Shown here: positions 1 through 64,000 of the stretch, in pieces
How positions within the stretch are numbered: position 1 is the stretch's first letter
Layout of the letters: the number at the start of each line of letters is the position of its first letter
Assembly (NCBI GenBank): GCA_028823855.1
Contig: JAPPFL010000065.1
Coordinates: forward strand, 62,001 to 126,000
DNA from: Albidovulum sp.
GTDB taxonomy: Bacteria > Pseudomonadota > Alphaproteobacteria > Rhodobacterales > Rhodobacteraceae
DNA: 64,000 nucleotides
Reading direction: 5' to 3'
Program-made: the position numbers and the translations under genes
Notes under the pieces: model-generated
Databases searched by the model: none
What the model was told of the DNA's origin: nothing
The model's input: only the letters and a program-made list of their open reading frames with translations

Positions 1-639
1 GCCACGCGCCACGACGGTTCCTCCATCGCGACCGAAGGCTGGATGAGTATTGAATTCGATCACACGGAAAACGTGCGCGAATGGTCCGATAGGTGGCTCT
101 TTCGCGAAGTCCTAGAGCGGTTCGGCGTGCTTCCGATCACCACGGACAGCCATTTTGGAGAGTATATCGCCTGGGCGTACCAAGTTTCGGACCATCGCGG
201 GATTCTCGATTTTTTTACCTACTACCGCGACTATCTTGGATCGGTGGAACCGGCCATCAAAAACGAGGCAAGCGAACGCATGGTTCCGGTCATGGAGGCC
301 ATGCTAACCGGATGCGCGTACGAGGAGGCGGCGGTCAATATCCCCAATTCGGGATTTATCGAGAATTTGCCTGATTGGATAGCCGTCGAGGTTCCTGCAA
401 TCGTTGATTCTAACGGAATTAGCGGAATACCTGTGCAACTTCCTGCTGGCGTTCGGGGCTTGCTCACGAACCAGATCGGAATCCACGACCTCGTCGCCAG
501 CGCAATTCTTGAACAAAGCCGTGAACTTGTTGTTCAAGCTGTTTTGGTCGATCCGGTGGTTTCTCGGTCCAAGGTGGCGCCGACGCTGGTCGATCATATG
601 ATTTCAGTACAGCAGCCGTGGCTTGACTATCTGCGCTAG
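1..639 (+). CDS. GH4 family alpha-glycosidase, C-terminal part (5' end outside window)
   Basis: The reading frame is open from base 1 and ends at TAG 637-639, so only the last 212 residues of a protein usually about 430-480 aa long are visible. The stretch around SGFIENLPDWIAVEVPAIVD, followed by LTNQIGIHDLVASAIL and ending in QQPWLDYLR, is the characteristic C-terminal half of family GH4 (MelA-like) enzymes. These are cytoplasmic NAD- and Mn-dependent alpha-galactosidases or alpha-glucosidases. The NAD-binding N-terminus and the catalytic Cys-His metal site lie upstream and cannot be checked. ATG 43 is internal, not the start. It fits a carbohydrate-using cell, together with the sugar ABC operon at 13.5-19.8 kb, but no direct link is visible. 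Exact sugar specificity is unknown. Confidence 0.82.
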   Translation, partial: ATRHDGSSIATEGWMSIEFDHTENVREWSDRWLFREVLERFGVLPITTDSHFGEYIAWAYQVSDHRGILDFFTYYRDYLGSVEPAIKNEASERMVPVMEAMLTGCAYEEAAVNIPNSGFIENLPDWIAVEVPAIVDSNGISGIPVQLPAGVRGLLTNQIGIHDLVASAILEQSRELVVQAVLVDPVVSRSKVAPTLVDHMISVQQPWLDYLR

Positions 640-2265
640 CGACCCGGCAAGGCCGTGTTGCGAGGCAAGATTCACCGTACGCAGCGAAGCTCTTTTCATG
701 CCGCAAGTTGCAAGGCATACTTAACTCTCGTTTCGTTAAGTCGTTGAGCCGCTACGCTTTCTGGCAACCGAATAACCGCGCCCGCGCCCGCGGCACAAAA
801 TTAACTGGCGCGAAGATTCTCGCGTTCGCTTGCCGTCGCTTTGCAGCGTTTCGCCTGATTTTTTTTTGAACAAGTTCCAGATCAGGCATGGTAGGGCGAT
901 TGCGATCGGCACTTTGCTCCTATCATTTCGCTTTGCCAAGTTTCATGCGCCGAAATTCGACTCTTCGCCCTCGAACTAGTGAATGCGTCTCGGAATTCCT
1001 AGCGGGGTCGCGCTGCAATGAGTTCATGAAGCGAAACGTGGCGCGTTGGTTGAGGCATCAAGCGCTGCGCATCGATCGGCGCGGAATCTTTTGCGGAAGA
1101 TGGCCTATTCCATGCGTGGCAAGCTTTCCGCCGCCTCTCGTGCGGCTCGTAGATTTCCGCCGCCGTCCCAAGGCAGTCGCTAACCCGACAAGTCGCCGGC
1201 CGACCAACTGCCTCCCGGCGTGTCGACGCTTTTATTCCGCCATCGACACGGGCAGGCACCGGTTGCCGCGGGACGAACGTCGTGCTTGGTTGCGATGCTT
1301 CAGAATGAACATACGCTGGCAGGGCTTTCTTCGCCTGAATGCGCAAAAGGCCGCAGCGGCCAAATAAAATTCGGGTATTCGCTCGCCCGGACCGACAAAT
1401 GATGGAATTTGCGTGTTACTCGAAGTGACACGAAGTTGTAGTCCAGACCATTGGCGGCCTCGGGATCCCAGGGAATAATGCTCGTCGGAACAAGATGGAG
1501 TTAGAATCGGGAAAATTCGAGTAAGAGTATCGGCGGGAGGATCTTGGCCCAACTTTCAGTCGACTCTTTAAATTCATCGTGATTTCAACGGTAGTAGCGA
1601 CGATTCTTTGCCAGGCGTTTCCTTGCCTCGTCTTGTCCTGATTGTCGGTCCCGAGAGTTGAAGGTTTGAAGCCGTTCACGCCGAGGCCTATTGTCAATCC
1701 CGAATGCGAGTACTCTGCCGATGCTTGCGATGCGGCCATGCCGGTAGGAGGTCTCCATATCCAAGTGTCGAAAATGTTTCGATATTGAAATTGAGCCCAC
1801 CCAGGATAGATACCGGTTCAACAAATCCGGTTTCGGTGCGAATTCCTAGCGCGAGGTGCAGGATGGTCAAACAGCCGATGTCCATCGCCGCCGAAATCAT
1901 CAAATACAGTTTTGGCCTGCGCTCGAGCGAGAACTGCAGAGGATTCTTCGGAAATTGGTAAGCGTCGAGCGAATAGCCTGGGAAAAAGCGATTGACGGTG
2001 CCAGACGATCATAGAATTGGTCGCGCTGAACGCGCAATCGATTGCAGTTCGGGAAAAATCCGCCGCCAGGCGAATTGGGCAGAAAATTGAAGGCAAATAC
2101 GGAATTTGCGGTTGACGACTGCGGTTAGGTGGATTTAAGGAGGCACGCTGGCCGAATGCCTGCTAATGCTACTTGGTGTTGGAGGACTCCGCGAGGAGAA
2201 CCCTGTCGCCCCGGTCAACTCGCGGGGAGAGGACAACGCCCTTCGAACAAGGAAGGAGAACAGCC
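640..2265. other. Long spacer without intact gene
   Basis: About 1.6 kb between the GH4 gene and rpsD. The open frames here are short and of atypical composition, and only one patch (minus strand near 1700-1900) recalls a known family. The last 100 bases should hold the rpsD promoter and leader, but I see no clear consensus promoter. I read it as decayed former coding DNA. Confidence 0.6.
1694..1903 (-). pseudogene. Remnant of a two-TM ion channel (Ion_trans_2-like pore)
   Basis: One minus-strand frame contains NFNIETFSTLGYGDLLP (filter at about 1751-1768), which closely matches the pore helix and TLGYGD selectivity filter of two-TM potassium-channel-like proteins. It is preceded by a hydrophobic stretch (GCLTILHLALGI). 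No full-length frame exists: flanking sequence shifts frame and stops, and residues just after the filter become basic and unrelated. I infer a dead gene; the match rests on about 20 residues. Confidence 0.4.
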
Positions 2266-2886
2266 GTGACGAAACGCACGTCTGCCAAGCACAAGATCGA
2301 TCGCCGCATGGGCGAAAACATTTGGGGCCGTCCCGCTTCGCCCGTCAACCGCAGACAGTACGGACCGGGCCAACACGGCCAGCGCCGCAAGGGCAAGCTC
2401 TCGGACTTCGGACTGCAGTTGCGCGCAAAGCAAAAGCTAAAGGGGCACTACGGCGATCTTACGGAAAAGCAGTTCCGTCGAATTTTCGCCGAAGCCGAGC
2501 GCTTGAAGGGAGATACAGGCGAAAATCTGATTGGATTGCTGGAGAGCAGGCTGGATGCTTTCGTCTACCGAGCAAAATTCGTTCCTACGGTTTTTGCCGC
2601 CCGCCAGTTCGTCAACCACGGCCACGTGACAGTCAATGGAAAGCGCGTGAACATTCCGTCGTTTCGCTTGAATGAAGGCGACATCGTTCAAATTCGCGAA
2701 AAATCTCGCCAGATGATACTAGTGCTGGAAGCGATCGACCTTCGCGAGCGCGATACTCCCGACTATATTTCGGTCGATTACGATAAAATGACGGCGGAAT
2801 TACTGCGTCGTCCTCAGCTCTCCGGTGTACCGTACGCAGTAAATATGGAGCCTAACCTCGTCGTCGAGTTCTATGCGAAAAATTAA
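2266..2886 (+). CDS. rpsD: 30S ribosomal protein S4
   Basis: Translation gives a 206-aa S4 protein, the usual length. It starts [20 protein letters not shown] and contains [20 protein letters not shown], the S4 RNA-binding core ([40 protein letters not shown]) and the C-terminal [11 protein letters not shown]4 nucleates 16S rRNA folding at the 5' domain of the small subunit. I chose GTG 2266 over an in-frame upstream ATG at 2173. A strong ribosome-binding site (GGAAGGAG, about 2251-2258) sits 7 bases before it, and family members begin at this MTKR motif; the upstream 31 residues look unrelated. The gene stands alone, as is common for alphaproteobacterial rpsD. An inverted repeat follows at 2916-2940. 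Confidence 0.97.
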
Positions 2887-2915
2887 ATTTCCGAATTTTC
2901 GCTGAAATGAACGAT

Positions 2916-2940
2916 TCGGGCGGCTAAATTGTCCGCCCGA
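2916..2940 (+). terminator. Hairpin downstream of rpsD
   Basis: A perfect 8-bp stem, TCGGGCGG (2916-2923) pairing with CCGCCCGA (2933-2940), encloses a 9-base loop 30 bases after the rpsD stop. There is no T-run after it, so it is a stem-loop that may end or protect the rpsD transcript rather than a canonical intrinsic terminator. Confidence 0.45.
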
Positions 2941-3010
2941 GATAAGGAGCGCAAACTGTCCTTGTCACTCCCAAGCCGTATAGAACGGCTAGACTAGACA
3001 AGCAGTACCG

Positions 3011-4249
3011 ATGACGGTTTTCAGTAGCCAAGTGGCATTGTCGGAAGCGGACGGTTTTCCGTTCTGGCGGAAACCGGTCTTTTTTCTTTTCCTAATGGCA
3101 GCGGCCATGCCTCTGTCGTTCTCCACTTGGTCGGCGCTGCTAAACAACTTCGTGATTGAAGCCGCATCTTTCGACGGCGTTGGCATTGGCTGGCTGCATA
3201 CCGTTCGAGAAATTCCGGGATTTCTGGCCGTTGGAGTCATTGTGCTGCTCCTTGTTCTGCGGGAACAGGTTCTCGCGCTTCTTGCGCTTTCAACCCTAGG
3301 TGCGGCGACGGCCGTGGTCGCATGGTTTCCGAGCTTTCAAGGATTGCTGTTGACGACGTTGGTCGCCTCGATCGGATTCCACTATTTCGAGGCCGTAAAT
3401 CAGTCGCTTCAGCTTCAGTGGATCAATAAATCCCGAGCCCCCGTCGTGCTCGGCTGGATTGTCGCCATTGGTTCGGGCGCTTCGCTCGCGGCGTACGGTC
3501 TAATCGTGATCGGCTGGAAGTCGCTGGATCTATCCTACAATGTTGTTTATCTGCTCGGTGGAGGCGCGACGGTGCTGATCGCGCTCTATTGCGCAATCGG
3601 ATTCCGACAATTCGAGTCTCCCAATCCGCAGCGGCGAAAACTCATTCTTCGGCGAAGATACTGGCTTTTCTACGCCTTGGAGTTCATTTCGGGCGCCCGG
3701 CGGCAAATTTTCGTTGTTTTTGCGGCATTTATGATGGTCGAGCGGTTCGGCTTGGAAGTTCATGAAGTCACGGCGCTTTTCTTGCTGAATTACATGGCAA
3801 GCATGGCTTTTGCTCCCGTTATGGGCAAAGCAGTGACTATTTTCGGAGAACGCAGAGTGCTAGTATTCGAGTATGCGGGATTGACTCTAGTTTTCCTCGC
3901 CTACGGCGGAATCTATTATTTCGAGTGGGGCGTTGTCCTTGCGGCAGCCTTATACATACTCGACCATTTGTTCTTTGCATTGGCGTTTGCGCTTCGAACC
4001 TATTTTCAGAAAATTGCGGATCCGGGAGATGTCGCCCCTACCGCCGCCGTCGCATTTACGATCAACCATATCGCGGCTGTATTTCTCCCGGCATTGCTCG
4101 GCTATCTGTGGATCGTTTCTCCCGGCACGGTTTTTACATTCGCGGCCGCGCTGGCCGCTATTTCTGTCGTGCTCGCAGCGCTGATTCCAAGGCATCCGGC
4201 TCCGGGCCGCGAAACGATTCTGAGCAAAGTATTCCGATCCGGCAAATGA
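3011..4249 (+). CDS. Major facilitator superfamily permease
   Basis: A 412-residue protein made mostly of hydrophobic helices. About 12 membrane segments can be traced, split by a basic central loop (PQRRKLILRRRY, near residues 205-217), as in MFS carriers. A short hydrophilic N-terminus precedes the first helix at about residue 24, so there is no cleavable signal. Substrate cannot be read from the sequence; conserved polar residues such as HTVREIPGF in the second helix suggest a defined subfamily I cannot name. ATG 3011 lies about 70 bases after the rpsD hairpin and lacks a strong ribosome-binding site. It precedes msrA by about 105 bases on the same strand and could share a transcript with it. 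Confidence 0.78.
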   Translation: MTVFSSQVALSEADGFPFWRKPVFFLFLMAAAMPLSFSTWSALLNNFVIEAASFDGVGIGWLHTVREIPGFLAVGVIVLLLVLREQVLALLALSTLGAATAVVAWFPSFQGLLLTTLVASIGFHYFEAVNQSLQLQWINKSRAPVVLGWIVAIGSGASLAAYGLIVIGWKSLDLSYNVVYLLGGGATVLIALYCAIGFRQFESPNPQRRKLILRRRYWLFYALEFISGARRQIFVVFAAFMMVERFGLEVHEVTALFLLNYMASMAFAPVMGKAVTIFGERRVLVFEYAGLTLVFLAYGGIYYFEWGVVLAAALYILDHLFFALAFALRTYFQKIADPGDVAPTAAVAFTINHIAAVFLPALLGYLWIVSPGTVFTFAAALAAISVVLAALIPRHPAPGRETILSKVFRSGK

Positions 4250-4354
4250 TTTCTCGCGGGAAACGACACTAGCGCCAATTTTTCGACGCGACGCTTGCCA
4301 TGCGGCACCAAGGTCGCCATATTCCAATTTGTGATTGGTCCGACGGAAGCTGAC

Positions 4355-5005
4355 ATGGCCTTATTCGCCAGAAATAAACTCAAGTTGCCTGCGCCCGACG
4401 CGGCTCTTCCGGGGCGCCCGGACGCCTTGCCTACCGCATTGAACCATTTCGTCAACGGACGGCCGCTCGCAGGTCCGTTTCCGGAGGGTATGGAGCTTGC
4501 AATGTTCGGAATGGGCTGTTTTTGGGGCGTTGAAAAATATTTTTGGCAGTTCAGCGGTGTCTGGGTAACTGCGGTAGGATACGCGGGCGGGTTTACGCCG
4601 AATCCTACATATCGGGAAGTTTGCACTGGCATGACAGGGCACAACGAGGTTGTACGTCTGGCATTCGATCCCAAATCTGTTTCGTATTCGTCGCTGCTTC
4701 GGGCTTTCTGGGAAAATCATGATCCGACGCAGGGAATGCGCCAAGGAAATGATTTTGGCACCCAGTACCGGTCGGGAATTTACGCATACGGGGATGAGCA
4801 ATTAATGCAGGCGCAGGCTAGCCTAGAAGAATATTCCGGAGCATTAGCCGAAGCCGGATACGGTCGGGTAACGACAGAGATCGACTCCGCTCCCGAATTT
4901 TACTTTGCCGAAGACTACCATCAGCAATATCTCGCGAAAAATCCGTTCGGATACTGCGATATGCGAGGGACCGGCGTATCGTGCGGCTCGCGAGCTTCAA
5001 GCTGA
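4355..5005 (+). CDS. msrA: Peptide methionine (S)-S-oxide reductase
   Basis: A 216-aa MsrA, the longer form with an N-terminal extension of about 45 residues (E. coli-like). The nucleophilic cysteine lies in GCFWG (Cys55). The family signatures [17 protein letters not shown] and [26 protein letters not shown] are all present, and the resolving cysteines are in the C-terminal [17 protein letters not shown]. The enzyme reduces methionine-S-sulfoxide in proteins using thioredoxin and repairs oxidative damage. I chose ATG 4355 over the upstream frame opening at 4295 because an AAG-rich weak ribosome-binding site (CGGAAG) precedes it and family alignment begins nearby. It is followed 31 bases later by prmA, suggesting a two-gene transcript. 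Confidence 0.95.
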
Positions 5006-5036
5006 GGCAGCAGGTCCGCTGATCCGGCTGCGGCCG

Positions 5037-5936
5037 ATGGTTGCCAATGGCAAGCGATGCTTCCATGCTTGGACGAGAATCTCTGGCGAGGCCAAAGCGA
5101 GGACCCTAGCCGAAGGGCTCGAAAACATTCAGCCGCCTCCATTGGGAACCGAGATCATGGTTCTTCAAGAGATGTCGGATCGATGGGAGGTAGGGGCATA
5201 CTTCTCCGCTAGCCCCGATCCGGCGGGATTGAGCCTCTTGTCAACATGCATGGATGCCGAAGAATTTCAGTTGATTGAAATTCGAGACGTCGACTGGGTC
5301 GGGAAATATCGCAGCGCAACGAAGCCTGTTCTCGCCGGTCGATTTACGATTCGCGGAAACTCTGAATATATCGATTCCCATTCGGCCGAGAGAAATTCGA
5401 TCGTGATCGATTCCAGCATGGCATTCGGAACTGGCAGGCACGGCTCGACCAAGGGCTGCATATGCGCCCTCGAATCTCTTGCCCATCGAGGATTCGAACC
5501 GAAAAAAGTCGCGGACATAGGCTGCGGATCGGGAATTTTGTCGATTTCGGCCGCGAAAATCTGGCCGTCGTCTAAAATCGTCGCAAGCGATCTGGATCCT
5601 AATTCGGTAGAAGTCGCAAAATCGAACCTTAAGTACAATCGCGTCGAGCGTCGGGTCTCAGTTTTCGAGTGCGCCGGCATGAATCATGATACGCATCTGC
5701 TCGCTTCGCCATATGATTTGTTGCTGGCCAACATCCTCCTGGAGCCGTTACTGAGCATCGTACCGCGCGCTTCCGAACTATTGGCATTCGACGCGCGCGC
5801 GGTGCTATCCGGCATAGCGGCGAATGAATCAAGTCGGCTGCGAGAGGCGTGCGATTCAGAGGGACTTGCTCAAACGGATGAAATAGATTTTGAAGGCTGG
5901 ATCACGCTCGTGTTCCGCAAGCGCGTAAGCGGCTAA
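5037..5936 (+). CDS. prmA: Ribosomal protein L11 methyltransferase (3' end rewritten by IS insertion)
   Basis: A PrmA of about 299 aa that trimethylates ribosomal protein L11 using S-adenosylmethionine. Visible signatures are AFGTGRHGST (residues 129-138), the SAM-binding motif I DIGCGSGILSISAA (160-173) and ANILLEPL. The start is uncertain: the frame is open back to 4905 inside msrA, and ATG 5037 gives the length nearest to relatives, but no clear ribosome-binding site is seen. The final residues are unusual. The natural end FRKR is followed by V-S-G-stop encoded by GTAAGCGGCTAA, which is the first 12 bases of an IS66 terminal repeat (5925 onward). The displaced original end probably reads F-R-K-R-H-stop, because GCAAGCGGCATTGA occurs at 9004-9017. 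Function should be intact. Confidence 0.9.
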   Translation: MVANGKRCFHAWTRISGEAKARTLAEGLENIQPPPLGTEIMVLQEMSDRWEVGAYFSASPDPAGLSLLSTCMDAEEFQLIEIRDVDWVGKYRSATKPVLAGRFTIRGNSEYIDSHSAERNSIVIDSSMAFGTGRHGSTKGCICALESLAHRGFEPKKVADIGCGSGILSISAAKIWPSSKIVASDLDPNSVEVAKSNLKYNRVERRVSVFECAGMNHDTHLLASPYDLLLANILLEPLLSIVPRASELLAFDARAVLSGIAANESSRLREACDSEGLAQTDEIDFEGWITLVFRKRVSG

Positions 5937-6022
5937 TTTACGACGTCCCGATTTTAGGTTGAATCGGGTCTGGCTCGGCCGATACCTTCGAGCCGCAATA
6001 TTTTCGGCAAGGAGGGATTGTC

Positions 6023-6364
6023 ATGAACGTTCCGGCGCGGGTCGCCGAAGAGCCCGTTATCCGAAGTGCCGAGGAGTAGCGCGAGATCGTCGAGAATTTC
6101 GAGCGGGAGGGCGTCACCGCCGCCGCCTACTGCGAGGTGCGAGGCCCGGGGCCGCGGACGCTGCTGCGCTGGCGGCGGCTCGCTCGCGAGGACGAGCGCT
6201 CTCCCGCGTTTGTTTCGCTCGGCCCGGCTCCGGCGGATGCGGCCGCGCGGAACGCAGCCTTCCCCGCCATCAGCCTTCACGAGCGCCAGCCCGCGCTGCC
6301 GCTCGGCGGACGCGTTCTCCTTCGCGGACCATGCCCGCGCCCCGCAACGCGGGACGAGGCCTGA
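6023..6364 (+). pseudogene. IS66 accessory protein TnpA, interrupted
   Basis: From ATG 6023 the frame reads MNVPARVAEEP and is stopped by TAG 6077-6079. It then continues as REIVENFEREGVTAAAYCEV and RTLLRWRRLAREDERSPAFVSL, the helix-turn-helix style core of IS66 orfA. A good ribosome-binding site (AAGGAGGG, about 6010-6017) precedes it. The C-terminal part loses similarity after about 6290 and the tnpB and tnpC genes are missing, so this is the left remnant of an IS66 copy. It matches, at DNA level, the inverted copy at about 8640-8960. Confidence 0.75.
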
Positions 6365-6368
6365 CGGG

Positions 6369-8036
6369 ATGGGCCGCTACCGCGTCGGCCTCGAACTCGA
6401 CACGCTACGCGGCGACTTCTTCGGAGGCGTCACCTCCATGGTGGTGGCTCTGCCGGTCGCCCTTGGCTTTGGCATCGCGTCCGGGATGGGTGCGGCTGCC
6501 GGGCTCTACGGCGCGATCGCGGTCGGCTTCTTCGCGTCCGTGTTCGGCGGTACGCGCTCCCAGATATCCGGTCCGACGGCACCCATGACCGTCGCGATGG
6601 CGGTCGTGCTCACCAGCCATGCGTCCAGCCTCGCCGAGGCTCTGACGGTCGTTGTCCTCGCAGGCTTCCTGCAGGTCCTTCTGGGCGTCTCGAAGATCGG
6701 CCGCTTCGTGGCCTACACGCCTCATGTCGTCGTGTCCGGCTTCATGTCCGGCATCGGCGTCATCATCATCCTGATGCAGTCGCTTCCGCTGCTTGGCGCC
6801 TCGGGCGCGACGGGGGGGCCGATGGGCGCTGCACGTGCGCTCCCGGCAGCCGTCAGCGGCATCGACGCCGGCGCATTCGCCATCGGCGCGACCACGCTCG
6901 CCGTGGGGTTCCTCTGGCCGCAAAGGCTGTCACGGTTCGCGCCGGGTCCCCTCGCGGCGCTGGCCGCCGGAACGGCCCTAGGCGTGCTGTGGTTCACCGA
7001 GGCTACGGTCATCGGTCCGATCCCGACCGGATTGCCGACCCTGCAGATCGGCCTGCCGCCGGCCGGATTCCTGCTGCATGCGTTGCCGCCGGCCATCATC
7101 CTTGCGCTGCTGGGCTCAGTCGACAGCCTGCTGACCTCCCTTGTGGCAGACGCCATCACCGGCAGCCGTCACGACCCGGACAGGGAGCTGGTCGGCCAGG
7201 GCATCGGCAACATGGCCGCCGGGCTGATCGGCGCGCTCCCCGGCGCGGGAGCTACCATGGGCACGGTCGTCAACATCCGCTCCGGAGGATCGACGCCGGT
7301 GTCGGGCGTCGTGCGCGCACTTCTCTTGCTTGCCCTGGTGCTGGGCCTCGGACGGTACGTCGAGCCGATTCCGCTCGCGGCATTGGCAGGCGTGCTGGTC
7401 AAGGTCGGCTGGGACATCATCGACTGGCGCATGCTCGGGAGGCTTCACCGGCTTCGGCGCGAACACCTGGTCGTGATGCTGACAACGCTCTGCCTCACGG
7501 TGTTCGTGGACCTCATCACGGCGGTCGCCATCGGGCTGATCGCCGGGGGAATGGTACACGCCCGGCGGCTGGAACAGCTGGAGCTCGACAACGTGGTGTC
7601 CGTGCCGTTGCTGGAGGCGAAGCTCTTCGAGGGCGACGAGACGTTGAAGGACGTCGACCCGCTTGCGGCCCGGGTCGGCATGGTGGCGCTGAGGGGAACG
7701 CTGAGCGTCGCCTCGTCCCACAGGCTGGTCAGCGTGATCGGCTTGGACATAAAGCAGCACGAGGTCGTCATCTTCGACTTCTCGGACACCGTGTATGTGG
7801 ACGACAGCGTCGCCATGGTGATCGGGCGGCTTCTGGAACTCGCGGCCGGTTCCGGGACGGAATGCATCGTCACCGACCTCGACGGCGACGTGGCCGCGAC
7901 CCTGCACAGCCTCGACATCCTCGGCGGGGTGCCGTCCGTCCGGATCGTCGGCACGTTCGACGAGGCCCTTCGCGCCGCAAGGGAGGTGCTGGAGGCCGGC
8001 GCCGCCGGCCCGGTTAAACCGCAAGCGTCGTCCTGA
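6369..8036 (+). CDS. SulP family anion transporter with STAS domain
   Basis: A 555-aa protein starting MGRYRVGLELDTLRGDFFGG. The N-terminal transport domain has many membrane helices and the SulP pattern (VALPVALGFGIASGMGAAAGLYGA, then GGTRSQISGPTAPMTV). The cytoplasmic STAS domain occupies roughly the last 110 residues (ARVGMVALRGTLSVAS through VIFDFSDTVYVDDSVAMVI). Family members move sulfate, bicarbonate or other inorganic and organic anions; the substrate is not determinable here. The frame is open upstream to 6066, but those 101 residues are IS66 sequence read out of frame, so I use ATG 6369. The gene is GC-rich, with strong G/C third positions unlike its neighbours, and lies between IS66 copies, so horizontal arrival is likely. 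No ribosome-binding site of note precedes it. Confidence 0.9.
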   Translation: MGRYRVGLELDTLRGDFFGGVTSMVVALPVALGFGIASGMGAAAGLYGAIAVGFFASVFGGTRSQISGPTAPMTVAMAVVLTSHASSLAEALTVVVLAGFLQVLLGVSKIGRFVAYTPHVVVSGFMSGIGVIIILMQSLPLLGASGATGGPMGAARALPAAVSGIDAGAFAIGATTLAVGFLWPQRLSRFAPGPLAALAAGTALGVLWFTEATVIGPIPTGLPTLQIGLPPAGFLLHALPPAIILALLGSVDSLLTSLVADAITGSRHDPDRELVGQGIGNMAAGLIGALPGAGATMGTVVNIRSGGSTPVSGVVRALLLLALVLGLGRYVEPIPLAALAGVLVKVGWDIIDWRMLGRLHRLRREHLVVMLTTLCLTVFVDLITAVAIGLIAGGMVHARRLEQLELDNVVSVPLLEAKLFEGDETLKDVDPLAARVGMVALRGTLSVASSHRLVSVIGLDIKQHEVVIFDFSDTVYVDDSVAMVIGRLLELAAGSGTECIVTDLDGDVAATLHSLDILGGVPSVRIVGTFDEALRAAREVLEAGAAGPVKPQASS

Positions 8037-8323
8037 TCCCGTGCCGGATTTCGGGTTTACGGCGGGTTCGTTCCGGGGTCCGGGCCGAATGCCGGGGTCG
8101 GCGAATCCCGGCGCCGTAGCCGGTTCCCGCGCAGCGACGGGACGCATGAGGGCCGCCGGTCGCCCAGGACCCGAACTCGCCCTGCTTCGGGTCCGCGCCG
8201 GCAGCGGCCCGGCAGCCGGACAGTGTAAGCGGCTAAACTGGGACGTAGCGTTTTGTCGGGATTTTGCTGGATTCAGCCTGCGCCCGGCGGATCGGAGGCG
8301 CGGCATTCGACTCCGGTGCCGAG

Positions 8324-8617
8324 GTCCGACTTCATCGGATCGCCGGCGGACAGATCCTTCCACAGCCTCGGCACGGGCTCTTCGACGCGCGATGACGGGT
8401 GGACCGCGACCCGCTGGGGCACGTCCTCCAGGTAGCCGCCCGGCCCGAAACCGTTTATCTTCATCATCGTGCGGCGGCAGTCGGCGAAGACGAACCAGCC
8501 GCCCGAGACGATATCCGCGCCGAGCACGTTGCGCGCCAGCGCGGCCAGGCCGTCGAAGGACTTGCGCATGTCGGCGGGACGCGTCGACAGCCAGATGCCG
8601 CCGTCCGGAACGTTCGC
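8324..8617 (-). pseudogene. IS66 tnpB-tnpC deletion fusion
   Basis: The minus frame reads IWLSTRPADMRKSFDGLAAL, then VLGADIVSGGWFVFADCRRTMMK, the N-terminal half of IS66 orfB (TnpB). It passes without a stop into INGFGPGGYLEDVPQRVAVH and RVEEPVPRLWKDLSA, which matches the C-terminal tail of the IS66 transposase (pattern AYLADVLxRIADHPxxRxxELLPWxW). The join shows an in-frame internal deletion removing most of the DDE transposase. Confidence 0.65.
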
Positions 8618-8639
8618 CGGCATTCCCGCCTCCGAAGCC

Positions 8640-8897
8640 GGAGAACCATGCCGCCGCCGAGATCGAGCTCGGCGTCCCACGTGGCCGAATCCGCCGGAGC
8701 CAGGCCGAGTGAAACGAATGCGGGAACGCGCTCGTCCTCGCAGGCGAGCCGCCTCCGCCAGCGGAGCGGCGTCTTCGGCTTTAGGCCGCGCCCCTCGCAG
8801 TAGGCGGCGGCCGCGCCCTCCCGCTCGAAATCGTCGACGATTTCGCGCCGTTCCTCCGCGCTTCTGGCAGCGGCCCTTCGGCGACCCGCGCCGGAAT
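8640..8897 (-). pseudogene. IS66 accessory protein TnpA remnant
   Basis: Minus-strand sequence in two frames gives ERREIVDDFEREGAAAAYCE, LRWRR, DERVPAFVSLGLAP and the typical TnpA tail ELDLGGGMVLRLRRR. The former start codon is now ATT (GTCATTAAC against GTCATGAAC in the left copy at 6020-6028), and a frameshift separates the N-terminus from the core. Confidence 0.6.
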
Positions 8898-9072
8898 GTT
8901 AATGACAATCCCTCCTTGCCGAAAATATTCCGGCTTGAAGGTACCGGCCGGGGCGGACCCGGTTCAACCTAAAATCGGGACGTCGCAGTTTAGCCGCTTA
9001 CAGGCAAGCGGCATTGATCGAAGACAGGTTTTGATTGAATAGTTTTGGAATCGTCGCGAATTCGCGAGCAGG

Positions 9073-9312
9073 TCATTTCTCAGGCGTAACGTATTCGTAT
9101 AAAATGCGGTCGGGATCCTCATGGGGCTCCATTCGCGAATACGCGGCCAGTTCCTCGGTCGGAAGAAGAGGCAAATATTCGATAGAATCGCGAGCGCGTT
9201 CTTCTTGGGTTGGACTTGTCATGATTGAGCAACCGCCCGCCAGCGCGAACGATACGCCCGCGAATGCACCAATGCAGATCCACCGAACAAATTCATTCGA
9301 GAAAATTCTCAA
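9073..9312 (-). CDS. Small predicted lipoprotein
   Basis: A 79-residue product if TTG 9312 is used (RIFSNEFVRWICIGAFAGVS then FALAGGCS). A basic-hydrophobic leader ends in the lipobox LAGGC, so the mature protein would begin at Cys and be tethered to a membrane. The mature part (about 50 residues) is acidic, with EYLPLLPTEELAAYSRMEPHEDPDRILYEYVTPEK. No in-frame ATG lies close to the signal sequence; the ATG at 9453 is inside glyA. It lies 71 bases downstream of glyA on the same strand and may be cotranscribed. Function unknown. The call rests on the signal sequence and composition. Confidence 0.5.
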   Translation of the reverse strand: MRIFSNEFVRWICIGAFAGVSFALAGGCSIMTSPTQEERARDSIEYLPLLPTEELAAYSRMEPHEDPDRILYEYVTPEK

Positions 9313-9383
9313 GGGCCTTGTGCCTGGATTGGCCGAAGCGCCGAGGTTGCCGCATTCCGGTATGGCGAAATTCCGAAACACGG

Positions 9384-10685
9384 CTATCCCAAAGGATTCT
9401 CGTAGATGGGGAATCGATCGCATAGGTCGACGGCTCTTTTCTTGACTACGCATTCGACCGATAGGTTCCCATCGGCGCCGTTTTCTCTAAGCCCATTGAC
9501 GACCTCGACGATCATTTCTCCGACCTGGCGGAATTCATTTCTGCCGAACCCTCGCGTCGTGCAAGCAGGAGTTCCCAAACGAATTCCCGACGTAACCGTC
9601 GGTTTTTCGGGATCGAAAGGAATGCCATTCTTGTTGCATGTGATATTCGCTCGCCCCAGCGCGCTCTCGGTTTGGTTGCCTTTAACTCCCATAGGGCGGA
9701 GGTCTACGAGCATGACATGCGTATCGGTTCCTCCCGTCACGATTTCCAGGCCACCGGATTGAAGCGATTCCGCAAGTTCCGCGGCGTTGGCGACGACTTG
9801 CTTGACGTACTCTCGAAATTCCGGCCGAAGCGCTTCTCCGAACGCGACCGCTTTCGCAGCGATAACATGCATGAGCGGACCGCCCTGAATTCCCGGAAAA
9901 ATTGCGGAATTCACTTTTTTGGCGATATCCGGATCGTTTGTCAGCACCATGCCTCCTCGCGGACCGCGCAATGTCTTGTGAGTCGTCGTCGTGGCGACAT
10001 CCGCAAACGGGAACGGCGACGGATGTACTCCGCCGGCGACCAGGCCGGCGAAATGGGCCATGTCCACCATAAGCCAAGCGCCCACATCTCGAGCAATGGA
10101 ATGAAATCTTTCAAAGTCGATCAACCGAGGAACCGCCGAGCCCCCGGCGATGATGAGCCTCGGCTTGTGCCTGCCTGCCAACTCTTGAATCTGATCGTAG
10201 TCGATTTGGCAATCCTGCCTCCTAACGCCGTATTGAACGGCGTGGAACCACTTTCCAGATTGATTGGGACGGGCGCCGTGAGTCAGATGACCGCCCGAAG
10301 CCAGATCCATGCCTAGAATCGTGTCGCCGGGCTTAAGCAGCGCGTTGAAAACGCCCTGATTGGCCTGGCTTCCGGAATGAGGCTGCACATTCGCGTAGTC
10401 GCAGCCGAATAGCGAGCAGGCGCGCTCGACTGCGAGGATTTCGGCGGTGTCGACGAATTGGCACCCTCCGTAATACCGCTTGCCGGGGTAGCCTTCCGCG
10501 TATTTGTTCGTAAGAACGGAACCCGCGGCCTGGAGGGTAGCTCGCGAAACGATGTTTTCCGACGCTATTAGTTCGATTTCGTCGCTTTGCCTTGCCAGTT
10601 CCATGGCAACGGAGCGATAGACTTCCGGATCGCTGAATTGCAATTCGTCGGAAAAAATGCTCGCCTGACTGGATTCTGTCCTCAT
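9384..10685 (-). CDS. glyA: Serine hydroxymethyltransferase
   Basis: A 433-aa PLP enzyme that converts serine and tetrahydrofolate to glycine and methylene-tetrahydrofolate, the main source of one-carbon units. Signatures: [41 protein letters not shown] and the PLP-binding lysine in [14 protein letters not shown] (Lys237). The start is ATG 10685, preceded by a strong GGAGG; an upstream ATG at 10742 would add 19 arginine-rich residues and lacks support. One oddity: family members usually read AGxSAYPR near residue 181, and here it is [11 protein letters not shown], a conservative loss of Tyr. It is divergent from nadK across a 317-base spacer. Confidence 0.96.
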
Positions 10686-11002
10686 GTTTGGCCTCCTTCG
10701 CCGACGGGTTGGGTCAATTTTTTCGTCAATTCCCAAAAGCAATTCGGCGGTGCCTTATCCGATTTTAGCCGGACAACGAAATTTATTTTAAGGCGTTCGG
10801 ATTACGTTAAGTCTTAGTGACAGCGGAATCCCAAAAGTTTCAATGCGGAATTTTGCTCTTGCAGTTGCCTGCGGCGAAACATGTTTCCATAAAAGCGCGA
10901 ATCGCCCGAATTTCGGCGGCTTGCCACACAATTTCATTGCGAATTTCGCTTCCTTTGTACAAATACGGCGTTCGTCCCCAATTCTTGCATTTGCGGGTCA
11001 CA
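10686..11002. other. Divergent promoter region glyA / nadK
   Basis: The region should contain promoters for glyA (minus) and nadK (plus). A plus frame is open here into nadK but does not resemble NAD kinase. I see no recognisable riboswitch fold or repeated operator. Confidence 0.4.
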
Positions 11003-11770
11003 ATGACTTCAAATTGGAAAATCTGCTTTGCGGCGAGCGAAATCGAACCCGCCAACGAGGCTCGAAGCCGGCTTGCGGCCAAATACGGGAATTTCGAACC
11101 CGGCGAGTCCGATGCCATCGTCGCCCTGGGAGGCGACGGCTTTATGCTGCAGACCCTGAACATGGCGTCTGAAATCGATGTCCCTGTCTACGGGATGAAT
11201 CGCGGTACCGTCGGGTTTCTTATGAATGAATATAGCGAGGATAACCTGTACACGCGTCTCGACGCGGCCGAAGAAGAAGTGATCAATCCATTGAGGATGA
11301 AAGCGCTGACCAGCGAAGGAACGGAATGCGAGGCTCTCGCTATCAACGAAGTTTCGCTTCTGCGCGCAGGTCCGCAGGCAGTGAAATTGTGTATCACCGT
11401 GGACGGAAAAACCAGAATGGATGAGTTGATTTGCGACGGGGCACTAATATCTACGCCGGCGGGATCGACCGCATACAATTATTCGGCGCACGGCCCCATT
11501 CTTCCGATTGGCAGCGATGTTCTGGCCTTGACGGCCGTAGCCGCATTTAGACCGAGGCGATGGCGCGGCGCACTGCTGCGCAATACTTCTCGCGTCTTAT
11601 TCGAAGTGCTCGAACCGGAAAAAAGGCAGGTAATGGCGGACGCGGACGGCAGGCAGGCGCGAAACGTCGTCAAGGTCGCTGTGCAGAGCGAACCCGATAT
11701 ACGTCATCGCATTCTTTTTGACAGCGGTCACGGTCTGGAAGAACGCCTGATTCGCGAGCAGTTTGCATGA
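11003..11770 (+). CDS. nadK: NAD kinase
   Basis: A 255-aa protein of the short alphaproteobacterial NAD kinase type, which phosphorylates NAD to NADP. Motifs: [15 protein letters not shown] with the catalytic GGDG at residues 43-46, [18 protein letters not shown] and [22 protein letters not shown]. The start was placed at ATG 11003 ([12 protein letters not shown]), because family members begin just before the AASEIEPA segment. The 62 upstream in-frame residues look non-coding. NADPH supply links it functionally with the pntAB transhydrogenase at 55.1-58.1 kb. Confidence 0.93.
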
Positions 11771-13440
11771 ACTGATTTTTCGGGAATCGTGATTTTGTCT
11801 TCAATCGACTCGTAAATTGGGAATCGATTCTTGCTCGCACCGTTGTTCTATGCCGACGAGAAAGTACAGGGATCGGCTTTTGTTGCTGGGCATGGCTCTG
11901 TTTGAAGACGCGGCATAGCCCTCGATCTTCGCCTTCAGGAATTCCGCGAGAGTCTTCAGCTTATCGAACTCGTCGTCGCGGGCAACCCCGACGAAACCGA
12001 CAACGACCTGGAAATCCTTGGCCCTTCACCGAAGGACGTAACGATCTAGGCCCTTTTTCGGCGCTGTTTTGACCAGTATGTCTACGAAGCGAGATTGGCA
12101 GAATGGTCGGCACGCTCCAAAACTTAAGATGATTCGGACACTACAGCACAAATTCGCCGTCTGACGCGGCCCAATCCATTGAATTGCCGGTCTTTGCGAT
12201 GTTGCGGAAGGGTCCAACTGTCGAATTTAAATGATCCATCGAACGAAGGGATCGCTCGCGCAAAGCGATGCTCGGTCGGATGGAAAAAGGAATCGAGGCA
12301 CCGGAAACACGTAGAACTCCGCCTGCAAAAAACTACTGTGCGAGCCGCAGAAGTTGCCCGCATCGCCACGCCAGCCGCGCATCTTCATATGGCACCAGTA
12401 CGTGCCGTCCCGCAATAGTCTCGCCAGCGTCGAGCGGACGTTCCGGAACTGAAACAAGCCGGTCGATCTCGACGCTGGGCCGATCCATCGCTTCAAGTTA
12501 ACCCGGATGCGGCTTTATCTGTTTCGGTGCATGCGCTGCTGCTATGTGTAGCACCTCATGCGGTTTCGCGAACGCCCAAAGCCGTTCGACGACGAGGCGC
12601 CCAACCGAGAAAACATCGTGGTCGCGGTCAGGCGCTCGGAATTGATTGAAAAGAATTCGCAGACGGAGCGAACGATCAGCAGAATGGAGGCGCACCTCTT
12701 CCGCAGCCAACACGCCGTTCTCGGTTTCCTTTGAGTCCACGAGATCGCTCCGGCAGGGGAGAGCGGAGCGAAATTCGACTTGGTAGCCAGATCCTCGTCG
12801 CTGCAGGCAAGGACGCTTTCGCTCTTGAAGGCAAGAGTCGCTCCCTTGTTGCGAAAAGCCGCGCCTGTACCTGTAGGGCGCCCGCCGGAAAAAAATGCCT
12901 AGCATTGCAAAGAATCGCGTCGTTGACGTCTCGATATTTTAGTGTGACCGGTGAATTGTCGGGGCAATCCTTGCAAACAGGCTGGTTGCCGATTCAACGG
13001 AGCGAGCTTTCTTGATTTGACGGCCAACATGAGTGATTTGCGGAATTCCCAAAATGCGACTCGGGAGTTGCTCCTTGTTGCGGCTAAAATCCATCGAGGG
13101 TTTGGCCATCGACCCGGAAGTGTGCCTGCCATTCGGAATCGGCGGGTAGCTTCCGGTTGATCATCGCTCGGGATTGGACGAGGGTGAAAAACTAGGCTGC
13201 AAAATTCGGTTCGCTGCCGGATTTCGCCGAATCAACGAACGGTGGGCCAAGATTTCTGCGTGGCAATTCCGGGATCTGCCACTACTTACTCCGTGATTTC
13301 GCTTTCCCTCTAGCACCTTCAAAAAAAGCGCCGGTGGAGACCGTCAATTACCGCTCAGTCGAGTTTCGGCCCGGTTCACCGGCAGAGATTTCTGAACCCG
13401 CTCGCGATCGACGTCGACTGAAGACGTTGGCAGAAAAAGT
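11771..13440. other. Long decayed spacer
   Basis: About 1.67 kb with no intact gene. On the minus strand, an open stretch near 11815-12020 without a start codon reads AKDFQVVVGFVGVARDDEFD and continues KLKTLAEFLKAKIEGYAASS. Another, near 12350-12495, reads SVEIDRLVSVPERPLDAGET and continues IAGRHVLVPYEDARLAWRCG. Both look like protein but I do not recognise the families. They are probably fragments of dead genes. No RNA gene or repeat was seen. Confidence 0.5.
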
Positions 13441-13479
13441 TTGACAGTAATCGTTTACAGTATACCGGTAATCGATTAC
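13441..13479 (+). promoter_or_regulatory. Promoter with two LacI-family operators
   Basis: TTGACA (13441-13446) is a consensus -35 element. Two 12-bp dyads follow: GTAATCGTTTAC (13447-13458, one mismatch in the arms) and the perfect palindrome GTAATCGATTAC (13468-13479), with centres 21 bp apart, two helical turns. The central CG and half-site spacing are typical of LacI/GalR operators. The regulator gene at 18710 closes the same operon, so autogenous repression relieved by the transported sugar is the likely scheme. The -10 element is poor (TATACC at 13461). Confidence 0.65.
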
Positions 13480-13513
13480 TGTTTTCTTGAATTCGACGCA
13501 AAAGGAGGTCAAA

Positions 13514-14827
13514 ATGCAACATAAGAACTTGACGGGCTCTCTTCTGGTTGCGCTGCCAACCTTTTTGGCAACGCCGGCACTGTCGCAAACTGAAGTCGTG
13601 GTCTGGGTGGGAGGAGAGCCCGGCCAAACAACTGTTTACGAAACGATTGCAAACCAGTTTAACGAGGAAAACCCTGGAGTAAATCTCACAGTCGTTACAA
13701 ACACATCTGACATATTCAACCCGGCACTTGTCCCGGCATTGTCGGCCGGCGAGGGCCCGGATGTCTTTACGTTTGGCACGGGTCCAGGACAGCCCGCCGC
13801 CCTGATCGCCGGGGGATTGGTCGCCGACCTGACTGACGCCTACTACGAGCATAACTGGTCTCAAACGATCCCGGAGGGAATCATCGTCCAGACATCAAGC
13901 GATGGAAAGCTTTGGTCTTACGGCAACGAGGTCGAAACCACGGGTATGTTCTACAACAAGGCAATTTTCGCGGAGCACGGACTGAGCGTTCCAACATCAT
14001 GGGCCGAGATGGAGGCTGTGGTCGAGACATTGATGGCTGCCGGATTCGAAACTCCTATCGGTCTCGCCGGTGCTGACAAATGGCCGGTTTCGCACTGGCA
14101 ATCAATGATCTTTGGACGATATGCAGGTCCCGAAGGTATTGAGAATGTCCTCTTTAGCGACGGCTCATGGACCGATGAACCTTTCGTCCAAGCTTCGGCG
14201 CGGCTCCAGCAAATGGGCCAGGCAGACTGGTTCGGACCCACGCCCGTTGCCATAGGTTATGGCGAACTCATGGATGCATTCTGGGCTGGTGAAATCCCCA
14301 TGACATTTACGGGTCCATGGGTTGTTGGTGGCGGAATAGAAGCGGCCGGTGACCGAATCTCGGACTTCAGCGTCTTTGCCGTTCCGCCTTTCGAGCCGGG
14401 TCAGAAGATCTATCCGACCAATTCGATTGGCAGCGGCTGGTACATCAGGGTCAACTCCGAACACAAGGAGATCGCCATTGCCTACATCAACCGGATGTTC
14501 CAGAACGTCGAGGGACGCGTAACCCTGCTCGACCACGGCGTAGTGCCGGTTGGGCCGCTTGAGGAAGCCCTAGCCATGGCGAATATGCCGCAACTTTCCG
14601 TGGATATCTGGAAAGCAGCTGATGATCACGCCGCCAACGGTTCCGTTCCCGCGTTTCTCGACACCATTACGCCCGGAACCTTGACTACAGTATCTTATGA
14701 TGGACTTCAGGCCCTATTGCTCGGCGTAATGACCCCAGAAGAGTTTACTGCCGCGATGCAGGAAGCCTGGGCGGCATCGAAAGCGGCAGGGGAGATCATG
14801 CTTCCTGGCGGCATTGCCGAGAGGTAA
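13514..14827 (+). CDS. Sugar ABC transporter substrate-binding protein
   Basis: A 437-aa periplasmic binding protein of extracellular solute-binding family 1. The leader MQHKNLTGSLLVALPTFLAT ends in ATPALSQ and is a cleavable Sec signal. The mature protein has the family-1 pattern (VVVWVGGEPGQ, then GPDVFTFGTGPGQPAALIAG and GMFYNKAIFAEHGLSVPTSW). It delivers a carbohydrate to the two permeases that follow. ATG 13514 follows a perfect AAAGGAGG (13500-13507). It is the first gene of a six-gene operon under two LacI-type operators (13447-13479) and is separated from the permeases by a stable stem-loop, as often seen when binding protein is made in excess. The substrate is unknown. Confidence 0.9.
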   Translation: MQHKNLTGSLLVALPTFLATPALSQTEVVVWVGGEPGQTTVYETIANQFNEENPGVNLTVVTNTSDIFNPALVPALSAGEGPDVFTFGTGPGQPAALIAGGLVADLTDAYYEHNWSQTIPEGIIVQTSSDGKLWSYGNEVETTGMFYNKAIFAEHGLSVPTSWAEMEAVVETLMAAGFETPIGLAGADKWPVSHWQSMIFGRYAGPEGIENVLFSDGSWTDEPFVQASARLQQMGQADWFGPTPVAIGYGELMDAFWAGEIPMTFTGPWVVGGGIEAAGDRISDFSVFAVPPFEPGQKIYPTNSIGSGWYIRVNSEHKEIAIAYINRMFQNVEGRVTLLDHGVVPVGPLEEALAMANMPQLSVDIWKAADDHAANGSVPAFLDTITPGTLTTVSYDGLQALLLGVMTPEEFTAAMQEAWAASKAAGEIMLPGGIAER

Positions 14828-14845
14828 TTTAACTCCTTTTCCATG

Positions 14846-14878
14846 CCTGCCCTCGAGATGTAGACGGTCGGGGGCGGG
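14846..14878 (+). other. Intra-operon stem-loop after binding-protein gene
   Basis: CCTGCCCTCGA (14846-14856) pairs over 11 bp, allowing two G-U pairs, with TCGGGGGCGGG (14868-14878) around an 11-base loop. No T-run follows. Its place between the binding-protein and permease genes suggests mRNA stabilisation or partial termination that keeps the binding protein in excess. Confidence 0.5.
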
Positions 14879-14939
14879 CGCAAAAGTCCATTGAACAGAC
14901 TACTTGCCCTCACTGCGCTCGGTGGAAGGAGCATCGACA

Positions 14940-15827
14940 GTGTTTCTCGATCCAGATTCGAAACTCGCGCAAAGGCTGAACCCCGTCCTGTTCCTGTTGC
15001 CAGCAGTGGCAATTTACATTCTGTTTGCCATCTACCCGACGATATCGGTTGTGGAATACTCCTTCACGGATTGGGACGGCATCAATCCAAACCGGAATTA
15101 CATAGGTCTGGAAAACTACGAGCGATTGTTTTCGGACAAGATCTTCTGGGAAGCGTTCCGCAATACATTCGTATGGAGCGCGGTGATTATTGTTATCAAT
15201 GTCGGGCTGGGACTCGTCATTGCATCGATGCTGGCAAGGGTCTGGAAGGCCCGACTGATCATCCAAACTGCAATAGTGCTTCCGGTTGTGATTTCACCGA
15301 TGGCGGTCGCTACGATTTGGCGTTGGATGTATCAACCAAAAGGAGCGGTCAATCAGGTTCTGGAGGTGATTGGTTTGGGGGCCTTCAAAACGCCGTGGCT
15401 GGGTAGCCCTGATGCGGTCTTGTATGCGCTTGCGGTAGCCCACTCCTGGTCAACTATGGGTCTCAGCGTGATCATCTTTCTGGCCGGTCTCCAAGCGGTA
15501 GACGAACACCTCTACGAGGCAGCAAAAATCGATGGCGCATCTCCGCTACAGTCGTTTCGGTTTGTAACCCTTCCTGCACTGCGTCCGGTAACTGCGGTCG
15601 TTTTCATTCTAACCCTGACTCAATCATTCAAGGTGTTCGATATCGTCTGGGCCACTACGCAAGGCGGGCCAATTCGGTTTAGCGAAATCCTTTCGACCTA
15701 TATGTATAAGCGCGGTGCGCTGGAAAACGACTACGGGTACGGAGCCGCAATCGGCGTCGCCTTGCTCGTCATCGTAAGCCTTGCAACCATCGTCTACATG
15801 CAATTGCAGAACCGGCAGGAGAGTTAA
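14940..15827 (+). CDS. Sugar ABC transporter permease (MalF/UgpA type)
   Basis: A 295-aa inner-membrane protein with about six helices and the binding-protein-dependent transport (EAA) loop EAAKIDGASPLQSFRFVTLP, which contacts the ATPase. I chose GTG 14940 (VFLDPDSKLAQRLNP), because GGAAGGAG at 14924-14931 lies 8 bases before it. The alternative TTG 14904 lacks a ribosome-binding site and adds residues translated from the site itself. The next permease begins one base after its stop, so the two are translationally linked. It forms a heterodimeric channel with the product of 15829-16641. Confidence 0.9.
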   Translation: MFLDPDSKLAQRLNPVLFLLPAVAIYILFAIYPTISVVEYSFTDWDGINPNRNYIGLENYERLFSDKIFWEAFRNTFVWSAVIIVINVGLGLVIASMLARVWKARLIIQTAIVLPVVISPMAVATIWRWMYQPKGAVNQVLEVIGLGAFKTPWLGSPDAVLYALAVAHSWSTMGLSVIIFLAGLQAVDEHLYEAAKIDGASPLQSFRFVTLPALRPVTAVVFILTLTQSFKVFDIVWATTQGGPIRFSEILSTYMYKRGALENDYGYGAAIGVALLVIVSLATIVYMQLQNRQES

Positions 15828-15828
15828 G

Positions 15829-16641
15829 GTGGTCGGGCGCTACCTTTTGGTTTTCTTTTTAGGGGCAATCGCTATCGTTATGGCGTCGCCGTTGATCCTT
15901 ACTGTCTTTTCCTCGCTCAAGCCCACGACGGAATTGGCCAATCCACCTTGGTATCCCCCTTTCGATGTGACATTCGAACACTATTTTAGGGTTTGGACTG
16001 AAGGGAAGTTCAACCGCTATTTCCTGAACACCGTAATCATTTCAACCGTGGACGCTATTGTCATGATCGGAATTGCATCACTTGCTGCTTACGCCCTGGT
16101 GTTCATGAAATACCCGGGAAAGGCGCTTATACAGGCGTTATTCCTTGTCGGATTGATGATCCCGGTAACAGCAATCATTCTTCCACTTTACTCTATAGTT
16201 CGATCAGTTGGTTTGGTGAACACCCATTTGGGAGTGATATTCTCCGACCTCGCTCTGGCCGTGTCGGTCTTCGTGTTTATGTTCTCATCATACTTCGCCA
16301 GCGTTCCCAAGGCGTTACACGAAGCTGCAAAAATCGATGGAGCGACCGAATTCCAGATTTACTGGCGAGTAGTCATGCCAATCGCAAAACCAGCAGTCGT
16401 AACGACAGCATTACTGGAATTTTTGTGGAGCTGGAATGATCTACTGTTGAGGTTGCTCTTGCTTCCCAGCGACAAAATGCGGACCCTTTCCGTCGGGCTC
16501 TTGAACTTTCAGGGAATCATGACGAGGGATGTGACGGGCTTGTCGTCAGGAACCGTCATCATAGCGTTGCCTGTCGTTCTGCTGTTCCTGGTCTTCCAAC
16601 GGCATTTTGTGCGCGGGATGACGCAAGGCGCGGTGAAATAG
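15829..16641 (+). CDS. Sugar ABC transporter permease (MalG/UgpE type)
   Basis: A 270-aa inner-membrane protein with six predicted helices and the EAA loop EAAKIDGATEFQIYWRVVMP. It is the second half of the transport channel. The start GTG 15829 lies directly after the TAA of the previous gene, with CAGGAGA at 15816-15822 as ribosome-binding site; the frame is open further upstream but overlaps the first permease. Members of this type commonly begin with a helix such as GRYLLVFFLGAIAIV, as here. The gene is followed 10 bases later by the dehydrogenase gene. Confidence 0.9.
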   Translation: MVGRYLLVFFLGAIAIVMASPLILTVFSSLKPTTELANPPWYPPFDVTFEHYFRVWTEGKFNRYFLNTVIISTVDAIVMIGIASLAAYALVFMKYPGKALIQALFLVGLMIPVTAIILPLYSIVRSVGLVNTHLGVIFSDLALAVSVFVFMFSSYFASVPKALHEAAKIDGATEFQIYWRVVMPIAKPAVVTTALLEFLWSWNDLLLRLLLLPSDKMRTLSVGLLNFQGIMTRDVTGLSSGTVIIALPVVLLFLVFQRHFVRGMTQGAVK

Positions 16642-16651
16642 GGAAATCGCA

Positions 16652-17716
16652 ATGCCGATCCCGCCCAAACCCAAGCTGCTTCTCGACCAGCATTTCCGGT
16701 GCATCGATGAGCTGTTCGGCAGGTCCACCTATTCCGAATTGGCCTCTCTTTTCGACATTTGCGGGGGAGAAAACCGCCCGATGGCTCGAGATGACTTCCT
16801 CAAGGAATTGCCAGGAGTCGATGTAATTATTGCGGCCAAACCGACCTTGAACAGGGACGAATTGTCCGAATCCAGAGCGCTTAAGGCCATAATTGAGGTT
16901 TCGGGCACTTTCCAAGACGGCCTCGACTACGAGTTCTGTTTCAAGAATGGAATAGAGGTTCTGTCTTGTTCACCTGGATTCCGGTACGCCGTCGCCGAAA
17001 TGACCTTGGGACTCATTTTGGCGGGATGCAGAGGAATTGTCGAAGAACACGAACGGTTCCGGCAAAACGAGGAGCACTGGGTCGATGACAACATCGGGAC
17101 TGACTTCATGCTCTATGGACAGTCGGTCGGGTTTGTCGGGTATGGAGAAATCGCCCGAGAGTGCAAACGGCTTCTGGATCCCTTCGCCCCGAAGGTCAAA
17201 GCATTCGATCCTTGGATTGAGAGATCGGGAGAAAAACTGGTCGGCGTGGAACTTTGCGATCTGGAATACTTGTTAAGCACCTGCCGCGTCATCGTCATTG
17301 CCGCTACACCGACGGACGAAAATTATAAACTAATTTCGCGACAGCTTGTCGAGCAAATTCCTGCCGGGTCACTGGTCGTTTTGGCCAGCCGTGCGCATCT
17401 TGTGGACTTTGAAGCCCTGGTAGACGCAGCTCAAGACAGGAAGATCCGATTTGCTGCCGACGTCTTCCCCATCGAGCCTGTTGAAGAAACGTCCAGATTC
17501 CGGTCGGCGAAAAACGTAATCTGGTCGCCCCATCGAGCCGCTGCCGTAGAAGGAGGTCGGCACCCGATCGGAGATATGATTCTGCACGATTGCAGGAACA
17601 TTTTGCGGGGAAAACCTAATCGGCGATTGAAACCTGCAACTGAGGAGACGGTTGCCAGCATCTTTAGAGCACCGCTGGCTTCTAGGAAAGGAGGGAACCG
17701 AGTTGGCAAGCGTTGA
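16652..17716 (+). CDS. D-isomer-specific 2-hydroxyacid dehydrogenase in sugar operon
   Basis: A 354-aa member of the D-2-hydroxyacid dehydrogenase family, which oxidises or reduces a 2-hydroxy acid with NAD(P). The dinucleotide-binding turn is [11 protein letters not shown] (about 160-170). The catalytic triad can be placed at Arg247 (LASRAHL), Glu275 (DVFPIEP) and His294 (WSPHRAAA), so it should be active. It sits between permease and ATPase genes of the carbohydrate transporter, so a sugar acid derived from the transported compound is the likely substrate. Its end overlaps the ATPase start by 14 bases. A distant paralogue lies alone at 53870-54883. It could also act on hydroxypyruvate or glyoxylate. 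Confidence 0.85.
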
Positions 17717-18713
17717 ACTCAGAAACCTCAGTAAATCTTACGGAGATGTTGAGGTTCTGCGCGACATCAACCTGATTGTCGAAGATGGCGAGTTTGTTGT
17801 GTTCGTAGGTCCGTCCGGTTGCGGCAAGAGCACCCTTTTGCGAATGATTGCCGGACTGGAAGAGATCACCGCCGGCGAGTGCTTGATTGGTGGCCAACGA
17901 GCCAACGAACTTTCCCCAAAGAAGCGCAATATCGCAATGGTATTTCAATCCTATGCGCTCTACCCGCAGATGACCGTGGCTGAGAATATGGGCTTTTCTC
18001 TGCGTTTGGAAAAACGCTCCAGGTCTGAAATCCAAAGAAAAGTGAGGACCGCCGCTGAGGTGCTCAAGCTGGAAGCACTGCTGGACCGCAAACCCGGTCA
18101 GCTTTCTGGCGGACAACGTCAACGAGTGGCAATCGGGCGAGCGATTGTCCGAAATCCACGAGTTTTCCTTCTTGACGAGCCGCTCTCCAACCTCGACGCT
18201 GCGCTTAGGGCAGAAACTCGCGTCGAGATCACGGCACTGCATCAGCGCATGGACACGACCATGATTTATGTCACACATGACCAAGTTGAGGCAATGACCA
18301 TGGCGGATCGCATTGTCGTACTAAACGGCGGCGTGATTGAGCAAGTTGGCTCGGCTATGGAACTCTACAATACTCCCGCGTCGATATTCGTGGCGGGTTT
18401 CATCGGATCTCCAAAGATGAACTTCATCAAGGGTCGCTTCGCTGAATCGGCAGGTGCGGGAACCATCGGAATACGTCCTGAACACTTCCAGATCAGGAAC
18501 GAAGCAGGGGATTGGACTGGAGAAGTCGCGATTGTCGAACAGCTTGGCCACGATACAATTTTGCATGTGCGTGTGCCGGACGCAGGCATTTTGACAGTAA
18601 GCTTGGACGGGCAGCATGGACAAAGAGTCGGCGATCAAGTGCACCTCTCGCCCATTTCTGAATTAATTCATCGTTTCGACAATCAGGGACGTCCCCTGCC
18701 TACAAGGAATTGA
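17703..18713 (+). CDS. Sugar ABC transporter ATP-binding protein (UgpC/MalK type)
   Basis: A 336-aa ATPase energising the transporter. Walker A is GPSGCGKST, the Q-loop is [17 protein letters not shown], the signature is LSGGQRQR, Walker B is [12 protein letters not shown] and the H-loop is [16 protein letters not shown]-terminal TOBE/OB region (from about residue 235, [10 protein letters not shown]) is typical of sugar importers and may take regulatory input. The start is TTG 17703 with a strong GGAGGG (17690-17695). The TTG lies inside the end of the dehydrogenase gene, and the TGA stop overlaps the TTG start of the LacI gene. Confidence 0.93.
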
Positions 18714-19768
18714 CGGATAGAATCGTGGCGGTCAAGTCTCCGAGGCGACCAACCGTAAAGGACGTTGCGCGTTGCGCCGGACTGTCTGTGGCCAGCGTTT
18801 CTCGTGCTCTCGCCAGCCCGGACGGAGTACGGCCGCGAACGAAGGAACTGGTACTCGAAGCCGTTAGGAAGACCGGTTATCGGGTTAACCAAACCGCCGC
18901 CGAGCTTCGAACCGGTCGGAGCAGGACACTGCTGGTTCTGGTCTCTGAAATCACGAACGCCTTCTTTGCGGAGTTCTTCAAGGGCATAGAAGAAGAAGCG
19001 CGCGAAAACGGATACGTACTGCTGATCGGAGATTTGTCAGAAGCTGAAGTGAACGAGCATGCCTTCTCCGACATTTTGCTGAGGAACCAGGCCGGCGGTC
19101 TAATTCTCAACACCTTTGTATTTCTCGATGACCTGCTTCCGAAGGAAAGCACTGCGACTTATAGCGGCCCCCCGGTTGTTTCTTGCAATGGGCATCGCCG
19201 CATTGCCGTGCCGGTGGTTAGGATCGACGACGAATTGGGAGGCAGGCTTGCGGCAGAACACCTAATCAAACTAGGCCACAGGCGCATTGCCGAAGTCGGC
19301 GGTCAGCTTTCGGTTAAGGCTTTCGAACGGAGGCACAGAGGATTTCGCCGTGCCCTGGAAGCCGTAGGAATAGCGGTGGCGAAGGACCGGTGGCTGGAAG
19401 GGCGCCTTTCCACGGATTTTGGTTTGGAGGCCGCAAGGAAAATCATTTCGCAACCGAGACCGCCTACTGCCGTTTTTGCTCACAACGACGAAACCGCAAT
19501 CGGGTTGTTGCACGGCCTGGCAAGGGCAGGGCTGCAGGTCCCGGAGGACATCTCGGTCATCGGTTATGACGACATGCCGTACGCCGCCGTCTTTAATCCG
19601 GGACTAACAACTGTGAGGTTGCCGAAGCGCGATTGGGGGCGGCGGGCTTGTCGAAAGCTAATATCGATCCTTGAAGAGGATCCTAGCTTGGAAGGCCAGG
19701 AAATCATCGAACCCATGCTTGTACCGCGAGCGAGTACAAGTATAGTATCGGATCCCGACAGGATCTAG
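18710..19768 (+). CDS. LacI family transcriptional regulator
   Basis: A 352-aa repressor. The N-terminal helix-turn-helix is [20 protein letters not shown] (residues 15-34), followed by the hinge ([20 protein letters not shown]) and a periplasmic-binding-like effector domain ending near [19 protein letters not shown]. The start is TTG 18710, overlapping the ATPase stop by four bases with AAGGA just upstream; GTG 18725 is an alternative. As last gene of the sugar operon it likely represses the operon through the paired GTAATCG dyads at 13447-13479 and is induced by a sugar or its metabolite. Confidence 0.92.
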
Positions 19769-20279
19769 CGGGACGACTCCAACAATAGAAATTCTCATGT
19801 TCGGGAAGAGATGATCCGCGCCCGAGCGGCAACCCGTTTGAACGGAGTTGCTTTGTTGCGGTTACCTCGACTCCAGCCGCCTGCTTAGCCGCACTGCGAT
19901 TTCCCGTTGAAAATTTCGTCCGAAGTTTTAGGTCGAGGTCTGCGAGCTGCAAATGCGCACGCCAAAATCGCAAATACCAGATCGATCGGCAATTCGGGTG
20001 ATCCGTTGCCTATCCTCGGTCGCGGCGATCACCACTGTCGACGCAACAAACGTTCGCTGTCTCGCCGCCGAGGATCATCCGTTCGAGATCGGTTAATTTG
20101 GCGCGCTTTCGGGCTGATCTCGATTGCCCCGCTTAAGGCGATTCGCAGAAGATCGGTTCTCTGGCGAAGCGTAAGGTCTTTGTCCATATTCTTCGCCATT
20201 GATTTCTTGAGAATTTTCGTGCGTTGAAATAAATTGATATTGATTTGCCGCTGAATCTTCGTGTTAAGGGATCCGAATC
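19769..20279. other. Spacer, no gene seen
   Basis: About 510 bases between the LacI gene and the AI-2E permease. Open frames are short and unlike known proteins; an A/T-rich stretch at about 20220-20260 probably contains the promoter of the downstream operon. Confidence 0.4.
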
Positions 20280-21344
20280 ATGGCGTTGTCCGCAAACCAA
20301 CAATTGCGCTGGTGGGGTGCTGGATTGATCGCGTTGTTTTTAGCGATTTGGTTGCTAAAAGACGTGCTTTTCCCCTTTGTCGTTGCATGCGCCATCGCTT
20401 ATCTGCTGGATCCGATCGCCGACAGGCTGGAGTCCGCGGGAATTCCCAGAGCGCTGGCTTCCGTTTTTATTATTGTCTTGACGATTCTGTTCTTTGTGAC
20501 GGCCGGCTTGCTGGTAGTACCAGTCTTGTTGCTGCAGTTTTCGTCGTTGGTCGATGCCCTGCCATCAATACTGGAGGGGCTGCAAACATTTTTACGCGAA
20601 CGGCTTCCCGGCGATATCGGCGACTTGGGAACGATACTCAAGCGATCTCTGAATGTCCTCGGTGACCTCGTTCGCTCCCAAGGCATGGCGTTGATGGGGA
20701 CTTTGGTCGCGTCGGTGCAAGGCGCGATTAACGCGGCTGTATTCGTCGTGATCGTTCCCGTCGTTGCGTTTTACCTCCTACTCGATTGGAATCGCCTCGT
20801 TGCCAAAATCGACGGATGGCTTCCAAGGGACCATGCCGACACGATTCGCAGGCTGGGAGGAGAGGTGGACGAGGTCCTCGCCGGATTCGTGCGCGGCCAA
20901 ATAACGGTTTGCGCCATTCTTGCAGCGTTTTACGCCGTTATGCTGTCGCTCGTAGGGCTTCAATTCGGCATAATAGTAGGCTTTTTGGCAGGAATGCTTT
21001 CTTTTATTCCATTTGTCGGATCGGTCGGAGGAGGCTTGCTGTCAATAGGCTTGGCGACCTTCCAATTTTGGGACGATCCGCTGCTTATCCTCGCAGTTGC
21101 GATGATTTTCTTTGCGGGGCAGTTGTTCGAACAATATTTTTTGACGCCGAAGCTTGTGGGCAATTCGATTAAGCTGCACCCCGCGTGGCTGCTTTTTGCT
21201 CTGTCGGCATTCGGATCCCTTTACGGCTTTGTCGGCATGCTGGTGGCCGTTCCGGCCGCCGCCGCGCTCGGCGTTTTTTTCCGCTTCGGCGTTTCTCAGT
21301 ATTTGCATGGCAAGCTTTTTAAGGGAAGGTCGGAAAGTGGATGA
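20280..21344 (+). CDS. AI-2E family (PerM-like) permease
   Basis: A 354-aa membrane protein of the AI-2E/PerM family. There are two N-terminal helix pairs, a soluble middle region (LQTFLRERLPGDIGDLGTIL), then a cluster of C-terminal helices with the family pattern ILAAFYAVMLSLVGLQFGII and GGGLLSIGLATFQFWDD. Members export small molecules or act in ion homeostasis; the family name should not be taken as proof of autoinducer transport. It is the first gene of a four-gene series with the HdaA-like gene, ppk and ppx, overlapping the next gene by 8 bases. This gene order is common in alphaproteobacteria. Confidence 0.87.
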   Translation: MALSANQQLRWWGAGLIALFLAIWLLKDVLFPFVVACAIAYLLDPIADRLESAGIPRALASVFIIVLTILFFVTAGLLVVPVLLLQFSSLVDALPSILEGLQTFLRERLPGDIGDLGTILKRSLNVLGDLVRSQGMALMGTLVASVQGAINAAVFVVIVPVVAFYLLLDWNRLVAKIDGWLPRDHADTIRRLGGEVDEVLAGFVRGQITVCAILAAFYAVMLSLVGLQFGIIVGFLAGMLSFIPFVGSVGGGLLSIGLATFQFWDDPLLILAVAMIFFAGQLFEQYFLTPKLVGNSIKLHPAWLLFALSAFGSLYGFVGMLVAVPAAAALGVFFRFGVSQYLHGKLFKGRSESG

Positions 21345-22044
21345 AGGCCAAGCTCGAACGGACGCGGAGGTCTTCGACATCGCTCGAGAACCTTCGATGC
21401 GACCCGAAAACTTTTTCGTATCAAACGCCAACAGAACCGCATTCGAGTTGATTGCCGATCCTGAAAGCTGGCCGAAACGAAAACTTGCTATTGTCGGCGA
21501 GGCTTGCTCCGGCAAGACCCACTTGGCCAACATTTGGGCGCATAGGGCGGGCGCGAAAATCGTTCCGGCACGGCAACTCGATTCCGTCGAAATTCGCGCG
21601 ATGGGCGATCTGCCGGGAGTGGCGGTCGATGATTCGGATGCGGTCTCAGGTTCCGGCGCGCTTGAAGAAGCGCTGTTGAGGCTCCACAACGTTGTTGCCG
21701 AATGCGGCGGACATTTGCTCTTGACCGCGCGCGCCGTACCGTCGAGGTGGAACATTGCCTTGCCCGATCTGAAAAGTCGACTTGCGGCCACTTATGTCGT
21801 TTCATTGGGCAAACCGGACGACGAACTCCTGGAAGCGCTTCTCATCAAGCATTTCTCGGACCGGCAAATTTTCGTTGCGCAAGGAACTATAACCTATATT
21901 CTGAACCGAATTGAAAGGAGTTGCCAGGCGGTTCAAAGCGTGGTCGCGGCGCTGGACAAACTTTCGCTAGGCCGGGGAAGGCCGCTAACGCGCGCCGTCG
22001 CGTCGGAGCTTCTTTCCGAAGCGGGGCAATCAGGCCTCGCGTGA
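21337..22044 (+). CDS. hdaA: DnaA-related replication regulator, HdaA type
   Basis: A 235-aa protein consisting of a DnaA-like AAA+ module without the DNA-binding domain IV. After PENFFVSNANRTAFELI comes a Walker-A-like P-loop AIVGEACSGKTHLANIW, a Walker-B-like region GVAVDDSD and a C-terminal lid with sensor residues. In Caulobacter the homologue HdaA works with the beta clamp to inactivate DnaA-ATP. I do not see a textbook clamp-binding motif at the N-terminus. The start is GTG 21337 with GGGAAGG upstream, overlapping the permease stop. The position before ppk matches other alphaproteobacteria. Confidence 0.82.
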   Translation: MDEGQARTDAEVFDIAREPSMRPENFFVSNANRTAFELIADPESWPKRKLAIVGEACSGKTHLANIWAHRAGAKIVPARQLDSVEIRAMGDLPGVAVDDSDAVSGSGALEEALLRLHNVVAECGGHLLLTARAVPSRWNIALPDLKSRLAATYVVSLGKPDDELLEALLIKHFSDRQIFVAQGTITYILNRIERSCQAVQSVVAALDKLSLGRGRPLTRAVASELLSEAGQSGLA

Positions 22045-22058
22045 GGAAAGGGGGCGGA

Positions 22059-24236
22059 ATGGTCAATTCCGATTTTCTAAACGAAAGCTTTTTGGAACCG
22101 GTCGATTTGCAGGGAATGGATTTTTCCGGCCCGGACCGGTTTTTCAACAGGGAGCTGTCATGGCTCGCCTTCAACCGCCGCGTCCTCGAAGAAGCGGAAA
22201 ACCCGGATGTGCCTCTCCTCGAACGCGTTCGCTTCGTATCGATTTCAGCATCGAATCTGGACGAATTCTTCACAGTGCGTGTCGCCGGGCTTCAGGAACT
22301 CGCGCGCACCGGAAGCCAGAAAACAGGCGCCGACGGTCTGACGCCGCTTCAGCAACTGGTGTTGATAGAGCGCGACGCCCGCAAGCTGATGAACGCGCAA
22401 CAGGAAGCATGGTCCGTCCTGCGCAAGGAGTTGGACGCCAACGGCATTACGATAGCTTCAGTCGAGGACTTGAATACGGCCGACCGTAACTTTCTCGATT
22501 CCCTGTTCATGGACAAGGTCTTTCCCGTATTGACGCCTCTTGCAATTGATCCCGCCCATCCCTTCCCGTTCATTCCGAACGAGGGTTTTTGCCTTGCCCT
22601 TCAGTTGGAAAGATCTTCCGATAAGCGTTCGCTAAAAGCTCTGCTTCCAATCCCGCAGCAGATCGACCGTTTCGTCCGGCTCCCTGACGAAAAGGGGGAA
22701 ATCATACGCTTTCTTCCGCTTGAAGCACTGCTTTTGGAATATGTTTCGCACCTTTTTCCAGGCTATGTCATCAAGGGAAACTGCGCTTTTAGAGTGCTCC
22801 GCGATAGCGACCTGGAGGTCGAGGAAGAAGCGGAAGATCTCGTGCGCGAATTCGAAACGGCTCTGAAGCGAAGGAGGCGCGGCGAGGTCGTCAGGCTTTC
22901 GCTTTCGAGCGGCGCGCCGCCGAAGCTCCGAACGCTCATCATGGAATCACTCGGAGTGAAGGAAGAGGAATCCTTCGATTTCGAAGGGATGGACGGACTC
23001 GCCGACTTGAGCGAGCTCTTGATCGACACTCGTCCTGACCTCATGTGGCCTGGCTTCGTACCAAGGATGCCGGAACGCGTCCAGGACCACGATGGCGACA
23101 TGTTTGCCGCCATTAGGCGGAAGGACATGCTGCTTCAGCACCCTTACGAAACCTTTGACCTCGTCGTGCGATTTCTGGTTCAGGCGGCTACCGACCCCAA
23201 CGTTCTGGCGATAAAGCAAACGCTGTACCGCACGTCGTACAATAGTCCGATCGTCGATGCGCTCTGCGAAGCCGCCGAATCAGGAAAGTCCGTAACAGCT
23301 TTGATCGAACTGAAGGCGAGATTTGACGAAGCCGCCAATATTCGGCAGTCGAGGCGCCTGGAACGAGCGGGGGCGCACGTCGTATACGGTTTTATCGATC
23401 TAAAGACCCATGCGAAAGTTTCGTCGGTGGCGAGAAGGGAAGGCGAGCAGATCGTCGTCTATACGCACTACGGAACTGGAAATTATCATCCCATCACTGC
23501 CCGGATCTATACTGATTTGAGCCTGTTTACTTGCGATGCGGCGGTTGGGCGCGACGCTGTAAAGCTTGTCAACTACGTATCAGGATACGCAAGGCCCGAC
23601 CATATGGCGCATCTTGCGATCGCTCCGCTTGACCTTAAGGACCGGCTATTGGAATGCATTCGAAACGAAATCGACTTCGCCAAAAAGAGCAGGCCTGCGG
23701 AAATCTGGGCGAAGTTGAACTCAATCATCGATCCCGACGTGATAGATGCCTTGTACGAAGCGAGCGCGGCGGGCGTAAGGATCAGCCTTGTCGTACGGGG
23801 GATTTGCGGAGTGCGGCCGGGCGTTCGAGGTCTGTCTGAAAAAATCAGGGTGAAGTCGGTCGTAGGAAGGTTTCTGGAGCATTCTCGCATAGTCTGCTTC
23901 GCAAACGGAGCGCATTTGCCTTCCAAGAAGTCGCTTGTTTTCATGTCCTCGGCCGACTGGATGGAGCGAAATCTGATACGCCGGGTGGAAACGCTCGTTT
24001 CAATCAAGAACCCGACGGTAAAGAATCAGATCATGGGGCAGATCATGGCCGCGAATCTTGCCGATCAAGCGCAAAGCTGGGTGTTGAAGCCGGACGGGAC
24101 CTATGAGCGGCACAGCGACGAAATAGGCGGCGAACAATTCAATTGCCATAATTTCTTCATGGAAAATCCGTCTCTCTCCGGTCGCGGTACCGCCGGTTAC
24201 AAGGATGCTGTGATCTTGGCCGAAACCCGGAACTAG
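22059..24236 (+). CDS. ppk: Polyphosphate kinase 1
   Basis: A 725-aa PPK1 that makes polyphosphate from ATP. The N-terminal domain begins with RFFNRELSWLAFNRRVLEEA. The phospho-accepting histidine is His451 in LKTHAKVSSV and the second active-site histidine is His608 in LEHSRIVCFAN. The substrate loop VLAIKQTLYRTSYNSPIVDA and the arginine-rich DRLLEC region are present. ATG 22059 follows GAGGAAAGGGGG and a 14-base gap after hdaA; in-frame residues further upstream belong to hdaA sequence. It is coupled to ppx 4 bases later, so synthesis and breakdown of polyphosphate are made from one transcript. Confidence 0.96.
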   Translation: MVNSDFLNESFLEPVDLQGMDFSGPDRFFNRELSWLAFNRRVLEEAENPDVPLLERVRFVSISASNLDEFFTVRVAGLQELARTGSQKTGADGLTPLQQLVLIERDARKLMNAQQEAWSVLRKELDANGITIASVEDLNTADRNFLDSLFMDKVFPVLTPLAIDPAHPFPFIPNEGFCLALQLERSSDKRSLKALLPIPQQIDRFVRLPDEKGEIIRFLPLEALLLEYVSHLFPGYVIKGNCAFRVLRDSDLEVEEEAEDLVREFETALKRRRRGEVVRLSLSSGAPPKLRTLIMESLGVKEEESFDFEGMDGLADLSELLIDTRPDLMWPGFVPRMPERVQDHDGDMFAAIRRKDMLLQHPYETFDLVVRFLVQAATDPNVLAIKQTLYRTSYNSPIVDALCEAAESGKSVTALIELKARFDEAANIRQSRRLERAGAHVVYGFIDLKTHAKVSSVARREGEQIVVYTHYGTGNYHPITARIYTDLSLFTCDAAVGRDAVKLVNYVSGYARPDHMAHLAIAPLDLKDRLLECIRNEIDFAKKSRPAEIWAKLNSIIDPDVIDALYEASAAGVRISLVVRGICGVRPGVRGLSEKIRVKSVVGRFLEHSRIVCFANGAHLPSKKSLVFMSSADWMERNLIRRVETLVSIKNPTVKNQIMGQIMAANLADQAQSWVLKPDGTYERHSDEIGGEQFNCHNFFMENPSLSGRGTAGYKDAVILAETRN

Positions 24237-24240
24237 TTCG

Positions 24241-25788
24241 TTGGATTCGCAAGAATTGCTTGAACCGGAAACGGTAGTCGCGGCTCGAAGAGCGCCCGGC
24301 GAGGCGGACCGCGCCGCCCGCGATCTGGAAAGGGTAGGGGTTCTCGATGTTGGCTCAAATTCCGTAAGGCTGGTGATCTTCGACGGCGCTGCCCGATCGC
24401 CCGCGTATTTCTACAACGAAAAAATCCTTTGCGGCCTTGGCGCTTCGCTGGCGGAGACGGGCAGGCTCGACCCCGAAGGGTGCCGCCGCGCCCTGTCGGC
24501 TATCCGGCGATTCTCGTTCCTGGCCAAAAGCATGGGGATCGAACCGTTGAACTGCGTAGCGACTGCCGCCGTTCGGACTGCTGAAGACGGCGCGGAATTT
24601 TGCGAGGAGGTGATGCGCGAAACCGGGCTGCGGCTTGACGTGGCTAGCGGCGAGCGAGAGGCGAGGCTTTCGGCGCAGGGCGTTCTGCTTGGCTGGCCCG
24701 ACGCGGAGGGCCTGGTCTGCGACATCGGCGGATCTTCGATGGAACTGGCTGAAATCCTGGACGGTCGGATTCGAAACTGCATAACATCCGACCTCGGCCC
24801 GCTCGCCTTGAAGCGCGCAGCGGGCGAAATGGGGCTTGGAAAATACATCGGGCGCAAATTGAAGGAATTACGGTCTCAAGTAGGCCGCAAGTTTCCAGTC
24901 CTTTTCCTTGTCGGCGGATCTTGGCGCGTCATCGCTCGCCTCGACATGGAACGTCGGAACTATCCGCTAAAGGTCCTGCACGAGTACAAGATGGACAAGC
25001 GCTCGGTAATCGATACGGTCAAGTGGATACGTCGCGCCGATCTCGACAAGCTGCGCCAGGATCTTTCGATTTCCCCGGCGCGAATGTCGCTGATTCCGAC
25101 GGCTTCCGCCGTGCTGAAGTCCCTCGTGCGCAATTTCGATCCCGATCAGATTGCGGTTTCTTCCTACGGGATCCGAGAGGGACTGCTGTACGACAGAATG
25201 CCGGATTCCTTGCGACGACGAGATCCGCTGATCGAGGCTTGTCGAAATATGGAGCTTTCCGCCGCGAGGTTTCCGAATTTCGGCGACGCGCTTTACCAAT
25301 TCGTGCTGCCGCTCTTCGCCTCGTCCGGTCGCGAACGACTGCGTCTCGTCAAGGCTGCTTGCCTGCTGCACGACACGACCTGGCGCGCGCATCCGGACTA
25401 CCGCGCGGAAATTTGCTTCGACAACGCCACCCGCGCGAACCTTGGCGGCCTCGATCATCCCGGCCGAGTCTTCCTGGCGTTGGCATTATTTCATCGCTAT
25501 AAAAATTCGCGGGCCGGGGCGCCGCATCTCAAGGAGCTAGCCGAAGAGCTTCTTTTGCCGCAATGGATCTCTGAAGCCGAGGTGCTTGGCAAAGCTATGC
25601 GATTCGGATCGATGTTCGGCGTTAGCCGGTCGCTTGGAAGAGGCCGAATTGCGATGCGTTCGCAGGAAAGGCGCCTGGTTTTCCATCTGCCGCGCGAGTT
25701 GAGCGACCTGTACGGCGAGGTCGCGCAGTCGCGCTTCCATGCTCTGGCCAAGGCCATGGATTGCGCGCCGATTGTTGAACAATGCTAG
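24241..25788 (+). CDS. ppx: Exopolyphosphatase (Ppx/GppA family)
   Basis: A 515-aa Ppx/GppA phosphatase of the ASKHA fold. Phosphate-1 motif is VLDVGSNSVRLVIFDG (33-48), then SGEREARLSAQGV, then phosphate-2 motif VCDIGGSSMELAEIL. The C-terminal half, from about residue 315, is an HD-like helical domain (LVKAACLLHDTTWRAHPDYR), as in longer family members. The enzyme removes terminal phosphates from polyphosphate and may hydrolyse pppGpp. The start TTG 24241 lies only 4 bases after the ppk stop; no other start gives a better ribosome-binding site. The first 30 residues are a variable leader. Confidence 0.92.
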   Translation: MDSQELLEPETVVAARRAPGEADRAARDLERVGVLDVGSNSVRLVIFDGAARSPAYFYNEKILCGLGASLAETGRLDPEGCRRALSAIRRFSFLAKSMGIEPLNCVATAAVRTAEDGAEFCEEVMRETGLRLDVASGEREARLSAQGVLLGWPDAEGLVCDIGGSSMELAEILDGRIRNCITSDLGPLALKRAAGEMGLGKYIGRKLKELRSQVGRKFPVLFLVGGSWRVIARLDMERRNYPLKVLHEYKMDKRSVIDTVKWIRRADLDKLRQDLSISPARMSLIPTASAVLKSLVRNFDPDQIAVSSYGIREGLLYDRMPDSLRRRDPLIEACRNMELSAARFPNFGDALYQFVLPLFASSGRERLRLVKAACLLHDTTWRAHPDYRAEICFDNATRANLGGLDHPGRVFLALALFHRYKNSRAGAPHLKELAEELLLPQWISEAEVLGKAMRFGSMFGVSRSLGRGRIAMRSQERRLVFHLPRELSDLYGEVAQSRFHALAKAMDCAPIVEQC

Positions 25789-25858
25789 GCGGCTCTTGCC
25801 GACCGAGCTTCGATTACCTACACGAACAAATCCATAAAATACGGGAGAATCGACTGCC

Positions 25859-27202
25859 ATGAGAATGACTCGATACTTCGTGCCGGTCTTGAAGGAGACC
25901 CCGGCAGAAGCTCAAATCGCCAGCCACCGCCTTATGCTCCGGTCGGGCATGGTGCGCCAGGCGGCAGCCGGAATCTATTCCTGGATGCCGTTAGGCTACA
26001 GAGTTCTCAAGCGGATCGAGGATATCGTCAACCAGGAGCAAATTCGCGCCGGCCATATTCCGCTACTAATGCCGACGCTTCAATCCGCCGCGCTATGGAG
26101 GGAATCAGGAAGGTACGAAGACTACGGCGAAGAAATGCTTCGCATTTGCGACCGGCACGGCAGGGACTTGCTTTACGGGCCGACTAACGAGGAATTGATT
26201 ACCGACATATTTCGTTCTCACGTAAATTCGTACCGCGACCTTCCTTTGACACTTTACCATGTGCAGTGGAAATTCCGAGACGAGATCAGGCCGCGCTACG
26301 GGGTCATGCGCGGACGGGAATTCCTGATGAAGGACGGCTACAATTTCGATGTGGACAAGGCGAGCGCGATCCATTCCTACAACCGGCACATGGTCAGCTA
26401 CCTGCGCACCTACGAGCGCATGGGACTCAAGGCGATTCCGATGCGGGCGGACACCGGTCCGATCGGAGGCGACCACAGCCATGAATTTCTTGTGCTCGCC
26501 GACACGGGAGAGTCCGAGGTTTTTTTCGACGATTCAATCCTTGAATTGAGTCTCGGCGATCGAAATATAGACTACGACTGCGTGCAGACTTGCAGCGCGA
26601 TCATGGAGGAATGGACCGCGCCGTATTCCAGGACAGACGAAACTCACGACGAGGCCCTATACCGCGCATCGGTGCCCGAAGGCAGGCGACGCCAGTCGAG
26701 AGCGATCGAAGTCGGTCAAATATTTTATTTCGGCACGAAATATTCCGAGCCGATGGGCGCGACGGTCTCGGACCGCGACGGAAGGCGTGTCCACGTGCAC
26801 ATGGGATCGCACGGTATCGGCGTTTCTCGATTGGTCGGCGCAATAATAGAAGCAAGTCATGACGAGAAAGGCATTGTCTGGCCGGAGCCCGTGACCCCTT
26901 TCCCGGTCGGTATTCTGAATCTTTCGCAAAGGGATTCGAATGCCGAGGCGGTTTGTCAGATGATTTACGGAGAATTGGTAAAGAAGGGCTTGGAGCCGCT
27001 CTACGACGACCGGGACGAAAGGGCGGGCGCAAAATTCGCGACGATGGATTTGATCGGTCTTCCCTGGCGTATCACCGTCGGTTCCAGAAGCCTGGCCAAG
27101 GGCGTCGTGGAATTGTCGCGACGCAGCGACGGCGAGAGCGAAAATATCGTGCCGGAACATGCGGCGGAAAGAATCGCCGAAATCTATGCGGCCCATTTTT
27201 GA
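25859..27202 (+). CDS. proS: Prolyl-tRNA synthetase (short alphaproteobacterial type)
   Basis: A 447-aa class II synthetase charging tRNA-Pro. It begins [20 protein letters not shown], has motif 2 ([32 protein letters not shown]) and motif 3 ([17 protein letters not shown]), and ends in the anticodon-binding domain. The editing (INS) domain of the 570-aa bacterial form is absent, as in the short form of alphaproteobacteria. That form lacks Ala-tRNA-Pro editing in cis, and no free-standing editing gene is seen here. Start choice lies between ATG 25859 and ATG 25865. It is followed 33 bases later by lolC. Confidence 0.96.
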
Positions 27203-27235
27203 CCGAGTTTAATTTCCGGCAAGGATCGGAGACGG

Positions 27236-28507
27236 ATGGCTAGAGCTACTCCTCCGTTCGCCGCTTTCGAGTGGTGGATCGCCTGGCGCTACCTTAGGGC
27301 GAAGCGAAAGGAAGGCGGCATCAGCGTCATGGTTTGGATTTCGCTGATAGGCGTAGCTATCGCCGTTTTCGCTCTAATCGCGACACTGGCCGTGCGAACG
27401 GGATTCAGAACGGAATTCGTCGGCACGATTCTAGGCGCAAATCCGCACGCGACGCTGATTTCCCGGTCCTATGGACGGCAGGGGAATTTGATCGATAACT
27501 TCGACGAGATAGCTGAAGGAGTCGCGGCGATAGAAGGCGTAACTCGCGCTATGCCGGTGATTCGTTCCCAGGCACTGGCTTCGTTCGAAGGGCGCAATGC
27601 GGGCGTCGAGGTTGTCGGAATTCGTCGCGACGACCTTTTGTCGTTTCCGCTCATCGCCGAACCGGAGGTTTCGTATGGCGACTTGGCCGATTTCGGCGAG
27701 GGAATTGCAATCGGCACGGGCGTAGCGCGAGCGCTGAACGCCGGAACCGGCCATGCAATTCGGCTGGTGAATCCGGACGGCGCCAAGACCGCCTTCGGCG
27801 TCTCGCCCCGAGTCAACTCGTACCGGGTCGCTTTTATTTTCGGCGTCGGGCGGTACGATATTGATCGCGTTCGCGTATATCTCCCATTCGAGAAAGCGCA
27901 AATCTACTACGAGAGGGAAGGCGTAGCGGACGAAATCCAGATCTTTGTTGAAGACCCTGAACGCATTGACGGTTTGGTCGATTCCATCATGGAGGCCGGC
28001 GGCGGCTTGAGGATTTGGACATGGAAGGACGCTTCGGGAGCGTTCCTTACGGCTCTGCAAATGGAAGACAACATCATGTTCATCATCCTTTCGGTCCTAG
28101 TGGTAATCGCGACCTCTAATATCGTTTCCGGATTGGTGATGCTGGTCAAGAACAAGGGCCGGGATATTGGCATTCTTCGAACGATAGGGCTAAGCGAAGG
28201 CTCTATTTTACGCGTATTCTTCATTTGCGGCATTTCCATCGGCGCGGCGGGAACGGCGATCGGCGTGGTGCTGGGAAGCCTGTTCGCCATATTTATTGAT
28301 CCTATATTCGAATTCGTTAACATGCTTGCGGGCGGCGGCGTATGGGATCCGCGCGTGAGATATCTTTCAACCTTGCCCTCAAAGCTTACGTTGCCGGATG
28401 TTCTTTCCGCCGTTGGCCTGTCTCTCGGATTGTCTCTAGTCGTGACGATTCTACCCGCGCGACGAGCCGCCCGGCTGGATCCTCTGGAATCCCTTAGGTA
28501 TGAATAG
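27236..28507 (+). CDS. lolC: Lipoprotein-releasing system permease LolC/LolE
   Basis: A 423-aa FtsX-like permease. The N-terminal cytoplasmic segment FEWWIAWRYLRAKRKEGGIS leads into helix 1 (VMVWISLIGVAIAVFALIAT). A large periplasmic MacB-like domain follows, then three C-terminal helices (from about residue 275) and the end RRAARLDPLESLRYE. Together with LolD it extracts mature lipoproteins from the inner membrane and passes them to LolA. Alphaproteobacteria use a single LolC/E-type (LolF) protein as a homodimer, which fits the lack of a second permease gene here. Its end overlaps lolD by 8 bases. Clients include the envelope lipoproteins predicted at 9.1 and 51.5-52.7 kb. Confidence 0.93.
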   Translation: MARATPPFAAFEWWIAWRYLRAKRKEGGISVMVWISLIGVAIAVFALIATLAVRTGFRTEFVGTILGANPHATLISRSYGRQGNLIDNFDEIAEGVAAIEGVTRAMPVIRSQALASFEGRNAGVEVVGIRRDDLLSFPLIAEPEVSYGDLADFGEGIAIGTGVARALNAGTGHAIRLVNPDGAKTAFGVSPRVNSYRVAFIFGVGRYDIDRVRVYLPFEKAQIYYEREGVADEIQIFVEDPERIDGLVDSIMEAGGGLRIWTWKDASGAFLTALQMEDNIMFIILSVLVVIATSNIVSGLVMLVKNKGRDIGILRTIGLSEGSILRVFFICGISIGAAGTAIGVVLGSLFAIFIDPIFEFVNMLAGGGVWDPRVRYLSTLPSKLTLPDVLSAVGLSLGLSLVVTILPARRAARLDPLESLRYE

Positions 28508-29177
28508 TCTTGCGCTGCGCCTTTCTCAGATTGAAAAGGTCTACAATCGGGGCACGACCGGCGAGGTACCTGTGCTCCAGGGAGTCGATCTCGAATTGAG
28601 CCGAGGCCAGACCGCAGCGCTGCTTGCGCCGTCAGGCGCGGGCAAATCGACACTACTTCACATTGCCGGATTGCTCGACACTCCGGATTCGGGCTCCGTA
28701 TTTGTGTCGGGGGTCGAGGCGACCCAGGCGTCGGACGGGGTTCGAACTCGCATTCGGCGCCAGCAGATCGGATTCGTTTATCAGTTTCATCATCTGCTGC
28801 CTGAGTTCACGGCGGCGGAAAATATCGTTCTGCCGCAGCTGACCTGCGGAATCCCCAAAAAAATTGCGCATGATCGGGCGATGGACTTGCTGGATAGGGT
28901 GGGTGTTGCGAGCCGTTCTAGTCATCGTCCAGCCGATTTGTCCGGCGGCGAGCAGCAGCGCGTCGCCTTTTGTCGCGCGCTTGCCAACGGTCCGAGCGTA
29001 TTGCTGGCGGACGAACCGACTGGCAACTTGGATCCGGCGACCGCGGAACGGGTATTCGCCGCCATGATGGGGCTAGTGCATGAAACCGGCCTCGCCGCAT
29101 TGGTGGCAACGCACAATCTTGAACTCGCAAAGCGCATGGATAGAATCCTTCGGATTTCCGAAGGCAACGTTACCTGA
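28500..29177 (+). CDS. lolD: Lipoprotein-releasing system ATPase LolD
   Basis: A 225-aa ABC ATPase of the MacB/LolD group. Walker A is APSGAGKSTLLH, the Q-loop is FVYQFHHLLPEFTAAENI (the LLPEFTA pattern is specific to LolD), the signature is LSGGEQQR and Walker B is VLLADEPTGNLD. ATG 28500 overlaps the 3' end of lolC, so the two are translated together. It ends tail-to-tail with a minus-strand gene, overlapping by 8 bases. The dnaE gene that often follows in alphaproteobacteria is absent, so synteny breaks here. Confidence 0.95.
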   Translation: MNSLALRLSQIEKVYNRGTTGEVPVLQGVDLELSRGQTAALLAPSGAGKSTLLHIAGLLDTPDSGSVFVSGVEATQASDGVRTRIRRQQIGFVYQFHHLLPEFTAAENIVLPQLTCGIPKKIAHDRAMDLLDRVGVASRSSHRPADLSGGEQQRVAFCRALANGPSVLLADEPTGNLDPATAERVFAAMMGLVHETGLAALVATHNLELAKRMDRILRISEGNVT

Positions 29178-30192
29178 CGTTGCGATCGGAGCAGATTGAT
29201 TGCAAATACAGCCAATCCGTGTCGCTTAGCACCGTCCTGTAGCTAGTTGCCGGTTCTGGTTGCGCATCCATTAGGCTCATGTCCCCGCTTGCCTTTGCCG
29301 CATCGACAAAGGGAGCCAATGGAATTCCGGCCTTTTCGAAACTCAATCGCAGTTCCTCGGCAGGCAGCTGCACCGGGATTCTCGCAAAATACTCATTCGC
29401 AGCGGAACGAACGGATTCCGTATCGACTCGTCTGAATGCCAGGAAAAGCAAGGTTTCGAGCGGGCCCGCGATTTCGAAGTACGCCCTCAGCGGATCGGAA
29501 ATTTTCGCTCTCGATTTTTCGCGCAATATGTAGCCGCTGAAAACCTCCGGGCCGAGTCTGTCGCGCAGCAATGAGCTGCGAACCAGTATTGTTTCGCTCG
29601 GCAGCGCCGCTGTTTCGACCGAACCGCCGGGTACAATTCTCAAGATATTTCCGAATGCTCCGAAAAGGCGCCGTTCAAGTCTTTCAAGCGCCACGGTTCC
29701 ATGCTTGGAATTGCATGGCGAACCCGCCGTCAACCCGTGCTCAACGAGTAGCGCTTCGCCTATTTCGGCCCTATGCGACTTTTGCGCCAGCGCCGTTGCT
29801 TGCCCAACCAGGAAATCGGGCGCGGCGAACGCGCCGGCGATTGCGAGCGCGACTACGCCGGCCACCGCGAGCGCAAGGCGAAGTCTCTTGGGTTTGGCTG
29901 GACCGCTCGCAAGCACATTCTGCACTTTTTCGAGAGCGCGTACCATGGTTTCGTCGTCGATCGCTATGAACTCGCTTCCCTCTCCGAAGGGCGCGAAGAT
30001 TGCTGGGCGCTTGCCGGGATTCCTTCGACGAATTGCCGTCAGGGTCCAGTGCGCGATCGGAGAACCGTCGCGCTCCAGAATAATGAGCGACGTTTTTCCG
30101 AGTTTCGCGACTACGGGTTTTTCGCCGTACATGCCCGGCAGAGTCAGGAGTCCCGCCGATTCGAGTACATCGAACTCCGGAAGCAGGGTCAT
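29170..30192 (-). CDS. Conserved hypothetical membrane-anchored protein
   Basis: A 340-aa protein with an N-terminal cytoplasmic part of about 105 residues (VAKLGKTSLIILERDGSPIA), one clear membrane helix (RLRLALAVAGVVALAIAGAF) and a C-terminal periplasmic part. The segment IVPGGSVETAALPSETILVRSSLLRDRLGPEVFSGYIL resembles M48-peptidase-like proteins of alphaproteobacteria, but no HExxH zinc motif is visible, so any such domain would be inactive. ATG 30192 is the only sensible start. It follows the acyl-CoA ligase gene by 55 bases on the same strand and converges on lolD. I do not assign a function. Confidence 0.7.
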   Translation of the reverse strand: MTLLPEFDVLESAGLLTLPGMYGEKPVVAKLGKTSLIILERDGSPIAHWTLTAIRRRNPGKRPAIFAPFGEGSEFIAIDDETMVRALEKVQNVLASGPAKPKRLRLALAVAGVVALAIAGAFAAPDFLVGQATALAQKSHRAEIGEALLVEHGLTAGSPCNSKHGTVALERLERRLFGAFGNILRIVPGGSVETAALPSETILVRSSLLRDRLGPEVFSGYILREKSRAKISDPLRAYFEIAGPLETLLFLAFRRVDTESVRSAANEYFARIPVQLPAEELRLSFEKAGIPLAPFVDAAKASGDMSLMDAQPEPATSYRTVLSDTDWLYLQSICSDRNVR

Positions 30193-30247
30193 CGTGACGG
30201 CTGCCTCTCGCGGCTCAATTCTGCCGGTCTTTTCAGTGAGCGTTCAA

Positions 30248-31879
30248 CTAAAGCGATTTGGCGGTTTCTCTTAGCTGGAATTTCTGGATTTTTCCTGTGG
30301 ATGTCTTCGGCAGCACCTGGAACACAACCCGTTTCGGCACCTTGAATCCGCTCAACGATTGCCGGCAAAACTCTACGACGCTCTCTTCGGAAAGTGTATT
30401 TTCCGGCTTAAGTTCAATGAAAGCGCACGGCACCTCGCCCCATTTGCTGTCGGGCTTCGCCACGACTGCGCAGAGCGAAACTGCCGGATGATCCATGATC
30501 GCGCCTTCAATTTCCACCGACGAGACGTTTTCGCCGCCCGATATGATAATATCCTTCGCTCGGTCGGCAATTTGAATGTAGCCGTCGGGGTGCTGGACCG
30601 CGATGTCGCCCGTTCTAAAGTACCCTCCTTCGAATGATTCGCTAGTCGCTTGGGAATTGCGGTAGTAGCCCTTCATGACCGAGTTTCCCCGCATGACGAT
30701 TTCCCCGAGCGATTTCCCGTCGCGGACGATCGGTTCGGAAGAGTGCGGATCGACGACGGCCACGCTGTCCATCATTGGGAATGCAACTCCCTGGCGCGCT
30801 TTGATGGCGGCGCGCGCATCCATGGGGAGGCCGCTCCAGTCGCTATCTTGCCAGACGCATTCCGTGACGTGCCCGTAGGTTTCGGTCAACCCGTAGACGT
30901 GGGTTACGTTGAAATTCAGCGCTTCCACGGCTCGAAGCGTTGCGGCCGCCGGCGGCGCTCCCGCAGTGAAAACTTCGACTTTCTGAGAGAAATCGCGACG
31001 ATCGCCCGCATTCGAGTTGGCGATCAGATTTAGAATAATCGGCGCCCCGCCGAAATGCGTAATTTGCTCTTCGGCCAGGGCTTCGTAGATGCTCGCTGCG
31101 GAAATGCTTCGCAAGCAGACGACGGCTCCGCCGAGAAGCGGCATCATCCATGTGTGATTCCAGCCGTTGCAGTGAAAGAGCGGTACCACGGCCAAGTATC
31201 TCGGAAAAAGCTTCATTCGCCAGCTAACGACAGTTCCCATGGTCATGAGATAGGCGCCGCGATGGTGATAGACCACGCCTTTCGGACGACCCGTTGTTCC
31301 CGATGTGTAATTTAGAGCGAGACTTTCCCATTCGTCTTTCGGCAAGCGCCATTCGAATTCGACATCTCCTCGCAAAAGAAAATCTTCGTATTCCTCGTAG
31401 CGACCCGATGCGGGAAATCCGCCCTGCGGGTCGGCGACCTCGACTATCTGAGGCGGCGGGCATTTCAATTCTGCGACGGCTTGCTCCGCGAGCGGAAGGA
31501 ATTGAGAATCGACAAAGACGAGCTTGGCGCCGCCATGTTCGAGAATGTACGAAACCGTGCTTGCTTCAAGCCGCGTATTGATCGTGTTCAAAACCGCGCC
31601 GCATGCAGGAACGCCGAAATGCGCTTCGGCCTGCGCGGGAATGTTCGGAAGAATCGACGCCACAACGTCACCGGAAGCCACGCCTGTTCCTGCGAGCGAA
31701 GAAGCGAGCTGCGTAACGCGATTGAAATATTGGACGTACGAATGTCGCAGGCTTCCGTAGATCAATGCCTCCCTGTTCGGATAAACTTCCCTGGCTCTCA
31801 GGAGGTGAGACAACGGCGTGAGTGGAACGAAATTCGCGGCGCATCGGTCCAAGCCGTCTTCATGCTTCATCCAGCCCAT
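30248..31879 (-). CDS. Fatty acyl-CoA / 3-methylmercaptopropionyl-CoA ligase family protein
   Basis: A 543-aa adenylate-forming enzyme. The ATP/AMP motif is LALNYTSGTTGRPKGVVYHH, the acyl-binding motif is VYGLTETYG, the hinge is YFRTGDIAVQHPDGYIQIADRAKD and the C-terminal catalytic lysine is in TSTGKIQKFQLRE. It activates a carboxylic acid as CoA thioester. Its opening (GLDRCAANFVPLTPLSHLLRAREVYPNREALIYG) is typical of the medium-chain/DmdB group, which includes methylmercaptopropionyl-CoA ligases of DMSP-using marine alphaproteobacteria. The lineage alone does not prove the substrate. It lies downstream of the beta-oxidation genes on the same strand but separated by 715 bases. Confidence 0.88.
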   Translation of the reverse strand: MGWMKHEDGLDRCAANFVPLTPLSHLLRAREVYPNREALIYGSLRHSYVQYFNRVTQLASSLAGTGVASGDVVASILPNIPAQAEAHFGVPACGAVLNTINTRLEASTVSYILEHGGAKLVFVDSQFLPLAEQAVAELKCPPPQIVEVADPQGGFPASGRYEEYEDFLLRGDVEFEWRLPKDEWESLALNYTSGTTGRPKGVVYHHRGAYLMTMGTVVSWRMKLFPRYLAVVPLFHCNGWNHTWMMPLLGGAVVCLRSISAASIYEALAEEQITHFGGAPIILNLIANSNAGDRRDFSQKVEVFTAGAPPAAATLRAVEALNFNVTHVYGLTETYGHVTECVWQDSDWSGLPMDARAAIKARQGVAFPMMDSVAVVDPHSSEPIVRDGKSLGEIVMRGNSVMKGYYRNSQATSESFEGGYFRTGDIAVQHPDGYIQIADRAKDIIISGGENVSSVEIEGAIMDHPAVSLCAVVAKPDSKWGEVPCAFIELKPENTLSEESVVEFCRQSLSGFKVPKRVVFQVLPKTSTGKIQKFQLRETAKSL

Positions 31880-32594
31880 AATTTCTCCTTCTTTGCCCCC
31901 TCAAATTACTCATGCGGCGACGCTTGTAAAACATTTTCGAAAAAACTAGGCGCATTTGCGGCCGCCGTGCGCGCCGATACCAACTACAAAATGTAGTTCG
32001 CCGGAACAGCCGGCTACAGAAGTATTTCAAGGAATCAGCGTCGCAATAGAACAGGTCGCAGACTATCGGAATTTGCGTTTCACGAGTAGGGCGGCAATCC
32101 GTTTTCCGGCTGCTTTGAAGCCGGAGCTTGGATTCGGCGATCCGAGCGCGCCAGTTCGGCCTTGGCGGCTTGGAAATTTAACGGGGCTAGCGAACGAACT
32201 CGGACAGGCGAGATGCGTTGAATGGGTGAAAGAATAGATGCGGAAACGGGCGATTCAGGATTTTGGTCGCCGCAGCGGAACCAGCCTAGCATCGAAGGGC
32301 CGATTCAAATTTTGCAATTGCCGGCCGGACAGCTCGCCGGGTCGAATTTAGCGACTCGCCTCCAAACTATTGGCTTGATCCTCGATATTTTCGGAATCCC
32401 GCGAAATCAAAATTCCAACATCGAGCGACTACGCATTTGTCGCGCAAAGCGAAGCTTATTCGGTTCTCGACGAATTGCCGATACCGATACGATTTCAATA
32501 TCGAAACGAAGACTTAGCCGGATTTTGGTACCGCATTCGCAAGGCGATCAAGTCAAGGCTTCACCAATCAGCGCGAGATTGAAATCGCGTCATG
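31880..32594. other. Spacer, no gene seen
   Basis: About 715 bases between fadB and the acyl-CoA ligase gene. It contains only short frames without family resemblance on either strand. The stretch just upstream of 31879 holds GGAGAAATT, the ligase ribosome-binding site. Confidence 0.4.
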
Positions 32595-34769
32595 CTAGTA
32601 GAATGTTGCGCCCGAATTTGCCATGTCGGCAAGCAATTCGGGTGGCCGAAACCTCGGACCGTGCTTGATTTCAAACCTATTTGCCAATTCAACGGAGTTT
32701 CCGGCGCCGATGATATCGAGCCAGCTGAAGGGTCCTCCCGACCAGGGAGCGAAACCCCAGCCCAGCACCGCTCCGACATCGCCCTCGCGAACGTCGCTCA
32801 GAATGCCGTCCTGCATCGCGCGCGACGCCTCAAGCGCCTGAACTAGCAAAAGACGATTTTTGACTTCTTCTAGATCGGGCTGGTTTGGCCGAATTGGCCA
32901 CAAATCTCGGAGGCCCGGCCACAGCCCCCTCCTGCGCCTCTTGCTGTCGTAATCGTAAAATCCGGCGCCGAAAGTTCGGCCTAGTCGCCCTCTTTCGGCC
33001 AGAATGAAGATCACGTCGTCGACGTCGTGTTCGGCGTAACTATCCCCCGCCGCTATCTTGGTCATTTTAGCAATGTCGACCGCAAGCTTTATGGATGTTT
33101 CGTCGACCACTTGAAGGGGTCCGACCGGCATGCCGGCGATTTTCGCGGCGGTTTCGACCATCGCTGGGGCTATTCCTTCGCGGACCATGCGAATGGCTTC
33201 GTTTAGGTACGGAATAATGCATCTATTCGCATAGAAGAAACGGGCATCGTTGACGACAATCGGCGTTTTTCGAATTCTGGATGCGAAATCCAGCGCCGCG
33301 GCGACCGCCGTGTCCCCCGTATCTCGGCCGCGAATTACCTCTAGCAGCGGCATCCTGTGGACCGGGCTGAAAAAATGCATGCCGATGAAATTCTCGGGAT
33401 GTCGAACCTTGCCGGCCAATTCCGTTATGGGAAGCGTCGAAGTATTCGTCGCCAGGATCGCTTCGGAGCCGATTTCGTTTTCTATATCGTTGTGAACTCC
33501 GTTTTTGACGGCGAAGTCTTCGAAGACGGCTTCAATGACCAGTTGGCATTCCGAAAGGAGGCTGCAATCGTCTCCTGTGGATATTCTCGCCGATATCGCG
33601 TCGGCATCGCTCGCTTCAAGTCGGCCCTTTCTGGTTTCGCCTTCCAAAGTATTGGATGCCCGCGCCTTGCCGGCATTCGCCTTTTCCAAGGATCGGTCGA
33701 TCAGTACGACATCGAATTTCGCCCTTGCGGCCGCGAGCGCAATTCCGGATCCCATCATGCCCGCCCCCGCTATCCCAACTTTGGAGATTGCCGGCGAGCT
33801 TGCTCCGGCCGGGCGGCGGATGCCTTTTTCGAGAGCTCTCTTATTGATGAAAAGAGTCCTGATCATGGCTTCGGTCGACGGCTTCATGATCAATTCCGTG
33901 AACCAGCGCGCCTCAACCGAAAGCGCAGTGTCAAAGTCCACGATGGCGCCTTCGTAGATCGCTGAAAGCAAAGCTCTCGCGCCGGGCAGGCTGCCCATCG
34001 TGCGGCCGTTGACCATAGCCGAACCTCCGGTGAAAACCGTAAATCCTTCGCGGCTGTACGGGCTGCCGCCCGGCAGCCTGAAATTCTTTTGGTCCCAGGG
34101 TTTCGAATAGCCGCTTCCCGCGGTGTCGATCACCCATGTCTTGGCCGATTGCAGCAGCACGTCTCCGGGAACGATTTGGTCGACGAGTCCCGCTTTGGCG
34201 GCGGAAACCGGATCGAGAGTCTTGCCTTCGAGCAAGTAAGGCGCAGCTCCGAGCAGGCCGAACATTCGAATAAGCCTCGTGGTACCGCCGGCGCCGGGAA
34301 ACAGGCCTACCTTGATTTCAGGAAGGCCGATGCGCGACTTCGGACTGTCGGCGCAAATTATCCTGTGGCAAGCGAGCGGAATTTCGTAGCCTATTCCTAG
34401 GGCGGTTCCCGGAATCGCCGCGGCGATGGGTTTTCCCGGCTCGCCGCTTTCGCCCTTCATTCCCGCGCGTTCAATTTTTCGCAGTATCGAGTGGACGCGC
34501 ATGAAGGCGTCGTAAAGCGTCTTCGGAGATCCCTCGTTTGCTTCACGACGGAGGCCCGCCAGGACATTGAGGTCCATGCCGCCCGCAAAGTCTCCTTTTC
34601 CGCTGGTTATGACGATGCCGATTGTTCCAGAGTCTGCCAACGCTTCGTCGATCAGCGAATTGAGCTCCTCCAATCCCCGCATGGACATGACGTTCATGCT
34701 TTTTCCGGGAACGTCCCATTTGATGACTGCGACGCCGGAAGCGTCCCGGTCCATAGTGAAATCCGACAT
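32595..34769 (-). CDS. fadB: Fatty oxidation complex alpha subunit (enoyl-CoA hydratase / 3-hydroxyacyl-CoA dehydrogenase)
   Basis: A 724-aa bifunctional protein. The N-terminal crotonase domain has the oxyanion pattern GKGDFAGGMDLNVL and IGLPEIKVGLFPGAGGTTRL with its catalytic glutamate. The C-terminal half begins with the NAD-binding KVGIAGAGMMGSGIALAAAR and contains the dehydrogenase motif HFFSPVHRMPLLEVIRG. It hydrates enoyl-CoA and oxidises 3-hydroxyacyl-CoA, partnered with FadA. The start is ATG 34769 with AGGAGGCGG just upstream; the longer frame to 34829 runs into fadA. It is the last gene of the fadE-gst-fadA-fadB transcript, 11 bases after fadA. Confidence 0.95.
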   Translation of the reverse strand: MSDFTMDRDASGVAVIKWDVPGKSMNVMSMRGLEELNSLIDEALADSGTIGIVITSGKGDFAGGMDLNVLAGLRREANEGSPKTLYDAFMRVHSILRKIERAGMKGESGEPGKPIAAAIPGTALGIGYEIPLACHRIICADSPKSRIGLPEIKVGLFPGAGGTTRLIRMFGLLGAAPYLLEGKTLDPVSAAKAGLVDQIVPGDVLLQSAKTWVIDTAGSGYSKPWDQKNFRLPGGSPYSREGFTVFTGGSAMVNGRTMGSLPGARALLSAIYEGAIVDFDTALSVEARWFTELIMKPSTEAMIRTLFINKRALEKGIRRPAGASSPAISKVGIAGAGMMGSGIALAAARAKFDVVLIDRSLEKANAGKARASNTLEGETRKGRLEASDADAISARISTGDDCSLLSECQLVIEAVFEDFAVKNGVHNDIENEIGSEAILATNTSTLPITELAGKVRHPENFIGMHFFSPVHRMPLLEVIRGRDTGDTAVAAALDFASRIRKTPIVVNDARFFYANRCIIPYLNEAIRMVREGIAPAMVETAAKIAGMPVGPLQVVDETSIKLAVDIAKMTKIAAGDSYAEHDVDDVIFILAERGRLGRTFGAGFYDYDSKRRRRGLWPGLRDLWPIRPNQPDLEEVKNRLLLVQALEASRAMQDGILSDVREGDVGAVLGWGFAPWSGGPFSWLDIIGAGNSVELANRFEIKHGPRFRPPELLADMANSGATFY

Positions 34770-34780
34770 CCCGCCGCCTC

Positions 34781-35992
34781 CTAAACGCGCTCTAAGATCG
34801 TCGCCGCGCCCATTCCGGCCGCGACGCAAAGCGTCACGAGCGCGAGTTCCTTATCCGCTCGTTCCAGTTCGTCGAGAGCCGTGCCGAGCAACATTGCGCC
34901 GGTGGCGCCGAGTGGATGGCCCATCGCAATTGCGCCGCCATTGACGTTCATTTTCTCGATTTCAATTTCGAATTCCTGGACAAACCGCAGAACGACCGAG
35001 GCGAACGCCTCGTTGACTTCGTAGAGGTCGATATCGCCGAGATCCATTCCCGCTTTGCCAAGAGCTCTTTTCGTAGCCGGAATTGGGCCCGTAAGCATGA
35101 TTGTAGGTTCCGTACCAACTTTGGAAGTAGCAACGATTCGGGCGCGCGGCTTGAGGCCGGTGCGCTCGCCGAACTCCCCCGAACCGACAAGTACAGCCGC
35201 CGCTCCGTCGACGATGCTTGATGAATTGCCCGCGTGATGGACATGATTTATTTTTTCCACATGGGGGTATTTCATCATCGCGACCTTGTCGAAGCCGGGC
35301 ATCGATTCGCCTAGTACTGCGAAGGACGGCTTCAATTCGCCAAGAGCCTCCTCGCTTGTTTCCGGGCGAATGGCCTCGTCGCGGCCAAGAATCTCTATTC
35401 CGTTCCGATCCCGAACGGCAACGACCGAATCCTCGAATCGCCCTTCGCTCCAAGCTCTCGACGCGCGCCGGTGCGACTCGGCGGCATAGGCGTCGCAGTC
35501 TCTGCGGGAGAAGCCGTACATCGTGGCGATCAAATCCGCGGAAATGCCCTGCGGCACGAAGTATCGCTCCATCGCCAGGCTGGGGTCCACGGCGATCGCT
35601 GCTCCGTCGGAACCCATCGGCACGCGGCTCATCATTTCAACTCCTCCGGCGATGTAGCAGTCGCCTGCGCCGCTCGCGATCTGGTTCGCAGCTAGATTAA
35701 TCGCTTCAAGTCCGCTGGCGCAGAATCTGTTTATTGATAAGCCGGGAACAGTTTCGCCCAGATCCGACAGCAACGCCGATGCTCGGGCCAGGCATCCTCC
35801 CTGTTCCCCGACCTGGGTAACATTCCCCCAAATCACGTCTTCAACTTCCGAGGGATCGAGCCGGTTTCTCGCTTTCAATTCGTTAAGTAAATCGGCCGAC
35901 AACCGAGCCGCCCCGACTTCATAGAGCGAACCGTCATTTCGCCCCCTTCCTCTCGGAGTCCTTATTGCGTCGAAGATGAATGATTTTTTCAT
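34781..35992 (-). CDS. fadA: Acetyl-CoA C-acyltransferase (thiolase)
   Basis: A 403-aa thiolase. The nucleophilic cysteine is Cys91 in [10 protein letters not shown]; the [19 protein letters not shown] and [10 protein letters not shown] motifs supply the catalytic His and the second Cys. It cleaves 3-ketoacyl-CoA to acetyl-CoA in the last step of beta-oxidation. The start was taken as ATG 35992 ([17 protein letters not shown]), with GGA-rich sequence upstream; an ATG at 36028 adds 12 unlikely residues. It lies in the minus-strand cluster directly before fadB, the usual FadAB arrangement of alphaproteobacteria. Confidence 0.95.
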
Positions 35993-36052
35993 GGATGCCT
36001 TTTCCTTGATCGCCTCGCCGATTTTCACCTCGCCCGTTTCAAGGTACTCCGG

Positions 36053-36700
36053 TCACTTGCTCTTGGACATCCGGTCAGATGGGCGGCCGGGCATCAAATC
36101 GTACGGATGCCTCCAGCCGGTCAAATCTTCAATCCGTTCAAGCCACGCGTCGACGGCGGGCCAGTCCTTGCGATCAAACCCGAACGGTTCCGGATAGAAA
36201 AGATAGCCGCAGCAGGCCAAGTCAGCCGCCGACGGCTCTTCGCCGACCAGCCAGTCGCGATTCGACAATTCGCGCTCGAGGGTCGAAAATCCGCCCTGCA
36301 TCCTTCCTCGCAGCCAGTCGATCACCTCTAAGGGCCGCTTTTCCTCAGGAATGAAATTTTGAAGAAACCGCGCGATGCCGCAATAGGACGACATTTTATG
36401 ATTGTCCCAGAGAATCCATCGCAGGATTTCGCGTCGTTCCCCCGGACCGCTTCCGCGCAGCCGTCCGCTCATTTCCATCGCGTAGTCCTGAATTGCGCCG
36501 GACTGGCTGAGCTTCAATCCGTCGCCTACCAAAACTGGAACTTCGCCCATTGGATTTAATTTTCTAAATTCCGGAGTTCGGGTTTCCCCGTTGAAGAAAT
36601 CCACGAAAACGGGCGTCCACGGGATACCGCACAATTCCAGAGTCAGTGCCGCCTTATACGCGTTGCCGCTTTCTCCGAAGCAATACAGATGCAGCGTCAT
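36053..36700 (-). CDS. Glutathione S-transferase family protein
   Basis: A 215-aa GST. The N-terminal thioredoxin-like domain carries FGESGNAYKAALTLELCGIP and the cis-proline/glutathione segment NPMGEVPVLVGDGLKLSQSGAI. The C-terminal all-helical domain has NRDWLVGEEPSAADLACCGY, the conserved N-capping motif of the family. It lies between fadE and fadA with small gaps, an order seen in several alphaproteobacterial acyl-CoA clusters. Conjugation substrate unknown; detoxification of reactive enoyl products is one possibility. There is a good ATG 36700, with AGAGACACGA upstream as a weak ribosome-binding site. Confidence 0.9.
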   Translation of the reverse strand: MTLHLYCFGESGNAYKAALTLELCGIPWTPVFVDFFNGETRTPEFRKLNPMGEVPVLVGDGLKLSQSGAIQDYAMEMSGRLRGSGPGERREILRWILWDNHKMSSYCGIARFLQNFIPEEKRPLEVIDWLRGRMQGGFSTLERELSNRDWLVGEEPSAADLACCGYLFYPEPFGFDRKDWPAVDAWLERIEDLTGWRHPYDLMPGRPSDRMSKSK

Positions 36701-36723
36701 TCGTGTCTCTCGCTAGGCCAAAT

Positions 36724-38514
36724 TCAAAGTTGCGCCTGAAATGCGTCGTCGGGCAGGGCCATGATGTTCTTGCCCCCCATTTGAATTCGTCGCAGGTGGA
36801 GCCGCGTCGCCGGGAGATGGCGGGACATGTAATGGCGTCCGGTGATGATCTTCGCGCGGAGGAACATTTCGTCCATTCGCCCGTCGCTCAATGCATTTGC
36901 TGCCGCGCGCGCCATTTTGGCCCACATGAATCCGGTACACGCGTAGCCGGCCAAATGCATGAAGTCGTAGGAACCGGCAAGGCACGAATCGGGATCATTC
37001 GAAGATTCTTCGGCAAGCCAAGCTGCGGCGCATTCTAGGTCGCAGGCGGCATTCGCGAGCGGAGCAAGCACTTCGTCCCGGTACCAGCTTTCGCCGCTGC
37101 CGGATTCTGCGAAATTCTTCATCTTCTCCACGAGAATCCCTACGCTTTCGCCACCGTTCGCGGCAAGCTTCCGACCGACGAGGTCCAGGGCCTGCACGCC
37201 GTTCGCGCCCTCGTATATCATCGTAATTCGAGCATCGCGAACACGCTGCGAAGCATCGAGGTCTTCAATGTATCCATGTCCGCCGAACACCTGCTGCGCG
37301 GCGACGGCGGTTTCGAACCCCTTGTCTGTAAGGAATCCCTTGATGACGGGCGTGAGCAGCGAGACCAGCCCGGCTGAGCGGCGGTCGCCGCCGCGCATCT
37401 CTCGGTCAATCAAAGTTGCGCACCAGAGCGCCAATGCGCGCGCGCCTTCGACAAAGGACTTTTGATCGAGAAGATTCCTGCGGACGTCCGGATGGACGAT
37501 GATTGGGTCGGCAGGAAGCCGCGGATATTTCGCTCCGGAAATCGCCCGGCCTTGGAGCCTATCTCCCGCATAGGCGGCTGCCGACTGATAGGCGGCCTCT
37601 GCGACCGCATACCCTTGCAGTCCCACATGAAGCCTTGCAGCGTTCATCATGGTGAACATCGCGCGAAGGCCTCCGTGCTCTTCGCCCAGCAGCTGCCCTA
37701 TTGAATCTTCGTAGCGGAGCGCGCACGTCGCATTTCCCTTGATTCCCATTTTCGACTCTATTCGAGAAACGGAAATACCGTTGCGCGAGCCTAAAGATCC
37801 ATCGCCCGAAATCTGGAATTTGGGCACAATGAACAAGCTGATTCCCCTGGAGCCCTCGGGTCCGCCGGGTATCTTCGCGAGCAACAGGTGAACGATATTT
37901 TCCGACAGGTCGTGGTCGCCGGAAGATATGAATATTTTCTCGCCTGAAATGGAATAGTTGCCATTTCCAAGCGGCGTGGCAGCGGATTTCAGAAGCCCAA
38001 GGTCTGTTCCGCAATGCGGTTCCGTTAAATTCATTGTCGCGAACCAGCTGCCGGCATTCAGCTTCGGAAGGTAAGCGCGTTTCTGCTCCTCCGTACCGTG
38101 GGATTCAATCGTTTTGATCGCGCCTTGCGTCAAGCCGTTGTACATGCTCAGCGACATGTTTGCGGACGCGAAGTATTCTCCCGCCGCTATTCCCAATAGG
38201 CAGGGCATTTCCTGACCGCCGTATTCCGCGCTTCCTTCAAGCCCGAACCAGCCGCCGCTACGCAACTCCGCGATTGCATTTGCGAATCCCGGCGGCGTCC
38301 GAACCACGCCGTTGTCCAGGCGGCAACCCGCCTGATCGCCAATACGATTGAGCGGCGCGAACACTTCCTTCGCGATTCTCGCGGCCGCGTTCAAAACATC
38401 ATGGGTAAAATCGCGATCAAGTTCGTCGTACCCGGGCGTTTCCATGTTTTGGGCTTCCAGAGTCTCATGGATGACAAAATGCGTATCGCGAACCGGTGCG
38501 ATGTAGTCCGACAT
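36724..38514 (-). CDS. Acyl-CoA dehydrogenase (long, DmdC/AcdA-like form)
   Basis: A 596-aa FAD-dependent dehydrogenase introducing the alpha-beta double bond into acyl-CoA. It is the long form, with N-terminal MSDYIAPVRDTHFVIHETLE and the AcylCoA_dehyd_M motif TMNLTEPHCGTDLG. The catalytic glutamate is in MIYEGANGVQALDLVGRKL, and there is a C-terminal extension of about 120 residues found in this subgroup. The subgroup contains FadE-type and 3-methylmercaptopropionyl-CoA dehydrogenases (DmdC). It is the first gene of the minus-strand cluster fadE-gst-fadA-fadB. I prefer ATG 38514 to the start four codons upstream, because relatives begin MSxYxAPxxD. Confidence 0.92.
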   Translation of the reverse strand: MSDYIAPVRDTHFVIHETLEAQNMETPGYDELDRDFTHDVLNAAARIAKEVFAPLNRIGDQAGCRLDNGVVRTPPGFANAIAELRSGGWFGLEGSAEYGGQEMPCLLGIAAGEYFASANMSLSMYNGLTQGAIKTIESHGTEEQKRAYLPKLNAGSWFATMNLTEPHCGTDLGLLKSAATPLGNGNYSISGEKIFISSGDHDLSENIVHLLLAKIPGGPEGSRGISLFIVPKFQISGDGSLGSRNGISVSRIESKMGIKGNATCALRYEDSIGQLLGEEHGGLRAMFTMMNAARLHVGLQGYAVAEAAYQSAAAYAGDRLQGRAISGAKYPRLPADPIIVHPDVRRNLLDQKSFVEGARALALWCATLIDREMRGGDRRSAGLVSLLTPVIKGFLTDKGFETAVAAQQVFGGHGYIEDLDASQRVRDARITMIYEGANGVQALDLVGRKLAANGGESVGILVEKMKNFAESGSGESWYRDEVLAPLANAACDLECAAAWLAEESSNDPDSCLAGSYDFMHLAGYACTGFMWAKMARAAANALSDGRMDEMFLRAKIITGRHYMSRHLPATRLHLRRIQMGGKNIMALPDDAFQAQL

Positions 38515-38665
38515 TTGTAGCCTCACATTCCGAAAGTTTTCGCAACGACTTCCCGGCTCGACGCTACCGAGCCCGCGTGCCGCGCCAGTCGAATCGTCAA
38601 CCGGTCGGAACCGTGCTTAATTCCATGCTGGCGGATAAACCATCCTTGCGAAAGACAAGAATTCG

Positions 38666-39823
38666 TTAATTCAGGAAGCCTGGCGCCAGAAAAAAGAATC
38701 CATACGCGACGATAACTGCGGGAATGGCGGATACTAGAGTCGCCCAAACAGCTGCTTTAGGATTGAGGGCGATTGCTGGGAACAGGGCATCGCCGTCGTT
38801 GGAGATAGCGTTGCCGATCAGGGCGGCAAAGGGAATCGCGCCACTGATGTATAGAGCCGTTACCAGGATTTGCGGGCCGCAACCGGGAATGAAGCCCACG
38901 AATATGGCTACCAGCGGAATTAACGGCGCTATCAAATCGAACGCCGCTTCAAGGTTCAGGCCGGTAAACGCAACCGCGTAATCGTAGGCCAGGAATGCGG
39001 CTAAAACCCAAACCGTGATAAAACTCGTTTCCTCGCTCGTTCTAGATGACGGCGGGTCGTCCTTGTTTGTCATCGCGTTAACGGGAGATGTCGCCCACAC
39101 GAACATTGCAATCGAGGCGCCAGCTAGTCCAAGCACCGTCGGGAGATCCGCGATCGGCCCCGTAAATTCAATTTGAAAGAGTAGAATAAATCCAACCAAG
39201 AATCCGGGGGCGGCAATTGCAACAAATATCGCATCCCTCGTCCTCGCGCTACCGATCCGCGGTACCATATCGCAGACGGCCAAAGCGGATTTTGCCGGCA
39301 TTCGGTAGTTGATCGCGTTGATTACCCAACCTGATAAAACTCCGACGCCGAACGCCAGGGGAAACAAGACGGCGGCTGCGTCCGGGCGAACGGCCAATAA
39401 AACAAACGCCGCATCGCCCATGGTCGCCGTAAGCGCGGCAACAAGAGACCCGAATCTTGCGTGTCCGGCGGTGTAGGCGGCGACTACGACCACGGCGCCT
39501 CCGCAGCCTGGAACTACGCCCAGCAGTGCTGCGATCGGAACTTCGAGCCTGCCCGCGCTTCGCATAAGCTTCCCGAAGTCGAAACGGAAAAGCTTCTCGG
39601 CGCCGTAAATTGCCAACAGCGTCGCCGCGACAAAAACGCTTACTCCCAAGTAGGCGTCGACAACGATGCCTCTTGTCAATTCGCCGAGTTCGCCGGGGTA
39701 GCCGGCCAGAAACAGCAACAGTACTGCTATCGCGACCCTTCGAATCCGAATTCGACTAGCATGTCGGTCCGAGTAAGTTTCGCTCGACCGGTTGAGTTGA
39801 AGAAATTCGCTCCAGAGAGTCAT
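38666..39823 (-). CDS. Putative manganese/heavy-metal permease (ArsP_2 family)
   Basis: A 385-aa membrane protein with about ten helices and two similar halves, each with the signature VPGCGG(A) or IPGCGPQILVTALYISGAIP, typical of the ArsP_2 (PF11449) putative manganese transporter family. A soluble linker (TNKDDPPSSRTSEETSF) joins the halves. It probably exports or imports Mn(II) or a related metal. A Fur/Mur-type box at 39841-39860 lies just upstream of the ATG and would place it under metal control. An alternative TTG at 39838 adds five residues. It converges on nothing and stands alone. Confidence 0.8.
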   Translation of the reverse strand: MTLWSEFLQLNRSSETYSDRHASRIRIRRVAIAVLLLFLAGYPGELGELTRGIVVDAYLGVSVFVAATLLAIYGAEKLFRFDFGKLMRSAGRLEVPIAALLGVVPGCGGAVVVVAAYTAGHARFGSLVAALTATMGDAAFVLLAVRPDAAAVLFPLAFGVGVLSGWVINAINYRMPAKSALAVCDMVPRIGSARTRDAIFVAIAAPGFLVGFILLFQIEFTGPIADLPTVLGLAGASIAMFVWATSPVNAMTNKDDPPSSRTSEETSFITVWVLAAFLAYDYAVAFTGLNLEAAFDLIAPLIPLVAIFVGFIPGCGPQILVTALYISGAIPFAALIGNAISNDGDALFPAIALNPKAAVWATLVSAIPAVIVAYGFFFLAPGFLN

Positions 39824-39840
39824 TGTTCGCCGTTGCAATT

Positions 39841-39860
39841 GCGAATCATTATCATTCTCA
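39841..39860 (-). promoter_or_regulatory. Fur/Mur-like box upstream of ArsP_2 permease
   Basis: On the minus strand the bases read TGAGAATGATAATGATTCGC, close to the Fur consensus GATAATGATAATCATTATC and the alphaproteobacterial Mur box. It ends 17 bases before ATG 39823, so it likely overlaps the promoter. It implies control by iron or manganese. Confidence 0.72.
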
Positions 39861-40313
39861 ACTAAATCGTTTTGCCGGGAGGGTCAAGTAGAATTTTTGC
39901 CCAGTCAATTGTTCGCCTTCAATCGGGAATCGGTGATATTGTCGGGTCGAAGAGGTCCAACGAATGGAACAATTTCGGCGAACTCGCTATACTGGATGGT
40001 TCTTTTGCGATTGAGTTTACGAATCGGCTAAGCGCGAGCCATTCTTGCAGCGCCGGCGCGCGCGGCAAATCCGATCGGCAGGGCAACGAATCCAAACCGG
40101 CACGGTTAAATCGCGAGGGCGGCGACGCAGTAGCGCGAAAGCCAGCGAATTTGGCTAGTTCTGGAGGCTGGAGCCGCAAAACTTTGCAAATTCCGTTGTC
40201 AGAGAAAGTATTGGCCAATACATGGCGGCATGTCTATTGCACGCAGGAATTCGCTCGAATCGTCTTAAAATTTCGAGCGCCTGCAATCTTGGAAAAGGGA
40301 ACGTAAATCCTCG
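39861..40313. other. Spacer, no gene seen
   Basis: About 450 bases between divergent genes. The open plus frame here is rich in unlikely residues and has no family resemblance. It should hold the promoter of the thioesterase-MATE operon. Confidence 0.4.
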
Positions 40314-40817
40314 ATGCGCGAAACAAGATCGCACGAGAGAGCCGACCGCCGCAATGAAAGAGCGGCCTCGCAAGCAAAGGGATTGGATTCGAAGCTGAAT
40401 CGCGCCAGGCAGTTTTTCGAGACAATTCCGCTTTGCCGAGAAATGCAAATGCGAATTGACGATATCAATGAAGGATTTGCTGTTGTTTCCTTGCCTTACG
40501 ACGAAAGATTGATCGGCGATCCGGAATCGGGAGTTTTGCACGGAGGAGCGGTGTCGACATTGCTCGATACCTGTGCCGGTGCAGCTGTGGTTTCGCACCC
40601 GCTTGTACCGGATGTTGCCGCGACCTTGGATCTCAGAATCGAATATATGCGCTCGGCGGCGCCCGGCGAAAGAATCCGCGCAACCGCCGAATGCTACAAC
40701 GTAACTCGAACGATCGCTTTCGTTAGGGCAACTGCGAATGACGAAAGCGGAGCAAGGCCCGTGGCTGAGGCGACCGGGATTTTTGCGCTCGTGGAGCGAA
40801 AGACGAATAACGCATGA
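40314..40817 (+). CDS. PaaI-type hotdog thioesterase, first copy
   Basis: A 167-aa hotdog-fold protein. The thioesterase motif VLHGGAVSTLLDTCAGAAV holds the conserved Gly-Gly and Asp, and the C-terminal strand region VAATLDLRIEYMRSAAPGERIRA is typical. Family members hydrolyse acyl- or aryl-CoA; PaaI itself acts on phenylacetyl-CoA adducts. The first 30 residues are a charged leader of low conservation, so the true start could be internal. It overlaps the second thioesterase by 4 bases, and the MATE gene follows, so the three form an operon. With the beta-oxidation cluster nearby, a role in freeing CoA is plausible. Confidence 0.85.
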   Translation: MRETRSHERADRRNERAASQAKGLDSKLNRARQFFETIPLCREMQMRIDDINEGFAVVSLPYDERLIGDPESGVLHGGAVSTLLDTCAGAAVVSHPLVPDVAATLDLRIEYMRSAAPGERIRATAECYNVTRTIAFVRATANDESGARPVAEATGIFALVERKTNNA

Positions 40818-41296
40818 ATGAAACGGTCGAAGCCGCGGCATTGGAAAGCGAAATCCACAGGGATGCCAATTTGGACGTGCTTATATCGGGCATTCCTTAC
40901 GTGCGGTTCCTCGGAATGCGCTTCGAAAGAAAGGGAGATGAATTGACATCGGTGCTGCCGTTTCGCGGAATCTTGCTGGGAAATCCCGATCCGCCCGCGT
41001 TGCATGGAGGTGCGATTGCGGCTTTTCTCGAAGTTACGGCGCTGGTCGAGCTGTCATGGAGGCGCATCTGCGACGGGGGAGATGAAGCAATGGTCGAAGA
41101 AAACCTTCGAAAGAATCCGAAAACTATCGCCCTTACCGCGGACTATCTCCGCCCCGGGTATCCTCGCGCCGCATATGCGCGGGCGCACATCGTCAGGTCG
41201 GGGAGACGATACGCGACTGTACGCGTCGAGGCTTGGCAGGAAAAAAGGTCGCGGAATTTTGCCCAGGCTACGGGGCATTTCCTGATGCCGGCCTAA
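40814..41296 (+). CDS. PaaI-type hotdog thioesterase, second copy
   Basis: A 160-aa relative of the preceding protein: the core ALHGGAIAAFLEVTALVELS has the same HGG motif but with Glu where the first has Asp. It also has LTADYLRPGYPRAAYARAHIVRSG. ATG 40814 overlaps the upstream stop (ATGA), the sign of coupled translation. Such neighbouring pairs are common in alphaproteobacteria and may form a heteromer or act on different acyl-CoAs. A MATE-type exporter follows 4 bases later. Confidence 0.85.
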   Translation: MNETVEAAALESEIHRDANLDVLISGIPYVRFLGMRFERKGDELTSVLPFRGILLGNPDPPALHGGAIAAFLEVTALVELSWRRICDGGDEAMVEENLRKNPKTIALTADYLRPGYPRAAYARAHIVRSGRRYATVRVEAWQEKRSRNFAQATGHFLMPA

Positions 41297-41300
41297 TTTA

Positions 41301-42617
41301 ATGCACGATTTGCGTAGTGCCGAGATTACTCACAAGCGGGTACTTGGAATCGCAATTCCCATCGTCGTATCCAACGCGACGATTCCCGTATTGGGAGCGG
41401 TGGACACGGCGGTCGTCGGGCAGCTCGGCACGGCAGCGCCGATAGGCGCAGTTGGAATCGGATCGATAATCGTTACAACTGTTTACTGGCTCTTCGGTTT
41501 CCTCCGCATGGGAATATCCGGCATGACAAGCCAGGCGCGAGGTCGGTCCGATACCGCCGAGATATCGGCTTTGATTTGCCGAAGCCTGGTATTCGGGTTT
41601 GCAGTCGGTCTTTTCCTGGTTGCGATGAAGGTGCCGATAACGCGGGCGGCATTCATGATTTCGCCTGCTTCTCAGGATGTCGAGAGCCTAGCCGGCAACT
41701 ATACTTCGATTAGATTCTTTTCCGCGCCTGCGGCAATTGCGATTTATGGAATAACAGGTTGGCTGATAGCGCAGGAGCGCACGCGCTCTGTGCTGTTGCT
41801 TCAGATTTGGATGAACGGGCTCAACATCGCGCTCGACTTCCTGTTCGTCCTTGTTTTGGAGCGCGGCGTAGCGGGAGTTGCGGAGGCAACGCTTATCGCG
41901 GAGTGGAGCGGTCTCGCGTTGGGCATTTGGATTTGCAGAGACGGAATTGCCAATGGCGCGTGGCGCAATTTTCCTCAAATATTCGATTTTGCGAAAATCA
42001 AGCGCATGGCGACAATCAACGCCGACATCATGATCAGATCGGCGATACTTGAAGTCGCTTTTCTTTCATTCCTTTTTTACGGCGCAAGTTTTGGCGATGT
42101 AACATTGGCGGCAAATCAAGTGCTGCTCCAGTTCCTTCACATTACGGCGTACGCGCTCGACGGTTTCGCGTTTGCGGCCGAGGCGCTTGTCGGACTCGCT
42201 ATAGGCGCGCGAACACGCTTAGCTCTCCGGCGCGCCGTCATTTTGGCGAGCTTCTGGTCGGTAATCATGGTGTTGCTTTTGTCGAGCGTATTTTTGATAG
42301 CAGGCCCTTACATAATAGACTTAATGGCGAAATCCCAGGAGGTCCGCACGGAATCCAGGCAGTACTACCTTTGGATAGTTGCAGGTCCGCTGACAGGGGT
42401 CGCCGCTTGGTTGCTCGACGGGATTTTTGTCGGCGCGATGCGGACGCGGGACATGCGCAACGCGATGCTGCTCGCATTGATTGCCTACGGCATTTCCGCC
42501 TGGGTATTTGTGGAGCCGCTGGAAAACAACGGTTTGTGGCTATCCCTAATGATATTCAATCTGTCGCGCGGCATCGCTCTCGGCATACGCTATTTGGATT
42601 TGGAAAGAATGCAGTGA
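41301..42617 (+). CDS. MATE family efflux transporter
   Basis: A 438-aa, 12-helix protein of the MATE/DinF family, recognised by VLGIAIPIVVSNATIPVLGAVDTAVVGQLGT at the N-terminus and the half-repeat VTLAANQVLLQFLHITAYALDGFAFAAEAL in the second half. DinF-like members export drugs or reactive metabolites using H+ or Na+ gradients. It is transcribed with the two thioesterase genes; the start is ATG 41301, 4 bases after the previous stop, with no strong ribosome-binding site, again suggesting coupling. It is followed by 240 bases before a dead ATPase gene. Confidence 0.9.
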   Translation: MHDLRSAEITHKRVLGIAIPIVVSNATIPVLGAVDTAVVGQLGTAAPIGAVGIGSIIVTTVYWLFGFLRMGISGMTSQARGRSDTAEISALICRSLVFGFAVGLFLVAMKVPITRAAFMISPASQDVESLAGNYTSIRFFSAPAAIAIYGITGWLIAQERTRSVLLLQIWMNGLNIALDFLFVLVLERGVAGVAEATLIAEWSGLALGIWICRDGIANGAWRNFPQIFDFAKIKRMATINADIMIRSAILEVAFLSFLFYGASFGDVTLAANQVLLQFLHITAYALDGFAFAAEALVGLAIGARTRLALRRAVILASFWSVIMVLLLSSVFLIAGPYIIDLMAKSQEVRTESRQYYLWIVAGPLTGVAAWLLDGIFVGAMRTRDMRNAMLLALIAYGISAWVFVEPLENNGLWLSLMIFNLSRGIALGIRYLDLERMQ

Positions 42618-42859
42618 AGGCTCGCCTCCGCTTTTCGGTATTCGGCCGTCGAGAAATCGCGATGCGCAAATTGACTTCATGTTGAACTCACGATTTAAAC
42701 GCCGCTTGCCCGCGCGGTTGCTTCGATGCCGAAGCGTTGCCGGCCCAGTCGGTGAGCCGGGCTCTAGGCCGTAGTTTCGGAAGATGCGTGTACGCGGCGC
42801 TTGCAATTTCCTGCGGAATACTCCGTTCATACAGTTCTCATTCAAAAAACGTCTCCAAG

Positions 42860-44165
42860 GCGGAAAATACGATTCGCTTTGATCGCCTTGCCGTCTTGAA
42901 CTTCAACAGTTTCGAAAAGGAATAATTCGAATTTCATCCGCTATTCACGCATCTGTTAGCGGACAACGGCGCGGGCTAGACGACCGTTTAGGATGCGCGT
43001 CGCATTGTAGTCGGAGCTTAACTGCTTGGGATCCCTTGCTCGCGTGCACCGTCGATCAAACGGGAATTGTGAGGCGAGCGACCACGCGAAACGGAGAGCT
43101 CTCGACATTTGAACCCGTTACTCCATCCGCGGTGGGCTTTGACCGGCGGGTGCATTTCTCTGATCTCCGCCGGAATCGCGAGTTGGCGTCGTTCAACGAG
43201 CGAACGAACCCTATCGGAGCTCTGGAACTAGCAGTGTGCGCAGCCAAGCATTTCCGGGAAAACAATCCTGGGACGAGCTTTCCCTTGATTGTTTTCTACG
43301 GCACCGGGCGTCTTTGGATCGAGCCGCGCACAACGAAACTCGCTCGCTCCGCGGTACGCGGACCTCTCGGCGAAATGTCCCGGTTCAAAGGCAATCTTGA
43401 TTGCCTCGGTCGGTCGGCGTCGCCCGAATCGCAACGCCGATGGACAAAGAAAATGAAGCTAATCGGGATTCAGGGGAATCAGTCTCTTTGGAGATTTGAT
43501 GCGGTCATTTTGGCGGTTGCCGGATGCCTTGAGGGTGCGGAACTGGTTTGTTACGATTTCGAGCTCCGCAATATCGCGCTGGACCATAAGTACATTGAAC
43601 GTTTGTCCGTTCGGTTTTCTTAGCGACGGCCTAAAAAGCATGGTGGCGATCACTGCCGACATCGCGCTGCGATGCATTCTGCTGGATCCGCATCCGGCCT
43701 GTGCGGCTCCAAAGGAGACCGGCGGTGTTGCGCCGATGAATGAATTGGACATCCATTTGCATCCGAATTGGAAGCGTTCCGATGTATGCAATCTTGCCAC
43801 CAAATTCCCGATATCTCAGTTTGTCGCAGCGACGCAATCGCTCTAAATCGTCCAGTCGCTTGAAGGGCACGGACCGGTCAAACTCAGTGGTCGGGGAATT
43901 CTGGAATAACGAAGAAAACCCTGCATTATTGAAGACGTTGCCGAGGAAACGATGGGCGTGGACAAGCCGTAGCGGCGCAAGTTGTTTTGGGAGATGTATG
44001 ATGCCGCATTTCGGCACTATAAAATTCCGGATTAATTGAGCGACGACGATCAAGTTGTCAGGCAAGCAAAGGAAGAGTTGCACCAAATCGAGGCGCGATA
44101 CCCGGACAATCCGGCGTGCGCCGCGTTGTTGAAGCTTCACTGCTCCCCGGCCGAGCAGGAGGGAC
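42860..44165 (+). pseudogene. Degenerate AAA ATPase (COG3950-like, overcoming-lysogenisation/PtuA type)
   Basis: Pieces in order along the plus strand, split over several frames: IRFDRLAVLNFNSFEKE, stop, FEFHPLFTHLLADNGAG, stop (42977-42979) where Walker A would read GKTTVLDA. Next come ALELAVCAAKHFRENNPGTS and PLIVFYGTGRLW (in the 43036-43623 frame), then FLSDGLKSMVAITADIAL and MNELDIHLHPNW in the 43496-43846 frame. The last piece is KEELHQIEARYPDNPACAAL near 44050-44130. These are the Walker A, D/Walker B and tail motifs of the COG3950 ATPase family, which includes anti-phage PtuA-like proteins. At least three stops or frameshifts make it non-functional. The lysine of the P-loop is replaced by a stop. 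Confidence 0.7.
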
Positions 44166-44235
44166 CGAAAGCGCGATGCAATCGGTCGACCACGGTGGGC
44201 GGCCAGAGGGGAACGACGGTCAACGAATTTCAACG

Positions 44236-45240
44236 TCATTTACAAGCGGCTTCAACCGATTGCAGGTGACCGAAACTCGCCGGCGCTTTCCCCAATGCGA
44301 CCACACGCGGAACCGCAATCTTCCCGTTGTCCGGCAACGGCCCTTGCCCGGACAGCGTAGCTTGCTCGGCGACGCTCTTCAGCTCACTCAGCTTTTCGCT
44401 GCCGACCAACGCTCGAGCATCCCCGTCGTAGTAGTCGAACCAGGGCAGGCCGCCGGCAGCGTAGTCCCGCGCCGTCGGAGGCTCGGCGGGCGGCCGCTCG
44501 CCGGTTATCGCCATCCACTGACCGGTGTTGACGAGGGAGATGAAGCAGCGGCTGCCGCGCCTCTGGTCCCAGGCATCGAGCCCGCTGGGGTCGTCATAGA
44601 CCTCCTGCTTCATTCGGCCGCCCGGCGCGAGGCCCATGGCGCTCTCACCAGAAAACGCAGAGGAATACAGCGCATTGCGGCACTCAATGAACTGTGCCGC
44701 CGTCATCTCGTCGTAGCGCGCGGCCTTCATGGGATAGGCGACCACCTGCAATCCTCCGTGCACCGCCTCCCCGGTCAACTGCTCCTCCGCCGTGCAGCCC
44801 TTGCCAAGCGGCACCGCGACGAACTGGCGGATCACGCCCTTCTCGACGCAGTACCCGTCGAGCCAGGGCTGCTCGGGCAGCACCGCGTAGTCCTGCGGAT
44901 CCCGGTTCAGGCGGTCGACCCACGGATCGCCGGTGATGGCGCATATCTTGCCCGTCGCCACCTTGACGGCGAATGGATAGCGCGAGCGGAAGCTGATCCA
45001 CAGCGCCTCTGCCTGGTACATCGGCGCGAGCACGCCGCCCCGGTTCCGCCACGCATCGGGCAGGCGCGATGCGTAGTCGTCCAGGTGGCGCAGCGGAAAG
45101 GTGCCGAGGCCCGGCGGCAGTGGATAGTCGCGGCCGTCGTCCGGGATGCGCAGGGTGCGCTGGAATTCGATCCTGCAGCGAGCTTCCTCGTGGACCTCGG
45201 GGAAGCGAAATTCCAGCCTGTCGTTATCAAGCAAGATCAT
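44236..45240 (-). CDS. Conserved hypothetical protein paired with an XRE regulator
   Basis: A 334-aa soluble protein with no membrane helix or signal. It carries a long conserved core: LPPGLGTFPLRHLDDYASRL, then MYQAEALWISFRSRYPFAVK, PWLDGYCVEKGVIRQFVAVP and GCTAEEQLTGEAVHGGLQVV, ending NGKIAVPRVVALG. I recognise it as a widespread uncharacterised bacterial protein; no enzymatic motif is evident. It starts at ATG 45240 with GGAGAA upstream, 12 bases after the XRE gene, so the two form an operon. Both genes are visibly GC-rich compared with the neighbouring DNA, which suggests horizontal arrival. They sit directly next to a dead AAA ATPase. Function unknown. Confidence 0.8.
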   Translation of the reverse strand: MILLDNDRLEFRFPEVHEEARCRIEFQRTLRIPDDGRDYPLPPGLGTFPLRHLDDYASRLPDAWRNRGGVLAPMYQAEALWISFRSRYPFAVKVATGKICAITGDPWVDRLNRDPQDYAVLPEQPWLDGYCVEKGVIRQFVAVPLGKGCTAEEQLTGEAVHGGLQVVAYPMKAARYDEMTAAQFIECRNALYSSAFSGESAMGLAPGGRMKQEVYDDPSGLDAWDQRRGSRCFISLVNTGQWMAITGERPPAEPPTARDYAAGGLPWFDYYDGDARALVGSEKLSELKSVAEQATLSGQGPLPDNGKIAVPRVVALGKAPASFGHLQSVEAACK

Positions 45241-45252
45241 TGATGTTTCTCC

Positions 45253-45606
45253 TTACCAATCGCCGTCGCGCACTTCGCGCACCACCCGCAGCACGGCTTC
45301 GTCGGGCGCTTCCTTCAGTTGGCGAATCAGGTCCGCGAACAGGCGCGGCCGCCTGCGGATGATGGCCTGCAGGTCGGCGGACACCTTGCCCGCGAGAGCG
45401 AGCATGATGTCCGGGTCTTCGCCCAGTTCCCTTGCAAGGCGCACCGTTGTCGCTTCCGAGGGCGGCGCTACCTCGCCTCGCTCGATCTTGCTGAGATAGG
45501 CCGGCTCGATGCCGACGCGCGCCGCGACCTGGCGCACCGAATAGCGCCGGTCGTCCCGGCGCAGGCGCTCGCGGACTGTGCGTACTGTGGAGCCAAAATG
45601 CGTCAT
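45253..45606 (-). CDS. XRE family transcriptional regulator
   Basis: A 117-aa helix-turn-helix protein. The HTH is YSVRQVAARVGIEPAYLSKIERGEVAPPSE (about residues 22-51), followed by a C-terminal helical segment ADLQAIIRRRPRLFADLIRQLKEAPDEAV likely used for dimerisation. It is transcribed from a near-consensus promoter (TTGACA, 17 bp, TATATA) whose -10 lies in an imperfect palindrome with GTGT/ACAC ends, so autorepression is likely. The -10 is only 6 bases from ATG 45606, so the mRNA may be leaderless. It precedes the 334-aa gene by 12 bases. Its GC-rich codons differ from neighbours. Confidence 0.88.
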   Translation of the reverse strand: MTHFGSTVRTVRERLRRDDRRYSVRQVAARVGIEPAYLSKIERGEVAPPSEATTVRLARELGEDPDIMLALAGKVSADLQAIIRRRPRLFADLIRQLKEAPDEAVLRVVREVRDGDW

Positions 45607-45641
45607 GTGTCATATATAGAACACGTTTCGGCCCTTGTCAA
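45607..45641 (-). promoter_or_regulatory. Promoter and operator of XRE module
   Basis: On the minus strand TTGACA (45641-45636) and TATATA (45618-45613) are separated by exactly 17 bases. The segment 45607-45624 reads GTGTCATATATAGAACAC on the plus strand, an imperfect palindrome over the -10. This is the expected place for autorepression by the adjacent XRE protein. The likely transcription start is close to the ATG at 45606. Confidence 0.7.
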
Positions 45642-46378
45642 GGCGCTGAGTACAATCCCAAGCGAGACTGGAACGACACGCCCCCTGTGCTCGCTACGCC
45701 GCACGGGCGGCGCAGTTTTCCGGCAAATGCAATAGTAAAATCGCCAAGCAATGATATCTGCTCCGGCCTCCAACGACACTTGTCGATGGCGGAATAGAAG
45801 CGCGGGGCGCGGCTTGCCATGATCACCCTCCAGGGCGAACCGTCGACAAATCGCCCCGTTTCATTCCCAGCCATGCGCATTCGCTAGGGCGGCATCGAAC
45901 AAGTCTCTTATCTCTTGGTCCTGGCGACCGGCTTCGGCATTCGGCGATAAAACCCGCCGCCGTGAATAGGGAACCCGGATCGGAACAGGGCGAAAACCCG
46001 TTGACCGAAAGGCCGTCCTGGCTTGCCGGCACGTTCGGCAACAGGGGCGGGCATGGAAATTTCTCCACCGTTTCACGTAACGAATTGCGGATTTGCGCCT
46101 TCCGCAAGGGATAGTCCGAATCCTCTGGCTGGTTCCGACGTCCGGACCGGAAGCGCAGGCGGGCGCGTCTCGCACCTCCGGAAAGAGCTCATCCTCCCAA
46201 CAGGCGAATTCCGGCGGTATGCCAAATAGGCGCTTTCCGGGGCATTGGGAGTCATTTAGCTCTGAGCCGGAACCGATCCCTATTTCGATACTGCGGCCTT
46301 CGCCTAAGCGATATGTTCAACCTTGAAAATATCATTTCTGAGGAACACCGCGATTTTACGGTACAAGCTCTAAAACTG
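45642..46378. other. Spacer, no gene seen
   Basis: About 740 bases. Minus-strand frames are open in places (a stretch reading GIPPEFACWEDELFPEVRDA near 46170-46230) but I do not recognise them. The first 180 bases are GC-rich like the XRE module. Confidence 0.4.
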
Positions 46379-47269
46379 TCAGCGAAATCCGAATGGACCG
46401 CGCAGACTACGTCGCCTTGTCGAGACAATCGATAGCGCGACAATTGCAGAAAACACTATAGAGCCACCGATAAACTCGACAAACGTTATCTGCTCGAAAT
46501 TGAAGGCCCAAACCCAGACGGGCGCCAAAACGCTCTCAATCAGCACGAGCACGCTCACCTCGGCGGCCGGAATATACGGAGTCGCCCAAGTTACAAGCCC
46601 GATCCCTAGCCCGATCGAAAAACTTCCCATGGCGAGCATGAAAATCAAGTCGTCCCGCTCGACGATTAACCCTTTGCCTACGAAGATAGAAAGTACAAGT
46701 CCGTAAGCCGCGGCGAGAAAGCCGCCCAGAAATGCGCCTCCAAGTATATCGATTTTGCCGCCCTTGCGAGCGACCACCAGCATTACCGCGAATGCGGACG
46801 CCGAAATCAATGCCATTATGTTTCCGAATGTTCGGCCATTCGACAGTCCTTCGCCAAGCATTAGAAAGACGCCGAATGCGGCGACGGCTATGGCGACCCA
46901 AGTAAAGGGATGCGGCACTTCCCCAATCCACGCGTAGGCGAGAAGCGCCGCGAGAAATGGCGACGCGGTCAAAATGAACAGCGCCGATGCGACCGAAGTG
47001 TTTAGGATAGCGAAAACGTAAGTGGTAAAGGCTACCGACAGCGCGAGCCCGATTGCGACATCGTTGGCGTCGAAAGATCTAATTAGCCTATATGGCGAAA
47101 TCCTGCGCCGCACGCAGATGAGCAGAGCCAGCATGGCGCACAATGAAATCGAACGATAAAGTAAAATCTGGAACCCGTCGGAGTTATCAATCAACCGAAT
47201 GAAAATTCCGACGAAACTCATAAATACTGCGCCGAGGATTACGAGCAGAACAGCGCTTTCCTTGGACAT
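46379..47269 (-). CDS. EamA family (DMT) transporter
   Basis: A 296-aa protein with ten hydrophobic helices arranged as two EamA repeats (MSKESAVLLVILGAVFMSFV, FALIRSFD and a second repeat beginning FGNIMALISASAFAVMLVVA). Such proteins export metabolites such as amino acids or purines. The pattern TSVASALFILTASPFLAALLAY is typical of the YdcZ/RhaT-like EamA group. ATG 47269 is the only start consistent with helix 1. It stands alone between two gene-poor spacers, so its transcription unit is monocistronic. Substrate unknown. Confidence 0.87.
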   Translation of the reverse strand: MSKESAVLLVILGAVFMSFVGIFIRLIDNSDGFQILLYRSISLCAMLALLICVRRRISPYRLIRSFDANDVAIGLALSVAFTTYVFAILNTSVASALFILTASPFLAALLAYAWIGEVPHPFTWVAIAVAAFGVFLMLGEGLSNGRTFGNIMALISASAFAVMLVVARKGGKIDILGGAFLGGFLAAAYGLVLSIFVGKGLIVERDDLIFMLAMGSFSIGLGIGLVTWATPYIPAAEVSVLVLIESVLAPVWVWAFNFEQITFVEFIGGSIVFSAIVALSIVSTRRRSLRGPFGFR

Positions 47270-48531
47270 ATTCGAACCCCGGCTGATGCCGCCAATTCAA
47301 CGTCAATTTCTCTTACCGGACGCGCAAACGGTTTAAGTTCGCGAAATCCATATACGGGTAGTTCAATTGCGAACACGCTTTGAACAAATTCGCATTACCT
47401 GCAAGCAATTGCCGGTTCAATATTCGAAATCGCGATTTTAGCTTTCAATTCGGAGCACTTGCGAGTCTATCGTCGAGCGCCTCGCTTTAGGCGGATTTTT
47501 CGCCGATCCGAGCAGGTTGTGTAAATTGCGATGCGCATTGAATCCTGTGCGATTTTCGGGCTGATCCAGAATCGCGGCGTTGATTTGCGTAAGATTGCAC
47601 CAATTTGAACAGCAAGGTTTCTTAACAGATCGAATTTGAGCCGCGAAATCGTCGCCAAAGTTCTGTCTGCCTCCTGTAAGAGATTGAAGCCAATACCACA
47701 TTTTGTAGTATCTGGTTAATTAAACGGCACGCTTTTCTATATATCGATAATTTGTCGACATTTGGCGCAAACTCTAGGATGCGACCATCGCCGGCGACCG
47801 GCTCTAGTTCGCCGTCACCGGCGGCAGATCCGGCGATTGGAGCATGTAGCTGCCAATCTTCGAATGCCGCGCGCCGCCATTCGCGTCGGTACTTGTACAA
47901 CCGGGATAGCAAGCGCGTTGAGCGCGACCCATAGACAATTTCTAGAGTCGATCGTCGCGCAAATCGCGCTCACGCAAATATACCTGAAGTCGAACCGCGG
48001 AATTAGCCTATATGTCATTGCCGGGCGCGAGTATCGAAAAGCGCCCATCAATAGCGATTGCAGCCGGACATCCGAACCATTGTCGCGCTAGGCGCGACTC
48101 CTCCAATTGAGTCTCCTCGTTTCACGCCCCGCCAATTCGCCAGAGAGCGAGAATTCCTGGCAGAAAATCGCGCCTTCAACCGACCGACAGGATATAATTT
48201 CCTCGGCAAGCCGATGCGCGACCAGCGTTGGTGATTCTTCTCGAGGTTTTAACGATTGCCGGATAAATCGCGAACGAACGGGATCGACGAAAATCCGTAG
48301 CATGGAGTTCGGGTCTCGAATGCGCGAGATTGTTGCGCGGTCCTGTGAGTTGGTCAAAATTCGATTTAGCTGGTTCAGGAACGGCATTGGACGGGAAAGG
48401 GCGCCGTCAATAAATTAGCTCAATAGGCCGTTTAAGATTGACGCAGATCAAGTTCGCGCGCTTCATGCGAGCTTCGGGCAATGATGTAGTTCCAATTTCT
48501 GTTTTTAAAGCGATCGATACTCTCCGCGGCA
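47270..48531. other. Long spacer, no intact gene
   Basis: About 1.26 kb of sequence with short open frames of no recognisable family on either strand. An A/T-rich stretch lies around 47700-47760. Nothing similar to a tRNA, repeat array or IS element was seen. Confidence 0.4.
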
Positions 48532-48551
48532 AATCATCTAATTAGATGATT
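48532..48551 (+). promoter_or_regulatory. Perfect 20-bp palindrome upstream of MFS pump
   Basis: Half-site AATCATCTAA is followed immediately by its reverse complement, giving a perfect 20-bp dyad. It lies about 86 bases upstream of ATG 48637. This looks like the operator of a TetR- or MarR-type regulator; no such gene lies nearby. Confidence 0.5.
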
Positions 48552-48636
48552 CGCCCGCGACGTCGATTCGCATACTTCCGATTTCGGGCGATTCCTAATT
48601 GATTGCCGCAGCCGTTTGACTAGAAAAAGAGATTTC

Positions 48637-49878
48637 ATGCCTTTAACGGCAAGTCGCCCTTCCCTTCGTCCCGGCCAATTCGTTTCTCTCGTCTCGCTTC
48701 TAATGGCGCTTGTAGCGTTCGCGATCGACGCGGTACTTCCGGCGTTGCCCGCAATTGGCCACGACCTCGGGGTTCAGCGCGAGAACAGCCTCCAGTACAT
48801 CATACTGGCACTCTTCCTGGGCCTTAGCCTAGGTCAAATCACATTTGGCCCGATTTCAGACAGCATCGGCCGAAAACCAGCGGTTTACGCCGGCCTGTTG
48901 CTGTTCATGTGCGGATGTTTGATTAGCATCGCTGCGCCCAACTTCGAGACAATGGTCGCGAGCCGCGTTCTGCAAGGCATCGGAATCGCCGGACCTCACA
49001 CAGTTACGGTCGCCCTGGTGCGCGATCAGTACGAATGGCGCCGAATGGCGCGGCTCATGTCCTTCGCAATGGCCGTATTCATCCTTGTTCCCACAATTGC
49101 CCCGGCGATCGGGCAGGCAATTCTGTGGATAGGAGGCTGGCGCTCAATATTCGGCGCTTTCCTTGTCGCATCTTCTATCGCTTTCACCTGGTTTGCGATA
49201 CGCCAGCCGGAAACCCTGCCCGTAGGCCGTCGGTCGCCGATTTCCTTTCAGGTTATCGGGAGAAACGTCCTCGAAGTCGTGACGACTCGGGCAGCGTTCG
49301 GGTTTATTCTCGCCGCGGGCTGCGTGAACGCGCCATTCGTCGCCTATCTGAGTTCCGCCCAGCAAATCTTCCAGGAGGCATACAAGACAGGCGCGCTGTT
49401 CCCGGTCTATTTCGGTTCACTGGCGTTAGCCATAGGATGCGCTTCGCTCGTGAACGGCCGTCTCGTGATGAAGTTCGGGATGCGCCCGCTCGCCGGAGCG
49501 GCGGCCGCAGGCGTGTCACTCGTTTCGATCGTAGCCTTGATTCCGGCCTATGCTTTTAACGGTCTTCCCCCGTTGTGGTTGTTCATGGCGTATTTGTGCG
49601 CCGTTTTTCTTTGCGTAGGGCTTCTGTTCGGGAACCCTTACGCCCTCGCAATGGAATCTTTAGGCCATATCGCCGGCGTCGGAGCAGCCGTAGTCGCGTC
49701 GGTTTCTACATTTATAGCGGTACCGCTCGGAACGATTGTGGGCCAATACTTTGATGGAACAATGTATGCGCTTACAGCCGCCTTCGCGATCTCGGGAGCT
49801 AGTACCTTGGTCGCGATGCTTTGGGCCATGCAAGGGCGCGGCGCGCTAATGGGTCGTTTCCCGCGATCCGGGCCGTAA
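48637..49878 (+). CDS. MFS drug efflux protein (Bcr/CflA type)
   Basis: A 413-aa, 12-helix MFS exporter of the Bcr/CflA drug resistance group. Helix 1 ends AFAIDAVLPALPAIGHDLGV; the antiporter motif A variant GQITFGPISDSIGRKPAVYA lies between helices 2 and 3. Helix 4 has SRVLQGIGIAGPHTVTVALVRDQYEW, matching motifs of the group. It exports diverse small molecules with H+ exchange. ATG 48637 is preferred to the upstream TTG 48616; both have weak ribosome-binding sites. A perfect 20-bp palindrome upstream suggests regulated expression. It ends 67 bases before the target-site duplication of the transposon at 49954. Confidence 0.88.
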   Translation: MPLTASRPSLRPGQFVSLVSLLMALVAFAIDAVLPALPAIGHDLGVQRENSLQYIILALFLGLSLGQITFGPISDSIGRKPAVYAGLLLFMCGCLISIAAPNFETMVASRVLQGIGIAGPHTVTVALVRDQYEWRRMARLMSFAMAVFILVPTIAPAIGQAILWIGGWRSIFGAFLVASSIAFTWFAIRQPETLPVGRRSPISFQVIGRNVLEVVTTRAAFGFILAAGCVNAPFVAYLSSAQQIFQEAYKTGALFPVYFGSLALAIGCASLVNGRLVMKFGMRPLAGAAAAGVSLVSIVALIPAYAFNGLPPLWLFMAYLCAVFLCVGLLFGNPYALAMESLGHIAGVGAAVVASVSTFIAVPLGTIVGQYFDGTMYALTAAFAISGASTLVAMLWAMQGRGALMGRFPRSGP

Positions 49879-49945
49879 CGGCCACTTGCCGGACAAATGC
49901 AGGCCGGGAAGCGAAATCATCCGAAAGGTGTATTTGACAGGCCCG

Positions 49946-49953
49946 AATGAAAA
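49946..49953 (+). repeat. Target-site duplication, left (AATGAAAA)
   Basis: Eight bases directly before the left terminal repeat. An identical copy follows the right terminal repeat at 53190-53197. Confidence 0.9.
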
Positions 49954-49977
49954 GGGGATTATATACTAAAGTAACCA
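49954..49977 (+). repeat. Transposon terminal inverted repeat, left
   Basis: The first 24 bases of the element, from GGGGATTATA to AAGTAACCA. A second copy of AGTAACCAAA occurs at about 49994-50003, perhaps a subterminal transposase-binding site. Confidence 0.92.
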
Positions 49978-50044
49978 AACCCTCTTGACTTTTAGTAACC
50001 AAAACCTTATTTCCTAGCTGAAGAATTTGGCTAGGGAGCGCGAA

Positions 50045-51004
50045 ATGTCGAAAACTGGGCCCGGCAAATCTCACCGGCAAGGCATGACGCTTATTGACGC
50101 CATGCGCAAGTTCTCCAGCGAGGAAGCGGCGGAAAAATGGTTTTCGGACGAGCGGTGGCCGGACAGCATTGAATGCCCCCGCTGCGGCTCCCGGCGCATA
50201 CAGGAAAAGACCACCCATCCGACCATGCCTCACCGCTGCCGGGACTGCCGGAAATTCTTCTCGGTGAAAACCGGAAGCGTCATGGAAGGGTCGAACCTTA
50301 CCTGCCAGACGTGGGTTATCGCGATCTACCTGCTCGCCACTAGCCTCAAGAGCGTATCCAGCATGAAGCTTCGCCGCGACCTCGGAATAACGCAAAAATC
50401 GGCGTGGCACCTGGCTCACCGCATTCGCGAGACGTTCGCCGAGCCGGAGCCGCCTTCCTACGAAGGCCCGGTGGAGGTCGACGAGACCTACATGGGCGGC
50501 AAGCGCAAGAACATGCCGAAGTCCAAAAGAGAGAAAATGACGGGGCGGGGGCCGGTAGGCAAGACCGCCGTGGTCGGGATTAAGGACAGGGACACGAACG
50601 AAGTGGCGGCGAAGGTCGTGCAATCGACAGACGCTCCTACGCTCACCGGCTTCGTCGAATCCCGATCGGCGGACGGAGCCAGCGTCTACACCGACGATGC
50701 CAGCGCGTACTTATCTCTCGACCGGGACCGGGAGACGGTCAACCACTCAGCCGGGGAATACGTGCGCGGAGAAGTTCACACCAACGGGGTCGAGTCCTTC
50801 TGGTCCATGCTCAAGCGGGCGCACAAGGGAACATTCCACAAGATGAGTCCTCAGCACTTGCAGAAGTACGTCACGGAGTTCGCGGGCAAGCATAACATCC
50901 GCGAATCGGAGACCATTGACCAAATGGCCACGATCGCCGCCGGAATGCGCGACAAGAAGCTGCGCTACAGGGATCTTGTCGGAAAGCAGGACCTTGAAAG
51001 ATAG
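50045..51004 (+). CDS. IS1595-family transposase (ISXO2-like DDE)
   Basis: A 319-aa transposase. The N-terminal zinc ribbon is CPRCGS (about residue 50) followed by CRDCRKFFSVKTGSVM. Next come a helix-turn-helix-like part (RRDLGITQKSAWHLAHRIRE) and the ISXO2-type catalytic core. The core starts at VEVDETYMGGKRK, has VYTDDASAY as the second acidic motif and continues to HTNGVESFWSMLKRAHKGTF (N-x-x-E). It cuts and joins the terminal repeats at 49954 and 53189. The start is ATG 50045 with AGGGAGCG upstream; TTG 50027 is less likely. No stops or frameshift: it should be active. Two perfect hairpins follow the gene. Confidence 0.95.
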   Translation: MSKTGPGKSHRQGMTLIDAMRKFSSEEAAEKWFSDERWPDSIECPRCGSRRIQEKTTHPTMPHRCRDCRKFFSVKTGSVMEGSNLTCQTWVIAIYLLATSLKSVSSMKLRRDLGITQKSAWHLAHRIRETFAEPEPPSYEGPVEVDETYMGGKRKNMPKSKREKMTGRGPVGKTAVVGIKDRDTNEVAAKVVQSTDAPTLTGFVESRSADGASVYTDDASAYLSLDRDRETVNHSAGEYVRGEVHTNGVESFWSMLKRAHKGTFHKMSPQHLQKYVTEFAGKHNIRESETIDQMATIAAGMRDKKLRYRDLVGKQDLER

Positions 51005-51007
51005 ACT

Positions 51008-51066
51008 GCCACCTTTTAAGGTGGCCGCTGATGGATGCAATTTCTGCTAGGAAAAACTAGCAGAAA
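51008..51066 (+). other. Two perfect hairpins after the transposase gene
   Basis: GCCACCTT and AAGGTGGC (51008-51025) form a perfect 18-bp dyad. Fifteen bases on, TTTCTGCTAG (51041-51050) pairs with CTAGCAGAAA (51057-51066) around a GAAAAA loop. Neither is followed by a T-run. They may insulate the transposase from cargo transcription; the second overlaps the AGAAAGG ribosome-binding site of the 51076 ORF. Confidence 0.6.
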
Positions 51067-51075
51067 GGTTTCACC

Positions 51076-51363
51076 GTGTCTACTGAAAACGTTTTGGATT
51101 TTCTGCCGAAGACACCAAATTCCGAATATCCCCAAGACAATGTGAAATCTGACTCACCGACTCGGCGATCCGGAGAAGTTCTCTCGCTTGAGAAGATTCG
51201 CCGAGATCGTCAAGCAATGAGTTTAACGCCTGAGCAAGAGCTCGCCGAGGCGCGGAAGCGAGAAAAATCTCGTGCTGATCGCTTGTTTCAATCGACAGGC
51301 TGTAGAACCCTTTCCTGCATACAGATTCGGTCAGACGGAACTGTAAATCGTCTATTCCCTTGA
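51076..51363 (+). CDS. Cargo ORF, 95 aa, hydrophilic, unknown
   Basis: GTG 51076 with AGAAAGG upstream (the latter part of a perfect hairpin) opens a 95-aa polar protein: a proline/serine-rich N-terminus, then a charged helical stretch LSLEKIRRDRQAMSLTPEQE and LAEARKREKSRADRLFQSTG, and a C-terminus CIQIRSDGTVNRLFP. No family was recognised. A strong terminator (51425-51462) lies 60 bases downstream in the same direction, supporting plus-strand transcription. It overlaps almost completely, in antisense, with the 106-aa ORF at 51080-51400. Both have start signals, so one may be an artefact. Confidence 0.45.
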   Translation: MSTENVLDFLPKTPNSEYPQDNVKSDSPTRRSGEVLSLEKIRRDRQAMSLTPEQELAEARKREKSRADRLFQSTGCRTLSCIQIRSDGTVNRLFP

Positions 51364-51400
51364 CGACGATCCTTTTAGGGTTTTCCGCGTTTTCACTCAT
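51080..51400 (-). CDS. Cargo ORF, 106 aa, unknown, antisense to 51076-51363
   Basis: ATG 51400 is preceded by AAGAAAGGA, a good ribosome-binding site. The product has balanced composition with a beta-like first part (KRIVVKGIDDLQFRLTESVC, FYSLSIETSDQHEIFL) and a helical second part (RALAQALNSLLDDL). It looks like a folded cytoplasmic protein but I do not recognise a family. It follows the two cargo lipoprotein genes on the same strand by 65 bases, so it could be the third gene of that operon. The hairpin between them terminates chiefly in the opposite direction. Confidence 0.5.
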   Translation of the reverse strand: MSENAENPKRIVVKGIDDLQFRLTESVCRKGFYSLSIETSDQHEIFLASAPRRALAQALNSLLDDLGESSQARELLRIAESVSQISHCLGDIRNLVSSAENPKRFQ

Positions 51401-51424
51401 TATTTTTCCTTTCTTGTGATGATG

Positions 51425-51462
51425 GATACCCGCCGCTGCAACGGCGGGTATCGCTCTTTTCT
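51425..51462 (+). terminator. Intrinsic terminator inside transposon
   Basis: A perfect 11-bp stem, GATACCCGCCG (51425-51435) with CGGCGGGTATC (51442-51452), and a 6-base loop. It is followed by GCTCTTTTCT, a T-rich tract on the plus strand only. It ends plus-strand transcripts from the 51076 ORF and shields the minus-strand lipoprotein genes. Confidence 0.75.
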
Positions 51463-51465
51463 AAC

Positions 51466-51882
51466 TCAATTTGGTATCGGATTCTTCTGATGCGCCTCGG
51501 CCGCATCGCGTTGCTGCGCGATTTGAGAAGAAACGGAAGTGCAATTCTTTTGTATTGCGCTTTGTTCAACGGCCTCGATCTCGCCTTTCAATCGCGAGAG
51601 TTCTTCCGATCTATCGCCGCCTATCATGAAGAACAGCGCCGGCCAGAATAAAATCAGCCCGGCTCCCAATGCGACGGCATCCTTTGTCGCTTCGCTCGAT
51701 TGGCGACCGGCAAGTTCCGTTGCGCGAGCGTTGATTCTCGAAAGCTCCTGATTGAGTTGGGAGCAGGAGTGGGACTGATACTGAAGCGGAGAAATGTAGG
51801 TCCCTGATATGGTCCCGGGCGATCGCGCGCATCCTGATAAAACTAGGCTGGCGCAAACTGCTGCAGTTACAACTTTATTCAT
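51466..51882 (-). CDS. Cargo lipoprotein, small conserved type
   Basis: A 138-aa lipoprotein. The signal MNKVVTAAVCASLVLSGC has lipobox LSGC (Cys18). The mature part has SPLQYQSHSCSQLNQELSRI, then a hydrophobic segment DAVALGAGLILFWPALFFMI and ends with the pattern ELSRLKGEIEAVEQSAIQKN. This matches a small lipoprotein family I know from alphaproteobacterial and plasmid or phage genomes, of unknown function. It starts 5 bases after the TbpB-like gene (GAGG upstream), so the two are cotranscribed and translationally coupled. It lies inside the transposon. Confidence 0.82.
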   Translation of the reverse strand: MNKVVTAAVCASLVLSGCARSPGTISGTYISPLQYQSHSCSQLNQELSRINARATELAGRQSSEATKDAVALGAGLILFWPALFFMIGGDRSEELSRLKGEIEAVEQSAIQKNCTSVSSQIAQQRDAAEAHQKNPIPN

Positions 51883-51887
51883 GACCG

Positions 51888-52745
51888 CTACCTCGCCGCG
51901 CCGAAGGCGCCTACGATGGATCCGCGGCGGAAGGACCCCGCCGCCTCAACATGGCCCGGACCGTAGAACTTGCCTTCAATCCGGTTGCTGCCGCTGCCTC
52001 GGGCAAACCCGTCGCTAGTGAAGGGAACGTTGTAGAAATAGATGCTGGCGCGGTCCGCGCCCGTTGTCATTTCGTGAACGTTGGTAAAGGAAGCGTCGAT
52101 GTTCGACGCGGAAAAATCGGCCCTGAGCGTGGCATCGCCGACAATTCCTTCGTACGAGGCCATGTTTGCGCCGGTAACGACGCCTCGCCACGTAGCAGAT
52201 CCTCCGCGGGGAACGCTGCCGGTACTGTCTCCTATCGCGATTCCGTAGGCGATGGGGTTGTACTCCGAACCCGCTTCCTGGTAATACTCGGCGGCGGTCG
52301 CGAAACCGGAATGATCCAGAATTCCGCCGAGCACGTCCGCTACTTGCTCCCCGACGCCGAAAGGCGTTTCCTGATGCGCCTGAACCACCGCTACACCGTT
52401 GCGCGACATGACCGGGCCGTAATCCAAATCCAGATTCAAATCTTGAAGCGTGCGCCTCTGGCCGCCGACGTAGCAAACGGCTCCGGAGCATCGCGACGCA
52501 GCGTAAAGCCGTCCTCCCGACGTTATTATGTCTGACAGCGAGACGCCGTCAGTCATCGTTTCCAGACGTGAAATCTCGCCCCTTATCTGAGTCGACGTCA
52601 TATTGAGCGGCTGGCCTCCCACGGCCGACCTGACTGCCGACGTATCCTGAATCGGCAGGTCTGGCGCCGGCGGCGCACTTCCTCCGCCTCCGCCGAAACA
52701 GGCGCCCAAAAACACGCAACTCACAAACAGAAATAAGTATCTCAT
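51888..52745 (-). CDS. Cargo lipoprotein with TbpB/factor-H-binding-like beta-barrel
   Basis: A 285-aa lipoprotein. The signal MRYLFLFVSCVFLGAC has lipobox LGAC, followed by a glycine-rich tether (FGGGGGSAPPAPDL). The C-terminal third has the pattern of the transferrin-binding-protein B-lobe barrel: GSATWRGVVTGANMASYEGI, VGDATLRADFSASNIDASFT, RIEGKFYGPGHVEAAGSF and GSIVGAFGAAR. Such domains in Neisseria bind host proteins, but in free-living alphaproteobacteria the ligand is unknown. ATG 52745 has an ACGGAGGG ribosome-binding site downstream of a strongly folded leader (52771-52914). It is the first gene of the minus-strand cargo operon. Confidence 0.85.
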   Translation of the reverse strand: MRYLFLFVSCVFLGACFGGGGGSAPPAPDLPIQDTSAVRSAVGGQPLNMTSTQIRGEISRLETMTDGVSLSDIITSGGRLYAASRCSGAVCYVGGQRRTLQDLNLDLDYGPVMSRNGVAVVQAHQETPFGVGEQVADVLGGILDHSGFATAAEYYQEAGSEYNPIAYGIAIGDSTGSVPRGGSATWRGVVTGANMASYEGIVGDATLRADFSASNIDASFTNVHEMTTGADRASIYFYNVPFTSDGFARGSGSNRIEGKFYGPGHVEAAGSFRRGSIVGAFGAAR

Positions 52746-52770
52746 TACTACCCTCCGTTATGATGGTTGC

Positions 52771-52914
52771 GGCCCGGCTGGTGCCGGGCCGTTGCAACTT
52801 CAACTGGATGTAATTGAGGCCCCGCTTATTGGCCGGGACAAAGGGAGCTACCCTTTGCCTCCGATCGGCTTATTGGGCGGGCGGCCCGGCAGAGCCGGTC
52901 CAGTTGAAAGTTGC
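52771..52914 (-). ncRNA. Strongly structured leader of cargo operon (candidate cis-acting RNA)
   Basis: An outer pairing GCAACTTCAACTGGA (52794-52808) with TCCAGTTGAAAGTTGC (52899-52914) gives 15 bp with one bulge and encloses at least one inner hairpin (AAAGGG/CCCTTT, about 52840-52856). Adjacent lies the perfect 8-bp hairpin GGCCCGGC-TGGT-GCCGGGCC (52771-52790), ending about 14 bases from the ribosome-binding site of the TbpB-like gene. I infer an untranslated regulator of that gene, or a separate small RNA. Confidence 0.5.
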
Positions 52915-52975
52915 GGGAGAATAATAACCGCTTGCAATCGAAGGGGCAACACGGCATAAGGGAATAAACGAGGAA

Positions 52976-53158
52976 ATGCAGATGAACTCTCAGAAAAAGA
53001 TGCCGGTTAAATCTGCGAGGAAGTCTAGCTACGACGAGGATTTCAAGCCTTTGAACGCGGAGCCGGAAGCCGTTGCCAGAAAAATACTTTTGACCCCCCC
53101 CAAGCGTCTTAAGGACTGGAAATATATGAAGGCGAAATCCGCGCGAAAAGCGTCGTAA
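52976..53158 (+). CDS. Cargo ORF, 60 aa, basic
   Basis: A 60-aa lysine-rich protein from ATG 52976 (or ATG 52982), with ACGAGGAA upstream. The first part is MQMNSQKKMPVKSARKSSYD; the second, EAVARKILLTPPKRLKDWKY, has the look of small proteins with an ...L-TPPK... tail that occur near mobile elements. It ends 8 bases before the right terminal repeat. No function assigned. It could be an antitoxin-like or DNA-binding peptide; evidence is weak. Confidence 0.5.
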   Translation: MQMNSQKKMPVKSARKSSYDEDFKPLNAEPEAVARKILLTPPKRLKDWKYMKAKSARKAS

Positions 53159-53165
53159 AAAATAC

Positions 53166-53189
53166 TGGTTACTTTAGTATATAATCCCC
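53166..53189 (-). repeat. Transposon terminal inverted repeat, right
   Basis: Exact inverted copy of the 24 bases at 49954-49977. It lies 8 bases after the stop of the 60-aa cargo ORF. Confidence 0.92.
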
Positions 53190-53197
53190 AATGAAAA
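53190..53197 (+). repeat. Target-site duplication, right (AATGAAAA)
   Basis: Eight bases directly after the right terminal repeat, identical to 49946-49953. Confidence 0.9.
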
Positions 53198-53869
53198 ACT
53201 CACAATTACTGCCTCATAAATTCGAAAACTTGAATCGGGCTCGTTGTCCCCGTTCAACGAGTGCCTCGGCTTTCGTAGCCGCTAATACCGGCCGTTGCAC
53301 GATCTAAGCTGCGCCCATCGGAATTTGCGAACCACGGCAAATGATCGCCGATCCAGCAAGGCGCACGCGATTCCGCAGCTGTGCCTAATTCCCGATTTGC
53401 CAGTTTTTTCTAGGAAATCTAAAGCCGAATCCTCGATCCCCGCGCATCGCAATTCAATCGAAACGTCCGCCTAATCTGGTCGACTCGATTCCCTTAAGCT
53501 TTCGAATCGTAGCTGGTTCGATCAGCAGCCGGTACGAGAATCCGGAACCGGCCAGCTATCTCGGTAGTCGAGCGCAGGATGAATCTCTGCCAATTGCGTA
53601 AGGCATCGAAAAACATGTCTCCTATGCGATTTTAGTTCCACGGACCGAAATCCTCTTGAAAACCGGCATGGAATTCGATTCCGAGCGACTATTATTGATG
53701 CGGATCAAAGCGCTGCCGCTTAAGGATTGGGAGTTTCTAATTGCCGAAAAGAGATTGAATCCGTTGCGGACGCCCTGCTAGCACGGTCGAGTGTGCAAAC
53801 TCGCGGCGCTTCGCCAGCGATTATTCTATCTGCAAACCCAAGTTGCAGCAGCAATCGGGAAACCGACGA
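53198..53869. other. Spacer, no gene seen
   Basis: About 670 bases from the transposon to the 2-hydroxyacid dehydrogenase. Only short frames without family resemblance. The downstream promoter is not obvious. Confidence 0.4.
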
Positions 53870-54883
53870 ATGAAGATACTGTTTGATCCAGACCCGCGTA
53901 CCGAAGACGAGATTTTCAGCGCAGCCGATAATCGCCTGTTCCGCGAATCCTACGAGATTGTCGAAGTCAATGCGGAGTCCAGGGCTGAAGTCTATCGCCG
54001 GAATTTGCCCAGTACCCACATTGCCATTAGCCAGCAGCCCTTCGGAAAGACGGAATTGATGCGCGCCAAACGGCTGCGAGCCATATTCAATGTTGAAACG
54101 AACTTCCTCCAAAACGTCGACTACGAAGAATGTTTCCGCCGCGGCATACATGTATTGACTCCAGGTTCGGTGTTCGCGGTGCCTGTCGCGGAAATGGCCC
54201 TCGGCATGGCGTTGTCGCTTGCGAGGGGAATTCACACAGGCCATGCCGATTTCCTGGTTGGAAGCGAACAATACGGACTGGATGGCAACGCGGACGCCGA
54301 ATTGCTGACCGGCGCCAACGTTGGCATCATAGGATTCGGAGATCTTGGACGCGCGGTTCGGCGCGCATTGCTGGGGTTCAATGCGAACATCCGCGTTTAC
54401 GACCCTTGGCTTCCAAGCGGAATTCTCGAGAGGGAAGGGGTCCAGCCGATGGACCTTGGAGATCTCTTGGCCGATTCCAGGTTCGTATTCGTTACTGCTT
54501 CGGCGACATCGGAAAACCAAAAATTTCTTGGAGCCAGGGAGATTTCGAAGATGCGGTGCAAATCGATGCTAATACTGCTGAGCCGTGCCGCCGTTGCCGA
54601 TTTCGATGCGCTTAGAGATGCGGCGGATTCCGGCAGGATTCGAGTCGCAACCGACGTATATCCTGAAGAGCCATTTCCGAAGTTCCATCCATTGCGAAAA
54701 GCGAAGGGCATTCTCTTCTCGGCCCATCGCGCCGGTGCCGTCCCATCGGCCCTCACGGGGATCGGACGACTGGTTCTAGAGGATATGGAAATGATTGCGC
54801 GAGGACTGCCTCCTTTCAGCTGCAGGCGTGCGGAACGGGAGACGGTTGGAAGGCTTCAAAGCATGCCTATCTCAAGAACTTGA
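53870..54883 (+). CDS. D-isomer-specific 2-hydroxyacid dehydrogenase, second copy
   Basis: A 337-aa paralogue of the operon enzyme at 16652. The dinucleotide-binding turn is GIIGFGDLGRAV (about 152-163) and the catalytic residues are Arg239 (LLSRAAV), Glu267 (DVYPEEP) and His286 (FSAHRAGA). It differs in the substrate-binding part and is not in a transporter operon. ATG 53870 was preferred to the TTG/ATG nine codons upstream because the family pattern begins MKILFDPD. There is no strong ribosome-binding site. It stands alone, between a transposon and pntA. Substrate unknown; a hydroxypyruvate or sugar-acid role is possible. Confidence 0.85.
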   Translation: MKILFDPDPRTEDEIFSAADNRLFRESYEIVEVNAESRAEVYRRNLPSTHIAISQQPFGKTELMRAKRLRAIFNVETNFLQNVDYEECFRRGIHVLTPGSVFAVPVAEMALGMALSLARGIHTGHADFLVGSEQYGLDGNADAELLTGANVGIIGFGDLGRAVRRALLGFNANIRVYDPWLPSGILEREGVQPMDLGDLLADSRFVFVTASATSENQKFLGAREISKMRCKSMLILLSRAAVADFDALRDAADSGRIRVATDVYPEEPFPKFHPLRKAKGILFSAHRAGAVPSALTGIGRLVLEDMEMIARGLPPFSCRRAERETVGRLQSMPISRT

Positions 54884-55135
54884 CTCTATAATGGGATCCA
54901 ATAGCACATAGCGTTCGCGTATTGTCGAGCATGCGGAGAATTGCGACGTATGTAGCGATGCGCCAAATTCGGTTGCAGTTGGCTGGCGCTGGACTGGAAC
55001 CCGGAGATTTTGCATTTGAACGCGATTTGACTCGAAATTCCGTCGCCGGGCGCGAATCCCGGGCGGCCATTGACATGACGCTCCCGAAGGTTTTTGACGG
55101 AAGCGGCAAATCGAACGGAGTTTTGGAGACTCAGC

Positions 55136-56695
55136 ATGATTATCGGAACGCCTAGAGAGACCGCCGACGGGGAGCGCCGCGTTGCTATGACGCCCTCATC
55201 GGTGCGTCAACTCTCAAAATTGGGGCATGCCTGCAAAATCGAGTCGGGAGCGGGAGAGTTCGCGCGGTTTCCGGACGGGGAATACGTCGATGCGGGCGCC
55301 GAAATCGTCGGAAACGCGAATTTGCTATGGGAATCGTCGGATGTCGTGTGCAAAATTCGGCCGCCAGTCGAATCGGAAGTTGATTTAATTCGCGGCGGTC
55401 AAACGCTGATTTCGCTCGTTTACCCCGCGCAAAATGAAAGCCTTCTGAAAAATTTGAATTCGCGCGGCGCGACCGTCTTGGCAATGGACATGGTGCCAAG
55501 GATTTCGCGCGCGCAAAAGATGGACGTCCTGTCGTCAATGGCGAATATCGCCGGTTATCGCGCCATAATCGAAGCCGGCAACAATTTTCCAAGGTTCTTT
55601 ACCGGCCAGATAACCGCCGCCGGTAAAGTTCCGCCCGCTAAAGTCCTTGTAATCGGCGCGGGCGTGGCCGGACTTGCGGCTATCGGCGCGGCAGTGTCCC
55701 TCGGGGCGATCGTGAGAGCGTTCGACGTCAGACCGGAGGTCGCGGAGCAAATAGAATCCATGGGAGCTGAATTCCTGTTTCTCGAATTCGAGGAATCCGG
55801 TTCCGGAGAGGGCGGATACGCGAAGCCATCCTCTCCCGAGTTTCGCGAAAAGCAGCTGGCTCTTTTCCGGTCCCAGGCTCCCGATATCGATATTGTCGTT
55901 ACTACTGCTCTCATTCCGGGAATGGATGCGCCGAAACTTTGGCTGGAGGACATGGTTCTGGCCATGAAACCAGGGTCCGTGGTCGTCGATTTGGCGGCCG
56001 AACGGGGTGGAAACTGCGACTTGACCGTACCGGATCAAAAAATCGAAACATCAAACGGAGTCACAATTATAGGTTTCACCGATTTTCCGTCGAGAATGGC
56101 TACTCAGGCGTCGAATTTGTTCGCGACCAACGTGGGCCACATGATCGCGGATCTCACGCCCGATAAAGACGGCGTCCTAGTTCACGACATGGACGACGAC
56201 GTCATAAGGGGAGCCACGGTAGCGAAATGCGGCGAAATCACGTTTCCGCCTCCGCCTCCGAAGATCCAGGCGATTGCCAAACCTCCGCAGAAGGCGCCGG
56301 AACTGACGCCGGAGGAAAAACGCGAGGCCGAAATCGCGGCGTACAAAAAAACCACTCGCGAACAAGTCGCGATGCTCGTCGTCGGCGCTGTACTTTTGCT
56401 TGCCGCGGGCATGTTCGCGCCGGAGAGCTTCATGCAGCATTTCACGGTTTTCGTACTCGCCTGTTTCGTTGGATTCAAAGTGATTTGGGGAGTCGCGCAC
56501 GCACTCCATACGCCCTTGATGTCAGTAACGAATGCGATTTCGGGAATAATCATTCTTGGCGCGCTGCTCCAGATTGGATCGGCATCCACCCTCATTGCCG
56601 TTCTCGCGGGCATTTCAGTACTCATAGCGACGATAAATGTTGTTGGCGGTTTCCTGGTTACTCGCCGCATGCTGGCAATGTTTCAAAAGAGCTAG
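55136..56695 (+). CDS. pntA: NAD(P) transhydrogenase subunit alpha
   Basis: A 519-aa full-length alpha subunit (E. coli type, undivided). The N-terminal NAD-binding part is [20 protein letters not shown] with [20 protein letters not shown] and the RQD-like loop. A proline-rich linker follows ([20 protein letters not shown]), then four membrane helices ([20 protein letters not shown] onward). With PntB it couples proton entry to hydride transfer from NADH to NADP, supplying NADPH. Many alphaproteobacteria split this gene in two; here it is fused. The start is ATG 55136, preceded by TGGAGAC. It is followed 12 bases later by pntB. Confidence 0.95.
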
Positions 56696-56707
56696 GGATA
56701 AATTCGG

Positions 56708-58144
56708 ATGGGAATTGGAATCATAACGGCTGCCTATATTGTCGCAGCAGTCCTTTTCATTCTTTCGCTTGGCGGATTGAGCAATCAAGAGAAGGCCAAG
56801 CGCGCCGTTTGGTACGGCATTTTCGGTATGGCTCTAGCAATTGGGGCGACGGTTCTCGGGCCGGGTATCGGAAATTTCCAGTACCTTGTCCCGCTTGTCC
56901 TTGTCGGAGCGGCAATTGGCGTCGTAGTCGCGCAGCGAGTCGAAATGACGGGCATGCCGCAATTGGTTGCGGCGCTTCATTCGTTTGTCGGTCTTGCCGC
57001 TGTCTTCATTGGACTGAACGCAGACATGTCGCTGTCGCTCGCGGAAGCCGCGATAGAGGCGGGCACCGTAGACGAACTAAAGAATTTTGCGGCGATCGTG
57101 GCGAAGAAGACACCGGTCGAAATCTCGATCATGCTGGTCGAGATATTTTTAGGAATTTTCATTGGCGCGATCACCTTTACCGGTTCCGTGGTCGCATTCG
57201 GAAAGCTCGCCGGCAAAGTGGACGGCAAGCCGAGAAAGCTTCCCGGCGGGCACGCGCTCAACGCAATTGCGACGCTCGCATGCATCGTCCTTGGCTATCT
57301 TTATCTGGACGGTGCCGGGATTTGGACAATGGTCGCCGTCGCTCTAATTGCCGGGTTTATCGGCTGGCACTTGATCATGGGAATTGGCGGCGCCGACATG
57401 CCGGTCGTCGTTTCCATGCTGAACAGCTATTCAGGCTGGGCGGCCGCTGCCATTGGCTTCACTCTCGGAAACGATCTATTGATCGTAACGGGGGCTTTGG
57501 TCGGATCTTCCGGCGCCATACTATCCTACATCATGTGCCGCGCTATGAACCGGCATTTCGTATCGGTCATATTGGGCGGATTTGGCGGCACCGCGATATC
57601 GACGGGAGAGATTGAAGGCGAACAAGTCGCAATCGATGCGGAAGGGGCGGCGACGCTTCTTGAAGATGCCGATGAAATCATAATTGTACCTGGATACGGA
57701 ATGGCAGTTGCGCAGGCGCAGAGTGCGGTTTCGGAGTTAACGAACCGCCTTCGCTCAAAAGGCAAAAATGTTCGGTTCGGCATTCATCCGGTCGCAGGTC
57801 GACTGCCTGGCCACATGAACGTCTTGCTGGCCGAAGCGAAGGTTCCCTACGACATCGTACTTGAAATGGACGAGATCAACGAGGACTTTCCGTCGACTGA
57901 TGTCGCCATCGTCATAGGGTCCAACGACATTGTAAATCCAGCTGCGCAGGAAGACCCGAATTCGCCGATTGCGGGCATGCCGGTACTAGAAGTTTGGAAT
58001 GCAAAATCGGTAATAGTTTCGAAGCGGGGACAGGGAACCGGCTATTCCGGAATAGAAAATCCGCTCTTCTACAAGGAAAATACGAGGATGTATTTCGGGG
58101 ACGCTAAAGCTTCCGTGAATCAATTGCTGGCGATCCTGAATTGA
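56708..58144 (+). CDS. pntB: NAD(P) transhydrogenase subunit beta
   Basis: A 478-aa beta subunit with an N-terminal membrane part of about nine helices ([40 protein letters not shown]). The C-terminal NADP-binding domain III has the signature [15 protein letters not shown], the NADP loop [20 protein letters not shown] and the end [20 protein letters not shown]. Together with PntA it forms the proton-pumping transhydrogenase. Both genes are intact and are likely the main NADPH source in this cell. The downstream 1.4 kb is a decayed spacer. Confidence 0.96.
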
Positions 58145-58376
58145 CGCGGCGCCAACTCAAATAAGCGTAAAGAATTTGCGCGGGCAAAAATTCGGAATAA
58201 TTGGTTTCGAACCGTTGCCGGGCTCAAGTTGAAGTCCCGTTGTTCCAGGAGAATTTCTACGGTCTTGCTCTGCGCGACTTTTCCGAATGACCGCTGCAAT
58301 TTTTTGCGGCGCTTGCTCCCGCTACCGATTCGGCCGGTGATTCGCGGTCGGCGACCGCACAGTTCTATTCGGCGGC

Positions 58377-58526
58377 CTGGTGGCCGTCGCGCGAAGTCAA
58401 CCGGAAATTGCCCGTGATTGCGTCGGTCGGGAACTTGCCGCTATCCGGCAGAGTTTCGTCGAAGAAATCGAGTATGGCTTCTGCGAAAATTCGGATGCCC
58501 TCGTAGTAGCGCCGGTTGAGTGTCAT
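58377..58526 (-). pseudogene. IS630-family transposase C-terminal remnant
   Basis: A 49-residue stretch reads RRYYEGIRIFAEAILDFFDE, TLPDSGKFPTDAITGNFRLT, then a stop. It resembles the C-terminal end of IS630-type transposases (pattern RRYYxxFxxFxxAIxxFFxxxLP...VTDNFRVI). No core or ends were found. Confidence 0.4.
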
Positions 58527-58678
58527 CTAGCGGTGCGGGGCACCTCATAGCCGTTCGATTAAGCCGGCGCTTGCGTACCGAGAATACGGCCTGCCGCTTC
58601 TCTTCCCGAGCCTGCCAGAACAGGTCCTCGCTTGGAAATACACGCCATTCCTATCGAACCGGCCCCGCGCTCGCGGAA

Positions 58679-58939
58679 TCAGGCGACGGAGATATAAGGC
58701 GTCAATCTATAGGGAAGAAAGAACAATCCTGTGAATGCGCGGCGAATCGCCAGAATCACGCGCTTTTGCTCAGCCATCGACATTGATATTTCCGCACGCT
58801 TGTCGCCTCTCGCCCATGTCAACACGCGAGATCCACAGAGCAAGTAAGGCACAGCATGTTCGTCCGAAAGTGCAACATCTTTCGTTCCACGGCAAATGCA
58901 GACGCCATTCCACTTTATTGGGAATGGACCACGAGGCAT
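58679..58939 (-). pseudogene. HNH endonuclease domain remnant
   Basis: In one minus frame, KWNGVCICRGTKDVALSDEH, AVPYLLCGSRVL and AEISMSMAEQKRVILAIRRA resemble an HNH protein with the pattern C-x2-C...LSDEHxVPY. The second Cys pair is lost (CICRG has one Cys shifted; WARGDKRAE replaces the expected C-x2-C). The reading frame continues upstream without resemblance. Likely dead. Confidence 0.4.
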
Positions 58940-59602
58940 CATATCGACGCTAAAATGAGTGACACCGAGATGTTCCCGCCGATACTTGAAAGGGGCAATT
59001 CGGCAATATGACCTCGATAACCCCTCTAAGATCAATCCGGGGGCCTCAGGCGCGGTCGGGCACCAGGCCTTCATCCTAACGCTCGATTGTTGGTTTTGGG
59101 GCAGATCATCGACTCGCGTTCGGAAGCGTTTCGTGAAAATGGCCTTCAGCGTTTCTTCGCGCGCCCGGAACGGCCCGGCAATCCGACCGAACCGGCTCGG
59201 TGCGCGAAAATGGCGGGCCGCCATGCGCAAAAGGCGTTCGGACTAGCGAAAATTGCCTCCGCCGCGCAGGAAGCGTTACCGCCGACGTCCCGATGCAGAA
59301 TCGGCGCGGCGCGAGTCCCGGCCAGGGTGTCGCCCTCGCGCGAGGTCGAAATTGCAAGAAGATATCTCCGCTCGCGCGAAGTCCGAAATCTGCCTGTGCA
59401 GCGCATGCCGCCGGGTCCGTACTGCTACAGCCTCAAATTCTTGTTTTCCGGTACGAATATTCCTTTCAATCGGCACCGCGAAAATTGCCGCTAATCAAAG
59501 TCAGGTGCTTGATTATTGGCATAATTGCGCTCAAGAATCTTTGTAAACGCTCGCGACGAGCGCTAATTTGCCGCAAGAGTTAAACCAACTGGACGATTGA
59601 AA

Positions 59603-60268
59603 ATGTGCGGAAGATTCGCCGTAACGCTTCCGGTAGATGCCATGTCGCAGTTGTTCGATTGCGCGCCTGCAAACAATTTACCCACCGCTCCGCGCTACAA
59701 TGTTTGCCCGACTCAGCAAGTTTCAGCGGTCGTTTCGCGGCCGGGCGGGCGTAAGCTTGTTGCAATGAGATGGGGCTTTCTCCCGGTCTGGTACAAAAAG
59801 CCGACGGATAGACCGTTGCTTATAAATGCTCGGTCCGAAACAATTGCTAGCAAGCCGGCGTTTAAGTCCGCATGTCGCGAGCGGCGATGCTTGATTCCCG
59901 CAAACGGTTTTTTTGAGTGGACTAAGGACCCTGAAGGAAATCGTTTGCCGTGGTACATTCACCCTTCCGACGGCGAGACATTTGCATTCGCCGGAATTTG
60001 GCAGAATTGGAATAGAGAGGGCGAATCGTTGGCAACTTGCGCTATTGTCACGACGGCCGCCAACCGATCGCTTTCAGCGCTGCATTCGAGAATGCCGGTT
60101 GTCATACGCCGAGACGACGCTGCGCTTTGGCTCGGGGAAAAGGGGAAGGGAGCGGCCGCATTGATGAACGCTGCCGCCGACGATTTTTTCGAATACCACC
60201 GAGTGTCAACCGCGGTTAATTCGAACCGCGCGCAGGGAATCGAGCTTACGGAGAAACTCGGTTGCTAG
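59603..60268 (+). CDS. SOS response-associated peptidase (SRAP/YedK/HMCES family)
   Basis: A 221-aa SRAP protein. Cys2, exposed after Met removal (MCGRF), forms a DNA-protein crosslink with abasic sites in single-stranded DNA. The partner residues are visible at Asn75 (LINARSET), Glu105 (NGFFEW) and His161 (HSRMPVVI), the same set as E. coli YedK. It shields abasic sites during replication. The start must be ATG 59603, since Cys must be second; the TTG six bases upstream would block it. It is solitary; a LexA box was not found by eye. Confidence 0.95.
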   Translation: MCGRFAVTLPVDAMSQLFDCAPANNLPTAPRYNVCPTQQVSAVVSRPGGRKLVAMRWGFLPVWYKKPTDRPLLINARSETIASKPAFKSACRERRCLIPANGFFEWTKDPEGNRLPWYIHPSDGETFAFAGIWQNWNREGESLATCAIVTTAANRSLSALHSRMPVVIRRDDAALWLGEKGKGAAALMNAAADDFFEYHRVSTAVNSNRAQGIELTEKLGC

Positions 60269-60321
60269 GATTTTAGTCGGAGTACGGCGCAGTAGCGAAT
60301 TTTTTGCAATTGGATATTTCG

Positions 60322-60352
60322 TTGTTTAACGATTTTTCTACGAACATATAAT
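60322..60352 (+). promoter_or_regulatory. Candidate promoter of Rieske oxygenase gene
   Basis: TATAAT (60347-60352) is a perfect -10 element. The best upstream match is TTGTTT (60322-60327) at 19 bases, long by two. It lies 41 bases before ATG 60394. Confidence 0.4.
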
Positions 60353-60393
60353 TCGCAGCTCGCAATCAACGCTACGATTTCAAGGAGGGTGCC

Positions 60394-61566
60394 ATGGATG
60401 CGTTGCAAATTCCCGAAAGCGAAATGATCAGCCGCCAGATAGAAACTGCGCGAGGACTCGCCAACGATCACTACATAGGCAGCGACCGATACGATGAGGA
60501 ACGAGAAGCTCTTCTTTTTTCCGCTTGGTCGGGCATAGCCTTTGCATCCGACGTTCCGCACCCTGGAGACGCGATGCCGATCGATTTCGCCGGCTTGCCG
60601 CTGCTTCTCCTACGCGACCACGACGGCGAAATCAACGTATTTCAAAATACGTGCAGGCATAGGGGCATGATTCTCGTCGAGGAAAAGTGCAATCTGAGAG
60701 GAACCATTCGGTGTCCGTATCATAGCTGGTGCTACAATCTGGACGGAACATTGAGAGCTACGCCCCACGTCGGCGGCCCGGGCGTAAATTATGACGAAAA
60801 TGTCGACAGGCGTAACCTCAGCCTTTTTCCTATAAAAACGCATGTATGGCGAGATGTGGTATTCGTGAACATATCGGGCGATGCGCCTGAGTTCGACGAC
60901 TATGCCGACGCGATCAAGGAGCGCTGGAAGGAACACGAAAAGCCTCTCTTTGCGCCAGGAGGTTCCTCAAGCTTTGAATTCGACGTAGCCTGCAACTGGA
61001 AACTGGCAGTAGAAAACTATTGCGAAAGCTATCACCTTCCTTGGATTCATCCCGGACTGAACAGTTATTCCAGGCTTGAAGACCACTATCACATCGAAGA
61101 GCCGGGCTGCTTCTCGGGTCAAGGAACGATGGTATACAGGCAAATAGAAGGCGAGCGCGGAGAGCGATTTCCGGATTTCGAAGGATTGTCCGAGTTTTGG
61201 AACAAGGGGGCCGAATATATCGCGTTCTATCCCAATGTTCTGTTCGCCGCCCAGCGCGACCACGCGTATGCAATTTTGCTTCTGCCGAAGGGGCCTGGCA
61301 GAACCGTGGAGCGCGTGGAAATCAATTACCCATTCGATCCGAAGGATCGTCCGGATCTTTCGAAATTAATCGAATCGAACGCGAAGCAGTGGTACGGCGT
61401 GCTTGAAGAAGATTTGTTTGTCGTCGAAGGCATGCAGAGAGGAAGGCACGGCTTGCTCTTCGATGGCGGAAAATTCGCGCCGAAGATGGACGGTCCAAAC
61501 TACCTTTTTCACCTTTGGGCCGCAGATAGAATGTCGTCGCGCAAATTGCGCCTGGCCGCCGAGTGA
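60394..61566 (+). CDS. Rieske-type ring-hydroxylating oxygenase, large subunit
   Basis: A 390-aa terminal oxygenase. The Rieske 2Fe-2S ligands are Cys87-x-His89 (TCRHRG) and Cys107-x2-His110 (RCPYHSW). The catalytic domain has AVENYCESYHLPWIHPGL with Fe ligands His214 and His219 and the bridging acidic residue before them (Glu211). Glu at the bridging site, rather than Asp, is typical of the quaternary-amine group (CntA/GbcA), so betaine or carnitine-like substrates are possible; aromatic substrates cannot be excluded. AAGGAGGG precedes ATG 60394. No reductase or small beta subunit gene is next to it; a 75-aa ORF overlaps its end. Confidence 0.88.
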   Translation: MDALQIPESEMISRQIETARGLANDHYIGSDRYDEEREALLFSAWSGIAFASDVPHPGDAMPIDFAGLPLLLLRDHDGEINVFQNTCRHRGMILVEEKCNLRGTIRCPYHSWCYNLDGTLRATPHVGGPGVNYDENVDRRNLSLFPIKTHVWRDVVFVNISGDAPEFDDYADAIKERWKEHEKPLFAPGGSSSFEFDVACNWKLAVENYCESYHLPWIHPGLNSYSRLEDHYHIEEPGCFSGQGTMVYRQIEGERGERFPDFEGLSEFWNKGAEYIAFYPNVLFAAQRDHAYAILLLPKGPGRTVERVEINYPFDPKDRPDLSKLIESNAKQWYGVLEEDLFVVEGMQRGRHGLLFDGGKFAPKMDGPNYLFHLWAADRMSSRKLRLAAE

Positions 61567-61790
61567 ATCTCGATGGCATCAATGCGGCCATTCTTGCCGC
61601 GCATTCGGCAGGCGACGGCGTGTCATTGGCAGGTCTTTATCGCCGTGCCGGCGACGAGTTTGTCGCCGCCGGCAGTATTGACGAGGGATGTTTCTTTCTG
61701 ACGCAGGCCTATGTGTATTCTTTAGAATACGGACTGGATTCCGCCGCCTCAATTCGGAGTGTCCTTGTCGCGCACGGGCGTGAACGGTGA
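61563..61790 (+). CDS. Conserved 75-aa protein coupled to Rieske oxygenase
   Basis: GTG 61563 overlaps the TGA stop of the oxygenase by four bases (GTGA), so translation is coupled. The product reads NLDGINAAILAAHSAGDGVS, LAGLYRRAGDEFVAAGSIDE and GCFFLTQAYVYSLEYGLDSA, two helical repeats resembling a short tetratricopeptide-like hairpin pair. A similar small protein is found near several alphaproteobacterial genes of unknown role. No enzymatic residues. It may help assemble or stabilise the oxygenase. Confidence 0.65.
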   Translation: MNLDGINAAILAAHSAGDGVSLAGLYRRAGDEFVAAGSIDEGCFFLTQAYVYSLEYGLDSAASIRSVLVAHGRER

Positions 61791-61935
61791 ATTGTCGAAT
61801 GAGGCCTTTCGCTTACTGCACGGCTCCATTCTGCGGTCGGGCGACTTCAAATCGAGGAAGATTGGCGAGCGTGTCGCTATAGTGTTTCGCAGACCACTTG
61901 CATTGGGTACGAAGACTCCTTATTCTTCAAGTAGC

Positions 61936-62009
61936 GCGGGTGTAGCTCAATGGTAGAGCAGCAGCCTTCCAAGCTGAATACGTGGGTTCGATTCCCATCA
62001 CCCGCTCCA
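61936..62009 (+). tRNA. tRNA-Gly (anticodon TCC)
   Basis: A complete cloverleaf: acceptor GCGGGTG pairs with CACCCGC, the D-arm is GCTC...GAGC, the anticodon loop CTTCCAA has anticodon TCC at 61968-61970, the T-arm is GTGGGTTCGATTCCCAT, and the CCA end is encoded. It decodes GGA and, by wobble, GGG. It is isolated; no other RNA gene is in the window. Confidence 0.95.
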
Positions 62010-62078
62010 TTCCCGGTACGAGAACAATCCATTGAAAACGCGTAAGTTCATTGGGGAGTAGCGGGAATTCCTCGGCGG

Positions 62079-62915
62079 TCATTCTACTACGTCAGGTTCG
62101 GTTCCTTTGCCACGGAGTCTTGAATGCAGCAAGCGCCTTGCTCGCGTGAGCAGCGAGCCTTCGGATTCGAAGATTTCCTTGACCTTAGCGATCTCGGCTT
62201 CTTCTCTTGAATCCAAAAAACCGTCCGCGGACGCGACTTCGTAAAGAAAATCGACCGTCCCCTGCTTAATGGATGCGAAATTGCAGTCCGGATTTTCCGC
62301 CGTGAACTTTGCCAAGTTCCGGGCTAGCCGCCGGATTTCGAAGTTTGCTATGTCTTGTGCCGCCGCTTGCAGAGCGGTGTCCAGGAATTCTTTTTCATAA
62401 CCCCATGATTTTAAAAAATAGTTCAAGATTGTATCGTGTTCCTCCTCGCTGATGCGACGGTCGCTGGCCGCGACTTTCAGCGCCAGAGGCGCAAGCAGGT
62501 CGAATATGGCGATTGCGAGAAAGTCGAGCGGCGTGTTGATGAATTTCGGTACGACTTTGACTCTGCTTTTGGACATCGCCTTTAGTTTTCGCCTCACGAC
62601 AAACCACCCGGCTCCGGAAAGTACGCCTGCAGCGACGATCCATCCAAGCGGGGTGGCCGCGGTTCCGAGACCTAGTAGTCCCATAATCCCGCCGGCTTTG
62701 AAAAATGTACCGGCGACAATTGGCGAACTTGCAATCGCGGCCCCGGTAACTCCGACTCCGCCGACATCCCATAGCTCTTCGGCGACATTCCGAAGCCTGA
62801 GTGACTTGTAGGCGTTTTCGCCGATATCGAGTTTCGCCTTGAATAGGAGCGGTTCGGCTATAGGCGACTCGATGTCGAGCTTTGAGATCTTTTCGCGCCA
62901 GTTCTCTTTGTTCAT
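62079..62915 (-). CDS. TerB-like domain protein with hydrophobic segment
   Basis: A 278-aa product from ATG 62915 (MNKENWREKISKLDIESP); the frame extends to ATG 63026, which would add 37 polar residues. A glycine-rich hydrophobic region lies near residues 60-110 (VGVTGAAIASSPIVAGTFFK, AGGIMGLLGLGTAATPLGWI), then a basic linker. The C-terminal helical half has acidic pairs in the style of TerB domains (VAASDRRISEEEHDTILNYF, then VASADGFLDSREEAEIAKVK). TerB-type proteins occur in tellurite resistance and phage-stress operons, and bind metals at the acidic pairs. It is solitary, next to tRNA-Gly. Function inferred only from this pattern. Confidence 0.6.
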   Translation of the reverse strand: MNKENWREKISKLDIESPIAEPLLFKAKLDIGENAYKSLRLRNVAEELWDVGGVGVTGAAIASSPIVAGTFFKAGGIMGLLGLGTAATPLGWIVAAGVLSGAGWFVVRRKLKAMSKSRVKVVPKFINTPLDFLAIAIFDLLAPLALKVAASDRRISEEEHDTILNYFLKSWGYEKEFLDTALQAAAQDIANFEIRRLARNLAKFTAENPDCNFASIKQGTVDFLYEVASADGFLDSREEAEIAKVKEIFESEGSLLTRARRLLHSRLRGKGTEPDVVE

Positions 62916-63641
62916 TGATATACGGGTAGCCGTCCACGAGCGATTTACGTTCCCTTTCTTCGGTACCTCGTTGGTTTGACCCGAAAAAGGGATCTTGCTT
63001 AAGTCAATATATGACCATTTGGTCAATTACGATACTGTCCGCAAGTAGTCGAATTGCAAACCAAATCGGCTTTTTTCATGCTACGGTCGTTGGTGCGAAC
63101 CTGTTCCCAATCGCCGTTAAGGCCGGTCGGGGTCCAATGGCTTTCGGATGAGTAAATCAGCCGGCTTTCGTAGATATTCGCCGGAAGCCCGGGGGGTAGA
63201 AGCTAAACTTGGCTCTAGGAGAGCGTCAGACGGGTTGCCTGGTCCCCCGTTTGCTTCTTGGCAAATATAGGCGATATTCGGGTTGCATATCGGTGATTTT
63301 CGGAAGCTCCTCTTGGAGTTGCGGCTGCGAAGGAAACCGCGGCGGCGGACGCACGTCGATTCCGGAATGTGGCTGGCTTCCACTGAATAAATTCGTTTCG
63401 GATGTGACCTGCTGCCGATTCGCGGGGGATAACGCTAAGCATCTTTTGAACCGACGCAAGCGCGGTATCAGCTTCGAGGTTGTAGCCGGTATTTGTCAGA
63501 CCTTTGGCGCGTGAAGCGGCTGGACAGAATAGGGGAATGAGAACTGCAGTAGCTGACTAATGGAACTGCCTACGTGATCACCTTGATTCTCTTTGCCCGC
63601 GCGATTGTCGAGGAAGGTTGAAAGGGCAGCTTGCAGAGACA
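62916..63641. other. Spacer, no intact gene
   Basis: About 725 bases with short open frames. The frame before 63026 may be the N-terminus of the TerB-like protein. Nothing else recognisable until the BrnT-like remnant. Confidence 0.4.
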
Positions 63642-63710
63642 TTCGGGATCATCTCGGCCCGAAAGGCCTACGGGACGGAAAGGAGGCGCTACGAAATGGA
63701 AAATGTCTAG
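63642..63710 (+). pseudogene. BrnT toxin C-terminal remnant
   Basis: The plus frame reads FGIISARKAYGTERRRYEME and stops at TAG 63708-63710. This matches the C-terminal motif of BrnT RNase toxins (ISARKATRRERRRYEE). The upstream catalytic core was not found in any frame. A BrnA-like remnant follows directly. Confidence 0.5.
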
Positions 63711-63935
63711 CTATGCGCTGTATTAATTCCACTCCTTCCGGCAGTACAACGGGACGATCTGGCGCGCTTGGCAAGAATGCCGGAGGACCAGATCGTATGC
63801 GGCGACATCCCGGCTCTCAGCGAAGAACAATTGGCCGGGATAAGGCGCGGATTGTTCTACCGGCCCGTGAAGCAACAGATCACTTCGTGGATGGATTCTA
63901 AAGAACTGGAGCGGTTCGAGGCAGGCGGCGGGATT
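63711..63935 (+). pseudogene. BrnA antitoxin remnant
   Basis: The same frame continues with LARMPEDQIVCGDIPALSEE, QLAGIRRGLFYRPVKQQITS and WMDSKELERFEAGG, the pattern of BrnA antitoxins (MPDxxIDTSDIP...LFYRPVKQQITLRLDADVLxWF). No start codon is in place before the core, and the C-terminal ribbon-helix-helix part (KGYQTRIN...) is missing. The frame runs on to the window end without resemblance. Confidence 0.5.
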
Positions 63936-64000
63936 AACTGCGGCGCTGTTCCCACGGCCAACCGAAGCCTCGCCAGCTTCGCGTTTCGCCTTAAACGGAT

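Follow-up and report, generated by a model that had tools for sequence, protein, structure and literature searches.

The window analysed here, a 64,000-nucleotide stretch of Albidovulum sp. contig JAPPFL010000065.1, contains a 3.1-kb block of foreign DNA at 5925-9001 that lies in the end of prmA, is bounded by two outward-facing IS66 ends and carries one intact transporter gene (Table 1). The base-composition profile, a check proposed by an earlier reading made without database searches (the sequence-only reading), stepped at both borders from a G+C content of ~54% in the flanks to 66-72% within the unit. The outermost arms (5915-6054 and 8872-9011) form an inverted repeat of 140 nt that is 88% complementary, with further repeat blocks inward. 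Between the two ends we found the GC-rich SulP gene and the IS66 remnants that this reading had described: the gene is one uninterrupted open frame (6369-8036), and a TnpB piece (PF05717; score 40.3, cut-off 26.6) lies in the right-hand IS66 copy. A search of Rfam gave no match at 5000-10000, and the 128 bp between the cargo segment and the right-hand copy (8097-8224) had no meaningful match among 80 SulP loci.

Table 1 Features of the IS66-bounded unit and its landing site (window coordinates).
Feature	Position	Strand	Evidence or remark
prmA (ribosomal protein L11 methyltransferase); the IS66 tip provides its final 3 codons and stop (VSG-stop)	4983..5936	+	PF06325, E 1.7e-47
Left copy of target direct repeat, GCAAGCGC	5917..5924	+	7/8 match to 9004-9011
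Outer terminal inverted repeat tip GTAAGCGGCTAA, left type	5925..5936	+	Exact match
IS66 left end, degraded tnpA start (premature TAG), right part lost	5925..6250	+	88.7% identity to C79:43318 left end
Captured DNA segment	6245..8095	+	89-90% identity to Boseongicola MAG contigs; IS66 left junction shares CGCGG
SulP/BicA-like anion transporter gene, intact, 555 aa, STAS domain	6369..8036	+	PF00916, E 2.7e-76; PF01740, E 5.4e-7
GC-rich stretch, 128 bp, between captured segment and IS66 copy	8097..8224		
Internally deleted IS66 copy with outer left end (9001), inner right end (8225) and remnants of tnpA/tnpB	8225..9001	-	Reference alignment, PF05717
Outer terminal inverted repeat tip GTAAGCGGCTAA, left type	8990..9001	-	Exact match
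Two extra bases AG between right tip and direct repeat	9002..9003		Part of neither
Right copy of target direct repeat, GCAAGCGG; with next bases, native prmA end R-K-R-H-stop	9004..9011	+	

The tip GTAAGCGGCTAA occurs exactly at 5925-5936 (+), 8225-8236 (+) and 8990-9001 (-), and the window holds no other mismatch-free copy. Both outer tips are IS66 left ends, and the tip at 8225 is a right end that lies inside the unit. The terminal inverted repeats begin GTAAGCG, as in the IS66 family, whose tips begin GTAAGCGT (PMC12888890). A 2,128-bp IS66 copy of the same genome (C79:43318-45445) was used as the reference: its positions 1-326 align to 5925-6250, 1-572 to 9001-8431 and 1901-2126 to 8452-8227. 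By this alignment, the right copy is an IS66 minus its middle and the left copy a left end only. The IS66 coding content in the window consists of tnpA/tnpB remnants and a tnpC tail; neither copy encodes a transposase, most of tnpC being gone in both, and fragments of the DDE transposase (PF03050) occur elsewhere in the genome, the best covering 82-282 of 284. When the unit was compared to its own genome, the 74 matches sorted into a left-end module (5925-6255; also from 9001 inward) and a right-end module (8225-8443). Solitary IS66 relics are frequent in the host genome.

We confirmed that the prmA frame (4983-5936) ends V-S-G-stop on the IS66 end, with GTAAGCGGCTAA at 5925-5936. In the only same-genus genome (G001, locus L022) the order MFS-msrA-prmA-lipoprotein-glyA is the same as in the window, without the insert, and prmA ends ...LVFRKPK-stop. 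The sequence-only reading had asked for such a relative, and had named an IS66-like native prmA end in relatives, or SulP at this place without IS66 ends, as findings that would speak against an insertion; the prmA of G001 has no IS66-like end, and G001 holds no SulP orthologue, there or elsewhere (best match 25% identity). Excision of the unit together with one repeat copy gives ...LVFRKRH-stop in the window prmA, equal in length to that of G001, which identifies the sequence starting at 9004 as the displaced native terminus R-K-R-H-stop that had been proposed. Owing to the in-frame TAA of the tip, the insertion would have cost PrmA no more than its final residue (H) and added V-S-G, and this exchange is probably harmless since the C-terminal tails of other prmA genes vary within the family. 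A frame that runs from a gene into the left tip meets a stop after 0, 3 or 11 codons, depending on which of the three it is, so landing near a gene end is mild in any frame; the GTAA start of IS66 tips should give an immediate stop in one frame for any element with such a tip.

The flanking direct repeats are weaker than described: GCAAGCGC and GCAAGCGG are 7/8 identical, and only with a 2-bp shift, a level reached by 0.4% of random site pairs. Their single C/G mismatch is silent in an arginine codon. The right end of the transposon lies at 9001 and not at 9003; the AG at 9002-9003 is outside both tip and repeat. An 8-bp target duplication is listed for the IS66 elements ISPpa5a and ISPpa7 (PMC3281130). 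Four ordinary left-right IS66 pairs (C65:61-2239, C79:43318-45445, C52:194931-196215 and C18:66176-66447) carry no 8-bp repeats, and the 2-bp shift thus finds no calibration in them.

We are confident that 5925-9001 represents an old, defective, inverted IS66-based compound (composite) transposon around a captured SulP gene, inserted in the end of prmA. The same IS is found twice around the cargo, in inverted orientation, with left ends outermost (5925, 9001) and a right end inside (8225), and a compound transposon whose IS copies are inverted is built in just this way, with two outer tips of left type. The earlier term "composite" is therefore strictly right, but both copies are broken, so the unit is unable to move itself now; it is the decayed remains of a compound transposon, and moving now would need transposase from elsewhere. 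That it once transposed as a single unit is suggested by the empty site in G001 together with the direct repeat. Points that count against this explanation are the 7/8 repeat that needs two extra right-hand bases, the failure to find a donor genome with IS66 beside SulP, a possible origin of part of the GC>AT drift in the donor (both described below), and the identity of only 84% between the two left ends of the unit, which are thus not fresh twin copies. Overall, the observation is real and its first interpretation is supported, once the ends are corrected, the repeat is rated lower and the anatomy is completed.

A second unit bears on this architecture. When all tips in the fetched regions were paired, one pair had a perfect 8-bp repeat (C79:43318-48527; repeats GGATCAAT), which for a given tip pair has a chance probability of 3.5e-5. 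Both outer tips of this unit are of left type, and it comprises an IS66 that is longer yet frameshifted, a short left end in reverse orientation and, as cargo, a 599-aa gene with a HipA C-terminal domain (HipA-like). It is the mirror image of the window unit, which supports two left ends working as one transposon. Another copy of the HipA-like gene lies at C37 (77% DNA identity); it contains stops and lacks IS66 tips, so this cargo may be local rather than foreign. An alternative explanation for the window unit is a passenger-bearing IS66 (tIS66, like ISPa75 with fosZ), in which one IS holds an inner cargo and a second IS66 was later nested on the right. Passenger-carrying IS66 elements with tips of the GTAAGCG type are documented (PMC12888890), but in ISPa75 a single left-right pair encloses the passenger, downstream of the gene for the DDE transposase, whereas the window unit has left ends at both outer tips, its right tip inside at 8225 and no full tnpABC, and the C79 unit repeats this arrangement with perfect 8-bp repeats. 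We consider this explanation unlikely.

The cargo differs from its surroundings in its affinities. SulP has no further copy in its genome, and its identity to sequences from 35 other sampled genera of the family does not exceed 38%, compared to 91-93% protein identity in Boseongicola MAGs. By blastn, the captured DNA matched two Boseongicola MAG loci at 89.6% (6240-8090 versus L061) and 89.1% (6247-8096 versus L062), and these two loci align to each other over a nearly equal stretch. The same Boseongicola genomes are only 64% identical to the host in glyA and 38-39% in prmA. In the tree, the window SulP grouped with three Boseongicola sequences (support 100/100). Together, these comparisons support an acquisition of SulP from another bacterium, putatively of a Boseongicola-related donor lineage. 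Two unrelated IS66 insertions, or decayed relics, that happen to surround a SulP gene native between prmA and glyA would account for the 16% difference between the two left ends and would draw on the many single relics in the genome; this is nevertheless highly improbable, as the same-genus genome lacks a SulP orthologue at this place and elsewhere, the prmA end is restored by joining across the whole unit and not across either IS, and SulP is far closer to Boseongicola than is the rest of the genome.

The IS66 parts of the unit had no counterpart at any of the 80 SulP loci, and the precise arrangement in the donor is thus unsampled; in seven donor-type genomes a search for IS66 gave one weak match only, and no donor genome had IS66 adjoining SulP. 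Plasmids yielded only distant SulP matches (best 40%). Among plasmid and chromid records, the host glyA was closest to Ruegeria (74%), which led us to drop a cross-phylum donor, our first idea, and makes the host probably a Rhodobacteraceae-like alphaproteobacterium; with this placement the transfer was probably between genera, and host and donor may come from one family or from two neighbouring ones. Some of the nearest SulP sequences carry the bin labels IRC, RHO and COS, which seem to resemble the sponge species of PMC8163846, and a sponge setting is suggested by these bin names of relatives rather than by the host.

Base changes on the window branch were polarised with two donors and two outgroups. 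SulP accumulated 35 GC>AT versus 7 AT>GC changes on the window branch, compared to 11 versus 15 on the donor branch. The 46 window-branch changes comprised 31 synonymous and 15 nonsynonymous ones, where 17.3 and 28.7 are expected under neutrality with the same spectrum (omega ~0.29). The GC>AT bias fits residence of SulP in a lower-GC host, and the mainly synonymous pattern is as expected for a working gene that has been ageing in such a host; part of the GC>AT drift could be earlier and date from the unsampled donor. The fit of this bias to the host argues against contamination. An assembly chimera or bin contamination, in which IS66 repeats joined a Boseongicola-type SulP fragment to the host genome, has very little probability in spite of the 83 contigs of the assembly, its estimated contamination of 3.36% and the several contigs that end at IS66 copies, since both flanks are one locus by synteny, the IS66 parts of the unit are ~7-16% off the other genome copies (too much for easy assembler confusion), SulP is identical to no sampled donor, and the repeat and restored stop are consistent with a genuine insertion.

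The product of the cargo gene combines the Sulfate_transp membrane domain (PF00916) with a STAS domain (PF01740), both above cut-offs, as in SulP/SLC26 transporters. Its nearest solved structure is BicA (PDB 6ki1; E 1.3e-98, 49% identity over the aligned part), in which Thr69, Asp258, Thr262, Gly300, Ala301 and Thr302 are the residues for bicarbonate and sodium (PMC13249358); all six are retained in SulP, allowing for a one-residue numbering offset of the 6ki1 chain. Our best guess, held with modest confidence, is a BicA-type sodium-coupled bicarbonate importer, and another anion is a possible substrate. The gene starts 430 bp beyond prmA in the same orientation and is probably transcribed either together with msrA-prmA or from what is left of the tnpA leader; a promoter search of the sense strand at 5850-6420 gave no match. 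The tnpA remnant beside SulP carries a stop and provides a built-in contrast to the intact gene.

For the compound transposon, we propose that IS66 copies would have come to flank the SulP gene in an unsampled donor related to Boseongicola-type Rhodobacteraceae, and that the whole segment would have been mobilised by an IS66 transposase through its two left ends, which face outward. At a site between two convergent genes, the segment would have entered the last prmA codons in sense orientation and duplicated 8 bp of target. Afterwards, both IS66 copies would have decayed and SulP would have been kept by selection. We can offer only as a speculation, and a rather doubtful one, that defective IS66 is a recurring capture vehicle in the genus, whose two-left-end units take single, partly foreign genes (SulP in the window, the HipA-like gene at C79) and insert them with little harm at gene ends, since no frame stays open for more than 11 codons in the IS66 left tip.

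The unit is a clear-cut case of an already known type of gene transfer. Among marine bacteria, transfers of metabolic genes are usually deduced from statistics, after the vehicle has disappeared; here, one locus brings together a donor-like lineage, the ends of the vehicle, the landing site, the empty site of a relative and signs of adaptation to the base composition of the host. It also illustrates that insertion into a conserved gene can be nearly harmless when the IS66 tip supplies the stop codon. If SulP imports bicarbonate, a carbon-acquisition trait would have been spread by an insertion sequence in the way that antibiotic resistance genes are.

Inverted compound transposons of the Tn10/IS10 type consist of two inverted IS copies with the same end outermost, cargo between them and a target duplication. 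The window unit shares the inverted IS pair, the single type of outermost end, the enclosed cargo and a probable target duplication, and differs in that it is IS66-based, with both copies defective and shared ends only 84% alike, and in that its cargo is a transporter gene and not a resistance gene. Similar to the tIS66 element ISPa75-fosZ (PMC12888890), it has GTAAGCG tips and one gene captured from another bacterium; however, ISPa75 consists of one IS that has a left and a right end and whose tnpA, tnpB and DDE transposase genes are all complete (PMC12888890), compared to two IS copies with left-type outer ends in the window. The cargo resembles Synechocystis BicA (SulP/SLC26; 6ki1, PMC13249358) in the 49% identity of the membrane domain, the six residues and the STAS domain, but it comes from an alphaproteobacterium-like host and the likeness is one of sequence. 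Finally, lateral transfers between sponge symbionts are computed calls with no described vehicle (PMC8163846); both cases would concern gene flow between co-resident bacteria, but in the window the vehicle and its landing site are visible.

A second inverted IS66 compound unit was found in the same genome, on contig C79, where it is bounded by exact 8-bp repeats and carries as cargo a 599-aa gene with a HipA-C domain. A decayed relative of this cargo gene (76% protein identity, two stops) lies on contig C37, and no IS66 tips are present at this copy. Another HipA-like gene (33% identity) occurs in G001, the sole same-genus genome compared, with IS66 right-end fragments approximately 1 kb away, an arrangement hinting that HipA-like genes and relics of IS66 are repeatedly found together. 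At the right border of the window unit, two bases (AG) separate the IS66 tip from the direct repeat.

Coordinates of the features described
Feature	Location	Flanking repeats
Second inverted IS66 compound unit	G000:C79:43318-48527 (= L144:1319-6528)	GGATCAAT
Decayed HipA-like gene	G000:C37:20518-22314 (L193)	
IS66 right-end fragments near a HipA-like gene, same-genus genome	G001:C20:39368-41518	
SulP segment, first Boseongicola MAG	L061:4730-6719	
SulP segment, second Boseongicola MAG	L062:4730-6707	
AG, right border of window unit	window 9002-9003	

G000, the genome of the window, contains roughly 30 degraded IS66 copies, and its assembly showed none of the group's transposase genes in intact form, so the group looks extinct or nearly so there, unless an intact copy fell in assembly gaps. 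IS66 copies lie at or near the ends of several G000 contigs (C3, C5, C29, C47, C65, C9 and C11).

Two Boseongicola MAGs share the SulP segment, which has sharp ends near the limits of window homology and flanks that differ between the two; SulP may be mobile by some other route within Boseongicola.
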